NCBI GenBank assembly: GCA_035268685.1 | Contig: DATFKK010000157.1 | Location: forward strand, 1-53,862 | Source of the DNA: Candidatus Krumholzibacteriia bacterium | Lineage (GTDB): Bacteria > Krumholzibacteriota > Krumholzibacteriia > JAJRXK01 | DNA length: 53,862 bases | Direction: 5' to 3' | In this document: positions 1-53,862 of the stretch, piece by piece | Numbering within the stretch: the stretch's first letter is position 1 | Layout: the number at the start of each line of letters is the position of its first letter | The notes under the pieces: generated by a model | The model's database searches: none | Told to the model about the DNA's origin: nothing | Seen by the model: only the letters and a program-made list of their open reading frames with translations | Made by a program: the position numbers and the translations under genes

Positions 1-99
1 CCCGACGAGATCGCCGACGCCTACTGCTTCCTGGCCTCCGACGAGTCGTCGTTCGTCAACGGCACGGTGTTGAGCGTCGACGGGGGGCTGATCTCGTGA
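1..99 (+). CDS. SDR-family oxidoreductase, C-terminal end (partial)
   Basis: Only the last 32 codons are present; the gene begins before the window. The tail has the typical end of a FabG-like short-chain dehydrogenase: an '[19 protein letters not shown]' stretch, the conserved segment near the C-terminus of classical SDRs that closes over the active site. These enzymes usually reduce ketones or oxidise alcohols with NAD(P)(H). The stop codon overlaps the GTG start of the next gene (GTGA), so the two are probably translationally coupled. With a KASIII-like enzyme next and a CoA ligase further on, a beta-ketoacyl or hydroxyacyl substrate is plausible, but the catalytic Tyr-Lys part is outside the window. 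Confidence 0.8.
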
Positions 100-1091
100 C
101 CGGCGAGCGCAACGCGCGCATCACCGCCACCGGGATGTACGCGCCCGAGCGCGTGGTGCCGAACGCGTGGTTCGACGAGCAGCTGGGCGAGAACGTCAGC
201 CAGTGGCTCGAGTCGAACCTGACGATCCGCGAGCGCCGCTGGGCGGCTCCCGACGAGAGCACGGCCGACCTGGTGGAGGCGGCGGCGCGGCGGATCCTCG
301 ATCGGGCCGGGGTGCGCCCGGTGGACCTGGACCTGATCATCGTGGCCACCGACACGCCCGAGTACGTGTCCCCGTCGACGGCCGTGGTCGTCCAGCACCG
401 GCTCGGGGCCACCGCGGCCGGCAGCTTCGACGTGAACACGGCCTGTGCCGGCTTCGTGACCGCGGTCGACATGGGGGCGAAGTACATCCGCGCCGACGAG
501 CAGTACCGGCGGGTGCTCGTGATCGGCGCCTACGCCATGAGCAAGTACCTCGATCCGACCGACAAGAAGACGGTGACGCTCTTCGCCGACGGCGCGGCGG
601 GCGTGTTGCTCGAGGCCACGACCGGGGACCGGGGCTGGCTTGCGTCACGGCTGCACAGCGAGGGCCAGTACCACGACTGGATGGGGATCTACGCCGGCGG
701 TACGCAGCAGCCCTGCGACGCCGACGTCGTCGCTCGCGGGGATCAGCGATTGCGTTTCGTGAAGAAGTTCCCGCCCGAGATCAATCCCGACACGTGGACG
801 CGCATGGTCACCGAGACCGTCCACGCGGCCGGACACGAGATCGACGACATCGCTCTGATCGCGATCACGCAGATCAACATCAAGAGCATCCGCGAGACCA
901 TGGCGCGGCTGGGGCTGCCCATGGAGCGCACGCACACCGTGATGGATCGGTACGGATACACGGGTTCGGCCTGCATCCCGATGGTCCTTGCCGAAGCCGT
1001 CGACGCGGGTCGCCTGCGGCCGGGCGACCTGGTGGTCTTCATGGGATCGGGCGGCGGACTGGCCTTCGCCTGCGCCGCCTTCCGCTGGTAG
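96..1091 (+). CDS. 3-oxoacyl-ACP synthase III (FabH)-like protein with altered catalytic triad
   Basis: A 331-residue thiolase-fold condensing enzyme of the normal FabH length. The active-site Cys sits at residue 117 in 'NTACAGF', and the 'FADGAAG' segment near residue 163 is typical of KASIII. The other two catalytic positions differ. Where FabH has His in 'HQAN', this protein has 'TQIN' (Thr258). Where FabH has Asn in 'GNTSAAS', this has 'GYTGSAC' (Tyr288). It may therefore catalyse acyl transfer or an unusual condensation rather than decarboxylative fatty-acid initiation. The GTG start overlaps the SDR stop codon. A sodium symporter and an acyl-CoA ligase follow. The family is certain from motifs; the reaction is unknown. 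Confidence 0.85.
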
Positions 1092-1104
1092 ATCGGAGCA
1101 CTCC

Positions 1105-2616
1105 GTGGGCGCCAACGCGACCATCGGCTGGATCCTGGTTCTCGCCTACGCGGCGTTGATCCTGTTCTTCGTCGTGCGCGGTGCGCGCGGGAACCGGAAC
1201 CTGTCGGACTATGCCCTCGGCAGCTTCGCCTTCTCGCCGGTGGCGGTGGGTCTGGCTCTGGCCGCGTCGATGACCAGCGCGGCCACCTTCATCATCAACC
1301 CCGGTTTCGTGGCGATCTTCGGGGTGAGCGCGGTCATCTCCTATGCAGTCGTCATCCCCGTGGCCGCGCTCACTTCGCTGGTCGTGCTCACCAAGGGATT
1401 CCGGCGGCACGGCTCGTCGGTGAAGGCGCTGAGCATGGCCCAGTGGATGGGCACGCGCTACGGAAGCCCCGGCTTCGCCCTGTTCTTCGGCTTCCTGTCG
1501 CTGCTGCTCGTGACCTTCATCGTGCTGATCGTGGTGGGCTTGACGAAGGTGATCTCGGCCACGCTCGGCGTGCCGGAGATGGGCACCCTGCTGGCGATCG
1601 TGGCCTTCGTGTTCGGCTACATGATGTTCGGCGGGGCCAACTCCATGGTCTACACGAACACGATCCAGGCACTGTTGATGGTCGTGGTGGCAGTGGTACT
1701 GCTCGGCTCGGGCTACGAGCACTTCTCCGAAGGCGTGCACGGATTCCTCGAGCGCCTGCGTGCGGTGGATCCGGCCCTCGTCGGCGTCACCAACCGAGAC
1801 AGCTTCCTGTTCCGCGACCTGTACGAGATCGTCGCCGCCCAGCTGGTGGTGGGCGTGGCCATCGTGTGCCAGCCGCACATCATCACCAAGTCGCTGCTGC
1901 TGAAGTCCGAACGCGACGTGAACCGTTACCTGATCGTGGGTGTGGTGACCGAGATCCTGTTCTTCGCGGTGGTGATCGCGGGTCTGTACGCGCGGCTGGC
2001 CTTCCCCGACCTCACACTGAACGGCGAGGCCATTCCCATGGACGGGATCATTCCCGCCTACGTGGTGAACGAGCTACCCGTGTACGTGGGCATGGTCGTG
2101 GTCATGGGCCTGATCTCGGCCGGGCTGTCGACGCTGGAGGGCTTGATCCAGGCGCTGGCGACCACGATCACGGCCGATCTGGTCACGCCGCTGGCCGGTT
2201 CGGTGCTCCCGGCCGACGAGGATCGACGCGCGCACGTGCTGCTGGTGCTGAACCGGATCGCGATCGGACTGTTGGCCGTGGTGTCGGCCTGGCTGTCGTG
2301 GCAGCAGGTCGTGTCGCCCAAGCTGAGCGTGGCGATCTTCGCGCAGAACGGAGTGTATGCGTACTTCAGTGCCGCCTTCGTGCCGATCCTGTTCGGAATG
2401 TTCCTGAAGTCGACCCGTCGCGAGACCGCGATCGTGGCTTCGGTCACCGCCATCGTCGTCCACTTCGTCATGTACTACGGGCACGTTCCGGTCCCGGGAA
2501 CCCTCGCGACTGGGGAGAATCCCGGTGTTGCGGCTGCCGTCGCGGTGATCAGCTCGCTGGTGGTCGGTGCCCTGGTGCAGATGGCGACCGGAAGGAGGCA
2601 ACGTGTACCGGCCTGA
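1105..2616 (+). CDS. Sodium:solute symporter (SSS family)
   Basis: A 503-residue polytopic membrane protein with about 13 hydrophobic segments and the SSS signature region around 'ASMTSAATFIINPGF', where the first core helix is broken. Members import acetate, other short carboxylates, proline or pantothenate with Na+; the substrate here cannot be read from sequence. I chose the GTG at 1105 because GGAG at 1095-1098 is well spaced and the N-terminus 'GANATIGWILVLAYAALIL' starts a membrane helix. Longer in-frame starts would run into the preceding gene. It ends inside the start of the acyl-CoA ligase (14-base overlap), so import and CoA activation are probably coupled. Confidence 0.88.
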   Translation: MGANATIGWILVLAYAALILFFVVRGARGNRNLSDYALGSFAFSPVAVGLALAASMTSAATFIINPGFVAIFGVSAVISYAVVIPVAALTSLVVLTKGFRRHGSSVKALSMAQWMGTRYGSPGFALFFGFLSLLLVTFIVLIVVGLTKVISATLGVPEMGTLLAIVAFVFGYMMFGGANSMVYTNTIQALLMVVVAVVLLGSGYEHFSEGVHGFLERLRAVDPALVGVTNRDSFLFRDLYEIVAAQLVVGVAIVCQPHIITKSLLLKSERDVNRYLIVGVVTEILFFAVVIAGLYARLAFPDLTLNGEAIPMDGIIPAYVVNELPVYVGMVVVMGLISAGLSTLEGLIQALATTITADLVTPLAGSVLPADEDRRAHVLLVLNRIAIGLLAVVSAWLSWQQVVSPKLSVAIFAQNGVYAYFSAAFVPILFGMFLKSTRRETAIVASVTAIVVHFVMYYGHVPVPGTLATGENPGVAAAVAVISSLVVGALVQMATGRRQRVPA

Positions 2617-4102
2617 GACCGACTGGTTGGCCCGCTGGGCGCTGTACACGCCGGACCGGCGCTTCCTCCGCGACCATACCCGCGACCGCGAGTGGAGCTT
2701 CGGCGAGGCACACGCACGCGTCGATGCTGTGGCGCGCTGGCTGCACGACGATCTGGGTCTGACCCGCGGCGACCGTCTCGCGGTGCTGTCGACCAATCGC
2801 GTCGAGACGGTGTTCGTGTTCCTGGCGTGTCAGCGTGAGGGCCTGATCCTGGTTCCGTTGAACTTCCGGCTGACGGCTCCGGAGATCGAACACCTCGTGC
2901 ACGACGCCGAGCCGGGCGCGCTGCTCGTCGAGGACGCCCTGCGCGAGATCGTGGCGACGATCGAGGGCGGGCCGGCCGTCCACGGGATCGACACGGTGTC
3001 GCCGTTGCTCTTCGACGACGAGCCGGAACGGGCGCGTCCGAGCGGCGAGCCCGCGGATCTGGACGACGCGGTCATGATCCTGTACACGGCCGGCACGACC
3101 GGCGTGCCCAAGGGTGCGATGATCACCCACCGCATGCTCCTGTGGAACGCCATCAACACCGGGCTGCGGTTGGCGATCACCGAACGCGACCACACCCAGA
3201 GCTACGCGCCCTTCTTCCACACCGGGGGCTGGAACGTGCTGTTCACGCCCTTCCTGCTGCACGGGGCGTCGCACACGATCCTGAGCGGTTTCGATCCCGA
3301 CCTCGTGCTCGAACTCATGGAGCGCGAGCGGACCACGCTGTTGTTCGGCGTGCCGACCATGCTGCAGATGATGGCCGAGAGCGATCGCTTCGACGTCGCC
3401 GACCTCGAGAGCGTCCGCTACGCGATCGTGGGCGGGGCGCCGATGCCCCTGCCGCTGATCGACCGCTGGCACGCGAAGGGCGTGCACATCCGGCAGGGAT
3501 ACGGACTGACCGAGGTCGGGCCGAACTGCTACTCGCTCAACGAGGAGGACGCCATCCGCAAACGCGGGTCGATCGGGCGGCCGAACTTCTTCCTCGACGT
3601 GCGGATCGTGGCCGAGGACGGCCGCGACTGTGAGGCCGACGAGGTGGGCGAGTTGTGGCTGCGCGGAGAAACGGTCACCCCCGGCTACTGGCGCAACCCC
3701 GAGGCCACGAAGGCCGCGATCACCGAGGACGGATGGTTCCGGACCGGCGATCTGGTGCGGCAGGACGACGAGGGCTTCACCTACGTCGTCGACCGCAAGA
3801 AGAACATGTTCATCAGCGGCGGCGAGAACGTCTATCCGGCCGAGGTCGAGCGCGTGCTCGGCCAGCACGAGGCCGTGCGTGACGTCGCCGTGATCGGCGT
3901 ATCCGACCAGAAGTGGGGCGAGGTCGGGCACGCCTTCGTCGAGGTCCATCCGGGCCACGACTTCGATCTCGAAGCCCTGCGCGCGTTCTGCGACGGGAAG
4001 CTCGCGCGCTACAAGATTCCCCGTCACGTGAGCGTGATCGAGGCGATCCCCCGCAATGCGGCGGGGAAGGTCGACACGGCCGCGCTTCGGAATCTCGCCT
4101 GA
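2603..4102 (+). CDS. AMP-dependent acyl-CoA synthetase (fatty acid/organic acid-CoA ligase)
   Basis: A 499-residue ANL-superfamily adenylating enzyme that would activate a carboxylic acid to acyl-AMP and then acyl-CoA in the cytoplasm. The motifs are in order: P-loop 'YTAGTTGVPKG', 'QGYGLTEVG', 'WFRTGDL', hinge 'DRKKNMFISGGENVYP' and the C-terminal 'RNAAGKVD' carrying the catalytic Lys. Start GTG 2603 follows GGAGG at 2594-2598. It overlaps the symporter gene, which suggests that the transported acid is the substrate. The sequence looks like a medium- or long-chain or aromatic acid ligase; I cannot choose between them. It is not an OleC beta-lactone synthetase by context. Confidence 0.88.
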   Translation: MYRPETDWLARWALYTPDRRFLRDHTRDREWSFGEAHARVDAVARWLHDDLGLTRGDRLAVLSTNRVETVFVFLACQREGLILVPLNFRLTAPEIEHLVHDAEPGALLVEDALREIVATIEGGPAVHGIDTVSPLLFDDEPERARPSGEPADLDDAVMILYTAGTTGVPKGAMITHRMLLWNAINTGLRLAITERDHTQSYAPFFHTGGWNVLFTPFLLHGASHTILSGFDPDLVLELMERERTTLLFGVPTMLQMMAESDRFDVADLESVRYAIVGGAPMPLPLIDRWHAKGVHIRQGYGLTEVGPNCYSLNEEDAIRKRGSIGRPNFFLDVRIVAEDGRDCEADEVGELWLRGETVTPGYWRNPEATKAAITEDGWFRTGDLVRQDDEGFTYVVDRKKNMFISGGENVYPAEVERVLGQHEAVRDVAVIGVSDQKWGEVGHAFVEVHPGHDFDLEALRAFCDGKLARYKIPRHVSVIEAIPRNAAGKVDTAALRNLA

Positions 4103-4125
4103 ACGCTTCCCAGGAGGGAACGATC

Positions 4126-5073
4126 ATGAAGAGTCTGCGAATCCTGTTGGTGCTCGGCCTGGTGGTCGGCGGGCTCGGGCTGTCGGCCTGCGGCGACGAC
4201 GACGACAACGGCGGCACCAACCCGAACCCGACGCCCGAGACGCCGCCCTGGGTGGGGAGCTGGGTCAGCGAGGGCGACAACGTCGCTCCGATCCTCGCTG
4301 CGGGCTTCGACATCGAGCGTGTCGAGGTCACCATGAACGAGGACGGTACGATCGGTCTCGTGCAGAAGGTCGTCGGCCAGCCCGAGACCACGAACAGCGG
4401 TGTGTACTCGGTGATCGAGTCCGACACCGGCGACATCCACGCGATCCAGATCTCCTACACGGGCAACCCGAGTTTCGACCAGGAGGGGATCATCCAGGTG
4501 ATCGAGGGCGACCCCGACACCATGCGTCTCGAGGTCGTCCAGACCGTTCCGGACATCGGTGCCACTCCGCTGACGCCGGAAGAGGGATTCGGTGCGGACA
4601 CGACGCTCGGCGACTCGAACATCCAGGTGTACGTGCGCCAGGACGAGCAGGACGACCCGGCCCCGGAGTCCGAGCCCTGGGAGGGGAGCTGGCTGAGCGA
4701 GGGCGAGAACGTGGCACCGATCCTGGCGGCCGGTTTCGACATCGAGCGCGTCGAGGTGACGATGAACGAGGACGGCACGATCGGTCTCGTGCAGAAGGTC
4801 ATCGGTCAGCCCGAGACCACGAACAGCGGTGTCTACTCCGTGACCGAGTCGGCGACGGGTGACATCCACTCGATCCAGATCTCCTACACCGGGAATCCGA
4901 GTTTCGAGCAGGAGGGGATCATCCAGGTGATCCAGGGCGATCCCGACACCATGCGCCTCGAGGTCGTCCAGACCGTTCCGGACATCGGCGCCACCCCGTT
5001 GACCCCGGAACAGGGCTTCGGTGCGGACACGACGCTCGGCGACTCGAACATCCAGGTCTACGTGCGGCAGTAG
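4126..5073 (+). CDS. Lipoprotein made of two nearly identical 131-residue domains
   Basis: A 315-residue protein with a lipoprotein signal peptide (hydrophobic stretch 5-18, lipobox 'LSAC', Cys22) followed by an acidic/Asn linker. Two domains, roughly residues 42-172 and 185-315, are each 131 residues long and differ at about ten positions by eye. Each starts with 'W.GSW.SEG' and ends 'SNIQVYVRQ', and contains 'EVTMNEDGTI' and 'QISYTGNPSF', suggesting a small beta-sandwich or lipocalin-like fold. I do not recognise the family. RBS GGAGG lies at 4113-4117. It lies between the CoA ligase and an outer-membrane barrel, so a periplasmic or surface ligand-binding role is possible, but this is inference. 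Confidence 0.85.
   Translation: MKSLRILLVLGLVVGGLGLSACGDDDDNGGTNPNPTPETPPWVGSWVSEGDNVAPILAAGFDIERVEVTMNEDGTIGLVQKVVGQPETTNSGVYSVIESDTGDIHAIQISYTGNPSFDQEGIIQVIEGDPDTMRLEVVQTVPDIGATPLTPEEGFGADTTLGDSNIQVYVRQDEQDDPAPESEPWEGSWLSEGENVAPILAAGFDIERVEVTMNEDGTIGLVQKVIGQPETTNSGVYSVTESATGDIHSIQISYTGNPSFEQEGIIQVIQGDPDTMRLEVVQTVPDIGATPLTPEQGFGADTTLGDSNIQVYVRQ
4249..5070 (+). repeat. Tandem in-gene duplication (two 393-bp units)
   Basis: Unit 1 spans 4249-4641 and unit 2 spans 4678-5070, separated by 36 bases encoding an acidic/Pro linker. The encoded domains match almost throughout, while many third codon positions differ. The duplication is therefore not fresh, and the protein sequence has been kept similar by selection, with or without occasional conversion. 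Confidence 0.9.
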
Positions 5074-5089
5074 CCGCCGCATCGCGAAG

Positions 5090-5117
5090 GCGGGGTCCGG
5101 TCGCGACCGGACTCCGC
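5090..5117 (+). terminator. Strong GC hairpin between lipoprotein and barrel genes
   Basis: The two arms around GTCCGGTCGCGACCGGAC (5095-5112, a perfect palindrome) extend to an approximately 11-bp stem with one G-T pair. No clean T-run follows, so it may be a partial terminator or an mRNA-stabilising hairpin inside the operon. Confidence 0.5.
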
Positions 5118-5149
5118 TCCAAGATCCCCGTTTCCCGGGAGCGTCCCAG

Positions 5150-6718
5150 ATGCTGCGCAGGAACGTGTGGAGCCTCGGTATGGCCGTTCTGGCCCTGACC
5201 CTCGTCGCGCCGAAGGTGTGGGCGGACGGAGGGTCCGAGCGCGAGGAATTCCACGAGGACCGACCGCCCGAGGAGATCGAGGAGTTCGATTTCATCGGAT
5301 ACTACTTCATGCGGCACGAGGCCTCGAACATCGCGCCCACCAACGAGTTCCTCAAGGGCCAGATCGTGGGCCGCTTCTTCGGGGGAAACACCACCCGGAC
5401 CACGTCGGAGAAGACGTCGCGCTTCACCGAACAACGATTCATGCCCATGATCACCTACTCGCCCCGACTCTTCGACGGCTGGGCCAAGATCCGGACCAGT
5501 CTGGAGTTCGACTGGACCTGGGGTGACGCGAACTACGGCGCCGGCGGGAATTTCGGGGGCGCCTTCGGTGCCGACACCGTGAACATGCAGACCCAGAACC
5601 TGTTCATGGAGATCCGGCCCACGAAGACCTTCGTCCTGAACATGGGTTTGTTGCGCCTGTACGACAACGTCCAGGTTCCCTGGTACACCTTCACGGACCA
5701 CCTGCTGCAGAAGGGCTACCGGCTCTCCATGTTCGGTTCCGATGCCACGGGCGTCGGTGCGCACTGGTTCTTCCGGACCGACCAGCGGATCAAGTTGGGC
5801 GCGTACCAGCTGTACGAGAACAACGTCGAGCAACGGGACGACGTGGCCCTGTTCGAGGTGGACTACGAGCGCGATCTCGCCATCGACACGTCGGTCGGTT
5901 TGTCGGTGCACTACCTGATGGATCGCGGCAACGGTGAGGGCGGTGTTTCGATCCTCGGGCAGGGGCTGAGCTCGGGGCTGAGCAACTACAACGGCGTGTT
6001 CAACTTCGACCTCGGCGGCCAGCGCTACAAGGGCGACATCTTCTGGCTGGGCACGCACTTCCATCGTGACCCCCTGCTGCAGCAGGGCCGGCTGGGCTGG
6101 TCGGGCTTCGCGTGGTGGAACGGTGGTACGGTGCGCACCGACACTCGGGACGTCGACATCAACGGTGTGGCCGCGAATCTGCGGGTCGCGGCCCGCTGGG
6201 GCGCACTGTCCGAGGACCAGGTCGTCTTCGACGGCGTCTTCACCACCGGTGACGACGACAACACCGCGGACGGCACCTACAGCGGTGTCCTCACCGGCAA
6301 CAACTGGACTTCACCGGGGGCGGTGTTCATCGGGCATCCGCTGTACCTGCTCCTGCCGCACGGCGACGTCGTGAACCGCTTCAACGCCGCGGTCATGGAC
6401 ATCCAGAACATCGGCTACGGAGTGCAGGCCGGTGCGCTGAGCGTGGCCAAGGAGCTGGTGCCGAACAAGTGGCGCGTGAAGGCAGCCGTGGGCCACGGAC
6501 GATCGACCGCCGACCCCGACGGCGGCGGTTCGACCATCGGCACCGAGTTCAACGCGAGCCTGCGCTGGACCATGCGCGTGTTCCTCGAGGCCGAGTTGCA
6601 CGCGGCCTATCTGTCGCTGGGCGACTTCTACGATTCGCCCGTGGTCAACGGTGGAGTGGACGAACGTCCGGACGATCCGTGGACCGTGTTCGCGTCCCTC
6701 AAGTGGATCATGTTCTAG
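5150..6718 (+). CDS. Outer-membrane beta-barrel protein (porin-like), function unknown
   Basis: A 522-residue protein with a cleavable signal peptide (hydrophobic residues ~10-25, then 'WADGG') and an acidic stretch after it. The rest alternates polar and aromatic residues in the manner of barrel strands and ends '...SLKWIMF', a C-terminal Phe as expected for BAM-assembled proteins. Many Trp/Tyr-rich strands and Gly turns recall alginate-export or Wza-independent porin families, but I cannot assign one. ATG 5150 has GGGAG at 5137-5141. Its place between a lipoprotein and a lipoprotein hydrolase, in an operon with a transporter and a CoA ligase, suggests passage of a hydrophobic or organic-acid substrate across the outer membrane. 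Confidence 0.75.
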   Translation: MLRRNVWSLGMAVLALTLVAPKVWADGGSEREEFHEDRPPEEIEEFDFIGYYFMRHEASNIAPTNEFLKGQIVGRFFGGNTTRTTSEKTSRFTEQRFMPMITYSPRLFDGWAKIRTSLEFDWTWGDANYGAGGNFGGAFGADTVNMQTQNLFMEIRPTKTFVLNMGLLRLYDNVQVPWYTFTDHLLQKGYRLSMFGSDATGVGAHWFFRTDQRIKLGAYQLYENNVEQRDDVALFEVDYERDLAIDTSVGLSVHYLMDRGNGEGGVSILGQGLSSGLSNYNGVFNFDLGGQRYKGDIFWLGTHFHRDPLLQQGRLGWSGFAWWNGGTVRTDTRDVDINGVAANLRVAARWGALSEDQVVFDGVFTTGDDDNTADGTYSGVLTGNNWTSPGAVFIGHPLYLLLPHGDVVNRFNAAVMDIQNIGYGVQAGALSVAKELVPNKWRVKAAVGHGRSTADPDGGGSTIGTEFNASLRWTMRVFLEAELHAAYLSLGDFYDSPVVNGGVDERPDDPWTVFASLKWIMF

Positions 6719-6727
6719 GAGGCCGCC

Positions 6728-7690
6728 ATGCGACGCATCATCGTCCTGTTCCTGATCGTGGGAGGCCTGGTCGTGAGCTCCAGCGGATGCGGTTCGACCC
6801 GCGACTGGTACCACCTTCCCGTGACCCAGTTCGACGAGATCGACTACACCCGTCCGGTGAAGACGGTCCAGGTTCGCAACCTCGAGGTGGCCTACATCGA
6901 GGCCGGTGCCGAGAACGACCAGACCCTGGTCCTGATCCACGGCCTGGGCAGCAACGCGAAGGCGTGGCTGCGCAACCTCGACGCGTGGGGCCGCACGCAC
7001 CACGTGATCGCGCTCGACCTGCCGGGCTACGGTCGCTCGACCAAGGGCGACCTGCCGTACTCGCTGAGCTTCTACGCGCAGGTGATCGTCGAGATGCTCG
7101 ACGAACTGGGCGTGGAGTCCGCGGACTGGGGTGGACACTCCATGGGCGGACAGATCGCCATGCTCGCCGCGCTCGAGTACCCCGAACGCGTCGAACGACT
7201 GGCGTTGTTCGCCCCGGCCGGGATCGAGCGCTTCGAAGAAGGAGAGGGTCAGTGGCTGCGGGGGGCGCTGACGCCGGAGTTCGTGGAGGACACCACGATC
7301 CGCAACATCGCGGTGAACCTGCACGCGAATTTCTACGACACGCCCGAAGACGCCGAGTTCATGATCACCGACCGGATCCGGATCCGTGGGGCCGAGGGCT
7401 TCGACGAGTACGCCTACGCGGTCTCGCGCAACGTGGGTGCGATGATCGACGAGCCGACGCAGGAGAGTCTCGGCGAGATCGCCCAGCCCACGCTGATCGT
7501 CTTCGGAGAGTACGACCAGTTGATCCCGAATCGCTATCTGCACGGGGGCCGGAGCGAAGACGTCGGTCGGCGTGGCGAAGAGGAGATCCCCGACGCCACC
7601 CTGTTGATGGTGGACGACGCCGGGCACTTCGTGCAGTTCGAGGGCGCAGAGGTCGTGAATCCGGTGGTGGCGGATTTCATCGAGCGCTGA
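6728..7690 (+). CDS. Lipoprotein alpha/beta hydrolase
   Basis: A 320-residue alpha/beta-hydrolase-fold enzyme anchored by a lipoprotein signal (hydrophobic 4-18, 'SSSGC', Cys21). The oxyanion-hole region is 'HGLGSN' (71-76), the nucleophile elbow 'GGHSMGG' has Ser138, and the acid is in 'FGEYDQLIP' and the His in 'DDAGHFVQ' near the C-terminus, so the triad appears intact. It probably hydrolyses an ester or thioester in the periplasm or at the outer membrane. GGAGG at 6718-6722 overlaps the upstream stop. It is the last gene of the 1-7690 operon and overlaps the 3' end of the convergent methyltransferase gene by 14 bases. Confidence 0.85.
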   Translation: MRRIIVLFLIVGGLVVSSSGCGSTRDWYHLPVTQFDEIDYTRPVKTVQVRNLEVAYIEAGAENDQTLVLIHGLGSNAKAWLRNLDAWGRTHHVIALDLPGYGRSTKGDLPYSLSFYAQVIVEMLDELGVESADWGGHSMGGQIAMLAALEYPERVERLALFAPAGIERFEEGEGQWLRGALTPEFVEDTTIRNIAVNLHANFYDTPEDAEFMITDRIRIRGAEGFDEYAYAVSRNVGAMIDEPTQESLGEIAQPTLIVFGEYDQLIPNRYLHGGRSEDVGRRGEEEIPDATLLMVDDAGHFVQFEGAEVVNPVVADFIER

Positions 7691-8603
7691 GGCGCTCCGG
7701 GGCGGGCGGGAGCAGGTCGAGCGACGCCTGCACCGCCGCCCAGGGCTCCCGCGTGGGCGGAGCGCTGAGCTCCAGCCGGAACCGTTGTCCCGGTTCGACG
7801 TCGAGGGGCCGCGGCAGCGGCAGGAAGCCCTGCTCCCAGCAGGTCGGCGCCCGATCGGGAGCCGTGTCGATGAAGACGTCGTCGCCGAGCAGGTCCAGCC
7901 TGAAGTGGACCACGACTCCCTCGGCCCGACCGGCGGTGACGACTTCGAGATCGAGGCTCCGCCGTTCGGCGACGCGCTCATCGACGCCGAAATCCAGGTC
8001 TTGCCAGCGGGCGGTCGCACTGAGGACTTCGTCGGCTTCGATCCGCAGCGTTCGGCGGGGCAATGCCATCCGGTCCGCGACGGCTTCGTAATCGAGTCCG
8101 TGGCGCGACGGGAGCGTCTCCGACCAGAAGCAGCGTTCCCGTGCGAAGCGATCGCTGCCGGTCAACGCGACGTCGATCCGGATGCGACCTGGGATGACCA
8201 GTCCTTCGGGACGGACCCAGCGACGGCGGGCTTCGCCCAGGTAGTAGGAAGCGTTCTCACCGATCCCGATCGAGTCGACGAGTTCACCGACGAGCACGTC
8301 CACCGGTTCGGGCAGGACGATCTCGTCGCTGCGTCCCACCAGTGGGACGAAACGGTCGGGCCCGAAGCCGTGGGCGGACAGGAGGTCCACCGTGCACTGC
8401 AGGGTCCGGGGATCGACCTCGATGCCGTAGACGCGCCGCGCGCCGGCCTTCAGGGCGAGCAGCGACAGCGGGCCCAGCCCGACGCCGATCTCGGCCACGG
8501 TCCGCCCCGGGCAGGCGACGCCCAGGGCCCGCGCGAAGGCGTCCAGACGATGGGGATCGTCCAGCATCCGCATGTGGTCCAGGAGCGTACGGTCGTCGAG
8601 CAT
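7677..8603 (-). CDS. PRMT-like class I SAM methyltransferase
   Basis: A 308-residue protein with the layout of type I protein arginine methyltransferases. Residues 36-44 'VAEIGVGLG' form the SAM-binding motif I, followed by 'LKAGARRVYGIE' with the acidic ribose ligand. Two glutamates, Glu107 and Glu116, are nine residues apart in 'GELVDSIGIGE', matching the double-E substrate loop of PRMT1. 'WVRPEGLVIPGRI' matches the post-loop strand, and 'PTCWEQ' (254-258) corresponds to the THW loop with His replaced by Cys. The C-terminal half reads as the PRMT beta-barrel. The product could be methylated arginine in a bacterial protein or a small molecule. It lies 72 bases downstream of the NRDE gene, probably co-transcribed. 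Confidence 0.75.
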   Translation of the reverse strand: MLDDRTLLDHMRMLDDPHRLDAFARALGVACPGRTVAEIGVGLGPLSLLALKAGARRVYGIEVDPRTLQCTVDLLSAHGFGPDRFVPLVGRSDEIVLPEPVDVLVGELVDSIGIGENASYYLGEARRRWVRPEGLVIPGRIRIDVALTGSDRFARERCFWSETLPSRHGLDYEAVADRMALPRRTLRIEADEVLSATARWQDLDFGVDERVAERRSLDLEVVTAGRAEGVVVHFRLDLLGDDVFIDTAPDRAPTCWEQGFLPLPRPLDVEPGQRFRLELSAPPTREPWAAVQASLDLLPPAPERLSAR

Positions 8604-8675
8604 GGATGTGCGTCACAGGTGGAGTGGGACCCGAAGGCTTCTGGGTCTCGTGATCGACGGGCGAGGCCCACTTCT

Positions 8676-9446
8676 TTAGGTCCGAGTGTCCTGACCGCGC
8701 AGCGCTTCGAGCAGGTGCGTGTGGTCGACGTGGGTCACGGTGCAAGGCGGGCCGGAGGCTGCCCAGTAGCGGTCGTCGTCGGGAGTGTGGCCCAGGAGGA
8801 AGATGCTCGACGAAACGGTCCCGTAGCCCCGGTCGGTGTGGACGCACACGCTCCGCTGGGGTCCGTGATCGCCGCCGTGCCGGGCGAGACGAGCGGCCAG
8901 CAGTCGTCGGATCCGGTCGGGGTCGTCGCCGGCGCGGGCCAGCTCGGACTCCAGACCTGTGCCGAGGGTGCGCGCCCGGTGTCCCGGGTCGTTTTCCGGG
9001 GATTCGTTGCCCAGGGCGAAGACGGGTTCCGTGACCGGGCAAAGCCCCATGCCGTCGGCCGACGCCGTCCACGACGCTCCGCCGCCGCGGTCCGCGGCCA
9101 ACAGCAGGAAAGGATTGGTGTCCTCGGGGTCACGGGCGCGGAGCGCGCGGCCGACCTCGTCGAGGTCCCGACACTGCAGGAGTCCGCGCACGATGCCCCC
9201 GCGGGACGCGCGTTCGGGATCGGGCGGCCGGCCGGTCCAGTGGTTCGTCAGGCCGATCACCAGTCCGTGTGCGTTCAGTCCCAGCCACGTGCCCCCGGCC
9301 ACCTCGTCCCTCCCCCCGACGAAGGGAATCGGATCGTCCCACACCAGGGGGCCGGTGCTCGGGCGGTCGATCGCTTCGTCGCGGTTCGCGGCGACGACGA
9401 GGGGGTAGCGGGATCCGGGTCGGCGGACGAGAGCAAGCGTGCACAC
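8676..9446 (-). CDS. NRDE (TANGO2-like) family protein
   Basis: A 256-residue protein that starts at GTG with 'MCTLAL'; the Cys at position 2 and 'ANRDE' at 20-24 are the hallmarks of the NRDE/TANGO2 family, which has an Ntn-hydrolase-like N-terminus. Further matches are 'GGTWLGLN' and 'LTNHW'. AGGA at 9455-9458 on the opposite strand supports this start; the frame continues open far upstream but without coding signals. The molecular function of the family is not settled (a heme or lipid metabolism role has been proposed in eukaryotes). It shares a divergent region with the penicillin-acylase gene. Confidence 0.85.
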   Translation of the reverse strand: MCTLALVRRPGSRYPLVVAANRDEAIDRPSTGPLVWDDPIPFVGGRDEVAGGTWLGLNAHGLVIGLTNHWTGRPPDPERASRGGIVRGLLQCRDLDEVGRALRARDPEDTNPFLLLAADRGGGASWTASADGMGLCPVTEPVFALGNESPENDPGHRARTLGTGLESELARAGDDPDRIRRLLAARLARHGGDHGPQRSVCVHTDRGYGTVSSSIFLLGHTPDDDRYWAASGPPCTVTHVDHTHLLEALRGQDTRT

Positions 9447-9504
9447 GGGTGAAGTCCTGTGGGGGGCGGAAGTTCTCCGGACGATCACGAAGGCTGCGTT
9501 CGGG

Positions 9505-9547
9505 GCCGGGCGCAAGGGCCGGGCGCAAGGGTGGGCGCAAGGGTGGG
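9505..9547. repeat. Short 12-13 bp tandem repeat in divergent promoter region
   Basis: GCCGGGCGCAAGG occurs twice in a row (9505-9517, 9518-9530), followed by a third copy GTGGGCGCAAGG (9531-9542) and the start of a fourth. It sits in the 183-bp region between the divergent NRDE and penicillin-acylase genes, where it could be an operator array or simple slippage. Confidence 0.75.
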
Positions 9548-9629
9548 CCCGACCCTGGATCGGCTCCCGCGTTCGTCGTAGGTTCGGACGGTTCTCGGAT
9601 CGTCGCTCGGACCGGCCTGGAAGGGTGCC

Positions 9630-12026
9630 GTGGTCGAAACGCAATCGAGCTCGCTCGTGGATCCGCCCCGCCGTCGTCGATGGGGCCGTGCCGTCGCCAT
9701 CGGTGGTGTCGTACTCCTCGTCCTGATCGCAGCCGGTGCGGGCGGTGCCTGGGTCTGGCTGCGTGCGAGTCTGCCTCCCCTCGACGGGGAGAAGGTCGTC
9801 GACGGAATCGACGCAGAGGTGCGGATCGAGCGCGATGCCGGCGGCCGCGTCACACTTCACGGTGCCTCGCCCGCGGACCTGGCCTTCGCGCTGGGCTACG
9901 CCCACGGGCAGGATCGATTCTTCCAGATGGACCTTCTTCGACGGGCCGGGGCCGGTGAGCTGGCCGCGCTGGTCGGTCCGGCGGGGCGCGCTCTCGACCG
10001 TCCGGCCCGCGAGCACGGTCTGCACCTCACCGCGCGTGAAGCCCTGCGGCGCAGTGAGCCGCGGCACCGACGACAGGTGGAGGCCTACGCGCGTGGGGTG
10101 AACGCGGGGCTCGCGAGTCTGGATGCGCGCCCCTGGGAGTACGCGCTGGTGCGCCAGGAGCCGCGGTCGTGGCGCCCGGTCGACACCCTGCACGTCCTGC
10201 ACGCCATGTACCGTGACCTTCAGCCCCCGGTCGACCGTCTGGAACTCTCCCGTCCGGTGATCCGCCGCACGCTGATCGACGCGGTCGGCGACGCGCTCTT
10301 GCAGTCGAGCAACCCGTGGGACGCGCCCATTGCCGGGGGCGCCGGACTGGCCCCGCTCCTCGAGATTCCCGCGTCGGGGCCCGGTCGCGAGGCGGCACCG
10401 GCAGGCGAACGCCCCTCGGCTCCTTCGATCGATCCTCCGGCCGAGGGCAGCAACTCCTTCGCGGTCGGCGGTGCGTACACCGAGGACGGCCGTGCGATCC
10501 TGGCCAACGACATGCACCTGCGCCTGCAGTTGCCGCCGATCTGGTACACGGCGCGGATGGTCGTCGAGGACGGACTCGATGCCGTGGGCGTCACCCTTCC
10601 GGGCGCGCCGGGGATGATCGTGGGCAGCAACGGCTCGATCGCCTGGGGCTTCACGAACAGCTATGGCGACTGGGTCGATCACGTCGATCTCGAGCTCGCA
10701 CCGGGCGACACCACGCGGTACCGCACGCCCGACGGCTGGGCCGATTTCGGGGAACGCGTCGAGAGGATCGAGACGGCAGGGGCGCCGACCGAGACCCTGC
10801 GCGTGCGGACGACGATCTGGGGGCCGGTCACCGGAGTCGCTCCCGACGGCACACCGCGCGCGACGCAATGGGTCGCCCACGACCCAGACGCCGTCGGACT
10901 CGAACTCCTCGATCTCGTGACCCTCGAGACCGTCGACGCCGCGCTCGACCTGGCACCCACCTGTGGGATCCCACACCAGAACTTCGTGGTGGCCGGCGAC
11001 GACGGTCGCCTGGGGTGGACGATCATCGGCCGAGTCCCGCGGCGGGTCGGCTTCGAGGGCAGGGTTCCGGCTCGCCGCGACGAAGGCGACCGGACCTGGG
11101 ACGGTTGGCTCGATCCCGAGGAGGTGCCGCGCCACGTCTACGACGGCCGAGGCCGGATCTGGACCGCGAACGGCCGGGTGACCACCGTGGCCGGACAGCG
11201 GCGGATCGGGGACGGAGGGTACGCCCTGGGTGCACGCGCCGGTGTGATCCGTGACGCGCTCCGCGCGTTGCCCCGTGCCGACGAACACGCACTGATGGAG
11301 GTGCAGAACGAGATCCGTTCGCCCTTCCTGCAACAGTGGTACGAGCACCTGCGGGGCGTGGTGCGGCGCAGCCCGCACGCACGGCACACGTCGATCGAGC
11401 GCTGGCTCGGCGACTGGACGGGTGGAGCCGACGCTTCGTCGGTGGCCTACGCGATCACGCGGGCCTACCAGCGGTGGACGACCACCGAGCTGTACCGCGC
11501 TCTGCTCGGTCCGGCGCGCGCCGCGGGAGGCGACCGCATCCGGGCGGCGCGCCCCGAGCCCGTGGTGTGGTCGATCCTCCAGTCGCGACCCGACTGGGTC
11601 CCCGGAGACCACGGCGACTGGACGTCCTTCGAGCGGGCAATGGTCGACTCCGTCATCGCCGACTGGGGAGATCCCGCCACGTGGTCGGGCCGCTCGTGGG
11701 GTGCGTTCAACCGGACGGCGATCGCGCATCCGTTGGCCGACTTCCTGCCCGGCTTCCTCGCGCGCTACCTGCGGTTGCCCTCGCGGCCGGTCGACGGGGA
11801 CGTCTACACCGCGCGCGTGAACCGACCGACCTTCGGGGCTTCGCAGCGCCTGGTGGTGGCTCCTGGCGCCGAGGAACGCGGACTGTTGCACCTTCCCGGT
11901 GGGGCCAGCGCGCACCCGCTGTCGCCCTTCCGCGAGGGAGACTACGAGGCCTGGGTCACCGGGTCCCCGGTGCCCCTCTTGCCGGGGCCGGTCGAACACA
12001 CTCTCGTCCTCCGACCGCGACGATGA
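9630..12026 (+). CDS. Penicillin acylase-family Ntn hydrolase (S45)
   Basis: A 798-residue protein with an N-terminal membrane anchor or uncleaved signal (21-43). 'LGYAHGQDRFFQMDLLRRAG' around residue 88 is the conserved alpha-chain segment. The autoprocessing site is 'EGSNSFAV', with Ser274 as the predicted nucleophile and new N-terminus of a ~525-residue beta chain; 'ILANDMHL' follows as usual. Family members hydrolyse amides such as acyl-homoserine lactones, penicillins or acyl-amino acids in the periplasm; the substrate is not readable. Start GTG 9630 has a purine-rich GGAAGGG upstream. Its ATGA overlap with the next gene suggests co-expression with a membrane glycosyltransferase. Confidence 0.88.
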   Translation: MVETQSSSLVDPPRRRRWGRAVAIGGVVLLVLIAAGAGGAWVWLRASLPPLDGEKVVDGIDAEVRIERDAGGRVTLHGASPADLAFALGYAHGQDRFFQMDLLRRAGAGELAALVGPAGRALDRPAREHGLHLTAREALRRSEPRHRRQVEAYARGVNAGLASLDARPWEYALVRQEPRSWRPVDTLHVLHAMYRDLQPPVDRLELSRPVIRRTLIDAVGDALLQSSNPWDAPIAGGAGLAPLLEIPASGPGREAAPAGERPSAPSIDPPAEGSNSFAVGGAYTEDGRAILANDMHLRLQLPPIWYTARMVVEDGLDAVGVTLPGAPGMIVGSNGSIAWGFTNSYGDWVDHVDLELAPGDTTRYRTPDGWADFGERVERIETAGAPTETLRVRTTIWGPVTGVAPDGTPRATQWVAHDPDAVGLELLDLVTLETVDAALDLAPTCGIPHQNFVVAGDDGRLGWTIIGRVPRRVGFEGRVPARRDEGDRTWDGWLDPEEVPRHVYDGRGRIWTANGRVTTVAGQRRIGDGGYALGARAGVIRDALRALPRADEHALMEVQNEIRSPFLQQWYEHLRGVVRRSPHARHTSIERWLGDWTGGADASSVAYAITRAYQRWTTTELYRALLGPARAAGGDRIRAARPEPVVWSILQSRPDWVPGDHGDWTSFERAMVDSVIADWGDPATWSGRSWGAFNRTAIAHPLADFLPGFLARYLRLPSRPVDGDVYTARVNRPTFGASQRLVVAPGAEERGLLHLPGGASAHPLSPFREGDYEAWVTGSPVPLLPGPVEHTLVLRPRR

Positions 12027-13471
12027 TCGAACGACTCCGTACGATGTCCGTGGGGGAGCGATGGTCGTGGGCTGCGCTCGGGGCGATCCTCGTGCTCGCC
12101 TTCGCGTGGCGTGCGGCGGGAGCGATGGCGATCGTCTATCCGAGCGTCGACGGTGTGAACTACATGACGATCGCGCGGGCCCTCGTGCGCGACGGATCGC
12201 TCATGTTCAGTACCTTCCCTCCGGGATGGCCGCTGATCATCGGCCTGCCGCTGTCCTTGGTCGGTGTCGAGGATCCCATGGCCGTGCTCCGGGTGGCACA
12301 GGCGGCCAACGTGATCCTCGGGGTGTGCGCCGTGGCTCTCGCGTACGGGGTCGCGCGCCGACCCCTGGGGCGCGGGGGCGCGTTGCTGCTGGCCGCCTTC
12401 GTCGCTCTGCTGCCCGATCTGGTGATCACCGCGACCACCGACCTGTCGGAGCCCAGCTACCTGGCCTTCCTGCTCGCGGCGTGGTGGGCCCTGCGGCGCG
12501 GCTGGGACCGGGCCACGGGCCTGCTGTTCGGTTTCGCCTATCTGATCCGGCCGGAGGCCCTGGTGATCCTGGGTGCGGTCGTACTGTGGCGTTCGGTCCG
12601 CGATCGCACGGTGCACTGGAAACCACTGGTGGGCGCCGCGGTGTTCGTCGTTCCCTTCGTCCTGTTCGTGCACCACGCGACCGGCGTGTGGGCGTTGTCG
12701 AGCAAGGGAGTGTTCCTGGATCAGGCGGTCGAGGATCGCGGGGCGGGCGAACTGGTGATCCGGTGGTTCGCGAACGCGGGCACCTTCCTCGGTGAACTCC
12801 CCGCGATCGTGGGTTGGCCGGTCGTGCTCCTCGCCGCGTGGGGCGCGGTGCGTTGGCGCGGTCCGGAACTCCTGGCCCTGGCCCCGGTGTTGCTCGTTCC
12901 GCTGTTCTCGTTCCGCATGGACCCGCGGTTCTGGATGCCGCTGCTTCCCTTCGTCGCGTGGCTCGCGGTGGCGGGTGGTCGCGATCTCGAGCGGCGGGTG
13001 GGGCGCGGCCGGGCGCGCGCGATGGCGACGGTGGGTCTGATGGCGGTCGCCGTGACGGGGACGGTCGTCGCTGCTCGTCCGGACTTCTACCGGGTCGGTC
13101 TGAATCTCGAGGCCTACTCCGGGATGCGCGCGGCGGGAGAGTGGCTGGCCGGGAACTCGGACCCCGAAGCCGTCGTGGTGGGATACAAGCCCTACGTGTC
13201 CTTCTGGTCGGGGCGTGCCTTCCACAGGCTGCCCGAACGCGCCGATGTCGAGTCCACCGTCGACCGCATTCGCGAGCTGGGACTCGACTACCTCGTGGTG
13301 AATCGCGCGGTGGTCCGAGCCCTCACGCCCCACTTGGCCCCTCTGATCTCCTCGGAGCCGCTGGAACCGGCACTCGCGCGCAAGGTCACCCTGGTGCACG
13401 TGAGCAATGTCGACGGGGACCCGCGGCAGACCACGGCGATCTACCGGATGGTGCCGGTCGGCGACCGGTGA
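12023..13471 (+). CDS. GT39/ArnT-like polytopic membrane protein (putative glycosyltransferase)
   Basis: A 482-residue protein with around ten hydrophobic helices. The segment after the first helix, 'YPSVDGVNYMTIARAL' with the acidic residue in the first loop, and 'FPPGWPLIIGLPL' resemble the PMT_2/dolichyl-phosphate-mannose transferase superfamily (GT-C fold), which moves sugars from polyprenyl phosphates on the periplasmic side. The C-terminal soluble part ends near 'ATAIYRMVPVGDR'-like residues without a known domain. ATG 12023 overlaps the preceding TGA. A defined role in lipid A or protein glycosylation cannot be assigned. Confidence 0.75.
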   Translation: MIERLRTMSVGERWSWAALGAILVLAFAWRAAGAMAIVYPSVDGVNYMTIARALVRDGSLMFSTFPPGWPLIIGLPLSLVGVEDPMAVLRVAQAANVILGVCAVALAYGVARRPLGRGGALLLAAFVALLPDLVITATTDLSEPSYLAFLLAAWWALRRGWDRATGLLFGFAYLIRPEALVILGAVVLWRSVRDRTVHWKPLVGAAVFVVPFVLFVHHATGVWALSSKGVFLDQAVEDRGAGELVIRWFANAGTFLGELPAIVGWPVVLLAAWGAVRWRGPELLALAPVLLVPLFSFRMDPRFWMPLLPFVAWLAVAGGRDLERRVGRGRARAMATVGLMAVAVTGTVVAARPDFYRVGLNLEAYSGMRAAGEWLAGNSDPEAVVVGYKPYVSFWSGRAFHRLPERADVESTVDRIRELGLDYLVVNRAVVRALTPHLAPLISSEPLEPALARKVTLVHVSNVDGDPRQTTAIYRMVPVGDR

Positions 13472-13490
13472 GCACGGTTTCGGCAGACGA

Positions 13491-13523
13491 GAAGGGCCGC
13501 CCGCGCGTGGCGGACGGCCCTTC
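13491..13523. terminator. Bidirectional GC hairpin between convergent genes
   Basis: GAAGGGCCG (13491-13499) pairs with CGGCCCTTC (13515-13523), leaving a GC-rich 15-base loop that can pair further. It sits between the GT39-like gene and hflC, which converge, and is followed by TTCG rather than a long T-run. Confidence 0.7.
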
Positions 13524-13549
13524 GTTCCGGTCCGGAGTCCCGACGATGC

Positions 13550-14485
13550 TCAGGGCGTCTCGGGGCTCGTGAGGAAGCGGGTGAAGTCGCCATCGGTCGA
13601 GAGGATCAACGAGGTCTTCTGATCGATGGTGTTCTGGAAGGTCTCCATCGTCTTGAGGAACTCGTAGAAGTCTCGTGTCTGCTGGGACCGGTCGTAGGCC
13701 CCGGCGAAGATCCGTGCAGCTTCGGCGTCGGCTTCACCGATGATCGTCTGAGCGGTCCGGTAGGCCTCGGACTCGATCTCCTTGAGGTCACGGTCGCGTT
13801 CACCGCGGATCCGCTGGGCCTCACCCTGACCCTCACTGCGGAAGCGGTCGGCGATCCGCTGACGCTCGGAGATCATCCGTTCGTACACGCGCTGCCGCAC
13901 CTCTTCGACGTAGTTGATGCGCTGGAAACGCACGTCGAGGATCTCGATGCCGAGGTCCTCGGTCCGCTCCTGCGACGCCTCCAGGATCATGGCCTGGATC
14001 GCCAGGCGGCCCGTCTCGATGTCCTCGAGCACCGTCTGCTCCTCGATCGTGAGGTTGGTCTCGACCGGTTCACGGTTGGTGCTGCGGATCACCTCGACCA
14101 GGTCGTGGTTGGCGATGGCGTTGCGGGTCTCGCCGTCGAGGATGTCGTCGAGACGCGACTGCGCTCCGCGTTCGTCGCGCAGACGCTGGAAGAAGAGCAG
14201 CGGATCGGTGATGCGCCACCGCGCGTAGGTGTCGACCCAGATGAAGCGCTTGTCGCGGGTCGGCAGCTCGTTGGCGTCGCCGTTCCACTCGAGGAAACGC
14301 CGGTCGAAGCGATGGACGCGTTGGATGAAGGGCGTCTTGAACTTCAGCCCGGGCTCGGTGATCGGATCCCCGATCGGTTCGCCGAACTGGGTGACGATCA
14401 CCTGTTCGGGTTCGTTGACCACGTACAGGGAATTGGCCAGCACGATGAAGACCACGATGGCCGCGACGATGAGTGCGATGCGCAT
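13550..14485 (-). CDS. hflC: HflC, SPFH-domain modulator of FtsH protease
   Basis: A 311-residue protein with one N-terminal membrane helix (4-20) followed by an SPFH/band-7 domain ('VVNEPEQVIVTQFGEP', 'TPFIQRVHRFDRR') and a long helical region with 'ERMISERQRIADRFRSEGQGEA', characteristic of HflC. With HflK it forms the large periplasm-facing ring around FtsH and modulates membrane-protein degradation. Its ATG overlaps the hflK stop by one base, so the two are translationally coupled. The length agrees with the family. Confidence 0.95.
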   Translation of the reverse strand: MRIALIVAAIVVFIVLANSLYVVNEPEQVIVTQFGEPIGDPITEPGLKFKTPFIQRVHRFDRRFLEWNGDANELPTRDKRFIWVDTYARWRITDPLLFFQRLRDERGAQSRLDDILDGETRNAIANHDLVEVIRSTNREPVETNLTIEEQTVLEDIETGRLAIQAMILEASQERTEDLGIEILDVRFQRINYVEEVRQRVYERMISERQRIADRFRSEGQGEAQRIRGERDRDLKEIESEAYRTAQTIIGEADAEAARIFAGAYDRSQQTRDFYEFLKTMETFQNTIDQKTSLILSTDGDFTRFLTSPETP

Positions 14486-15483
14486 CAGCGACCTCCCTGC
14501 GTCTGGCCGGTGCCGGGGCTCTTCAGGTCGAGCAGCGGCAGGATGCCCTGCAGCGACTCGTCGAGCACGATCTTGCTCTCGACGTTCGGCAGGATGTCGT
14601 TGAGCGTCTCCAGGTACATGCGCTTGCGCGTGACCTCGGGGGCCAGCGCGTAGGCCTGGTACAGCTCGGTGAAGCGCTCGGCGTCACCCTGCGCGCGGTT
14701 GACCCTGTCGAGCTTGTAGCCCTCGGCCTGCTGGATGGTCTGCTGGGCGGTACCGCGAGCTCGCGGAATCACCTGGTTGTACTCGGACTGGGCCTCGTTG
14801 ATCAGCCGCTCCCTCTGCTGCTGCGCCTCGTTCACCTCGTTGAACGCGCCGCGCACCGGCTCGGGTGGGTTGACGTCCTGCAGCACGACCTGATCGATGC
14901 GCAGGCCGAGTTCGTAGGCGTCGCACAGCTCCTGCAACTTCACCTCGACCAGCGACGCGACCTCCTGCCGGCCCACGGTCAAGACCTCGTTCACGGTCCG
15001 GTCGCCCACGACCTGCCGCATGATCGCTTCGCTCATGAAGCGCAGCGTGTCCCGGACGTTGCGCACACGGAACAGGAAGTTGTAGGTGTCGACGATGCGG
15101 TACTGCACCACCCATTCGACGACCGCGGCGTTCAGGTCGCCGGTGAGCATGCGCGCCTCTTCGGCCCTTCCCTGTGTGCTGAACTGACTTCGGACGCCGG
15201 CGCGGACCGTCTGGAAGCCGAACTCCTCCTTGAGCTGGCGTTGCACCGGGATCTTGTAGACCCGCTCGATACCGAGCGGCAGCTTGAATTGAAGGCCTGG
15301 GTCCGTGGTACGGACGTACTCGCCGAAGCGCAGCACGACTCCGTTCTCCTCGGGCCCGACCGTGTAGAAAGACGACCAGACGATGGCGATCGCTACGATC
15401 ACCAGGGCGGCCAGGCCGATCACCCGCATGGGTGGGCGTGGGACGCGTACGTCGCGGAGGTCGTCGAATCCTCCGTCGCTCAT
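14485..15483 (-). CDS. hflK: HflK, SPFH-domain partner of HflC
   Basis: A 332-residue SPFH protein with a short cytoplasmic N-terminus, a membrane helix at about 21-40 and band-7 domain starting 'TVGPEENGVVLRFGEYV'. Later segments 'LRIDQVVLQDVNPPEPVRGAFNEV' and 'NQVIPRARGTAQQTIQQAEG' are split hallmarks of HflK. I chose the ATG at 15483 because AAGGAGA lies seven bases upstream on the minus strand; a longer in-frame start exists but lacks this. The glycine-rich N-terminal region of proteobacterial HflK is missing, as in many non-proteobacterial homologues. Confidence 0.95.
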   Translation of the reverse strand: MSDGGFDDLRDVRVPRPPMRVIGLAALVIVAIAIVWSSFYTVGPEENGVVLRFGEYVRTTDPGLQFKLPLGIERVYKIPVQRQLKEEFGFQTVRAGVRSQFSTQGRAEEARMLTGDLNAAVVEWVVQYRIVDTYNFLFRVRNVRDTLRFMSEAIMRQVVGDRTVNEVLTVGRQEVASLVEVKLQELCDAYELGLRIDQVVLQDVNPPEPVRGAFNEVNEAQQQRERLINEAQSEYNQVIPRARGTAQQTIQQAEGYKLDRVNRAQGDAERFTELYQAYALAPEVTRKRMYLETLNDILPNVESKIVLDESLQGILPLLDLKSPGTGQTQGGR

Positions 15484-15605
15484 TCCGGGATCTCCTTCGG
15501 ATTCGGTTCGATCAGCGGACACCTGATCCCTGAGAAGGAAACGTAGGCTCAAAGCCCGTTCCCGCCATTGCAACACGACGGCTCGCCCTCGTCACCCACG
15601 GTGTT

Positions 15606-16253
15606 ATGTTCGCTGCCATGTCCGACGATCTGCGCATCCGGTCGCTGGCCCGCCGCCTGGCCGAGGCTCTTCCGGGCGACACCGCCAAGGCAGCCCTGGC
15701 TCCGCGGCCGGCCCGGGGACGGCTGGGTCGACCACCCGATCCCGGGGCACGCGCGGCCGCCGTGCTGGTCCTGCTGGTCCCCGAGGCGGGGGCTCTGCAC
15801 CTGCCCCTGCTGCGGCGCCGCTCCATCGCCGGAGACGTCCACGGCGGGCAGATCGCGCTACCCGGCGGGGGCGTCGAGGTGGGAGAGACGGTGGTGGATG
15901 CCGCCCTGCGCGAGGCCCACGAGGAACTCGGGATCGAGCCCGACACGGTCGACGTGCTCGGCCGCCTGAGTCCGCAGTGGATCCCGGTCAGCGGATACCG
16001 CGTCGAGCCGGTCGTGGGGACGGCCGCCGTCCGGCCCGACCTACGCCCCGACCCGTCGGAGGTCGACGGGGCGTTCTGGACGGACCTCGACACCCTGGTG
16101 CGGACGCGTCCGACGGTGCGCGAGCGACGCCGCGTCGAAGGGTTGATGCAGATGCCCGGTTGGGAGCTCCCGCACGGTTTCCTTTGGGGGGCCACCGCCA
16201 TGATCCTGGCCGAACTGCTGGCGGTGATCCCTCCGCGGCGAGCGGGTCAGTAG
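15606..16253 (+). CDS. Nudix hydrolase, CoA pyrophosphatase (NudL)-like
   Basis: A 215-residue Nudix protein. The Nudix box runs from Gly88 to Ile110 and has all conserved residues (G-x5-E-x7-REAHEELGI). The preceding 'RRSIAGDVHGGQIALPGGG' is the extra motif of the CoA/NudL subgroup, which splits CoA and acyl-CoA into 4'-phosphopantetheine products and adenosine 3',5'-bisphosphate. A second possible start is ATG 15618; neither has a clear ribosome-binding site. Its 3' end overlaps the convergent kinase gene by seven bases. Confidence 0.85.
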   Translation: MFAAMSDDLRIRSLARRLAEALPGDTAKAALAPRPARGRLGRPPDPGARAAAVLVLLVPEAGALHLPLLRRRSIAGDVHGGQIALPGGGVEVGETVVDAALREAHEELGIEPDTVDVLGRLSPQWIPVSGYRVEPVVGTAAVRPDLRPDPSEVDGAFWTDLDTLVRTRPTVRERRRVEGLMQMPGWELPHGFLWGATAMILAELLAVIPPRRAGQ

Positions 16254-17914
16254 GTTCCGCTGGAGTCGACGCCGGCACCCGTGGGCGCCGCGCTCGTGTC
16301 GCTGGCTGCGGTGGTGTGCGTCGGGCCGGCCGGCTCCGTCCGTGGCGGGAACGGCTCGCCGCCGCCGGTCGGGTCGACGACACCGGGACTCGATCCCCCC
16401 AGCCACGTCGCGACGCGCGTACCCACGACTTCGTTCAACGGGGGAACGACTCCCGCCCGGTGGAGCAGCCCGTAGCCGGCGAAGCCCACGACGAGCAGCG
16501 CGAGGATCGCGGGGATCACGAGCGACACCAGCGAACGGGCCGAGGAGCGTGGTCGTCGCAGACGCCGCGGACTCCCGGTCGCGAGATCGGGGTCCTGATC
16601 GAGCGACGTGCGGGAGGCGTCGGCGCCGAGCGGGCGGACGGGCCGTGAACTCCGGGCCCGGCGGGCTGCCTCCCGCGCGATCTGTTCCTCGCGGGTGAGT
16701 GGATCGGCTCGCAGGGCGTCCTCTTCGCCGCGGGCGACGTCCTGCCACTGCTCGCTGGTGGACCGGATCGGCAGCGCGCCGGAGACCGGCGCCGATGCAG
16801 TCTCGGGCGGCTCGGGCCCGAGGATCATGTCGGGTGGAGCTCCGCTCGATCCCGAAGACGGACCGGGGCCCGAGCGTGCCGTCGCCACCCGGGGCGCACC
16901 ACGGCTGTCGTACTCGACCACGTCCTGCACCACCACGTCGTCGCCCGTGTCGACGTTCGTCGCCCCCGATCGCGATCCCGGCGACGGAGCGTTCGACCGC
17001 CGTCCGACACGGCCGGCGTTGTGCGGACGATGCGCCAGCGAGCCACTGCGGTCGGCCAGACCGCTCGACAGCTCCGAGATCAGGTCGCGTGGGCCTGCCT
17101 CGACGGTCGGTTCCACGAACTGCAGCTCGTCGCGGATGTGCTGCATCGAGGGCCAGCGCTGCTCCGGGGCCTTCGTCATGCAGGCGCGTACGATCTGCTC
17201 GAGAGCCGGGGGAACGTCGCGGCGCAGATCGCGAAGGGCGTCGGGCTGGGTGTTGATGATCGATTGGAGGATGGCGAGGTCGTTCGACGCGGTGAACGGC
17301 GGTCGACCGGTGATCATCTCGTAGAGCAGGCTGCCGAACGAGAAGATGTCGCTGGCCGGACCCAGCGTGCGGCCCTGCGCCTGTTCCGGCGACATGTACT
17401 GGACCGTGCCGTAGGTGTTCGGGCCCTGCGTGTGCACGACGCGCTCGGGGCGCACGGCCAGACCGAAGTCCATGACCTTGACCTCGCCCCGCCGCGAGAT
17501 CATCACGTTCGCCGGCTTCAGATCGCGGTGGACGATGCCCTGCTCGTGGGCGGCCTGCATGGCGGCCGCGATGTCGGCCCCCACCCGTGCGATCTGGTGG
17601 AGCGTCAGCGGGCCCCGGGCCACGAGCTGCTTGAGCGTGGCGCCGTCGACGTACTCCATGCACAGGGCGAAGATTCCCCCGTCCTCCTCGATCGAGTGGA
17701 CGACGGCGATGTTCGGGTGCTGGACGCGCGAGACCGAGCGGGCCTCGTCGAGCAGCCGCCCCTGTGCGCTCGGGTCCCGGAGCAGGTCGCGCGGCAGGAA
17801 CTTGAGGGCGACCTTCCGCTCGAGCGTGGTGTCGAGCGCGAGGTAGACCTCGCCCATCCCGCCCTTGCCGAGCAGCTCGAGGATCCGGAAGTGCTTGAAC
17901 GTCTGCGGACTCAT
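16247..17914 (-). CDS. Membrane-anchored Ser/Thr protein kinase (Pkn type)
   Basis: A 555-residue Hanks-type kinase. With the start at 17914 the Gly loop is 'GKGGMGEVY' (16-24), the ATP lysine is Lys38, the catalytic loop 'HRDLKPAN' has Asp131, and 'DFG' is at 149-151, so the kinase domain is complete. It is followed by a long Pro/Ser/Arg-rich linker, one membrane helix near residues 465-485 and a ~65-residue outer tail rich in Pro, Gly and Thr with no known sensor domain. An in-frame ATG at 17986 exists, but the 24 codons between include GTT, CTT, ACT, TTT and GAT, unlike the C/G-ending usage of the gene. I take 17914 as the start. It is divergent from the histone-like gene. Confidence 0.9.
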   Translation of the reverse strand: MSPQTFKHFRILELLGKGGMGEVYLALDTTLERKVALKFLPRDLLRDPSAQGRLLDEARSVSRVQHPNIAVVHSIEEDGGIFALCMEYVDGATLKQLVARGPLTLHQIARVGADIAAAMQAAHEQGIVHRDLKPANVMISRRGEVKVMDFGLAVRPERVVHTQGPNTYGTVQYMSPEQAQGRTLGPASDIFSFGSLLYEMITGRPPFTASNDLAILQSIINTQPDALRDLRRDVPPALEQIVRACMTKAPEQRWPSMQHIRDELQFVEPTVEAGPRDLISELSSGLADRSGSLAHRPHNAGRVGRRSNAPSPGSRSGATNVDTGDDVVVQDVVEYDSRGAPRVATARSGPGPSSGSSGAPPDMILGPEPPETASAPVSGALPIRSTSEQWQDVARGEEDALRADPLTREEQIAREAARRARSSRPVRPLGADASRTSLDQDPDLATGSPRRLRRPRSSARSLVSLVIPAILALLVVGFAGYGLLHRAGVVPPLNEVVGTRVATWLGGSSPGVVDPTGGGEPFPPRTEPAGPTHTTAASDTSAAPTGAGVDSSGTY

Positions 17915-18130
17915 GGCGCTGGGGCTGGAATCAACAAAAGTGCCAAGAACGGCCTTCGCGGGCGGGATCGGGGCGCTTTCCGGCATTCTGGGCAGAGGGG
18001 CCTCCCGGGGGCCCGCAACGGCGGATCCGAGCCGATGGATTTCTGTCCGTACTTTGACCGGGCTGGCCCGTGGGGGTGGGCGACCGGTCGTTTTTGCACG
18101 GCAGGCGCCCGAAACGGCCGGGAAAAGGGT

Positions 18131-18158
18131 TTGACAGCATTCCCGCGGGCGATATTCA
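18131..18158 (+). promoter_or_regulatory. Sigma70-type promoter for the histone-like gene
   Basis: TTGACA (18131-18136), a 16-base spacer and TATTCA (18153-18158). It lies in the region between the kinase start and the histone-like gene. The perfect -35 element suggests strong expression, as expected for an abundant chromatin protein. Confidence 0.6.
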
Positions 18159-18214
18159 CTTCGGCCGCCGCCGTGCAGGCGCAGGATTTCCCTACGAACA
18201 GAGGAGTGCCATCC

Positions 18215-18385
18215 ATGGCCGATCTGATCATCTCGAAGGCTCGCACCAAGGAAGCGGTGTCGGAGCTCAACGTGTCCGGTGAATTCTACGAGGCCCTCGA
18301 CGCGAAGGTGCGCGAGCTGATCGCCGCCGCAGAGAAGCGTGCCCAGGGCAACGGCCGCAAGACCCTGCGGGCCTACGACCTCTAG
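18215..18385 (+). CDS. Small histone-fold protein (bacterial histone, HBb-like)
   Basis: A 56-residue protein with GAGGAG at 18201-18206 and an ATG start. Its sequence reads as helix-loop-long helix-loop-stub: 'VSGEFYEALDAKVRELI' and 'RAQGNGRKTLRAYDL'. The ending matches the archaeal histone 'GRKTIKAEDI' pattern, including the Arg-Lys-Thr of loop L2 and an Arg48-Asp55 pair seven residues apart as in the histone R-D clamp (Arg52-Asp59 of HMfB). Stopping right after this Asp-Leu agrees with the short bacterial histones of the Bdellovibrio Bd0055 type, which have a reduced third helix and bend DNA as dimers. Basic residues are spread over both ends (Lys8, Arg10, Lys12, Lys41, Arg42, Arg48, Lys49, Arg52). 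The family match rests on recalled motifs, not a search. Confidence 0.8.
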   Translation: MADLIISKARTKEAVSELNVSGEFYEALDAKVRELIAAAEKRAQGNGRKTLRAYDL

Positions 18386-18504
18386 CCCACGTCCACGGAT
18401 CGTCGGCGCGGCGTCGATCGCCGGGCCGTCACGCCTCGCGAGACCGTCCTCCGTGCGCCGCGACGTCGTACCACGGCCGGAGTCGGACGGATAGCCGGAG
18501 ATCC

Positions 18505-18532
18505 ACGGCCGGAGACAGGCGTCTCCGGCCGT
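18505..18532. terminator. Perfect 12-bp hairpin between convergent genes
   Basis: ACGGCCGGAGAC (18505-18516), loop AGGC, GTCTCCGGCCGT (18521-18532). It separates the histone-like gene from the dipeptide epimerase and is likely a bidirectional terminator. The rest of 18386-18550 shows no gene. Confidence 0.8.
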
Positions 18533-18550
18533 CTCCGTTCCACTGCGTCG

Positions 18551-19573
18551 TCAGACCACCGCGCGCTCGACACCCAGGCCGGGTCCGGTCCCCGGCTTCA
18601 CGCGGCCGCCGTCGACGCGCGCCCCGCGGAAGGGATCGTCGGCCAGCAGCGCTGCACCGTCGAGGTCCACCCAACGGGCCAGGGGGGCAAGGTGGGCGGC
18701 GGCGCTGATCCCCACGCTGCTCTCGACGAAGCACCCGAGCAACACGTCGAGACCGACGCTACGGGCGGCGTGGATCCAGCGGACGGCTTCGCGGATTCCA
18801 CCCAGGCGCGTGAGCTTCACGTTGACCCCGTCGTAGGCGCGGGCCAGGTCGTCGAGGGCGACACCCGTGAGGACGTCTTCGTCGGCGACCAGGGGAATCG
18901 GGCTCATGGCACGGAGCGCGGCGGTGGCGTCGAAGTCACCGGCCGGAAAGGGCTGTTCGATCAGCTCGCAGCCGCGCTCGGCGAGCCAGGCGGCACGCGC
19001 GGGGGCTTCGGCCTCGGACCACGACTCGTTGGCGTCGACGCGGAAGGGGCGGTCGGTCACCGCCCGCAGTCGGTCGACCGTCGCCTCGTCGTCCGCACCA
19101 CCGCCGAGCTTGACCTTCAGGACCGGCCAGTCGCCCGCCTCGCGCACGCGGGCTTCGACGGCGTCGGGATCGTCGATCGAGATCGTCCACGAGCTCGGTG
19201 CGACGTCCGTGGCTTCGATCGACAGCATGGTGCCGAGTGTGCGACCGAGCGTGCGCCCGGCCCAGTCCCAGAGGGCCATCTCCAGGGCGCACCGGCCCGC
19301 GGTCTGGCCGGGATTCGCACGGTCGAAGGCCTGCAGCCATGTGTTCTGGTCGAAGGGGGCGGCGGTGGGCAACGCGAAGGAGCGCAGGGCGGTGAGTGCG
19401 GATTCCTGGCTCTGTCCGTAGCGCGGGATCGGTGCACCCTCACCCCGACCGACGACCCCTCCGTTCTCGATCTCGACCAGGACGTTCCGGGCGACGGTCT
19501 TCGTGTCACGGCTCGTGCGGAAGGCACGGGCCAGCGGCAGGTCGAGAGCGTGGGCACGCAGTTCGGTGGTCAT
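18551..19573 (-). CDS. Dipeptide epimerase (enolase superfamily, MLE subgroup)
   Basis: A 340-residue enolase-superfamily enzyme with the acid/base lysines 'KVK' (Lys153/Lys155), metal ligands Asp180 ('DAN'), Glu206 ('IEQPF') and Asp231 ('ADED'), and Lys253 in 'NVKLTRLGG'. A 'DLD' motif (303-305) after 'CFVESSVGISAAAHLA' is what separates dipeptide epimerases from o-succinylbenzoate synthases. It probably interconverts L-Ala-D/L-Glu or a related peptide from peptidoglycan recycling. ATG 19573 has a weak GAGG upstream. No menaquinone or murein genes are adjacent. Confidence 0.85.
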   Translation of the reverse strand: MTTELRAHALDLPLARAFRTSRDTKTVARNVLVEIENGGVVGRGEGAPIPRYGQSQESALTALRSFALPTAAPFDQNTWLQAFDRANPGQTAGRCALEMALWDWAGRTLGRTLGTMLSIEATDVAPSSWTISIDDPDAVEARVREAGDWPVLKVKLGGGADDEATVDRLRAVTDRPFRVDANESWSEAEAPARAAWLAERGCELIEQPFPAGDFDATAALRAMSPIPLVADEDVLTGVALDDLARAYDGVNVKLTRLGGIREAVRWIHAARSVGLDVLLGCFVESSVGISAAAHLAPLARWVDLDGAALLADDPFRGARVDGGRVKPGTGPGLGVERAVV

Positions 19574-19627
19574 GGCGACCTCGCGGGCGGGAGTGTCGGG
19601 GACCCTTGCCCCGGCGACGGGCGGCGG

Positions 19628-19659
19628 GTAGGCTGCACACCGGCGATCCGGGAGCCTAC
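19628..19659. other. Inverted repeat in divergent promoter region
   Basis: GTAGGCT (19628-19634) and AGCCTAC (19653-19659) are separated by 18 bases in the 160-bp space between the divergent epimerase and comM genes. It may be an operator or a pair of facing -10-like elements; no known regulator site is recognised. Confidence 0.35.
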
Positions 19660-19733
19660 AACAGTGCGCCGGCCGCGCCAGTGCCACCTGGCTCGGATCG
19701 TCCGTTTCCGGTCCTCCCGGAAGGGCGGGCATC

Positions 19734-21257
19734 GTGTCCGCACCCACCGTTCGCGCGAACCTCGCGCGGGTCCTCTCGGGCACACTCCACGGCATCGAAG
19801 GCCGGCGCGTCCGCGTCGAGGTCGACGTCGCCTCGTCGTTGCCCGGATTCTCGCTCGTCGGCCTTCCCAGCGCCGCACTCCGCGAGAGTCGCGAGCGTGT
19901 CGGCGCCGCGTTGCGCAACGCGGGCTTCCGTTGGCCCGAGGGGCGGATCACCGTCAGCCTGGCTCCGGCCGATCTCCGCAAGGACGGCGCGGCCATGGAC
20001 CTGGCCATCGCCGTCGCCCTGCTGCTCGCCTCGGGGCAGATCCCGCGGCCGCGCGGTGACGTGCTGCGCCGCACGCTCTTCGTGGGGGAGCTGGCCCTCG
20101 ACGGGGCGTTGCGCCCGGCCCGTGGAACCCTTGCCCTGGCCCTGGACGCCGCGAGCCTCGGTGTCGACCGCATGGTCGTGCCGGCGTGCGAGGCCCACGA
20201 ACTGCGCGACGTGGACGACGTGACGCTGCTTCCGGTGGGGCACCTGCGAGACCTCGGCCGGGGGCTCGCGTCGGCGGCCGGATGCGTCGCCGGTGCGCGT
20301 GGTCCGGACGATCCTCCCCAGCCGCCGGATCCCCGACGGGTGGCGCGCGCGCTGCTCGAGGTCCGCGGTCAGGCGCGGGCCAGACGTGCGCTGCTCATCG
20401 CCGCGGCCGGCGGACACGGGCTGGTCCTGCAGGGGCCCCCCGGATGTGGCAAGACCATGCTCGCGCGCCGTCTGGCGTCGCTCCTGCCGGACCTCGATCG
20501 CGATACGGCGCGCATCTGCCGTCGCGTGCGCAGCAGCTGCGGACTTCCCGCCGATGCCGACCGGCGCCCGCCCCTGCGCGCTCCGCACCACACCGTCAGC
20601 GCCGTGGGTCTGATCGGTGGGGGGCGACCCGTCCGGGCCGGTGAGATCACGCTGGCCCACGGCGGCGTCCTGCTCCTCGACGAGATCGTCGAGTTCGGAT
20701 CCGAGCGGCTGGAACGTCTGCGCGAGCCCATGACCGACGGCCGGATCGAGCTGGTGCGCGCGGGCGAACGTGTCGGTCTGCCCGCGCGGTTCCAGCTCGT
20801 GGCCACGGCCAATCCGTGCCCGTGCGGGTGGGCGGGCAGTCACCTCGAGCGCTGTCGTTGCCCCGTGCACGTGGTGGAACGCTACCGGCGACGGCTGTCG
20901 GGTCCTCTGCGCGACCGCATCGATCTGTGGATCGAGATGGACCGGGAACCCGCGGACGCGCTCTTCGACGAAGAGCCCCTGGATAGTTGGGTGGACCGCG
21001 TGGAGCGGGTGCGGTCGGTGCGACGCACGAGCGATCGGGAGCGTGCGCGGTCCGAGGGGGATCCGTCACCCGAGGACATCCGGGCCGACGACGAGGCGCG
21101 ATCCTTCGCAGCCGCGGTGGCCGATCACCGCGGCCTGAGCGTGCGGGCGCTGGTCCACGCCATGCGGGTGGCGCGGACGATCGCCCGGCTCGACGGCGTG
21201 GACTGCGTGCGTCGACGGGATCTCGCCGAGGCCTTCACGTATCGACCCGCGCCGTGA
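19734..21257 (+). CDS. comM: ComM/YifB family Mg-chelatase-like AAA+ ATPase
   Basis: A 507-residue protein with the three usual parts: N-terminal ChlI fold ('VDVASSLPGFSLVGLP', 'LAPADLRKDGAAMDLAIA'), AAA+ core with Walker A 'GPPGCGKTML' (234-243), Walker B 'VLLLDEI' and 'ATANPCPCG', and the C-terminal Mg-chelatase domain with 'LSVRALVHAMRVARTIARLDG'. ComM is a hexameric helicase that promotes branch migration in natural transformation. The segment after the 'LPDL' helix is more Arg-rich than usual. GTG start. Confidence 0.93.
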   Translation: MSAPTVRANLARVLSGTLHGIEGRRVRVEVDVASSLPGFSLVGLPSAALRESRERVGAALRNAGFRWPEGRITVSLAPADLRKDGAAMDLAIAVALLLASGQIPRPRGDVLRRTLFVGELALDGALRPARGTLALALDAASLGVDRMVVPACEAHELRDVDDVTLLPVGHLRDLGRGLASAAGCVAGARGPDDPPQPPDPRRVARALLEVRGQARARRALLIAAAGGHGLVLQGPPGCGKTMLARRLASLLPDLDRDTARICRRVRSSCGLPADADRRPPLRAPHHTVSAVGLIGGGRPVRAGEITLAHGGVLLLDEIVEFGSERLERLREPMTDGRIELVRAGERVGLPARFQLVATANPCPCGWAGSHLERCRCPVHVVERYRRRLSGPLRDRIDLWIEMDREPADALFDEEPLDSWVDRVERVRSVRRTSDRERARSEGDPSPEDIRADDEARSFAAAVADHRGLSVRALVHAMRVARTIARLDGVDCVRRRDLAEAFTYRPAP

Positions 21258-21306
21258 AGACGACGCGGGTCGGATCGGAGCACGGTGGTGTGGAGTCGAT
21301 GCCCGT

Positions 21307-22227
21307 CTAGAAGGCCGCGACGAACCCCAGCGTGAACGACAGGGTGGTGAGCGTGGTGTCGTCGTACTCGACGTTCGGATCGAGACGGTCGTTCACGCCG
21401 CCTTCGGTGACCGTTTCGTCGAGTTGTCCGAGCTCGACGTCGATCAGACCCCCGCCGTTGGGCTCGACGACGGTCACGAACTTGTCGCTCGCGTCGAAGC
21501 TCATGGTCGAATGGGAGTTCCGGACTTCGAGGCGGAAGGAGTAGAGGTCGTCGCCCACGACGCGCAGGCCGATGCCGTAGCCGAACTGGACCGAAGACCC
21601 CATACCGTCCACGTAGACGCTGTCGAGTTCCATCCACTGCTGGCCGATGCTGCCGATCACGTAGGGCTGCACCCGTCCCTCGCCCCGTGGATACCACAGT
21701 GCGTCGAGCGCGGCCGTCATCGAGAAGTAGGAGCCCTTCTCCCTCTCCTCCTCGGTGAACTCGTTGTCACTGAGGGGATCGGTGAGCTTGATGGGATCGC
21801 TGGTGAGTTCCTGCTCGAAGTCACCGACGGCGAACCCACCGCCGATCTCGAGAGCGAAGTGGCGGCCGATTGTGCGTCCGATCCGGATCAGCGGATGGAA
21901 GCTCGCCTCACCGGCAAGCTTCATGTCGGCGACGATGAAGTCCTCGCTCTCCTCGACGTCGACGATGATCTGATCGGACTCGAGGAGATCCTGGGCGAGG
22001 TCGGCCTGTCCGAACGACGCCGAGACCTCCCACGTGTTCGGCTCGATCCCCGGTTCGAACACCTCCTCGAGGACGACGCCCTCGTCGAGGTCGTCGAGAT
22101 CGTCGAGGTCCTGGGCGCCGGCCGGAGCGGTCGCGAAGAGAGCGGCGGCGCAGAACGCGACGAACGCGAACGGCGTCGAGGAGCGTTGGGGCCGCCGATC
22201 CTTCCGGGGGCGCGGGTCTCTGGACAT
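21307..22227 (-). CDS. Outer-membrane beta-barrel protein, small
   Basis: A 306-residue protein with an Arg-rich N-terminus, a signal helix ending 'APAGAQ', then an Asp/Leu-rich start ('DLDDLDDLDEG') and a glycine-rich barrel with repeated ~10-residue aromatic strands. It ends '...TLGFVAAF' with the C-terminal Phe of barrels. It resembles outer-membrane proteins of the OmpW/OmpA-like 8-12 strand type, but I cannot name the family. AGGAG sits eight bases before ATG 22227. It has its own promoter and is convergent to comM. Confidence 0.75.
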   Translation of the reverse strand: MSRDPRPRKDRRPQRSSTPFAFVAFCAAALFATAPAGAQDLDDLDDLDEGVVLEEVFEPGIEPNTWEVSASFGQADLAQDLLESDQIIVDVEESEDFIVADMKLAGEASFHPLIRIGRTIGRHFALEIGGGFAVGDFEQELTSDPIKLTDPLSDNEFTEEEREKGSYFSMTAALDALWYPRGEGRVQPYVIGSIGQQWMELDSVYVDGMGSSVQFGYGIGLRVVGDDLYSFRLEVRNSHSTMSFDASDKFVTVVEPNGGGLIDVELGQLDETVTEGGVNDRLDPNVEYDDTTLTTLSFTLGFVAAF

Positions 22228-22287
22228 GGTTCGAACTCCTGGCAACGGCATCGGGTCGGCGAGCGACGTGGGGACGACGAACCGTTA

Positions 22288-22317
22288 TATGTACGATCAC
22301 CGGCAAGTCGCTGTCAA
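22288..22317 (-). promoter_or_regulatory. Promoter of the small barrel gene
   Basis: On the minus strand, TTGACA (complement of 22312-22317) and TACATA (complement of 22288-22293) are 18 bases apart, about 60 bases before the start codon. It is back to back with the promoter of the FG-GAP gene. Confidence 0.6.
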
Positions 22318-22338
22318 CGCAGCCCTTTTCCCCCGATC

Positions 22339-22368
22339 TTGCCCCGCGCGGCCGCGGCGCCGTAGCTT
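22339..22368 (+). promoter_or_regulatory. Promoter of the FG-GAP protein gene
   Basis: TTGCCC (22339-22344), 18-base spacer, TAGCTT (22363-22368), 32 bases ahead of the GTG start. The same TAGCYT -10 shape is seen upstream of other genes here (26270, 44073). Confidence 0.5.
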
Positions 22369-22400
22369 CCCCACACCTCCCGGATCCCGAGGACCGAGCC

Positions 22401-25112
22401 GTGCGCCTTCCTTCCCACAGCCGGTGTGTCCGTAGCCGGGCCGATCGCCGTCGATGGCCCGTCGGACGCACGGTCTCGACCGCCCTCGTCCTGCTCTGCG
22501 CGGTTGCTGCGCCGGTTGCTGCCCAGCTCTATCCGCGTCCGTCCACGCTGAACTCCCCCGGCGGGCCGACGGCGGTCGTCGTGCTCGACGTCGACGAGGA
22601 CGGGGTGTTCGACATGGTCGCCAACGGGCCGACGACGGGCACGCTGACGGTGCTCCGGGCCTCGGCACCGGGGGTGTTCTCCGGGCGGACCAACATCCCG
22701 ACCCCGGGCCGCCGGCCGGCCGACGTCGCTGCGGGCGACCTCGATCGGGACGGGCTCACCGACGTCGTCTGGGTCGACGGTGCACGCGGCGACCTCGTGG
22801 TCCTGCGCCAGACACCGGGGACGGACGACCTGTTGTTCACCGAGACCGTCCTGCCGGGCATCGAGGAGGGGGCGGCGGTCGAGGTCGTCGACCGCGACGG
22901 GGATGGTTGGCTCGACGTGGTGGTGGCACTGCGCGGAGGCGACGCCCTGGTCTGGTACCGCAACGAAGGGGGAGTGCTCGTCGCCGACGAGACCCTTCCC
23001 GCGGGAGACGGCCCCACCTCGCTGGTCGTCCTCGAGGATCCCGCGCGACCGGTCCGGTTGGCCCTGGTGCAGACCGGATTCCTCTCGCGGGACGTGGTGT
23101 TGTTCGAGGCCGCAGGAGGAGCCGAGGTCGGCCGCTGGCGCTCGGAGGACCCGCGGTCGGTGGTCGCCGGCGATCTCCAGGACGACGGGGTCGACGACCT
23201 GGTGTTCGTCGACGGGATCGGCGAGCTGCGCGTGATCGATCCCTCGGGGGAGGCGGCCACGGAGCGGGCGCGTGTGCCGGTGGAGCCCGGGACCCGATGG
23301 GGGCTGCCTCTGCCTCCGGCGATCGATCGCGAGCGCCTGGCGGTGGCCGAGGCCGCGCGCGGCCGGCTGACACTCTTCGAGGACACGGGGACGGGCTTCG
23401 CCGCCGATCGTTTCTGGTACCTGTCGGTCGACGCAGCCGATCCGCTGCGCTTCGACGTCGACGCGGACGGGATCGCCGAGCTGCTGGTTCCCCTGCCGAC
23501 CGAGCAGGCGGTGCAGGTGATCGAGCCCCTCGGCGACGGCTTCCTCATGCCCCGTGCCCTGCCCACGGGGAACGCTCCCAAACGTCTGCTCGTGGGGCCG
23601 GAGGAGCCCGGCGGGCGGAGACTCGTCGCCCTGGCCCCGACGGCCCGCGAAGCGTGGGTGTACCGCGTCGTCGACGGAGAACTGCAGCCCCTGCAGATCC
23701 TGCCGCTGACGGGCGCGGCCGACGAGATCGTGCTCCACGACGCCGACGGCGTCGACGGCGCCGATCTGTTCCTGCTCGACGCCGACGAAGGGGTGTTCCG
23801 GGCACTGTCCGGGCCGGACGGTCGGTTCGGAACGCTGGAATCCCTGATTCCCCTCGCTGGCGGTCTGGACCTGGCCGTGGGCAACGTGCAGGACGATTCG
23901 GGCTTCGAGATCGTGGTGGCCGACCGCCAGCTACGCGGTCTGCGCATCTACCAGGAGACCGGCCCCGGCGTCTGGACCGAGATCGATGCCCGTGGTCTTC
24001 CGCAGACCCCGGTGGTGCTCCGCGCGCGGGACCTGGACGGCAACGGATACACCGATCTCGTGGCGCTGGGCCAGACCGACCGCGTGATCCTGCTGTTCGG
24101 CGAGGAGGCCGGTATCGACGCCACCGTGTCGTATCCGGTCGGCAACGAGCCGCGCGACGTGGGCTTCGGCGAGTTCAACGGCGACGGCTTCGACGACCTG
24201 GTGATCGCCAGCGCCCAGTCGTCGACCTTCGACATCTTCTCGAGCCTGGCCGGCGGATTCTACTCGTCGACCGATGCCGCGAACGCGGCGCCCTTCGGAG
24301 CACAGAACGTGGCGGTGGACGACGTCAACGGGGACGGCTTCGACGACATCGTGTTGTCGTCGCCGAACGCATCGCGCGTGTCGATCCACTTCGGCCTGGG
24401 TGTCACCGGCGAGGTGATCGAGAGCTCGCAGGCGGTCCGGCTGAGTGAGACACCGGGCGATCTGAAGCTCGTGCGCATCGACGGCGACGTGGTCCCCGAG
24501 TTGGTCACCGTGGACCGGGCCGCCGACATGCTCGTGTTCCTCCGCAGCGATCCCTTCGAAGGGCTGCCGGCCGTCACCGGAACGCTGCGCTCCACGCTCG
24601 CCGGAACCGAGGCCCGGCTCGAAGTCCTGGCCGATGCCCGGCTGGCCGACGAGTTCGGTGTCACCCGGGCGGTGGACTCGACGCCGGTTGCCGTGCGACG
24701 GGTCGCGGCCGGGCGATGGGTCGGATCCGATCCTTCGCCGCCGACGGTCGATGCCGAGTACGTGCTGCGCGACGCCTTCGGCAACGAACTCGATCGCGCG
24801 GTGACGGTCGACGAAGGCAGTGCGACCTCGGTCGACGGCCCGGGCGAGGCGATCGTGCTCCCGCCGCGCGTACGGGGCCGTCGGGTCACCTTTCGTTTCC
24901 GGACGGGTGGGAACCACGTTCCCGGTCTGCACGTTTACGACCTGCGCGGCCGGTCGGTCCGATCGGTCGAGGTGCGCGCCGCCGGGGGTGGCTGGTTCGA
25001 GTCGACCTGGGACGGCCGCGATGCCCGCGGGCAGCGTCTGGCCCGCGGCAGGTACGTGGTGCGGATCCGCGGACCCGAGCGTACGATGGCCACGTCCGTC
25101 CTCCTCCGCTGA
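22401..25112 (+). CDS. Secreted FG-GAP/VCBS beta-propeller protein with FlgD-like Ig tail
   Basis: A 903-residue exported protein with an Arg-rich signal peptide ending 'AAPVAAQ'. The body has about eight to nine Asp-rich calcium-binding-like loops of form D-x-D-x-D-G, for example 'DVDEDGVFD', 'DLDRDGLTD', 'DRDGDGWLD', 'DLDGNGYTD' and 'DVNGDGFDD', spaced as in FG-GAP propellers. The C-terminus, 'LHVYDLRGRSVRSVEV...STWDGRDARGQRLARGRYVVRI', is the FlgD-type Ig fold often found at the end of secreted proteins in FCB-related lineages, where it can act as a sorting tail. Role: extracellular binding or adhesion, not known. The 29-base gap to the next gene suggests one operon with the TonB-like gene. 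Confidence 0.88.
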   Translation: MRLPSHSRCVRSRADRRRWPVGRTVSTALVLLCAVAAPVAAQLYPRPSTLNSPGGPTAVVVLDVDEDGVFDMVANGPTTGTLTVLRASAPGVFSGRTNIPTPGRRPADVAAGDLDRDGLTDVVWVDGARGDLVVLRQTPGTDDLLFTETVLPGIEEGAAVEVVDRDGDGWLDVVVALRGGDALVWYRNEGGVLVADETLPAGDGPTSLVVLEDPARPVRLALVQTGFLSRDVVLFEAAGGAEVGRWRSEDPRSVVAGDLQDDGVDDLVFVDGIGELRVIDPSGEAATERARVPVEPGTRWGLPLPPAIDRERLAVAEAARGRLTLFEDTGTGFAADRFWYLSVDAADPLRFDVDADGIAELLVPLPTEQAVQVIEPLGDGFLMPRALPTGNAPKRLLVGPEEPGGRRLVALAPTAREAWVYRVVDGELQPLQILPLTGAADEIVLHDADGVDGADLFLLDADEGVFRALSGPDGRFGTLESLIPLAGGLDLAVGNVQDDSGFEIVVADRQLRGLRIYQETGPGVWTEIDARGLPQTPVVLRARDLDGNGYTDLVALGQTDRVILLFGEEAGIDATVSYPVGNEPRDVGFGEFNGDGFDDLVIASAQSSTFDIFSSLAGGFYSSTDAANAAPFGAQNVAVDDVNGDGFDDIVLSSPNASRVSIHFGLGVTGEVIESSQAVRLSETPGDLKLVRIDGDVVPELVTVDRAADMLVFLRSDPFEGLPAVTGTLRSTLAGTEARLEVLADARLADEFGVTRAVDSTPVAVRRVAAGRWVGSDPSPPTVDAEYVLRDAFGNELDRAVTVDEGSATSVDGPGEAIVLPPRVRGRRVTFRFRTGGNHVPGLHVYDLRGRSVRSVEVRAAGGGWFESTWDGRDARGQRLARGRYVVRIRGPERTMATSVLLR

Positions 25113-25141
25113 CACCACAGCGACGCTTCGCGGGAGCCCGC

Positions 25142-26206
25142 ATGGCCGGAATCGACCAGTTGCCGGGCGAGCGCAGTTCACGACGATGGCTGTACGCTCT
25201 GCTCCTCACGCTCGTCTGGCACCTGCTGGTCGGTGTGGGCATGCACCTGCTCGACCCCTTCGCGGCCGAGGCCGAGCCCTCGCCGCGCCCACCGGTGGAG
25301 CTGGTCTTCGCGCCGACCGCGCCCCCCGTGGCCGAGCCCGAGCGCGAGCCCTCCGACGAACCCGACTTCTTCACCGAGCTGCCGGAGGATCGCGCCGACC
25401 TGCCGCCCGACGAGGCCGACGTGCTGAGCAACGTCGACAGCCGGGCGCGCGACGGTGCGGAGGGCGAAGAGGCCACCGACATGCCGCGCATGGAGGGCGA
25501 GGGCGACGCCCCGCAGGTCGGTCTGCAACCGTCGCCCGAACCGAGCCCGGTCGGAGGGGGCCGTCCCGACGCCCCTGAGGAGGAACAGGCCGAACAGCCG
25601 GAGCCCATCCAGGACCCGAGCGCCGAGGAACCCAGCCCCAGCGAGAGCGAGATCGAACGTCTGGGCCAGCGCGCCGAGGTGGGCGAGCGCATCCGCGAGG
25701 GCGAGACGGGGAGCTCGACGGAGCGCGAAGAGGGCTCGCTGCGCAGTGCCCGCGGCGATCCGAGGCAGTCCCTGCAACCGGGGCGGGTGGAGGTCTCGCC
25801 CGAGCCGCGGTTCCGGGTGGGACCGGGTCGCGAGGACCTCTACCAGGAGGAGATGGACAACCCGCAGGGCAACGTTCCGCTCTTCGGCGACGTCAGTCTG
25901 AACACCGTGGCCTGGAACTGGGCGCCGTGGCTTCAGCGCTTCAGCCGCGAGTTCCACCGCAACTGGGTGCCTCCCTACGCCTACTGGCTCGGCCTGATCG
26001 AGGGCGGCCAGCTGGTGGAGGTGGAGATCGCCCCCGACGGCCGTCTGCTGAAGCTCGAGGTGCTCGAGGAGAACGGTCACGAGTCGTTGCGCGAGGCCAC
26101 GGTCGGGAACTTCCGCGGCATCGCGCCCTACCATCCCCTGCCCGACGACTTCCCCGAGCCCACGCTGCGCCTGACGGTGCGGGTGACCTACCGCGGACGC
26201 GACTGA
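25142..26206 (+). CDS. TonB/TolA-like energy transducer with acidic linker
   Basis: A 354-residue protein with one N-terminal membrane helix ('WLYALLLTLVWHLLVGVGM'), a long Pro/Glu/Asp-rich middle (about residues 45-250) and a folded C-terminal domain with 'VEVEIAPDGRLLKLEVLEENGHESL' and 'LRLTVRVTYRGRD', the beta pattern of TonB C-domains. Typical TonB linkers are Pro/Lys-rich; this one is unusually acidic. GGGAG is five bases before the ATG. ExbB and ExbD follow after 144 bases, so together they would form a proton-driven motor. It could equally be a TolA-like partner. Confidence 0.75.
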   Translation: MAGIDQLPGERSSRRWLYALLLTLVWHLLVGVGMHLLDPFAAEAEPSPRPPVELVFAPTAPPVAEPEREPSDEPDFFTELPEDRADLPPDEADVLSNVDSRARDGAEGEEATDMPRMEGEGDAPQVGLQPSPEPSPVGGGRPDAPEEEQAEQPEPIQDPSAEEPSPSESEIERLGQRAEVGERIREGETGSSTEREEGSLRSARGDPRQSLQPGRVEVSPEPRFRVGPGREDLYQEEMDNPQGNVPLFGDVSLNTVAWNWAPWLQRFSREFHRNWVPPYAYWLGLIEGGQLVEVEIAPDGRLLKLEVLEENGHESLREATVGNFRGIAPYHPLPDDFPEPTLRLTVRVTYRGRD

Positions 26207-26246
26207 GACGAGTCGGTGGCAGCGGTTCGGGGCCCGCCCCCTGATC

Positions 26247-26275
26247 TTGTCACGACCCCGCGCCTGGCCTAGCCT
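26247..26275 (+). promoter_or_regulatory. Promoter upstream of exbB
   Basis: TTGTCA (26247-26252), 17-base spacer, TAGCCT (26270-26275) in the only sizeable gap of this operon, about 75 bases before the exbB ATG. It could drive exbBD separately from the upstream genes. Confidence 0.5.
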
Positions 26276-26350
26276 GGCGATTCGTGCGCGGGGCCGGATC
26301 CGAGCGCCCTGCCCGGCGGAATCACGCGCCCGACGCGCTGGAGGAACTGC

Positions 26351-26983
26351 ATGCTGGATTTCCTGCTCCGCGGCGGGCCGGTGATGATCCCCCTGGCCCT
26401 GTGCAGCATTCTGGCCAGCGTGATCACCTTCGAGCGGATCCTGGCGCTGCGGCGCAGCAAGGTCGTCCCGCGCGAGATCCTGCACGTCGCCGAGGCCGCC
26501 GACCCGAAGAAGGACCTGAGCGTGGCGATCTCGGTCTGCGAACGCAATCCGGGCGTGTTCAGCGACATCCTGCGGGCCGGTCTGGAAGCGCAGGGGCTGC
26601 CCTGGGAGACCGTGCGCGACGTGATCCTCGACGCCGGCCGTCAGGAGACCCCCAAGCTCGAGCGCAATCTGGTGTGGCTGGAGACCATCGCCGGGGTCGC
26701 GCCGCTGCTGGGCCTGCTGGGCACGGTGCTGGGCATGATCAAGACCTTCGCATCGATCTCCGTGGCCGGCCTGGGCGATCCCCAGGTGCTGAGCGAGGGC
26801 ATCAGCGAGGCCATGATCACAACGGCCGTGGGGCTGGGCATCGGCATTCCGACGCTGGTCGCCTACAACCTCCTGGCCGCGCGCAGCGAGGCCTTCGTCA
26901 TCGAGATCGAGCGTCACGCCAGCCGGTTGCTGGCGCGGTGGAGGAGCCGCAGGGCCGAGGCCGGGGCCGAGGTCGAGGCATGA
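26351..26983 (+). CDS. exbB: ExbB/TolQ/MotA proton-channel protein
   Basis: A 210-residue inner-membrane protein with a first helix near 10-30 and the conserved two-helix region 'LVWLETIAGVAPLLGLLGTVLGMI' and 'AMITTAVGLGIGIPTLVAYNLL'. These Gly/Thr-rich helices build the ExbB pentamer around ExbD. GGAGG at 26342-26346 precedes the ATG. The stop overlaps the exbD start (ATGA). Together with the TonB-like and ExbD genes it would power the barrels and receptor encoded in the window. Confidence 0.92.
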   Translation: MLDFLLRGGPVMIPLALCSILASVITFERILALRRSKVVPREILHVAEAADPKKDLSVAISVCERNPGVFSDILRAGLEAQGLPWETVRDVILDAGRQETPKLERNLVWLETIAGVAPLLGLLGTVLGMIKTFASISVAGLGDPQVLSEGISEAMITTAVGLGIGIPTLVAYNLLAARSEAFVIEIERHASRLLARWRSRRAEAGAEVEA

Positions 26984-27435
26984 GCGAGCTGGCCTTCCGT
27001 CCCGTGAAACGGCGCCGGCGGGTCACCCTGAACCTGACCTCGCTGATCGATGTCCTCTTCCTGCTCTTGATCTTCTTCATGCTGACCTCGACCTTCCGGC
27101 AGGCTGGCGAACTGCAGCTGGAGCTGCCCGACTCGTCCACGAGTGAGCCGTCGACCGATGCCGAGCAGATGCGGCCCACCGAGATCGCCCTGCGCGCCGA
27201 CGGGCAGGTACTGATCGACGGGTCGGTGGTGGAGGAAGAGGAACTGGTGGCCGAACTGAGACGCCGCAAGGAGTCCGATCCCGACGCGCGCGTGATCCTG
27301 AACGCCGAGGCGGCCGCGCGGCACGCCGACGTGGTCAACCTGATCGATGTCGTGCGTTCGCTCGGCTTCGCGGGATTGAGCCTCGGCACCGAGATGCGAC
27401 CCGGGGCGTCGGCCCCGCAGGAGGCGAATCGTTGA
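26980..27435 (+). CDS. exbD: ExbD/TolR biopolymer transport protein
   Basis: A 151-residue protein with a basic N-terminus, one membrane helix containing the essential Asp ('NLTSLIDVLFLLLIFFM', Asp24) and a periplasmic domain with 'PTEIALRADGQVLIDG' and 'RVILNAEAAARHADVVNLIDVVRSLGF'. The Asp carries protons through the ExbB ring. It overlaps exbB by four bases (ATGA) and its stop overlaps a TTG start of the next gene. Confidence 0.93.
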   Translation: MSELAFRPVKRRRRVTLNLTSLIDVLFLLLIFFMLTSTFRQAGELQLELPDSSTSEPSTDAEQMRPTEIALRADGQVLIDGSVVEEEELVAELRRRKESDPDARVILNAEAAARHADVVNLIDVVRSLGFAGLSLGTEMRPGASAPQEANR

Positions 27436-28835
27436 GACTGCGCACCTTCACCGCTCGTTGTGTGGCGGCCGCCGGCCTGTTGGCGCTGGCCGCCTGCGAG
27501 AGCGACGACTTCGCCGACACCGGATCGGGCATGCCGCTCGACGTGAGCCAGGACTCCGTCCTGGTCGAGGCACCGGCCGTCCGCTTCGAACGGATCGAGA
27601 CGGTCGAGCCCGAGACCTCGAGGCCCTACGTCGACCGGCAGACGCTGTTCCTGGGCAACCGCGAACGCGGCGGCTTCCGCGCCACGCCGGTGATCCGCTT
27701 CAACTTCGACGAAGAGGTCCTGCGTGATCGCCTGCGAGAGCGCCTCGAGCCCGAGACCAGTTTCGACTACGCCGTCGACTACAGCGACACCGTCCAGTTC
27801 GACGCGGACTTCGTGGCGAACCCGCGGATCCAGCTCGCGCTGTTCGAGCGTGAAGTGCCCGACGAGGGCGACGTACCCAAGCCCCCGCGATCGATCCGCG
27901 TGACGTCGACCGCGGCGGCGATCCAGACCGAGGACGCGACGGTGGAGTCGATCGACGAACTGCTCGGCGACGAGATCACCGAGTTCGAACAGACGCAGTC
28001 CGACCGCAACTACGAGATCCCTCTGCCCGAAGCCACCGTCCGGGACTGGATCGCCGCCTCCGGCCACGACGGCGTGGCGCTGTTCGATCTCGCCCCCGGA
28101 GACGAGACCTTCGAATTCCCCAACGAGTCGAACATCATCGCCTTCGCCGGGCGCGGATTCGGACGCGCCGGCAGCGAGCTGGTGCAGACCGAGATCGACG
28201 AGTCGATCGAGCCGGAAATCCTGCTCGACCTGGCCGCGGTCGACGAGAGCGGCAGCCCACTGAGCGACATCGTGATCGGCGCACCGGCGCTGATCGACTT
28301 CACCGTGATCGAGCGCGACTCGCCTCCGGGCGGGGGCGGACTGTTGAGTTCACACGATCCGGTGCGCACGTGGATCGAGCTCGATCTGGACGACGGGGTG
28401 GTTCCGCGCAACGCGACCATCAACCGGGCGGTTCTCACCCTGCGCGCCGATCCGGAGGGCACGCTGGGCACGCCCAACCGCGGCGGCCAGCCCCAGAACC
28501 TGACCGTGCTCTGCTACGAGAGCCGGTTGTCCGACGCCACGCGTGAGAACCCGGGTCGCAGTATCGTCGGCGAGGGCATCGAGTCGCTGATCTTCGTGGA
28601 CGGCGCGGCGCTGTCGATCCTCGATGTCCCGATCCTCGAACTCGACATCACGGCCTACGTGCAACGGGTGGTGAACGGGGTCGTCGATCCCGACCGGACG
28701 GGCCTGCTGATCCTCTTCGACAGCGAGGAATTCGACTTCGACACCGTGAACTTCCACGGTCCCGACTCGCCCTTCCCCGACCAGCGGCCGACGGTGCGCG
28801 TGACCTTCACCCCGCCGGCCGACTCGTGGCGCTAG
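27432..28835 (+). CDS. Lipoprotein of unknown function (DNRLRE-like C-terminal part)
   Basis: A 467-residue lipoprotein starting at TTG overlapping the exbD stop (TTGA). It has a lipobox 'LAAC' (Cys22) after a short hydrophobic helix. The body repeats beta-rich stretches; near the C-terminus 'NRAVLTLRADPEGTLGTPNRG' and 'LELDITAYVQRVVNG...TGLLILFDSEEFDFDTVNFHG' resemble DNRLRE-type modules of cell-surface proteins, where a long strand-rich chain ends in 'RPTVRVTF'. I do not know the function. The tight operon position suggests a surface protein exported and used with the following barrel. Confidence 0.75.
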   Translation: MRLRTFTARCVAAAGLLALAACESDDFADTGSGMPLDVSQDSVLVEAPAVRFERIETVEPETSRPYVDRQTLFLGNRERGGFRATPVIRFNFDEEVLRDRLRERLEPETSFDYAVDYSDTVQFDADFVANPRIQLALFEREVPDEGDVPKPPRSIRVTSTAAAIQTEDATVESIDELLGDEITEFEQTQSDRNYEIPLPEATVRDWIAASGHDGVALFDLAPGDETFEFPNESNIIAFAGRGFGRAGSELVQTEIDESIEPEILLDLAAVDESGSPLSDIVIGAPALIDFTVIERDSPPGGGGLLSSHDPVRTWIELDLDDGVVPRNATINRAVLTLRADPEGTLGTPNRGGQPQNLTVLCYESRLSDATRENPGRSIVGEGIESLIFVDGAALSILDVPILELDITAYVQRVVNGVVDPDRTGLLILFDSEEFDFDTVNFHGPDSPFPDQRPTVRVTFTPPADSWR

Positions 28836-28845
28836 GAGGGCGACG

Positions 28846-30057
28846 ATGACGAAGCGAACGATCTGTGCGACGACCCTTCTGCTGCTCACGCTGCTGCCGT
28901 CCGGCGTGCGCGCCGACTCGTTGTTCGGTATGAGCTACTTCGGCCAGCCGACCACACTGCGCGACGCCCGGATCGAGGGCCGCGGTGGCATGGGTCTGGC
29001 CTACCGCGACTCGGTGAACGCCAGCGTCATGCAGGCCACGCAGCTGGTCGACCTGACCCAGGTGACGATCGGTGTGAGCAACGTCTTCTCGCGACGGACG
29101 AGCGAGGACGTCGGCGGTGCGCTCGACCGCAACGGGCTGAGCACGCCGACGGTGCGGCTGGGCCTGCCGGTCTTCGACAACGGTGGTGTCGGCCTGGGAT
29201 TCGGCGCCCGACGTGCGACCCAGTGGACCATCGTGCGCGACTTCGCACCGGACCCGACGCTCACCGAGACCCTCGATCGATCGGGAACCCTTTTCGACGT
29301 GCCGATCCAGGCGGCGTGGCGCTTCGCCGACCGGGTCACCGTGGGAGCCGGACTGCACCTGCTGCGTGGCAACGTGCGCATGGAGTACGAACTGGACCTG
29401 CCGGCGAGCGGCGCGACAGATCCGACCGACGAGCGCGAGGACATCTACCAGGGCACGGCCACCGAGTTCTCGCTGGCGGTCCACGACGTGGGCCCCGTGT
29501 CGGTGGCCGGCTACTGGATCAGTGACTTCGACGCCGACGTCGAGGAGCGGCAGCGCGGAGTGGCGCTGAGCGATCGCTCCGACGGCGAACGCACCGACGA
29601 GATGCCCGCTCGCTACGGAGCCGGGATCCGGGTCGACCTGCCCGGCGACTGGTCGGCCGGTGTGGACTACACGGCCGAGGACTGGTCGTCGTACACCGGA
29701 CGGTCCTTCCGCTTCGGCGAGGACGGCGCATTCGACCCCGACGCCCCGGCCCAGGACCTGAACGACGAGATCGAGTGGCGTTTCGGCCTCGAGCGCGAGG
29801 CGCGCCGGCGCGGCTTCGGCGCCACGTTGCCCGTGCGCGCGGGTGCGTACTGGCGGCAGTGGCACTATCAACTGAACGGTTCCGACGTCACCGAGTGGGG
29901 CGTGACCCTCGGCAGCGGGGTTTACCTGCGCGGCGGCAGCGCGCGCGCGGACCTCTCGATCGGTTACAGTCGTATCGGTGATCTGGACGAGAACGGCGCG
30001 AGCGAGGACGTCTTCCGCATCGTGCTCAGCATCGCGGGCGGGGAGCGCTGGTACTGA
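28846..30057 (+). CDS. Outer-membrane beta-barrel protein
   Basis: A 403-residue protein with a signal peptide ending 'GVRADS', an N-terminal region 'GMSYFGQPTTLRDARIEGRGGMGLAYRDS' and then alternating barrel strands with final '...IAGGERWY'. The opening 'R...GRGGMGLAYRDSV' recalls the PorV/UPF0164 or FadL-like families in which a plug precedes the barrel; I cannot confirm either. GGAGG overlaps the end of the preceding gene. Probably in one operon with that lipoprotein. Confidence 0.75.
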   Translation: MTKRTICATTLLLLTLLPSGVRADSLFGMSYFGQPTTLRDARIEGRGGMGLAYRDSVNASVMQATQLVDLTQVTIGVSNVFSRRTSEDVGGALDRNGLSTPTVRLGLPVFDNGGVGLGFGARRATQWTIVRDFAPDPTLTETLDRSGTLFDVPIQAAWRFADRVTVGAGLHLLRGNVRMEYELDLPASGATDPTDEREDIYQGTATEFSLAVHDVGPVSVAGYWISDFDADVEERQRGVALSDRSDGERTDEMPARYGAGIRVDLPGDWSAGVDYTAEDWSSYTGRSFRFGEDGAFDPDAPAQDLNDEIEWRFGLEREARRRGFGATLPVRAGAYWRQWHYQLNGSDVTEWGVTLGSGVYLRGGSARADLSIGYSRIGDLDENGASEDVFRIVLSIAGGERWY

Positions 30058-30100
30058 TCGCGCCCCGACCGCACCGAACGGTTCCCCGGGAGGAACGACC

Positions 30101-30772
30101 ATGACGCAGCGTTGGATGATCCTGGCCCTGGGCCTGGTGTTGATCGTGCCGGCGGCGCCGGCGGTGGCCGTCGACACCGACCTGCCGCCCGCGTTGGAGC
30201 AGGAGCTCGATTCGCTGCCCGACGCGCAGTTGCGCATGGAGCGCATGGCCCAGTTGGTGGAGCAGTCGCCGAACGACGTGCGCTACGTCTTCCACCACGC
30301 CAACTACGCCTTCGACGCGAGCAAGCTGCAGGAGGCCATGGCCAGCTACCAGCGGGCGATCGAACTCGAGCCCGAGCTGGTCGGTGCCCACGTGAACCTG
30401 GGCAGCGTGTACGACGAACTGGGTCGTCTGGACGACGCCCTGCACAGCTACAACCGGGCGCTCGAGCTCGATCCCGACGAGGACCGCACGCTCTGCAACA
30501 TGGGCAACGTGTTCTTCAAGAAGCGCCAGTACGAGCAGGCGATCGAGTACTTCGACAGGGCACTCGAGGTGAATCCGCAGTCGCAGTTGGCCCACTACAA
30601 CATGGCCATCCTCTTCGCCGACTCGCAGATCTATCGCGAGGCGATCGTGGAGTTCCAGAAGGCCGTGGACATCGATCCGAACAGCGACCTCGGCCGCCGC
30701 AGCGCCGAGAACATCGGCGTGATCGAACAGCTGATGGCGGCGGAGACCCCCGAGGTGGGCGAGGGACGCTAG
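30101..30772 (+). CDS. Exported TPR-repeat protein
   Basis: A 223-residue protein with a signal peptide (hydrophobic 5-22, 'AVAVDT') and about four to five tetratricopeptide repeats, for example 'AMASYQRAIELEPELVGAHVNLG', 'ALHSYNRALELDPDEDRTLCNMGNV' and 'AIEYFDRALEVNPQSQLAHYNMA'. Such periplasmic TPR proteins act as scaffolds. It follows the barrel gene with 43 bases between and ends 19 bases before mnmA, so it may belong to the same transcription unit. Confidence 0.9.
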   Translation: MTQRWMILALGLVLIVPAAPAVAVDTDLPPALEQELDSLPDAQLRMERMAQLVEQSPNDVRYVFHHANYAFDASKLQEAMASYQRAIELEPELVGAHVNLGSVYDELGRLDDALHSYNRALELDPDEDRTLCNMGNVFFKKRQYEQAIEYFDRALEVNPQSQLAHYNMAILFADSQIYREAIVEFQKAVDIDPNSDLGRRSAENIGVIEQLMAAETPEVGEGR

Positions 30773-30791
30773 GGCCGACCGGAGGAACCGC

Positions 30792-31955
30792 ATGACCGAC
30801 GGGCCGCACCGCAGCCCCTTCCGCGCCGCCCCGGGTCCCGCCCGGGGCGAACGTGTCGTGGTGGGGTTGTCGGGCGGCGTCGACAGCGCCGTGGCCACGC
30901 TGTTGCTGGCCGAGGCGGGTTGCGAGGTCGTGGCGGTGACCACGCGGAACTTCTGCACCACCGGCGGGCGCTTCGCTCCGCTCGGGGCGAACGAGGCCGT
31001 CGCCGCGAGCTGTTGTAGCCAGGAGGCCGTCGACGCCTCGGCCGAACTCAGCGCCGACCTGGACATCCAGCACGTGGTGCTCGACGTGGCCGACGACTTC
31101 GAGCGTGGCGTCGTCGACGACTACGTGGCCGAGTACCGCGCCGGCCACACGCCCAGCCCGTGCGTGCGCTGCAACACCCAGATCCGCTTTCCGAAGCTGC
31201 TGGAGTTCGCCGATCGCATCGGCGCCTCGCGGGTGGTGACCGGCCACTACGCGCGCATCGTCGAACACGACGGCGCCCGTTACGTGGCCCGCGGCGTCGA
31301 TCGCGCCAAGGACCAGTCGTACTTCCTGTTCCGGCTCCCGTCCGAACGCCTGGAACGCACGCTCATGCCCCTGGGCGATCGCGCCAAGGACGAGGTCCGC
31401 GACCTCGCACGGCGCCACGGTCTGCCCGTGGCCGACGCGCCCGAGAGCCAGGAGCTGTGCTTCGCGCCCGATGGCGACCGGTCGTACCTGCTGGGCGAAG
31501 GCGCCCGCCCCGGCGAGATCGTCGACGTCGAGGGCAACGTGCTGGGCGAGCACCCCGGCGTGGAGTTCTTCACCGTGGGCCAGCGCAAGGGCCTGGGCCT
31601 GGGCGGCGGTCCCGTGCGTTTCGTCGTCGATCTGGACGGGGAGCGCAACCGCGTGGTCGTGGGCGGCGAGCAACACCTCCTCGGGGATCGCCTGGTGTTG
31701 GACCAGGCGGTGTGGCGCGACCCTGTGGATTCTGCAGAGGGCCTCGTGGCCCGAACGCGCTATCGTCATCCCGGCGTCGAGGTCGCCGCGCTGGAGCGCG
31801 ACGCCGATGGCCGGCCGGTCGGCGTGCACCTGGCCACACCCGACCGCGCGCCCGCGGTGGGGCAGGCCGTGGTCTTCTACCGCGACGACGTGGTCGTCGG
31901 CGGCGCCCGGATCGCGGCCGCGCCGCGAGGTCCCCAATGGAGGTCCCCGTCATGA
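30792..31955 (+). CDS. mnmA: tRNA-uridine 2-sulfurtransferase MnmA
   Basis: A 387-residue PP-loop enzyme that puts the 2-thio group on U34 of tRNA Lys, Glu and Gln. The PP-loop 'SGGVDS' is at 27-32, and 'HTPSPCVRCNTQIRF' holds Cys124 and Cys127, with the later 'SQELCF' Cys223. 'DQSYFLF' and 'GQRKGLG' match MnmA. Many MnmA proteins have Asp-x-x-Cys at 124-127; the Cys-x-x-Cys here, plus 'SCCSQEAVDA' upstream, resembles homologues proposed to hold a [4Fe-4S] cluster. The 3' end overlaps the next gene by four bases (ATGA). Confidence 0.95.
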   Translation: MTDGPHRSPFRAAPGPARGERVVVGLSGGVDSAVATLLLAEAGCEVVAVTTRNFCTTGGRFAPLGANEAVAASCCSQEAVDASAELSADLDIQHVVLDVADDFERGVVDDYVAEYRAGHTPSPCVRCNTQIRFPKLLEFADRIGASRVVTGHYARIVEHDGARYVARGVDRAKDQSYFLFRLPSERLERTLMPLGDRAKDEVRDLARRHGLPVADAPESQELCFAPDGDRSYLLGEGARPGEIVDVEGNVLGEHPGVEFFTVGQRKGLGLGGGPVRFVVDLDGERNRVVVGGEQHLLGDRLVLDQAVWRDPVDSAEGLVARTRYRHPGVEVAALERDADGRPVGVHLATPDRAPAVGQAVVFYRDDVVVGGARIAAAPRGPQWRSPS

Positions 31956-34798
31956 GCGAAGAGAAGCCGACGTCGTCGGAGGGTCCGAAGCGGTCACGCC
32001 GGATCCGTCGGGTGTTGCTCGGACTCGGCGCGGTGGCGGCACTCGTCGTCGTCCTCGCCGTGGTCGCCGTGCTGCTGGTGCCCGCCGAGAAGATCCAGCA
32101 GATCGCCTTCGACCAGCTCGAGGCCAACACCGGACTGCAGGGCAGCGCCACCGACGCCTCGGTGAGCATCTTCCCGCTCGGTGCGCGTCTCGAGGGTCTG
32201 CGCATCGAGGATCCCTCGGGTGCGTCGGAGGTGTGGACCGACCTGCAGATCGATCTGGAGAGCGCGCTGGTGAGCGCGAGTCTGTGGTCGATCCTGCGTG
32301 GTTCGCCGGAGATCCAGGAAGTGCGCCTGGTGCGCCCGCGCGTGGAGATCGCACTCGCCGAGCCGGCGCCGGCCGATGGTGGGGGTGGAACTGCCTCGTC
32401 GCAGGCCGCGCCCGAGATGGCCGCCGCGCTCGGACTGCTGTCGATCGAGGACGGCGAGATCGTCGTCCACCAGCCCACCGGCGAGACACTCACGCTGAGC
32501 GGGCTCGACAACCGTGCGTCGCTGCGCGTGGGCGAGGGCGAGGCCAGCGGCGACGTCGAGGGAAGCCTGCGCTCGTTCACCATGGAGGGCGGCGAGCTGC
32601 CGCAGCGTGTGGAGTTGCCACGGCTCGAGTGGGAGCTCGGCCTGAGCGCCGCCGTCGACGGCGCGCGCGGAGACGTCGAGGTCCGACGCGTGGAGTCGAG
32701 CGGTGTGCGCGCCAACGGCGACGCCGCCTGGACCCTCGCCGCCGACGGAACGCCCGAACTCGACGTGCAGCTGACCACCGCCGCCGACCTGGCGAAGCTG
32801 TGGACCGACATCGGCCGCGACTACGTCGACCCGGCCACGCTGCCCGAGGGCTTCAGCCTGGACGACTTCGAGCTGCTGGCCGGTGCCGTGAACGCCGACG
32901 TGCGCTACGCCGGCCGCGTGCCCGAGGCCGATCCCGACGATCCGACCGCGGCGCTCGGTCCGCTCGAGGTCGACGGCACGCTCGAGGGTTTCCGCGTGCG
33001 GTTGATCGACCGCACCGATCTGATCGAAGTCGATTCCGACTTCACCGTGTCCGGCGGCCGCGCGTCGTTCTCGTCGTTGGAGCTGACCGGAGCTCTGGGC
33101 ACCGTGAACGGCAGTGGCGGCGTGCCGCTCGCCTTCGATGCTCCGCTGACCGCGAACGTCGAGGCCGATCTCGACGTGGCCGCGGTCCGTGGTCTGGGCG
33201 TGCAGTGGTGGCCGCGTTTGAGTGCGCTGGCCGCGACCGAGGACGGCGCCGAGCCCGCCGGACCTGCGGAGTGGCCCACCGTCGTCGGCCGCGTGCAGGC
33301 CTCGGCCGAGCTGCGCGTGCCCGCCGACGGCAGCTTCGATCCCACGACCGGTGCCGCCGACGCCGTCACGTGGACCGTGCGCTCCGAACAGATGCAGATC
33401 GGCCTGGTCGACTTCACCGAGCCGGTGTTCGCCCGCGGCCTCGTGGCGCGCGGCGACCTGCGCAACGCACGGCTCGAGGAGGGCCGCGTGGAGGGACCCG
33501 GCCTGAACGCCACGGCCACCCTGCAGGCCAGCGGCTGGCCCGAACGGATCGTGGTGCGCGGTGACGTGCGCGCCTCCGAGTTGGACCTCGACGCTCTGCA
33601 GGCGGCCATGGTCACCGCCGAGAGCGCGTCGCTCGACGGGCGTTGGCTCGACGACGTGTTCGGTGTGCGCGTGGCCCACGCCGCTACCGGTGAGACCACC
33701 GAGATCCCCGCGCCCCCCGCCGAGCTCGACGCCCGCATCGACCTGTCGGCCGAGACCGTGAAGACCAGCGGCTACACCCTGCGCGACCTCGGCGCCCGCG
33801 CGACCGTGGTCGAGCAGCAGCTCGACGTGAGCGACATCCGCGGCCAGCTCGGCGACGGCAGCCTGAGCGGTTCGGCCAACGTCGACTGGACCGCCGAGAC
33901 CCCGCAGTGGCAGACCGACCTGCAGGCTTCGAAGGTGTCGGCCACGACGCTGCTCGAGCCCTTCGCCGGACCTCTGGCCCAGGCCCTGAACACCGACTTC
34001 AGCGGCGAGATCGACCTCGACGGCCCCCTGTCGACCCAGCCCGAGCAGGTGATCGCCGCCCTGACCGGCCTGGCCGATCTCCGCGCCGAGTCCGGCAGCC
34101 TCGCCGCCGAGGACCTGCTCGGCCCCAAGGTGAGCCGCTTCCTCGGCGAGCACGCCGAGCAGTGGAAGCAGCTGACCTTCGACGCCCTCGACGCCGACCT
34201 CGAGGTGCGCGAGGGCAAGGTCTTCTTCCAGAAGCTGCTGATCCGCGGCCGCACCGAGGTCGACGCCGGCGGCTGGGTCGGTCTCGACGGCACCACCAAC
34301 GTCCGCCTCGACGTCCGCCTGCCCGCCGGCATGACCCCGCAGCTCGGCGCCCTGCAGCCCGTGGCCGATCTCCTGCAGGACGAGCAGCAGCGCATCGCCT
34401 TCGGCGTGAACGTCACCGGCCCCGGCCGCAGCCCGAACGTCGAGATCGACCTCGCCGAGCTCCAGCAACGCGCCACCGACCGCGGCCGCGACGCCCTCCG
34501 CGACGAGGCCCAGGGCGCCCTCGACGACCTCATCGACCGCAACCGCGGCGGCGTCGAGGACGCGCTGGGGGATCTGCTCGGCGGTGGCAGCGGCGGCAGT
34601 GGCAGCGGCAGTGGCAGCGGCAGCGGCAGCGGCGGCCAGGCCGAGCCCGACTCCAACGCCGGCGGCCAGGAGTCGTCCCTCGAGGACAAGGTGAAGGAGG
34701 GCCTCGGCGGCCTGCTCGAAGGACTCGGTGGAAAGAAGAAGGACGAGAAGAAGGGCGGAGGAGGCGGCGGCGGCGACGTCGACGACGACGACGAGTGA
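31952..34798 (+). CDS. AsmA-like lipid-transfer/outer-membrane biogenesis protein
   Basis: A 948-residue protein with a short cytoplasmic N-terminus, one membrane helix (~28-48) and a long periplasmic part with beta-repeats: 'IFPLGARLEGLRIEDPSG', 'IEDGEIVVHQPTGETLTL' and later 'SGYTLRDLGARATVVEQQLDVSDI', as in AsmA-domain proteins that carry phospholipids or assemble the outer membrane. The C-terminus is unusual: a Gly/Ser-repeat stretch (about 873-890) followed by Gly-Lys-rich and a final run of Asp. GGAGG at 31939-31943 supports the start inside the mnmA end. Partner genes are not seen. Confidence 0.85.
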   Translation: MSEEKPTSSEGPKRSRRIRRVLLGLGAVAALVVVLAVVAVLLVPAEKIQQIAFDQLEANTGLQGSATDASVSIFPLGARLEGLRIEDPSGASEVWTDLQIDLESALVSASLWSILRGSPEIQEVRLVRPRVEIALAEPAPADGGGGTASSQAAPEMAAALGLLSIEDGEIVVHQPTGETLTLSGLDNRASLRVGEGEASGDVEGSLRSFTMEGGELPQRVELPRLEWELGLSAAVDGARGDVEVRRVESSGVRANGDAAWTLAADGTPELDVQLTTAADLAKLWTDIGRDYVDPATLPEGFSLDDFELLAGAVNADVRYAGRVPEADPDDPTAALGPLEVDGTLEGFRVRLIDRTDLIEVDSDFTVSGGRASFSSLELTGALGTVNGSGGVPLAFDAPLTANVEADLDVAAVRGLGVQWWPRLSALAATEDGAEPAGPAEWPTVVGRVQASAELRVPADGSFDPTTGAADAVTWTVRSEQMQIGLVDFTEPVFARGLVARGDLRNARLEEGRVEGPGLNATATLQASGWPERIVVRGDVRASELDLDALQAAMVTAESASLDGRWLDDVFGVRVAHAATGETTEIPAPPAELDARIDLSAETVKTSGYTLRDLGARATVVEQQLDVSDIRGQLGDGSLSGSANVDWTAETPQWQTDLQASKVSATTLLEPFAGPLAQALNTDFSGEIDLDGPLSTQPEQVIAALTGLADLRAESGSLAAEDLLGPKVSRFLGEHAEQWKQLTFDALDADLEVREGKVFFQKLLIRGRTEVDAGGWVGLDGTTNVRLDVRLPAGMTPQLGALQPVADLLQDEQQRIAFGVNVTGPGRSPNVEIDLAELQQRATDRGRDALRDEAQGALDDLIDRNRGGVEDALGDLLGGGSGGSGSGSGSGSGSGGQAEPDSNAGGQESSLEDKVKEGLGGLLEGLGGKKKDEKKGGGGGGGDVDDDDE

Positions 34799-34806
34799 GC
34801 CCCGCG

Positions 34807-35013
34807 CTTCCGGTGCGGAAGTCGGGATCCAGGAATTCTTCCTGGGCCACTTCCGCCGCGGAAGCGGCCGGCCCGGTGACAGCTGTGGAAGTTCCGCGCT
34901 GGAACGCGTGGAAGCGCGCCCCGACTTCCGCCGCGGAAGCGACCACCCGGGTGACGCCTGTGGAAGTTCCGCCCCGGAACCCAGGCCGCCCACCGGCACT
35001 TCCGCTCCGGAAG
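34807..35013. repeat. Array of seven 15-17 bp palindromes
   Basis: Seven short inverted repeats, all with GGAA/TTCC arms, lie at 34807-34821, 34829-34845, 34850-34864, 34891-34905, 34925-34939, 34966-34980 and 34999-35013. Examples are CTTCCGCCGCGGAAG and GTTCCGCCCCGGAAC. Positions 3-4 and 5-6 repeat the same spacing (41 bases between the two palindromes, 75 bases per unit). The array fills the region between the AsmA-like gene and the tRNA-Ser promoter. Confidence 0.9.
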
Positions 35014-35079
35014 CCGCCGCGCGCGAGCTGCCTGCCGAAAGCCCCAACCGACCCCGTTCCAGGGGCTTCCGGGGCCTTC

Positions 35080-35108
35080 TTGACACTCTTTGACCCCGTT
35101 GCTACGTT
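35080..35108 (+). promoter_or_regulatory. Promoter of tRNA-Ser(GCT)
   Basis: TTGACA (35080-35085), 17-base spacer, TACGTT (35103-35108), 14 bases before the mature tRNA start. The consensus -35 agrees with the tRNA-Ala promoter at 50101. Confidence 0.75.
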
Positions 35109-35122
35109 CCCTGCCTTGTCCC

Positions 35123-35215
<93 letters not shown>

Positions 35216-35311
35216 GTTCTTTCCAGCCGACCGCCGCCGCGGTGGGCCTGGCGCGTCAGGAACAGGTGGCCGAAACCATTCACCGCGACTAATGTTCCGC
35301 GCCGACAGTTC

Positions 35312-35388
<77 letters not shown>

Positions 35389-35433
35389 TCGAACCGACTG
35401 CACATCGACGACGAGCCTCGAAGCTCCACGATC

Positions 35434-35457
35434 ACGGTCAGCCCACGGGCTGGCCGT
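35434..35457. terminator. Terminator after tRNA-Arg
   Basis: ACGGTCAGCCC (35434-35444) and GGGCTGGCCGT (35447-35457) form an 11-bp stem with one G-T pair and a very tight loop, followed by TCGTCGTTG. It lies between the tRNA-Arg and the convergent ligase-fusion gene. Confidence 0.6.
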
Positions 35458-35489
35458 TCGTCGTTGCACTCACCGATCCCCGGAACCAC

Positions 35490-38162
35490 TCACCGATCCC
35501 GCGAACCCCTCACCATCTCCGCCATCACCTTCCCCAACCCGTCGACGATCCGATCGCGGCGGCTGTCCCCCTCGCCGCGCCGTTCCAGTTCCTCCGCCGA
35601 CAACGGCTCGCCGTAGCGCACGGCGAGCCGCCGCGGGCGCGGCCAGCGATGGTGTGGGGGCCAGGCCTCGAACGCGCCGTCGATCGCCACCGGCACGACG
35701 CGCGCGTCGTCGACCGTCTCGAGCAGCGCGCCGATTCCCGGACGGAGCCGGCCGAGCTCGCCGTCGCGCGAGCGTTCTCCCTCGGGGAACCACACGAGGT
35801 GGCGGTCGCGGCGCAGGGCGGCCACACCGAACGCGAGGCTCGAGATCATCGACCGCTCGGGGTCGACCGGGACCACGCCGATGAGTCGGCTCACGGCACG
35901 GAACACGCGGTTGCGCAGCGTGTAGCCGGTCCAGCCTCCCCAGTGGGTGCGGACGAGCACGTCGGTGGGCAACGTGGCGCCCACCACGAACGGATCGAGG
36001 AAGCTCGTGTGGTTGGGCGCGAAGACGAGCGGGGAGCCCTCGAGGTTTTCGGTTCCGGAAGCGCGCACTCGGAACGCCGCACGCATCGCCAGTCGATTCG
36101 AGCCCCACGCCACGCGCGCGGCGCGGCGGCGCGCCGCCGTCGGTCGCTCCAACCAGCGCTGCTGTTCGTCGGTCAGCACCGACTCGGGTTCGTCGAGCGG
36201 GACGTCGGGGTCTCCGTCGGATCGATGGCTCTCGCCGGCGATCTCGAGCAGATCGCGCACGGTGTCGATGCGGGCGATCTGCTCCTCGCGGAGTTCGACG
36301 CCGGTCTCGCGGGCGATGTCCATGCTCAGGTCGAGCCAACCGAGCGAGTCGATGCCGAGCTGCATGCGGATGTCGCTGTCCGGCTCCAGCGGCTGGTCGG
36401 GGAAACGCCGGGCCAGCAGGTCCCACACCCTTCGCGTGGTGTCGTCGCGCAGGAGCTCGCGATCGCGCGCCGACATGTCCTCGACCGGGATCGGATGCGC
36501 CGCCTCGTCGACGTCCTCGCCGAGGGCCTCGAAGCGTTCGCGGAGCTTGTGGCGCCGGATCTTGCCGAGGCGGGTGCGCTCGAGCGGCTTCGACGTGACG
36601 CGATGGGTGTCGAGTCGCTGGTACGAGGGCATCGATCGCGATGCCTCGTCCAGGGCCGTCGCGACGGCTTCGACCACGGACTCCGACGCGTCGTTCACCT
36701 CGGACGGTTCGGGGCGCACCACCGCGGCGAGTCCCGCGTCGACCTGCAGCACGCCGATCTCCGCGATCAGGTCGTGCTCGGCGTAGGCTTCCTCGACCGC
36801 TTCGGTCCGCAGGTTCTCGCCCGACGCGGTCACGATCATCGTGCTCTTGCGGCCCTGGACGTACAGATAGCCGTCGTCATCGAACCGACCGAGGTCGCCG
36901 GTGCGGTACCAGCCGTCGTCGGTGAACGACTCCCGCGTCTCCTCATCGAGGTTCAGGTAGCCCGAGAACACGCCGGGGCCACGGGCCAGGATCTCGCCGA
37001 CGTCGCCCTCGCGCTCGGTGGCGTCGGGGTCGATGCGCAGGTCGACGTCGGGCAGGGGTGGGCCCACCGACGCCATCCGGCGCGTGCCCGGAGGGTTGAT
37101 CGTCAGCAGCGGCGCGGTCTCGGTGAGGCCGTAGCCGATCGTCACGTCGAAGCCGAGACCCTGGAGGAAGCGACCGAGATCGGGATCGAGGGGAGAGCCG
37201 CCCGAGGCCAGCACGCGGAGTTCCTCGCCGAGGCGTCGTCGCAGCGGCTTCAGCAGCGCGCGGCCGGCATTCAGACCGGTGGTCGCGCGCAACCGGGTGG
37301 TGGCGCCGATCACGGCGCGCAGACCGAGCCGCACGGGCCACGGAGCCGATCGGATCCGCGCCTCCAGGCTCTCCCGAAGACCGGCGTACAGACGCGGCAC
37401 GCCGATGATGATCGTCGACCCGGTCCGTTCGACGGCGCGCAGGAAATCGGCGCCCGACAACGACTCGGGCAGGACGATCGACGCACCCAGCGAGAGCGGG
37501 ACGAGCACGCCGATCACGAGCGGATAGACGTGGTGCAGCGGCAGCGGTAGCAGCAGGCGATCGTCGCCGACGAGCACGTCGGTGTCCTCGACCGCGTCGA
37601 CCTGGAAGCGGAGGTGTCTCTGGCGCAGCGGGACTCCCTTGGGCGGGCCCGTGGTTCCCGAGGTGAAGAACAGGAGCGCGACGTCGTCGGCGGACGGTGC
37701 CTCGGGCAGATCGGCGTCACTCTTCGGCTCGCGACCCTCGAGCGCACGCGGCCACGACGAACGGTCGTCGATCCGCAGGACCCGGGCCTCGACGTCGATC
37801 TCGGCGAGCCGCTCCCGCTGACCCTCGTCGGCGAGGACCACGGCGACGTTCGCGTCGTGCAGAACGCGTTCGAGCGGCTCGTCCTCGATCTGCGTGTCGA
37901 GCGGCACCGGCACGGCGCCGGCGCGCAGCAGGCCGAGGCACACCGTGATCCACGCCGGACCGGCCCCGGCGAGCAGCGCCACGTGTTCGCCGCGCTCGAT
38001 GCCGAGCGCGACGGCGGTGCGGGCGACGTCGCGGGTGTCGTCGGCGAGTCGGCGGTAGGAGACCTCGTGGACCTCGTCGCCCTGCGGGACGAGGAGAGCC
38101 GGCGCCTCGCCGTGTCGGTCGAGGTCTTCGGGTAGGCAGCGCAGGGTGTCGCGGTCGTCCAT
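35490..38162 (-). CDS. Acyl-AMP ligase / acyl-carrier / PlsC-type acyltransferase fusion
   Basis: An 890-residue protein with three parts. First, an ANL adenylating domain (1-545) with 'TSGTTGPPKG' (167-176), 'YGLTE' (344-348) and 'TGD' (421-423). Next, an acyl-carrier domain (560-645) with attachment Ser606 in 'GIDSLGWLDL'. Last, a 1-acyl-glycerol-phosphate acyltransferase domain (680-885) with 'NHTSFLD' (717-723) and 'FPEGERS' (792-798). The likely path is fatty acid activation, loading on the carrier arm and transfer to a lysophospholipid or similar alcohol. E. coli Aas has the acyltransferase first and no carrier. It follows the symporter gene by 37 bases. Substrate unknown. Confidence 0.9.
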   Translation of the reverse strand: MDDRDTLRCLPEDLDRHGEAPALLVPQGDEVHEVSYRRLADDTRDVARTAVALGIERGEHVALLAGAGPAWITVCLGLLRAGAVPVPLDTQIEDEPLERVLHDANVAVVLADEGQRERLAEIDVEARVLRIDDRSSWPRALEGREPKSDADLPEAPSADDVALLFFTSGTTGPPKGVPLRQRHLRFQVDAVEDTDVLVGDDRLLLPLPLHHVYPLVIGVLVPLSLGASIVLPESLSGADFLRAVERTGSTIIIGVPRLYAGLRESLEARIRSAPWPVRLGLRAVIGATTRLRATTGLNAGRALLKPLRRRLGEELRVLASGGSPLDPDLGRFLQGLGFDVTIGYGLTETAPLLTINPPGTRRMASVGPPLPDVDLRIDPDATEREGDVGEILARGPGVFSGYLNLDEETRESFTDDGWYRTGDLGRFDDDGYLYVQGRKSTMIVTASGENLRTEAVEEAYAEHDLIAEIGVLQVDAGLAAVVRPEPSEVNDASESVVEAVATALDEASRSMPSYQRLDTHRVTSKPLERTRLGKIRRHKLRERFEALGEDVDEAAHPIPVEDMSARDRELLRDDTTRRVWDLLARRFPDQPLEPDSDIRMQLGIDSLGWLDLSMDIARETGVELREEQIARIDTVRDLLEIAGESHRSDGDPDVPLDEPESVLTDEQQRWLERPTAARRRAARVAWGSNRLAMRAAFRVRASGTENLEGSPLVFAPNHTSFLDPFVVGATLPTDVLVRTHWGGWTGYTLRNRVFRAVSRLIGVVPVDPERSMISSLAFGVAALRRDRHLVWFPEGERSRDGELGRLRPGIGALLETVDDARVVPVAIDGAFEAWPPHHRWPRPRRLAVRYGEPLSAEELERRGEGDSRRDRIVDGLGKVMAEMVRGSRDR

Positions 38163-38199
38163 GGCAACTTCCGTTTCGCGGTCGTCGGGTTCGGCGGGT

Positions 38200-39678
38200 T
38201 CAGCCCGCGGTCTCCGGGTCGCGACGGGGCACGATCCACGAGCCGACGACCAGGGCGATCAACGCCACCGGCAGGGTCACGTTGAGCATGTGCACGCCCG
38301 TCGTGCTCTCGAGCGGCGTGATCCGCCAGACGAGGGCGGTCACCCCACTGGCCGCCATCGAGGAGAGGGCTCCGGCTCCGCTCGCCCGCTTCCACACGTG
38401 CCCGGCGACCAGCGGACCGAACAGGGCCACCGTGTAGATTCCCGCCACGACCTCGAGCGTCTGCACCAGGCCGGGTGCGACCAGTGCCCCGGCCAGGCCG
38501 AGCAGTCCGATCCCTCCCGTCCAGCGGCGGCTGTGTTCGACCTCCTCGGTGGACGTGCGTTCGGTCTCCTCGCCGCCTCCGCGCAGGCGCGGTCCGAGGT
38601 CCTTGGAGACGAGCGTCGTGGCACCGAGCAGTGCGCTGTCGCAGGTCGACATGAGCACGGCGACCAGGGCGGCGATCACGAGGCCCGCCCACCCCGGCGC
38701 GAGCAGTTCCGCCACCAGTGCCGGCAGCGCGCGCACCTGTTCGAGGACCTCCATCGTCCCCGGCGCCGGGAGGTCGGGCAACAGCATGCGCGCACCCATG
38801 CCCGTCAGTGCGAAGAGTACGCCCAGGGGCAGGGTCGCGATCGCGGCGATCACGCACGAACGGCGCACCACTCCGCTGTCGCGACTCGAGAGGATGCGCT
38901 GGGCGGTGCTCTGCATTGCGAAGTGCCAGGTGGTCGACATGACCACCCACGCCGTCACCATGTTGCCCAGCGCGACGGGGTCGAAGCCGTCGACGGGGTT
39001 CTTCGAGATCGGGTGGAACCACCTGCGGCCGATCTCCTCGAAGCCCGCGGCCGATGGGGGGTCGGCGAAGGCTCCCGCACCACCCACGCGCGACCACAGG
39101 AAGCCGACCGTCACCGCGACGCCGGCCACGATCAGCACCACCTGGACGGTGTCGGACCAGTGCACCGCCCAGTTCCCTCCGCGCAGCGTGTAGGTCATGA
39201 CCACGAGCGCCGACAGCCCGATCGCCGGTCGCAGGTCGAGAGCGGTGAGTTCGGCGACCAGCGATCCCATGGCGTAGAACTGCGCCGACAGGAACAGGAC
39301 GATGGCGAGCAGGCCGAGCACGGCGGACACCAGGCCCGCGCGCCGGCCGTAGCGGTGCTGCACGTAGCCCGGCACGGTGTACACCGAGAGATCGCGCATC
39401 CGCGGTGCGATCGTGTAGGCCAGCAGCAGCAGCCCCGGTCCCGCACTGAAGAGGTACCAGCCCGCCGACACGCCCACGTAGTAGGCGACCGCCGCCGAAC
39501 CGAGCGTCGAGCCGGCGCCGATCACGGTCGCGATCAGCGAGGCCGAGGTCACTGCCACGCCGTGCTCGCGACCCGACAAGAGGTAGTCGTCGAGCGACTC
39601 GATCTTCAATCGACCGAAGACCTCGCCGAGCACGAGCAGCGCCACGAAGTACGCGGCGAAGACGATCCACAGTGTCAT
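38200..39678 (-). CDS. Sodium:solute symporter (SSS family), second copy
   Basis: A 492-residue polytopic protein with about 13 helices; 'VTSASLIATVIGAGSTLGSAAVAYYVG' is the first-core-helix region of the SSS/SLC5 fold and 'MSTCDSALLGATTLVSKDL' the Ser-rich helix-8 region near the sodium site. It is only distantly like the symporter at 1105-2616. GGAGG on the minus strand precedes ATG 39678. It lies between the 2H phosphoesterase and the ligase fusion in one operon; import of an acid for activation is plausible. Confidence 0.88.
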   Translation of the reverse strand: MTLWIVFAAYFVALLVLGEVFGRLKIESLDDYLLSGREHGVAVTSASLIATVIGAGSTLGSAAVAYYVGVSAGWYLFSAGPGLLLLAYTIAPRMRDLSVYTVPGYVQHRYGRRAGLVSAVLGLLAIVLFLSAQFYAMGSLVAELTALDLRPAIGLSALVVMTYTLRGGNWAVHWSDTVQVVLIVAGVAVTVGFLWSRVGGAGAFADPPSAAGFEEIGRRWFHPISKNPVDGFDPVALGNMVTAWVVMSTTWHFAMQSTAQRILSSRDSGVVRRSCVIAAIATLPLGVLFALTGMGARMLLPDLPAPGTMEVLEQVRALPALVAELLAPGWAGLVIAALVAVLMSTCDSALLGATTLVSKDLGPRLRGGGEETERTSTEEVEHSRRWTGGIGLLGLAGALVAPGLVQTLEVVAGIYTVALFGPLVAGHVWKRASGAGALSSMAASGVTALVWRITPLESTTGVHMLNVTLPVALIALVVGSWIVPRRDPETAG

Positions 39679-39700
39679 GGGCGTCCTCCCACGGCAGTGC

Positions 39701-40222
39701 TCACGAGGATCCCCCCGGAGCGATCGTCTCGATCTCCACCCATTTCGCGATCGGTACCGTCGATGCGGCGTGGGCTACGGTGAGTGCATCGGCCCGGAAC
39801 CGCGATCCGGGTATTTCTCGTCGGTGCACCTGTCTCTGCAGAACGGCGAGCTCGGCAGTCGAGACGTGTCCGTACGCCAGACTCAGGTGGGGGTCGAAGT
39901 CCTGGTTCGGCGTGACTCCCAGGGCTTCGCACGACGCGCGGTGGGCCCGAAGGAGTTCCGCGGTGGGTTGCACCCGCAAGAAGACCGACCGGAAGAACGA
40001 CGTCCCCGTCTCGATTCCCTCGAAGCGGATCGACAGCGGCAGGACGGTGCTCGCGACCCCATGCACCGCGGCAAGGGTCTCGGCCGGATCGGAGCGGAGA
40101 TCACCGACCAGCGTGACGTGAGGTGTGAAGGCGGGCCCTTCGCCCCGACGAGCCACGAAGCTCTCCAGACGCCAGCGAAGATCGGGGGGAGGAACGATCC
40201 AGATCGACAGGGAACGTTGCAT
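39701..40222 (-). CDS. 2H phosphoesterase (2'-5' RNA ligase/ThpR-like)
   Basis: A 173-residue protein with the two H-x-[T/S]-x catalytic motifs: 'PHVTLVG' (His35) and 'PHLSLAYG' (His112). 2H enzymes open or close 2',3'-cyclic phosphates of RNA or nucleotides; size and motifs fit the LigT/ThpR or cyclic phosphodiesterase subgroups. The stop is 22 bases before the symporter start. Its job in that operon is unclear. Confidence 0.85.
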   Translation of the reverse strand: MQRSLSIWIVPPPDLRWRLESFVARRGEGPAFTPHVTLVGDLRSDPAETLAAVHGVASTVLPLSIRFEGIETGTSFFRSVFLRVQPTAELLRAHRASCEALGVTPNQDFDPHLSLAYGHVSTAELAVLQRQVHRREIPGSRFRADALTVAHAASTVPIAKWVEIETIAPGGSS

Positions 40223-40588
40223 GGGGCGTCGCTCGGAACGGGGACGTGTCGGTACGTCCGCGAACCTCAGCGGACACGTGCTCCGGTCTCCACGGGGGAT
40301 CTCCCGATTCGGTTCAGGTGGAAGCCGGGCACGCGTTCGAAACCGGGAAACACTGCGTCAGGCTCACGACGGAACCACTGTTCGGTTGTGAGGCTGTGCA
40401 CAGCTCATTGCGGTTCCTTGCGGAGATCCGTTCCGGATCGTCCTCGCACCTGCCCTCCCGAAGGAGACCGCTGTGACGTGACCGGACGTTTGCAGGCGCC
40501 CGTGTTGCAGATGGCGCGCCTTCGGTGCTATCTTCTCATTTGCAGCGATTCCGAAACAGGGATCCTGCCGCCCGGCCCCCAGGACTCC
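40223..40588. other. Divergent intergenic region, no gene seen
   Basis: This 366-bp stretch between the 2H phosphoesterase and the metal-related operon has no convincing reading frame: the longest open frames lack a ribosome-binding site and use codons unlike the neighbours. It appears somewhat less GC-rich around 40330-40420. It holds one promoter (40505-40534). I see no classic Fur or Zur box. Confidence 0.6.
40505..40534 (+). promoter_or_regulatory. Promoter of the candidate metal-uptake operon
   Basis: TTGCAG (40505-40510), 18-base spacer, TATCTT (40529-40534), 55 bases before the first ATG. The hexamer TTGCAG recurs at 40540-40545. Confidence 0.45.
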
Positions 40589-40957
40589 ATGCGCATCGCC
40601 GCGACCGACAACGTTCGGCGCCTTCTCGGCACCCTGACCAGTGTTCTGGTCGTGGTGTACGCGCTGTTGCCGACGGCGCATGCGATCCACTGCGACTCCG
40701 GTCATCTTCCGTACCCCGCGCACGCGCGGTCGGGCGAGACCGCGGTCGCGCCGACGGCCGACACGTCCGATCCGATCCACGAATGCGGCTTCTGCCGCAT
40801 CCTGTCGCACTTCGGATCGTTGTCCGCGGCACGTGCCGACGTGTTCGCGGCCCCCGACCCCTGCGCCCAGACCGGTCCCGACCGGCACGTCCACCACGCG
40901 GCGTGGTCGCCCCTGCGCGACGACCTCGGGCGCGCGCCTCCGGTGAGCAACGGCTGA
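40589..40957 (+). CDS. Small exported Cys/His protein (DUF2946-like), possible metal role
   Basis: A 122-residue protein with a signal sequence (about 1-32, 'LLPTAHA'), then 'IHCDSGH', 'HECGFCRIL' and several further His, i.e. a spaced C...H...H-x-C-x-x-C pattern. Such small periplasmic proteins are found next to copper or other metal import genes, and are called DUF2946-like by appearance only. AGGA is close to the ATG. A gap of 130 bases precedes the His-rich lipoprotein gene. Confidence 0.6.
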   Translation: MRIAATDNVRRLLGTLTSVLVVVYALLPTAHAIHCDSGHLPYPAHARSGETAVAPTADTSDPIHECGFCRILSHFGSLSAARADVFAAPDPCAQTGPDRHVHHAAWSPLRDDLGRAPPVSNG

Positions 40958-40995
40958 TCGCCGACTTCCGTTCCCGTCGATCCAGCTGAACGCGC

Positions 40996-41051
40996 GGTGT
41001 CCGCGGACACCACGCACAGTCCCTGCGTCCCCGACGTGTCGGTCGGGACGC
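40996..41051. promoter_or_regulatory. Two adjacent inverted repeats upstream of the His-rich lipoprotein
   Basis: GGTGTCCGCGGACACC (40996-41011) is a perfect 16-bp palindrome. GCGTCCCCGAC (41025-41035) pairs with GTCGGGACGC (41042-41051), leaving one bulge. Possible operator plus leader hairpin; no matching regulator is known to me. Confidence 0.45.
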
Positions 41052-41087
41052 CACGACCCGTTTGCTCCATACCGGGAGGAATCCTCC

Positions 41088-41690
41088 GTGTTCGACCTTC
41101 GCAAGCTCCGTTTCCCGTTCCTGCTCGTCGCCGTGTTCGCCTTCACGCTCGGGACCTCCGGTTGCGACGACGACAATCCCGCCGCTCCGTCCGGCGACGA
41201 AGAAGACCACATGGACTTCGACGGCATCGTGATCGAAACCGAGGACGGAACCGTGCTCGCCCACCAATGGGAGGGCACCGTCACGGGCGAGATCATCGTC
41301 GACGAGGGAGCCACGCTCACGGGCGTGCAGATCTGGTTCCTCGAGGCCGATTCGACCCGGGCGCGGCCCGAGGACGACGACCACGATCATGCCGGTGACG
41401 AGCACGCCGACGACGAGGACCACGACCACGAGCACGCCGACGACGAGGACCACGACCACGAACACGCCGACGACGAGCATTCCGAGGTCGAGGAGTTCGA
41501 ACTCGGCACCGCGGTCGACGATCCCACGACCGTCCAGATCACGAAGCACGGGGACGAGCACTGGGCCGTGGACCTGAGCGGTCTGCAGGCGGGTCAGACC
41601 ACGGTCCGCTTCATGGTCATGCACGCCGGCCACGCCGACTTCACCTCGCTGGAGATGCCGGTCACGGTGATTCCCACGTCCGCTCGATGA
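41088..41690 (+). CDS. His/Asp/Glu-rich lipoprotein, candidate metal-binding protein
   Basis: A 200-residue protein with a lipoprotein signal and lipobox 'TSGC' (Cys26). Its N-terminal half is a beta-rich domain; residues ~97-140 are a run of Asp, Glu and His (about 11 His) built from repeats of 'EHADDEDHDH'. A second beta stretch ends 'FTSLEMPVTVIP'. His/acidic loops of this kind bind Zn2+ or similar ions in ZnuA-like and metal-handling proteins. The GTG start follows GGGAGG at 41074-41079, and the stop overlaps the TonB receptor start (ATGA), a strong sign of shared function. Confidence 0.8.
   Translation: MFDLRKLRFPFLLVAVFAFTLGTSGCDDDNPAAPSGDEEDHMDFDGIVIETEDGTVLAHQWEGTVTGEIIVDEGATLTGVQIWFLEADSTRARPEDDDHDHAGDEHADDEDHDHEHADDEDHDHEHADDEHSEVEEFELGTAVDDPTTVQITKHGDEHWAVDLSGLQAGQTTVRFMVMHAGHADFTSLEMPVTVIPTSAR
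41400..41477 (+). repeat. 30-bp perfect tandem repeat in the His-rich region
   Basis: Two identical 30-bp units (41400-41429 and 41430-41459) and a partial third (41460-41477, one base changed) encode 'EHADDEDHDH'. Identity down to synonymous bases suggests recent expansion. Confidence 0.9.
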
Positions 41691-43978
41691 TCCGTTTCCT
41701 GCGCACGGATCGTTCGCCGGCGGTGCACGGTGTCGAGACGGGACGGGCCCGCCGATCGGCGTGGCTCGTCCTGATCGCGAGCGTCGTCGCTGTTCTTCTC
41801 GGGACGGGTCCGGCCCGCGCCGCCACGGTGCAGGGCCGGATCTTCGACGCGGAGAGCGGCGCCCCGGTGCCGTGGGTCGACGTGCAGATCGACACCGGAC
41901 AGGGTCCGTTCGCGGTGCTCAGCGATCCGGCGGGGGCGTTCGTGTTCACGAACGTTCCCGACGGCGAGCACACACTGCGAGCCTCGCGCATCGGCTACCG
42001 CGAGCATCGCGAGACCTTCTTGGTCCGTTCGGTCGACGACGTCGTGGCGCTGGAGGTTTCGTTGCGCGCGAGCGCGGTCGCGCTCGAGACCGTCGACGTG
42101 TCCGGGACCACGGTCGAGCGCGAGGACGACCTGTACGCAGACCAGACCCCCGTGCGCGTCACCGGTCAGGAGCTCCGGGAACGCATGGGCACCACGGTGG
42201 CCGATGTCCTCACCGACCACGGCGGTGTGTCCGAGGAGTCGATGGGACCGGCACCGGCGCGGCCGGTGGTGCGCGGTCTCTCGGGCAACCGCGTGTTGAT
42301 CCTGGAGGACGAGATCGGGACGGGAGACCTGAGCGGCACGTCGCCCGACCATGCCCTGGTCGTGGATCCTCTCAACGCCTCGCGGATCGAGGTGCTGCGC
42401 GGTCCCGCGACGTTGCTCTACGGATCGAGCGTACTCGGTGGAGTGATCAACGTCCGGCGCGAAGCGGTCCCCCTGTCGCGGCCCGAGCGCGTTCGCGCCT
42501 CGATCCGCTACATGGGCGACACGGTCAACGAGGGCTCGGCGGGTCGGTTGAGCGTCACCGGTCCGCTCGGCGATCTCGTGTACTCCGTCGACGCCATGGG
42601 ACGCACGGGCGACGACGTGCACACGCCGATCGGCGACATGCGCAACACGCAGATCGACGCCTGGAACGGGTCGGCCGGGCTCAGCTGGGTCGACGAGCAC
42701 GCGCACGTGGGTGTGGCGGTCGGGCGCTACGACTCGGACTACGGAATCCCCGGTGGATTCCTCGGCGGTCATCCCAACGGGGTCGACATCGAACTCGAGC
42801 GGCGCCGTTACCTGCTCCACGCGGGCAGGCACTTCGACGATGGTCCGGTCGAAAGCGTCGAACTCTTCGGCGGCTACTCGCGGTACTTCCACCGCGAGAT
42901 CGAGAGCAGTGGTCTGTGCGGTGTGTCCTTCGGTCTGTTGAACCACCAATGGACGCAGCGCACGCACCTGAAGCCGGCCCCGTGGGGACGGTCGATCCTC
43001 GCCCTGCAGTTCCAGCACCGTGACTTCGCGCAGGGCTGCCTGAGCTTCGTGCCGCCCACGATCGAGCGGACGGTCGCCGCGGCGGCCTACAACGAGGTGG
43101 AATGGGGGCCGATGCGCTGGACGGCGGGCGTGCGCGGGGAGTTCCGGGACGTCGACCCCAGTCGCCGCGACGAGAACAAGGCCGGCGTGATCCGCGGTCG
43201 CTCCTTCGCGGGGACCGGGGCGTCGATCGCCGCCGCGGTCGACCACGGGCGGGTCGCCACGACCACGCTCACACTCACGCGTTCTTTCCGGGCGCCGGGT
43301 CTCGAGGAACTGTTCTCCGAAGGGCCGCACCTCGCGGCCTTCAGCTACGAAGTGGGCAACGCCGATCTCGACAGCGAGACCGGTAACGGAGTCGAGTTGC
43401 GCTTCGACTGGAGGGGCAGCCGTCTGAGCGGAGCGCTCACCGGCTTCTACAATCGCTTCGACGGGTTCATCCATCCCGTCGACACCGGCGAGCTCGAGTT
43501 CGGGCCGGGGTCGGAGGGATTCCTCGAGCGCTGGCAGTATCGAGGCAGCGACACGCAGATGGTCGGGGGCGAGGCGCGCCTCACGTGGCGGGCGACGCGT
43601 CGCCTGGAACTGCGCGCCGAGACGAGCTACGTCCGCGCCACCGATCTGGATCTCGACGAACCGCTGCCGCGCATGCCTCCGTTGTCGGGTCGGGTGTCGG
43701 CGCGTCTCCGGACCGGCGAATGGACCTGGGCGGCCCACGCACGCGGTGCCGGCGAACAGGGCCGCGTGTCCGAGTTCGAGGAGCCCACGTCGGGCTATCT
43801 CACCTACGGTGCCTCGGTCGAGTGGAACCGCCTGGGCGAGGGGACCTTCCAGTCGGTGATGCTGCGGGTGGACAACCTGACCGACGCCGAGTACCGCAAT
43901 CACCTGTCCCGGATCCGTTCGATCCTCCCCGAGCCGGGGCGGAACGTCACGCTGATGGTCCGCGCGGGGCTCTTCTGA
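41687..43978 (+). CDS. TonB-dependent receptor with N-terminal carboxypeptidase-like domain, ZnuD-like
   Basis: A 763-residue outer-membrane receptor. A signal peptide ends about residue 47; residues 48-135 form a CarboxypepD_reg-like domain ('VQGRIFDAESGAPVPWVDVQI'), followed by the plug (about 140-270: 'VVRGLSGNRVLILEDEI', 'IEVLRGPATLLYGSSVLGGVINV') and a barrel ending '...VRAGLF'. 'SFRAPGLEELFSEGPHLAAF' and 'EVGNADLDSETG' resemble the ZnuD zinc-receptor group. The gene overlaps the His-rich lipoprotein by four bases. TonB-ExbB-ExbD homologues at 25142-27435 could energise it. Zinc is the preferred guess because of the His-rich partner; copper, cobalt or a chelate are open. Confidence 0.9.
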   Translation: MIRFLRTDRSPAVHGVETGRARRSAWLVLIASVVAVLLGTGPARAATVQGRIFDAESGAPVPWVDVQIDTGQGPFAVLSDPAGAFVFTNVPDGEHTLRASRIGYREHRETFLVRSVDDVVALEVSLRASAVALETVDVSGTTVEREDDLYADQTPVRVTGQELRERMGTTVADVLTDHGGVSEESMGPAPARPVVRGLSGNRVLILEDEIGTGDLSGTSPDHALVVDPLNASRIEVLRGPATLLYGSSVLGGVINVRREAVPLSRPERVRASIRYMGDTVNEGSAGRLSVTGPLGDLVYSVDAMGRTGDDVHTPIGDMRNTQIDAWNGSAGLSWVDEHAHVGVAVGRYDSDYGIPGGFLGGHPNGVDIELERRRYLLHAGRHFDDGPVESVELFGGYSRYFHREIESSGLCGVSFGLLNHQWTQRTHLKPAPWGRSILALQFQHRDFAQGCLSFVPPTIERTVAAAAYNEVEWGPMRWTAGVRGEFRDVDPSRRDENKAGVIRGRSFAGTGASIAAAVDHGRVATTTLTLTRSFRAPGLEELFSEGPHLAAFSYEVGNADLDSETGNGVELRFDWRGSRLSGALTGFYNRFDGFIHPVDTGELEFGPGSEGFLERWQYRGSDTQMVGGEARLTWRATRRLELRAETSYVRATDLDLDEPLPRMPPLSGRVSARLRTGEWTWAAHARGAGEQGRVSEFEEPTSGYLTYGASVEWNRLGEGTFQSVMLRVDNLTDAEYRNHLSRIRSILPEPGRNVTLMVRAGLF

Positions 43979-44001
43979 TCCGATCGGCGGGAACCCCGGC
44001 C

Positions 44002-44038
44002 GGCCGCCCGTGTTCGCACGAACAACACGGCGGGGGCC
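44002..44038 (+). terminator. Hairpin after the TonB receptor
   Basis: GGCCGCCCGTGTT (44002-44014) pairs with AACACGGCGGGGGCC (44024-44038) with one or two bulges. It lies between the receptor stop and the cyclophilin promoter. Confidence 0.55.
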
Positions 44039-44049
44039 AGGTTGGTCGC

Positions 44050-44078
44050 TTGCACGGCCTCGGGCCGTCCCCTAGCTT
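44050..44078 (+). promoter_or_regulatory. Promoter of the cyclophilin/S55 operon
   Basis: TTGCAC (44050-44055), 17-base spacer, TAGCTT (44073-44078), 60 bases ahead of the ATG at 44139. Confidence 0.6.
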
Positions 44079-44138
44079 TGCCCGGTACGGCGAACCGCGC
44101 CCGGACCCGTCCCCGAAACAGCCGATCCCGGAGTGACC

Positions 44139-44762
44139 ATGGCCCCGAATCCCTGCCGGTACGACCGGCCCGGAACCCCGACGCGCCCCTGGGCGTGGCT
44201 GGCCACAGTGATCCTCTGCCTGGGGCTCGCGCCGACCGCGGCCGTCGGCGCCGACGGCGAGACCCGAGACGACGTGATCGCCGTTCTGCACACCGATCTC
44301 GGAGACTTCACGCTCCGACTGTTCCCCGATTCGGCGCCGATGGCCTGCGAGAACTTCACGACGCACGCACGCAACGGCTACTACGACGGCGTGGTCTTCC
44401 ACCGGGTCGTCGAGGACTTCATGATCCAGACCGGGGATCCCGACGGCACGGGCTATGGCGGTCGCAGCATCTGGGGCGATTCGTTCGGCAACGAGATCGA
44501 TCCCGCCCGGGGCTTCGATCGTCCCGGTGTGCTGGCCATGGCGAATCGTGCCACCGAGAACACCAACGACAGTCAGTTCTTCATCACGTTGGTGCCGACG
44601 CCGTGGCTCAACGGCCGCTACACGATCTTCGGTGAGGTGGTCGAGGGCATGGACGTGGTCCAGGCGCTCGGTGACCTCGACGTGAACCCGACGACGGATC
44701 GACCGATCCGCGACGTGCGGATCGAGTCGATCACCCTCGGCAGCCCCGGGACGGGCGAGTGA
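44139..44762 (+). CDS. Cyclophilin-type peptidyl-prolyl isomerase, exported
   Basis: A 207-residue PPIase with a signal/anchor (about 19-40) and a cyclophilin domain: 'FHRVVEDFMIQTGDPDGTGYGG' includes the catalytic Arg, 'DSQFFITLVPTPWLNGRYTIFGEV' the hydrophobic binding pocket with Trp. It speeds prolyl isomerisation during folding in the periplasm. GGAG at 44130-44133 is correctly spaced for ATG 44139. It overlaps the next gene by four bases (GTGA). Confidence 0.93.
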   Translation: MAPNPCRYDRPGTPTRPWAWLATVILCLGLAPTAAVGADGETRDDVIAVLHTDLGDFTLRLFPDSAPMACENFTTHARNGYYDGVVFHRVVEDFMIQTGDPDGTGYGGRSIWGDSFGNEIDPARGFDRPGVLAMANRATENTNDSQFFITLVPTPWLNGRYTIFGEVVEGMDVVQALGDLDVNPTTDRPIRDVRIESITLGSPGTGE

Positions 44763-46504
44763 CGGCGCGGATCCGGCTCGGCCTCGTCCTCTTCTTCGCG
44801 TCGGTCCTGACCGCGGGCGACGCCGGCGCCGTGGACCGTGGCGATCGCGGCTACGGGATCACCGTTCTCTCGGGCACCGAACGCGAACGCTTCGAGGTCG
44901 AGATCCTGGGCGTGATGGAGAGCTGGGGTTCGGCCGGCAACACCATCCTCGCGCGTCTGTCCGGGGCCGGGCTCGAGAAGACCGGGGTGCTGCAGGGCAT
45001 GAGCGGCAGCCCGGTGTACGTCGACGGCACGCTGATCGGCGCCGTGGCCAGCACCTGGGGCTTCGCCAGCGAGCCCATCGCCGGGATCCGTCCGATCGAG
45101 GAGATGCGTCGCCTGGCCGACGACCTCGAGGCCGGGGTCGACGAGACCGTGGAACTGGTCGATGCGCGTCCCGAGCCCGGTGGCAGCGGTCTGGTGTGGA
45201 GCGCGAGTGGGTTCGCGCCGGTGCTCACCGAGAGCATGCAGGACGCGCTGGGTGCCCCCGTGGTGCAGGCGGCCGCCGTGCGCGGCGGTGACGTCACCCT
45301 CGACACCGACGGCACGCTGGAAGCGGGCGACGCCGTGTCGGTCCTGCTGGTCGACGGCGACGCGCGTCTGTTCGCCACCGGAACCGTGACCGAGCGCATC
45401 GGCGACACCGTACTCGCCTTCGGCCATCCCTTCCTCGGCGCCGGACCGGTGAGCCTGCCGATGGCCCGCGCCGAAGTGGTGACCGTGGTGCCGAGTCGCC
45501 AGATCAGCTTCAAGATGGCCGTGCCCACCCAGGTGGTCGGCGCCCTGCAGCTCGACCGGCGGGCCGGTGTGTCGGGCCGTCTGGGCGAGCGCGCCGACAC
45601 TCTCCCGCTGACGCTGCGCATCGACGGCGCGACCGCGGGCGACGGACAGGACTACCGCTTCGAGCTCGCCCGCATGCGCGGACTCACGCCGCAGTTGCTG
45701 GGCTGGGCGGTGCAGTCGGCGATCACCGATCGCCGGGAGCTGGGCGCCAACTACGAGGTGCACCTCTCGATCGAGGCCGACCTGGCCGATGCCACGCAGC
45801 TCCGCTCGGAGGCCTCGCTGCTCGGCGCGGGGGCCGGACAGCAGCTGGTTTCCGAGGTGGCCCTGCCGGTGCAACTGCTGCAGGGCGCGCGCGACGGTGC
45901 GCCGCGCCTGGAGTCCATGCACGTCGACGTGCGCATCGAACCGGGATCGCGCGGAGCGACGATCGGCCGCGTGCAGGTCGACGATCCCCGGATCGAGCCG
46001 GGTGGAGCCATCGAGATCCGCGTCGAACTGATCGAGCGCGAACGCGGCAGCCGCTGGCGCACGCTGACCCTCGACGTTCCCGAGAAGCTCGGTCCCGGTC
46101 CCTACCGTCTGCACGTGAACGACGGCGCGCGGGCCTTCGGCGAGGAGATCGCCCGCAGCCCGGCGCGCTGGGCGGATCTCGGCATGCGTCAGATCCGAGA
46201 GGCCCTGGCCCTGCGGCGGCCGGCGACCGAGGTGGTGGCCGTGCTGTACGGCCCGTCGACCTCGATGATCACGCGTGGGGTCGAACGCGAGGACCTGCCG
46301 GGCACACATCGTCTGGCGCTCGGTCGCAGCTACGTCGCACGCGGTGCCGAGGCCTCGGTGGTCACTCCACTCGCGCGCACGTCCGTCGATGCGGGTCTGG
46401 TGGTGCAGGGTGGCAGCACCCTCGATCTGGTGGTCCACGGTCCGCCGATGGCCGAGCCCGCCCCCGAGGCTCCCGAAGGCGAGCAGCGTGGCGAGTCCCG
46501 TTGA
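44759..46504 (+). CDS. SpoIVB-like S55 peptidase-domain protein
   Basis: A 581-residue exported protein with 'VLQGMSGSPVYVDG' (Ser at 82-84), the sequence around the S55 serine of SpoIVB, and 'WGFASEPIAGIRPIEEM' following. A later 'AFGHPFLGAGPVSLPMARAEVV' (His223) and 'SFKMAVPTQVVGALQLDRR' recur in the deltaproteobacterial-type relatives. The Ser motif precedes the His motif, opposite to the order in Bacillus SpoIVB. The C-terminal half (300-560) is beta-rich and has no catalytic look. The GTG start overlaps the PPIase stop. Role in periplasmic quality control or proteolysis is inference. Confidence 0.8.
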   Translation: MTARIRLGLVLFFASVLTAGDAGAVDRGDRGYGITVLSGTERERFEVEILGVMESWGSAGNTILARLSGAGLEKTGVLQGMSGSPVYVDGTLIGAVASTWGFASEPIAGIRPIEEMRRLADDLEAGVDETVELVDARPEPGGSGLVWSASGFAPVLTESMQDALGAPVVQAAAVRGGDVTLDTDGTLEAGDAVSVLLVDGDARLFATGTVTERIGDTVLAFGHPFLGAGPVSLPMARAEVVTVVPSRQISFKMAVPTQVVGALQLDRRAGVSGRLGERADTLPLTLRIDGATAGDGQDYRFELARMRGLTPQLLGWAVQSAITDRRELGANYEVHLSIEADLADATQLRSEASLLGAGAGQQLVSEVALPVQLLQGARDGAPRLESMHVDVRIEPGSRGATIGRVQVDDPRIEPGGAIEIRVELIERERGSRWRTLTLDVPEKLGPGPYRLHVNDGARAFGEEIARSPARWADLGMRQIREALALRRPATEVVAVLYGPSTSMITRGVEREDLPGTHRLALGRSYVARGAEASVVTPLARTSVDAGLVVQGGSTLDLVVHGPPMAEPAPEAPEGEQRGESR

Positions 46505-46543
46505 TGCCGAACCGATGCCCCTGGCGGAAAGCGAAGCCCTGAC

Positions 46544-48577
46544 ATGTCCACTGCCCTGCGGGTCCTGCTCGCGATCGCCCTGGCGACGGCACTCCCTCTC
46601 GACGCCGACGCGCGCGGGAGCACGAAGACGGCCAGCCACGACGTCCGTCAGTTCCTCGAGGGCGACCTCGACGGCCTGGCCCTGGATCCACTCGGACACC
46701 TGGTGCCGGCTCCCGTTGCGATCGAGCCGATGGCGACCGAGAGCCTCTACGCCTGGTCGCTGGCCCTCGACGCCGAGGGTCGGCTGGTGGTGGGCGCTGG
46801 CGACGACGGACGCCTGTACCGCACCGAGGGCCGGGCGGCCGACGGTGAACTCGTGGAACTGGCCGATACCATCGCCTTCGAACTGCTCTCGTTGCTGGTC
46901 GACGGCGACGACGTCCTGGCGGGCACCAGTCCAGACGGCGTGGTCTATCGCATCGACGACGAGGGTTCGGTCGCGATCGAACTCGACCTGCCCCAGCAGT
47001 CGGTGTGGTCGCTCGCGCGCGGCAGCGTCGACGGCTCGTGGGTGGCCGGGACCGGTCCGGGGGCACGCCTGATCCGCGGCGGCGAGGGCTCGGAGGCCGG
47101 CGAGGTCCTGCACCGCTTCCCCGCCACGAACCTCACCGCGCTGCTGCGCGACGACGACGGCCTGTGGATCGGCACCCAGGGACCGGGACTGGTGCTGCGC
47201 ATCGACGGCGACGACACGTCGACTCCGGCGCTGCGTTACGAGGCACCGCAGGACGAGATCGCCGGGATGGTGTCCGATGGCGAGGGCGGCGTGTTCGTGT
47301 TGAGCACGAACGTCGCAGGCGAAGAGAGCGAACGCGGCAGCCGGATCGCGCGGGTTCCGCGCAGCGGTGCCTTCGAGACGCTCTGGGAGGGCGACGAGGT
47401 CCTGCTCAGCCTGGCCCGCACCGACGACGGCTCGTTCCTCGCCGGCGAGGCGCAGTCGGGCCGGATCCTCCGCTTCGACCCGCAAGGCCGCATGGGTCTG
47501 TGGGCCGAGCTCGACGGCGGCGATCCCCTCGACATCCTCACCGACGGCGACGCGACCTACGTCGCCACCGGAAACCTCGGAGTGGTCTACGCTCTGACGC
47601 CGGGTGGGGACGGCCAGGGGACCTTCACGGGCCCGATCGTCGAGACCCCACGCGCCGAGCGCTTCGGTCGGCTATGGGTGTCGGGTTGGGAAGGTGGCGT
47701 CCGCTTCCGCACGCGCACGGGCCTGCGCGCGAGCCCCGACGACTCGTGGTCGGACTGGAGCGGATGGCAGGACCTGGGTGCGGCGATCCCGTCGCCGCCC
47801 GGAACGCATCTGCAGTACGAACTGGAGCTCGACGGGACCACGGTCAGCGCGGTGCACCTGGCGTGGGCCGAGCGCAACCTGCCGCCGGTGGTCGAACGCC
47901 TGCGCGTGCTGCCGGCCGGTGGCGACGTCGGTCGTGGGGGGCCGGGCGGTGGACCCTCGACGGTGGTCCAGCGCTTCGACAACGGCCTGCAGGTCGAGTA
48001 CTCGGCCGGCGCCACGCCCCGGCGCGCCGAACCCGAGGACGTGACCTGGGTCCGCGGCGTGCGCACCATCGTGTGGGACGCCGACGATCCGAACGACGAC
48101 GCGCTGCGCTACGACGTCGACATCCGGCGCCTGCCCGACGGCGACTGGATCCAGGTGGTCGACGATCACCCCGAGCGGATCCTGGCCTGGGATTCGGGGT
48201 CGGTGGTCGACGGGATCTACGTGGCCCGGATCACCGCCACCGACGAGTTCGTGCACGCTGACGGACGCGGCCGGTCGGGCTCGCAGACGAGCGCGGCGAT
48301 CCGCGTCGACAACACCGCTCCTCGCATCGACGACCTCGAAGCGGACGACGAGGCAGTCGTCGTGCGCGTGGTCGACGCGTCGAGTCCGCTCGACGAGGTC
48401 GACGTCCGCGACGCCGACGGCGACTGGCGTCCGCTCGAACCCGCCGACGGCGTGCTCGACGCTCCGCTCGAGGAGTTCACGGTGCCGCGCGACCGCCTCG
48501 TCGACGGCCGGCTGTGGATCCGTGCCGTGGACCGCGCCGGCAACACGGTGCTGCACGAAGAGCGGATCGAGGACTGA
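46544..48577 (+). CDS. Exported beta-propeller protein with Ig-like C-terminal part
   Basis: A 677-residue protein with a signal peptide ending 'DADARG'. Repeats of ~45 residues with 'G.DDGRLYRTEG', 'AGTSPDGVVYRID', 'IGTQGPGLVLRIDG', 'AGEAQSGRILRFDPQG' and 'VATGNLGVVYALTPG' form a six- to seven-blade propeller (about 65-365). It is followed by a sequence resembling fibronectin/Ig modules ('DDPNDDALRYDVDIRRLPDGDW'). Asp/Gly-rich 'DDLEADDEAVVVRV' segments end it. I do not know its ligand. It follows the S55 gene by 39 bases with no clear ribosome-binding site, then overlaps almost into tadA. Confidence 0.8.
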   Translation: MSTALRVLLAIALATALPLDADARGSTKTASHDVRQFLEGDLDGLALDPLGHLVPAPVAIEPMATESLYAWSLALDAEGRLVVGAGDDGRLYRTEGRAADGELVELADTIAFELLSLLVDGDDVLAGTSPDGVVYRIDDEGSVAIELDLPQQSVWSLARGSVDGSWVAGTGPGARLIRGGEGSEAGEVLHRFPATNLTALLRDDDGLWIGTQGPGLVLRIDGDDTSTPALRYEAPQDEIAGMVSDGEGGVFVLSTNVAGEESERGSRIARVPRSGAFETLWEGDEVLLSLARTDDGSFLAGEAQSGRILRFDPQGRMGLWAELDGGDPLDILTDGDATYVATGNLGVVYALTPGGDGQGTFTGPIVETPRAERFGRLWVSGWEGGVRFRTRTGLRASPDDSWSDWSGWQDLGAAIPSPPGTHLQYELELDGTTVSAVHLAWAERNLPPVVERLRVLPAGGDVGRGGPGGGPSTVVQRFDNGLQVEYSAGATPRRAEPEDVTWVRGVRTIVWDADDPNDDALRYDVDIRRLPDGDWIQVVDDHPERILAWDSGSVVDGIYVARITATDEFVHADGRGRSGSQTSAAIRVDNTAPRIDDLEADDEAVVVRVVDASSPLDEVDVRDADGDWRPLEPADGVLDAPLEEFTVPRDRLVDGRLWIRAVDRAGNTVLHEERIED

Positions 48578-48578
48578 G

Positions 48579-49091
48579 GTGGAGGGCAACGGCCACGGCC
48601 TCGACCCGCTCGTGCCCGATCGGCAGCGCGACGAGTCGTTCATGCGCCAGGCTCTGTTCGAGGCGCAGATGGCGCTCGAGGCGGGGGAGACCCCGGTCGG
48701 TGCGGTCGCCGTGCACGACGGGCGGATCGTCGCCCGCGACCACAATCGCGTGGAGCGTCTGACCGATGCCACCGCCCACGCCGAGATCCTCGTGATCGGG
48801 GCGGCGGCCGGCGCGATCGAGGATTGGCGCCTGAACGAGGTGACGCTCTACGTCACCATGGAACCCTGTCCCATGTGCACTGGTGCCCTGCTCCTGGCCC
48901 GCGTGAAGCGCGTGGTCTACGGCGTGCGCGATCCTCGCGCCGGAGCCTGCGGGACGAACCTCGACCTGGTCCAGGCCAATCCCTTCGGCCATGACCTGCG
49001 GGTGAGCGACGGTTGTCTCGAGGACGAGGCCCGCGTGCTGCTACAGGAGTTCTACCGTCTGCTCCGCGACCGAGGCGACGGCGCGGGTTGA
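48579..49091 (+). CDS. tadA: tRNA-specific adenosine deaminase TadA
   Basis: A 170-residue zinc deaminase with 'HAE' (67-69, His ligand and catalytic Glu) and 'PCPMC' (96-100, Cys ligands). It converts A34 to inosine in tRNA-Arg(ACG), which is encoded at 35312-35388, allowing decoding of CGU, CGC and CGA. I use GTG 48579, two bases after the propeller stop, because the N-terminal 'DPLVPDRQRDESFMRQALFEAQ' aligns with the TadA start; ATG 48642 is an alternative. Its 3' end overlaps the promoter of tRNA-Ser(GGA). Confidence 0.92.
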   Translation: MEGNGHGLDPLVPDRQRDESFMRQALFEAQMALEAGETPVGAVAVHDGRIVARDHNRVERLTDATAHAEILVIGAAAGAIEDWRLNEVTLYVTMEPCPMCTGALLLARVKRVVYGVRDPRAGACGTNLDLVQANPFGHDLRVSDGCLEDEARVLLQEFYRLLRDRGDGAG

Positions 49092-49116
49092 TGGATCGGC
49101 CCGCCGACCTTACATT
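49088..49116 (+). promoter_or_regulatory. Promoter of the serine tRNA group
   Basis: TTGATG (49088-49093), 17-base spacer, TACATT (49111-49116), starting at the tadA stop codon and 63 bases before tRNA-Ser(GGA). Confidence 0.55.
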
Positions 49117-49179
49117 CGGGCTTCGGTCCGCGCCGCGGGCCCGGTTCCGGCCGGGATCCGGTGGCGGCGACCGACTCGC

Positions 49180-49268
<89 letters not shown>

Positions 49269-49343
49269 CCGATCTCGAAAGGGTGTCCACCACCGAAGAA
49301 CGGAACACCGATCGCGCGCCGTGACGGGCGCGCCGAGGACCGC

Positions 49344-49433
49344 GGAGAGGTGCCGGAGCGGTCGAACGGGACGGTCTCGAAAACCGTTGACCCCTAACGG
49401 GGTCCCAGGGTTCGAATCCCTGCCTCTCCGCCA
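49344..49433 (+). tRNA. tRNA-Ser(CGA)
   Basis: A 90-base type II tRNA with acceptor GGAGAGG/CCTCTCC and CCA. Stem ACGGT, loop CTCGAAA, stem ACCGT gives anticodon CGA for TCG. Almost identical in the D, variable and T arms to the next tRNA. Confidence 0.95.
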
Positions 49434-49439
49434 GTCCAT

Positions 49440-49474
49440 CGACCGGCCGATCCGATCCTCGGGTCGGCCGGTCG
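49440..49474 (+). terminator. Perfect 11-bp hairpin between serine tRNA genes
   Basis: CGACCGGCCGA (49440-49450) and TCGGCCGGTCG (49464-49474). A second short perfect palindrome, GGCACCCCGCGGGGTGCC (49480-49497), follows directly before the next tRNA. They could act as terminators or processing signals. Confidence 0.65.
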
Positions 49475-49507
49475 TGCTTGGCACCCCGCGGGGTGCCGCG
49501 TCGAAAC

Positions 49508-49597
49508 GGAGAGGTGCCGGAGCGGTCGAACGGGGCGGTCTTGAAAACCGCTGACCCCTCGCGGGGTCCCAGGGTTCGAATCCCTGCCTCTCCGCCA
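49508..49597 (+). tRNA. tRNA-Ser(TGA)
   Basis: A 90-base type II tRNA; acceptor GGAGAGG/CCTCTCC and CCA. Stem GCGGT, loop CTTGAAA, stem ACCGC; anticodon TGA for TCA/TCG. It differs from tRNA-Ser(CGA) at few positions, indicating tandem duplication with anticodon change. Confidence 0.95.
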
Positions 49598-49601
49598 GAT
49601 C

Positions 49602-49624
49602 GGGCCCGGCCACGCGCCGGGCCC
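49602..49624. terminator. Terminator between tRNA-Ser(TGA) and the Smr gene
   Basis: GGGCCCGGC (49602-49610), loop CACGC, GCCGGGCCC (49616-49624), then TTCGCG. A perfect stem placed between convergent genes, so it may serve both. Confidence 0.75.
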
Positions 49625-49631
49625 TTCGCGT

Positions 49632-50063
49632 TCAGTCGTCGTCGACGAGGTGCAGGACCAGTGCCCCGTCGCCACCCTGCGAGGGCGGGGCCACGTGGAT
49701 GTCGAGCACCAGGTCGGGATGCTGGTCGCACCATTTCCGGACGGCCGGCCCGATCACCGGTCCCTGCTCCCCGCTGCGGCGGCCGCGTCCGACCACGACC
49801 ACCACGCGCGGCGTTCCGCGGTGCCGGTGGTAGCGGACGAAGGTCGACAGACGCTCGAGGGCGGGCTCGCGTCGCATCTTGCGGAGCATCAGCCGGGGCG
49901 GCTCCACGGGCGGTGGTGGTGCCGGTCCCGACTTCGACTTCTTCGCGATCGGGGCCGCGGGAGTGGGCTCCCGATCCCGGGGCGGGGGGTTCTGGTCGAG
50001 GTGCTCGAGGATCTCGCGGTGGATCGGATCGGAGTCGTCGTCGTCGTCGCGCTGCCGGCGCAT
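49632..50063 (-). CDS. Smr-domain protein lacking the LDLHG motif
   Basis: A 143-residue protein with an acidic/Pro-rich N-terminus (1-56) and a C-terminal Smr domain: 'RVVVVVGRGRRSGEQGPVIGPAVRKWCDQHPDLV' and 'GGDGALVLHL' match the GKG/GALYV parts of Smr. The usual 'LDLHG' nuclease motif is replaced by 'LMLRK' (58-62), followed by 'EPALERLSTFV' as expected. Smr domains of MutS2 and ribosome-rescue factors cut RNA; without Asp and His this copy may only bind. It is convergent to the tRNA-Ser group. Confidence 0.75.
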   Translation of the reverse strand: MRRQRDDDDDSDPIHREILEHLDQNPPPRDREPTPAAPIAKKSKSGPAPPPPVEPPRLMLRKMRREPALERLSTFVRYHRHRGTPRVVVVVGRGRRSGEQGPVIGPAVRKWCDQHPDLVLDIHVAPPSQGGDGALVLHLVDDD

Positions 50064-50100
50064 CGCGAATCCTCCGGAAAGCGGCTCTGAGGCCGTCGAT

Positions 50101-50129
50101 TTGACACTCCGGCCCGCTCGTGCTAAATC
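50101..50129 (+). promoter_or_regulatory. Promoter of tRNA-Ala(CGC)
   Basis: TTGACA (50101-50106), 17-base spacer, TAAATC (50124-50129), 11 bases before the tRNA. It may also serve the SRP RNA just downstream. Confidence 0.7.
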
Positions 50130-50140
50130 TGCACGGCCGT

Positions 50141-50216
50141 GGGGATGTAGCTCAGCTGGGAGAGCGCCTCGTTCGCAACGAGGAGGTCGGCGGTTCGAGC
50201 CCGCTCATCTCCACCA
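50141..50216 (+). tRNA. tRNA-Ala(CGC)
   Basis: A 76-base tRNA; acceptor GGGGATG/CATCTCC with one G-T pair, discriminator A and CCA. Stem CCTCG, loop TTCGCAA, stem CGAGG gives anticodon CGC for GCG. The T arm is GGCGGTTCGAGCCCGCT-like. Confidence 0.93.
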
Positions 50217-50295
50217 ACATTTCGACGTCTCACACGTTTCCGTCGATCGCCCGGTTCGCCGGGTTCCCGCCACTCGGAGATCGACGCACGAGACG

Positions 50296-50393
50296 GGGCC
50301 AGGCCCTACGCAGTGGCAGCTTGCCAACCCGGTCAGGACTGGAAGGTAGCAGCCGTACGCAAATCCTGCCGCGTGCCGTAGTTCGCCTGGCCC
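50296..50393 (+). ncRNA. ffs: Small (4.5S-type) signal recognition particle RNA
   Basis: A ~98-base RNA whose ends GGGCCAGGC (50296-50304) and GCCTGGCCC (50385-50393) pair. The tip holds the conserved SRP core 'GGTCAGGACTGGAAGGTAGC' at 50331-50350, followed by AGCC, with the bulged A residues and GGAA tetraloop that bind Ffh. The position just upstream of dnaX is common in bacteria. Exact ends are estimated from pairing. Confidence 0.9.
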
Positions 50394-50451
50394 TACTTCC
50401 TCCGATCCCTCGCTCCCTCACCCGGAGACGGGGGGACATCCCGCGGAGCCC

Positions 50452-52104
50452 ATGGCGTATCAGGTCCTGGCCCGGAAGTGGAGGCCGCAGACCTTCGAGC
50501 AGATGGTGGGGCAGCAGCACGTCACCACCACGCTCGCCAATGCCATCGCGCGCGGTCGCGTGGCCCATGCCTACCTGTTCACCGGCCCGCGCGGTTGTGG
50601 CAAGACCACCATGGCCCGCCTGCTGGCGAAGGCGCTGAACTGCGACGAGGGGCCCACGGCCGAGCCCTGCGGAACGTGCCCGAGTTGTGTGGGCATCGCC
50701 CAGGGCAATCTTCTCGACGTGCTCGAGATCGACGCCGCCAGCAACACCGGTGTCGACAACATCCGCGAGCTCCGCGAGAACGCGCAGTACCAGCCCACCG
50801 CGGGCAAGAAGCGCGTGTTCATCATCGACGAGGTGCACATGCTGTCGAAGGGCGCGTTCAACGCCCTTCTCAAGACGCTCGAGGAACCGCCCGAGCACGT
50901 GCACTTCGTCTTCGCCACGACCGAGCCGGTGAAGATCCCCCGGACCATCCTGTCGCGCTGCCAGCGCTTCGACTTCCGCCTGTTCACGCTTCAGGAACTG
51001 GTCGACCGGTTGCGGACGATCACCTCGTCCGAAGAGATCGACATCGCCGACGACGCCATCGAGATGCTGGCGAGCCTGGCCGAGGGCAGCATGCGCGACG
51101 CGCTCAGCCTGGCCGACCAGGCGATCGCCTCGACCGAGGGCCGGCTGGACGCCGCCGGCGTGTTGCAGCTCTACGGCATGGTCGGCCACGAGCCCTACCT
51201 CGACCTGAACCAGGCGATCCTCGATCGTCAGCCGAAGGCGGCGCTCGACCTGATCGACCAGCTCGTGCGCGGGGGGCACGACCTGGTGGAGTTCGCGCGC
51301 GGACTGGTGGCGAACTTCCGCGACCTCACGCTGCTGCGCCTCGACACGGCGCTCGTCGATCGGATCGACAAGCCCGAAGCGGTGAAGAAGCGCCTGGCCG
51401 AACAGGCGCAGGGAATGCCCCTGGCCGACTGGACCTACCTGGCCGAGCGTGCGGCCGAGCACTACGCCGCGCTCGAGCGCGCGCCACAACCGCGTTGGCT
51501 CATGGAGACGCAGGTGGTCGAGTACGCCACGCTCGAGAGCCGGGTGCTGTTGAGTGAGGTGCTGGCACGTCTGGGCGACGCCTCACCGGCACCCGCCCGG
51601 GCCGCCGGAGCGGCTGCTGCCGCGTCGAGCCCGCCCCCTCCCGCACGGCCCGCACCGTCGACGCCGTCCCCCGGGTCCACCCGGGCCACGCCGGACGTCC
51701 CGGCCGGTGAGGCTGCGGCGGCCGGCGACGACACCTGGCGGCGCTTCGTCGCCGCGGTCCGCGAGAAGCAGATCGCCCTGGGTACCCTGCTCGCCGAAGC
51801 CGCGCCACGCCTCGATGGCGACCGCCTGGATCTCGTCTTCCAGCCCGAGCACAACTTCCAGCGCCAGCAGGTGGCGCGGACCGAGGCCCTGGGCGTGTTG
51901 GCGCGGATCGCGGCCACCGTCTACGGGCGGACCCTGGAACTGCGCGCGGTCGCCAGCGATCACGCCGACGAGGAGAGCGAACTGCAGAAGGCCACGCAGG
52001 CCGAGGTCGCACCCGACGCCGAGCAGAAGCTCGCCCGTCAGGCGCAGCGCAATCCCAATCTGGGGAAGCTGATCGACGGACTGGGTGGCACCCGGTCCGA
52101 GTGA
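50452..52104 (+). CDS. dnaX: DNA polymerase III subunit gamma/tau
   Basis: A 550-residue clamp-loader ATPase. N-terminal 'MAYQVLARKWRPQTFEQMVGQ' is the family start; Walker A 'GPRGCGKT' (45-52), zinc Cys64, 73, 76 and 79, Walker B 'FIIDEVHM' (123-130) and 'LSRCQRF' sensor follow. A Pro/Ala linker (about 375-420) leads to a C-terminal tau-type domain. No A-rich slippery site for a shorter gamma form was noticed. Part of the classic dnaX-ybaB-recR order. Confidence 0.96.
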   Translation: MAYQVLARKWRPQTFEQMVGQQHVTTTLANAIARGRVAHAYLFTGPRGCGKTTMARLLAKALNCDEGPTAEPCGTCPSCVGIAQGNLLDVLEIDAASNTGVDNIRELRENAQYQPTAGKKRVFIIDEVHMLSKGAFNALLKTLEEPPEHVHFVFATTEPVKIPRTILSRCQRFDFRLFTLQELVDRLRTITSSEEIDIADDAIEMLASLAEGSMRDALSLADQAIASTEGRLDAAGVLQLYGMVGHEPYLDLNQAILDRQPKAALDLIDQLVRGGHDLVEFARGLVANFRDLTLLRLDTALVDRIDKPEAVKKRLAEQAQGMPLADWTYLAERAAEHYAALERAPQPRWLMETQVVEYATLESRVLLSEVLARLGDASPAPARAAGAAAAASSPPPPARPAPSTPSPGSTRATPDVPAGEAAAAGDDTWRRFVAAVREKQIALGTLLAEAAPRLDGDRLDLVFQPEHNFQRQQVARTEALGVLARIAATVYGRTLELRAVASDHADEESELQKATQAEVAPDAEQKLARQAQRNPNLGKLIDGLGGTRSE

Positions 52105-52140
52105 TCCCCACGACGCGAATTCCGCCACGGAGGCACCGCC

Positions 52141-52458
52141 ATGGACATGAACAAGCTCATGCAGCAGGCGCAGCAGATGCAGGAGAACATGCAGAAGCTG
52201 CAGGAGGAGCTGAAGGACAAGCAGGTCGAAGCCGAGAGCGGCGGGGGCGCGGTGAAGGTCGTCTTCAACGGTCGGCAGGAACTCGTGTCGTTGAAGATCG
52301 ATCCGACCTCGGTCGACCCCGACGAGGTCGACCTGCTCGAGGATCTGATCCTGGCCGCCATGCAGGAGGGCCAACGCAAGGCTTCGGACATGGCCCAGGA
52401 AGAGATGAAGCGCGTGGCGGGACCGCTCGGTGGTGGCGGCATCCCCGGTCTGTTCTAG
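52141..52458 (+). CDS. ybaB: YbaB/EbfC nucleoid-associated protein
   Basis: A 105-residue protein: 'MDMNKLMQQAQQMQENMQKL' with an amphipathic helix, 'AVKVVFNGRQELVSLKIDP' strands and a helical end 'AMQEGQRKASDMAQEEM'. YbaB dimers bind DNA. With the histone-like protein at 18215 the window thus codes for two candidate nucleoid proteins. Confidence 0.95.
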   Translation: MDMNKLMQQAQQMQENMQKLQEELKDKQVEAESGGGAVKVVFNGRQELVSLKIDPTSVDPDEVDLLEDLILAAMQEGQRKASDMAQEEMKRVAGPLGGGGIPGLF

Positions 52459-52516
52459 TCGTTCCGTCGCAGGCACGTCGAACCCCCGCCGTCCGTCCGC
52501 CACGGTGGAGTCTCCC

Positions 52517-53128
52517 GTGAACACCAATGCATTCGGATCGCCGCGCCTCGAGCGCCTGGTGAAACGCCTCGGACGGCTGCCCGGCATCGGCAGCAAGTCG
52601 GCGGCGCGGCTCGCGCTGTACCTGCTGCACGCCGAGCCCGAGGAAGCCCGCGAGCTGATGCAGGCGATCGAGGACATGAAGACGCATGTCCGGCCCTGCC
52701 AGCGATGCGGCGCCATCGCCGAGGCCGATCTCTGCTCGATCTGCACCGACGAACGCCGCGAGTCCCGACTCCTGTGCGTGGTGGCCCAGGCCACCGACGT
52801 GTTCACCATGGAGCGGGCGTCGATCTTCCGCGGCCGCTACCACGTGCTCGGCGGCCTGCTCTCGCCGCTCGACGGCATCCGCCCCGCCGACCTGCGCCTG
52901 GAAGATCTTTCCCGCCGGGTGGAGGACGAGTCCGTCGAGGAGGTCGTCCTGGCCCTGTCGGCCAGCGTGGAGGGCGAGGCGACCGCACTGTACATCGGCC
53001 AGCAGCTCGAGGCGTCTGCGTGCCGTCTGACCCGCCTGGCCACCGGAATCCCCGTCGGAGGGCATCTGGAGTTCGTCGACGACGTCACGCTCGGCCGCGC
53101 CTTCTCGGCCCGCCTACCCCTGGGCTGA
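52517..53128 (+). CDS. recR: Recombination protein RecR
   Basis: A 203-residue protein, as usual for RecR: helix-hairpin-helix 'RLPGIGSKSAARLALYLL' (20-37), zinc finger Cys61, 64, 73 and 76, and Toprim 'YHVLGGLLSPLDGI' (108-121). It helps load RecA on SSB-coated gaps with RecF/RecO. The GTG start has GGAG at 52507-52510; in-frame upstream codons do not read as coding. Confidence 0.95.
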   Translation: MNTNAFGSPRLERLVKRLGRLPGIGSKSAARLALYLLHAEPEEARELMQAIEDMKTHVRPCQRCGAIAEADLCSICTDERRESRLLCVVAQATDVFTMERASIFRGRYHVLGGLLSPLDGIRPADLRLEDLSRRVEDESVEEVVLALSASVEGEATALYIGQQLEASACRLTRLATGIPVGGHLEFVDDVTLGRAFSARLPLG

Positions 53129-53204
53129 TCTGCGCGGCGGCGCCGCGTGCACGCTTCTTGCGAGCCTCGCCCCGGGAATCCGCCCGGGACCTCTCCCGGA
53201 CCCG

Positions 53205-53236
53205 ACGCACCCCGTCGCGGAAGCACGCGGGGTGCG
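53205..53236 (+). terminator. Hairpin between recR and mglB
   Basis: CGCACCCCG (53205-53213) pairs with CGGGGTGCG (53228-53236) over a 14-base loop. It could end the dnaX-ybaB-recR transcript or form part of the mglB leader. The rest of 53129-53274 has no gene. Confidence 0.5.
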
Positions 53237-53274
53237 CGGTAACGATGCTCCTTGCACGGTCGGGTCGGTTGCAC

Positions 53275-53781
53275 ATGGTCAAAGCCGATTGGTCGATCTA
53301 CGAAGAAGACTACTGGGCGATGAACAGTGTCATGAGCGACCTGCTCAAGAGCTCGAACTCGCGCAGCAGCCTGTTGATCGACCGCACCGGACAGCTGATC
53401 ACCAACGTGGGCACGCCGCCCGACTTCGACGTGCAGGCCTTCGCGAGCCTGTGCGCCGCCGACTTCGAGGCCAACAACCAGTTGGCCCAGTTGATCGGCG
53501 AGAAGGACTTCTCGACGCTCTACCACCAGGGAGTGGAGGACAGCATGTACCTGGCCCGGATCGCGCGCGACGTGATCCTGGTGGTGCTGTTCGACAAGAG
53601 CACCACGCTGGGCCTGGTACGCCTGCGCGTGAAGCGCGCCGTCGACGAACTGTCGGCCATCGTGGAGCGCCTGTTCGAGAAGCTCGAGTATCGCAACGAG
53701 GAATACGACGAGAACGGTGGCATGGACGCCGAACTCGCCGAAGGGATCGAGTCGGAGATCGACAAGCTCTTCGCGGACTGA
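53275..53781 (+). CDS. mglB: MglB, roadblock/LC7 GTPase-activating protein
   Basis: A 168-residue protein with a roadblock fold: 'YEEDYWAMNSVMSDLLKSSNSRSSLLIDRTGQLIT' is the conserved MglB start, followed by 'QGVEDSMYLARIARDVILVVLFDK' and a helical acidic tail. It acts as a GAP for MglA, the small GTPase controlling cell polarity and motility. ATG 53275 has a weak ribosome site; ATG 53245 is an in-frame alternative. mglA follows after 24 bases. Confidence 0.92.
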   Translation: MVKADWSIYEEDYWAMNSVMSDLLKSSNSRSSLLIDRTGQLITNVGTPPDFDVQAFASLCAADFEANNQLAQLIGEKDFSTLYHQGVEDSMYLARIARDVILVVLFDKSTTLGLVRLRVKRAVDELSAIVERLFEKLEYRNEEYDENGGMDAELAEGIESEIDKLFAD

Positions 53782-53805
53782 CGAAACGGGAATCGGGGGA
53801 CGACC

Positions 53806-53862
53806 GTGTCGCTGATCAACTACTCGAGTCGCGAGATCAACTGCAAGATCGTGTACTACGGT
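53806..53862 (+). CDS. mglA: MglA small GTPase, N-terminal fragment (partial)
   Basis: Nineteen codons from GTG to the window end read 'SLINYSSREINCKIVYYG', the highly conserved N-terminus of MglA just before the P-loop. GGGGGA precedes the start. The GTPase core lies beyond the window. Confidence 0.92.
   Translation, partial: MSLINYSSREINCKIVYYG

Follow-up and report, generated by a model that had tools for sequence, protein, structure and literature searches.

A predicted tail-less histone of the face-to-face type in Krumholzibacteriota

Introduction

Histones are reportedly present in fewer than 2% of bacterial genomes. The α3 histones, as described by Schwab et al. (2024), have an α3 helix cut to 3–4 residues, an α2 helix that is 4–5 residues shorter than in nucleosomal histones, and the motif RxTxxxxD. 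Among them, face-to-face (FtF) histones are defined by a torus tetramer, predicted or solved. In their profile, conservation is strongest at R48, N52, R54, T56, and D61, with K16 also conserved, whereas the bacterial dimer histones are without R48 and N52; HTkC of Thermococcus kodakarensis (TK1040; structure 9F2C) belongs to the FtF group (PMC11390915). In the bacterial histone HLp, R49, N53, and R55 sit at the dimer-dimer interface, the DNA contacts include K15, K17, G29, and T57, and S28 is a dimer contact (PMC12701072). Bacterial FtF histones with positively charged tails are also known (PMC11390915).

In the main texts of the published surveys, FtF histones are named mainly in Spirochaetota, Planctomycetota, Bdellovibrionota, and Myxococcota, and a literature search retrieved, survey supplements aside, no paper pairing Krumholzibacteriota with histones. 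Here we describe a gene of this phylum whose product probably belongs to the FtF histones; what is new is the lineage, which those main texts leave unnamed, the kind of histone itself being already known.

Results

The gene lies in a stretch of 53,862 nucleotides (contig DATFKK010000157.1, hereafter the window) from a Krumholzibacteriota MAG of 4.59 Mb (genome G000). An earlier note, made from the letters of the window, had proposed a 56-residue histone-like protein; sequence matches, profile, and predicted fold all bear this out. The protein is MADLIISKARTKEAVSELNVSGEFYEALDAKVRELIAAAEKRAQGNGRKTLRAYDL (56 aa), and the gene and its diagnostic codons are as follows.

18215–18385, + strand: histone gene, 56 codons, for a tail-less protein predicted to be an α3, FtF-type histone
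18248–18250, + strand: codon of K12, the conserved α1 lysine, near-invariant (at least 90% in the 29-row alignment)
18338–18352, + strand: codons 42–46, spanning R42 and N46, which mark FtF (tetramer) histones and are invariant in the 29-row alignment and absent from HBb and HBb-like proteins
18356–18382, + strand: loop L2 and short α3, RKTLRAYDL, with the RD clamp R48–D55 and the predicted DNA-contact T50

Reality of the gene

Accidental long ORFs are plentiful in the surrounding GC-rich DNA, as listed for the window, so the reality of the histone ORF had to rest on conservation. Database searches retrieved 56-residue orthologues with 57–80% identity in records titled Krumholzibacteriota or Krumholzibacteriia, Eisenbacteria, Planctomycetota, Elusimicrobia, or in some cases only "bacterium", as well as tailed homologues with 58–76% identity in records titled Myxococcales, Planctomycetota, Deltaproteobacteria, and Proteobacteria. 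The median dN/dS of the orthologues is 0.17 (938 pairs, which are not independent), a value that reflects purifying selection, and the start codon, ribosome-binding site, and −35 box are all conserved among relatives. This conservation shows that the ORF is a genuine histone gene and refutes an origin as one more chance ORF of the kind common in the window, a reading so improbable that it was dropped. A stray, horizontally acquired gene was likewise dropped, given that both locus and family are conserved across the class.

Sequence and fold matches

With the single sequence, Pfam and NCBIfam gave sub-threshold matches only (DUF1931, PF09123, at 16.8 bits for a cut-off of 21.8), so Pfam-based surveys would miss this protein. 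The earlier note had suggested a profile search and a structure prediction as checks, and in both the leading PDB matches were histones. A phmmer search of the PDB with the single sequence gave E-values of 5.5e-9 for HTkC (9F2C), 0.035 for HBb, and 0.26 for HLp; the 29-row profile improved these to 8e-18, 1e-11, and 8e-11, respectively, with HBb scoring a little higher (48.5 bits) than HLp (45.6 bits) and no unrelated family on top. AF2, run on the same alignment, produced a single-chain model with a pLDDT of 92.3 and a histone fold (α1 8–14, α2 22–45, α3 52–54), for which Foldseek ranked HTkC, HBb, and HLp first in the PDB, with TM-scores of 0.81–0.88; true nucleosomal histones ranked far lower.

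By AF2/DSSP, the α3 helix is truncated to 3 residues and α2 is short at 24 residues; when the profile is aligned with HmvA, a non-canonical histone from archaea, a gap of 4 residues has to be opened in α2. R48, T50, and D55 of the RxTxxxxD motif are invariant. The L2 motif RKTLRAYDL, the Arg-Asp pair seven residues apart (R48 and D55), and the shortened third helix, all singled out in the earlier note, are thus present, the last as predicted. On sequence and model, the window protein is an α3-type histone.

Face-to-face or dimer histone

Five columns, and only these, are invariant among the 29 homologues: R42, N46, R48, T50, and D55. These are the counterparts of the five positions most strongly conserved in FtF histones (PMC11390915), with R42 and N46 matching R48 and N52 of that profile. 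K12, conserved at 90% or more, corresponds to its K16; other counterparts are K11 of Haloferax D4GZE0 and K17 of HLp (PMC11390915, PMC12701072). The earlier note had placed the protein with the Bd0055-type histones of Bdellovibrio, that is, with HBb, which would make it a DNA-bending histone that binds in dimeric form. Both proteins do share a fold (TM-score of ~0.85 to HBb) and the RKTxxxxD motif, and the profile finds HBb with an E-value of 1e-11. However, among solved structures the FtF histone HTkC comes closest, with a single-sequence E-value that beats that of HBb by over six orders of magnitude, and the residues at the R42 and N46 positions are S and D in HBb and N and D in HBb-like paralogues from two related families, f2 and f6. 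A dimer histone of the HBb kind is therefore quite unlikely here.

Since R42 and N46 are present in the window protein and lacking in these HBb-like controls, we place the protein with the FtF histones by its residues; the defining feature of the class is the torus tetramer, so this assignment is one by residues and a single-chain model. HTkC itself has E at the N46 position, which means that N46 is not strictly required and that the signature is not proof. A tree of histone cores puts the window protein outside the set formed by HBb, HLp, and HTkC (99/84), although its columns are too few to resolve kinship.

The HBb-like proteins of f2 and f6, e.g. MSDQEVLVVVSKLKNYIRNASGMNTAGN...ENARKDGRKTIMDRDF, occur in genomes that also carry an FtF orthologue, and they cluster with HBb in the core tree (94/92). 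Three such loci (L077, L088, and L089) encode histones of the bacterial dimer type in FtF-bearing Krumholzibacteriota, indicating that one bacterium can hold both histone classes.

Distribution in the phylum

The histone profile matched in 48 of 80 Krumholzibacteriota genomes and in 30 of the 46 that are of good quality. By family, it was found in 4/4 genomes of f1 (to which the window's genome belongs), 2/2 of f2, 5/6 of f6, and most of f5; matches were rare in f3 and f4 and, within the 80 genomes, absent from f7 and f8. Divergent histones with the FtF signature, otherwise rare in these groups, were seen at L031, L032, and L071 (genus g5 of f3), L084 (f4), and L119 (genome G038 of f5). In addition, histones of the FtF type are encoded on six IMG/VR contigs labelled viral (L112–L117); several have a longer N-terminus, and the one from L115 clusters with the tailed histone of Krumholzibacteriota (97/95).

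Proteins of the HU/IHF family were present in all 58 close relatives searched, with 1 to 5 in each genome, so the window histone need not be the main packager.

Promoter and gene ends

The following signals flank the histone gene.

18131–18136, + strand: −35 box TTGACA, conserved among relatives
18153–18158, + strand: probable −10 box TATTCA, weak (3/6 consensus matches), after a 16-bp spacer
18201–18206, + strand: ribosome-binding site GAGGAG, 8 nt before the ATG
18506–18531, + strand: GC-rich hairpin downstream of the gene (11 pairs, 4-nt loop), a possible terminator lacking a T tract

The −35 box and the ribosome-binding site were thus found as the earlier note had them. TTGACA lies 77 to 90 nt upstream of the orthologue in all loci examined from f1 (4/4), f2 (2/2), and f6 (5/5), and it also occurs upstream in Eisenbacteria and several more distant relatives, being absent in most f5 genomes. 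In upstream DNA so rich in GC, chance would seldom produce such conservation, with the caveat that these genomes share ancestry. The strong promoter that the note inferred holds up in part: the −35 box is conserved, but the −10 hexamer, which recurs in two f6 orthologues, is too poor for any full consensus pair to pass a sigma-70 scan. The terminators said to bound the neighbouring units were not recovered, as a terminator scan revealed no T-run terminators on either side of the gene. The region with the downstream hairpin is not unusually structured (z −1.35), and Rfam gave no match at 17900–18700.

Genomic neighborhood

The gene stands alone, as first described, opposite a divergent protein kinase on one side and with a convergent epimerase on the other.

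16247–17986, − strand: divergent Ser/Thr protein kinase (Pfam Pkinase), adjoining the histone in 4/4 f1 genomes
18551–19600, − strand: convergent enolase-superfamily (MR/MLE) epimerase, kept beside the histone in f1
19734–21257, + strand: ComM/YifB-type Mg-chelatase-like AAA+ protein, near the histone in f1 and most of f5

In f1, comM lies beyond the epimerase, at an extrapolated 1.2–1.35 kb from the histone stop. In most f5 genomes, it follows the histone in the same orientation, with an extrapolated gap of 130–340 nt (e.g. L038:5190-6962), and the two genes are possibly co-transcribed there. In f2, f6, and the f5 genera g31 and g33, the 0.6–1.5 kb examined downstream of the histone showed no comM gene. 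We read the neighborhood as an inherited locus; a functional link to recombination is possible.

The comM neighbor in f1 and most f5 genomes, the HU/IHF proteins of all close relatives searched, and the low net charge of the histone might all indicate a local job, e.g. in ComM-linked recombination or as a regulator, rather than general DNA packaging. Nevertheless, the histone persists without comM synteny in f2, f6, f5 genera g31 and g33, and outside the phylum, in f1 a gene of opposite orientation lies between histone and comM, the histone appears to have its own promoter, and its DNA-contact residues are conserved, all of which makes a local job improbable.

A second, tailed histone

The genome of the window encodes a second FtF histone, MAKKVARKKKTAAKKKKTAARRKPAKQQEMLLVGSKTK...KRASANGRKTVRGHDFHV, on another contig (G000:C37); PF00808 and PF09123 searches of this genome revealed no other histone above cut-off.

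L120 (G000:C37:12000-26000), contig positions 18236–18493: second histone, whose N-terminal tail is rich in lysine; conserved throughout f1 (4/4 genomes)

It has orthologues in the other f1 genomes (G001, G002, and G003), 82–98 aa long. In f1, the net charge of the tailed histone is +14 to +24 versus +1 to +3 for its tail-less partner (+1 for the window protein). In the genome of the window, the tailed gene lies upstream of an oxidoreductase-like gene pair, by our reading of the sequence a 2-oxoacid:ferredoxin oxidoreductase; the G001 and G003 regions contain this pair too. Our literature search returned, supplements aside, no description of a tail-less and a tailed histone paired in one cell.

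Discussion

We propose, with a probability of roughly 0.75, that the window gene encodes a nucleoid-associated FtF α3 histone whose torus tetramers would wrap ~50–60 bp of DNA beside HU, as conserved residues and analogy with known histones suggest. The gene would be transcribed alone from the conserved −35-type promoter. By fold homology, two chains would form a histone handshake dimer, and two dimers would close into a torus via the ends of α2, loop L2, and the stub of α3, using R42, N46, and R48, as judged from the conserved residues together with HTkC and HLp. HLp-DNA crystals suggest how ~50–60 bp of DNA could then run around the tetramer: residues K15, K17, S28, G29, and T57 of HLp align with R10 and K12 (α1), S21 and G22 (L1), and T50 (L2) of the window protein, which may serve as contacts. 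The histone would act beside the HU/IHF proteins retained in all close relatives.

In f1, the tailed histone may share or divide this work. A two-histone chromatin atop HU, in which a tail-less core and a Lys-tailed FtF histone form mixed tetramers or split into core and linker, is a tentative and rather doubtful idea; if true, it would be a bacterial counterpart to the tailed chromatin of eukaryotes. The phylum appears to hold a stable histone locus in several families, beside HU, and its two or three types of histone are distributed along family lines. As a natural series, these families could help to show what a histone contributes to a nucleoid built on HU, and what the basic tails are for.

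Comparison with known systems

The DUF1931 (PF09123) pseudodimers match the window protein weakly and below the Pfam cut-off. They are fused doublets without DNA-binding residues (PMC12701072); the match covers positions 20–53 of 138, and this family was rejected for a 56-aa singlet that has DNA-binding residues.

HBb (Bd0055) of Bdellovibrio (PDB 8FVX, 8CMP, 9EZZ, and 9F0E) has in common with the window protein the α3 superfamily fold and RKTxxxxD, but at the dimer-dimer interface it lacks both R and N, and it bends DNA as a dimer.

HLp of Leptospira perolatii (PDB 9QT0-2), a bacterial FtF histone that wraps ~60 bp, resembles the window protein in its R/N/R tetramer residues, RD clamp, most DNA-contact positions, and fold (TM-score of 0.88). 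In contrast, identity is 30%, K21, an α1 lysine that HLp uses, is a serine in the window protein, and HLp is the sole histone of a cell without HU, whereas the window lineage keeps HU/IHF and a second, tailed histone.

HTkC is the best match by both sequence and fold (45% identity, TM-score of 0.88), being of the same size, tail-less, and with short α2 and α3 helices; it differs in being archaeal, in having E in place of N46, and in an L1 region ~4 residues longer.
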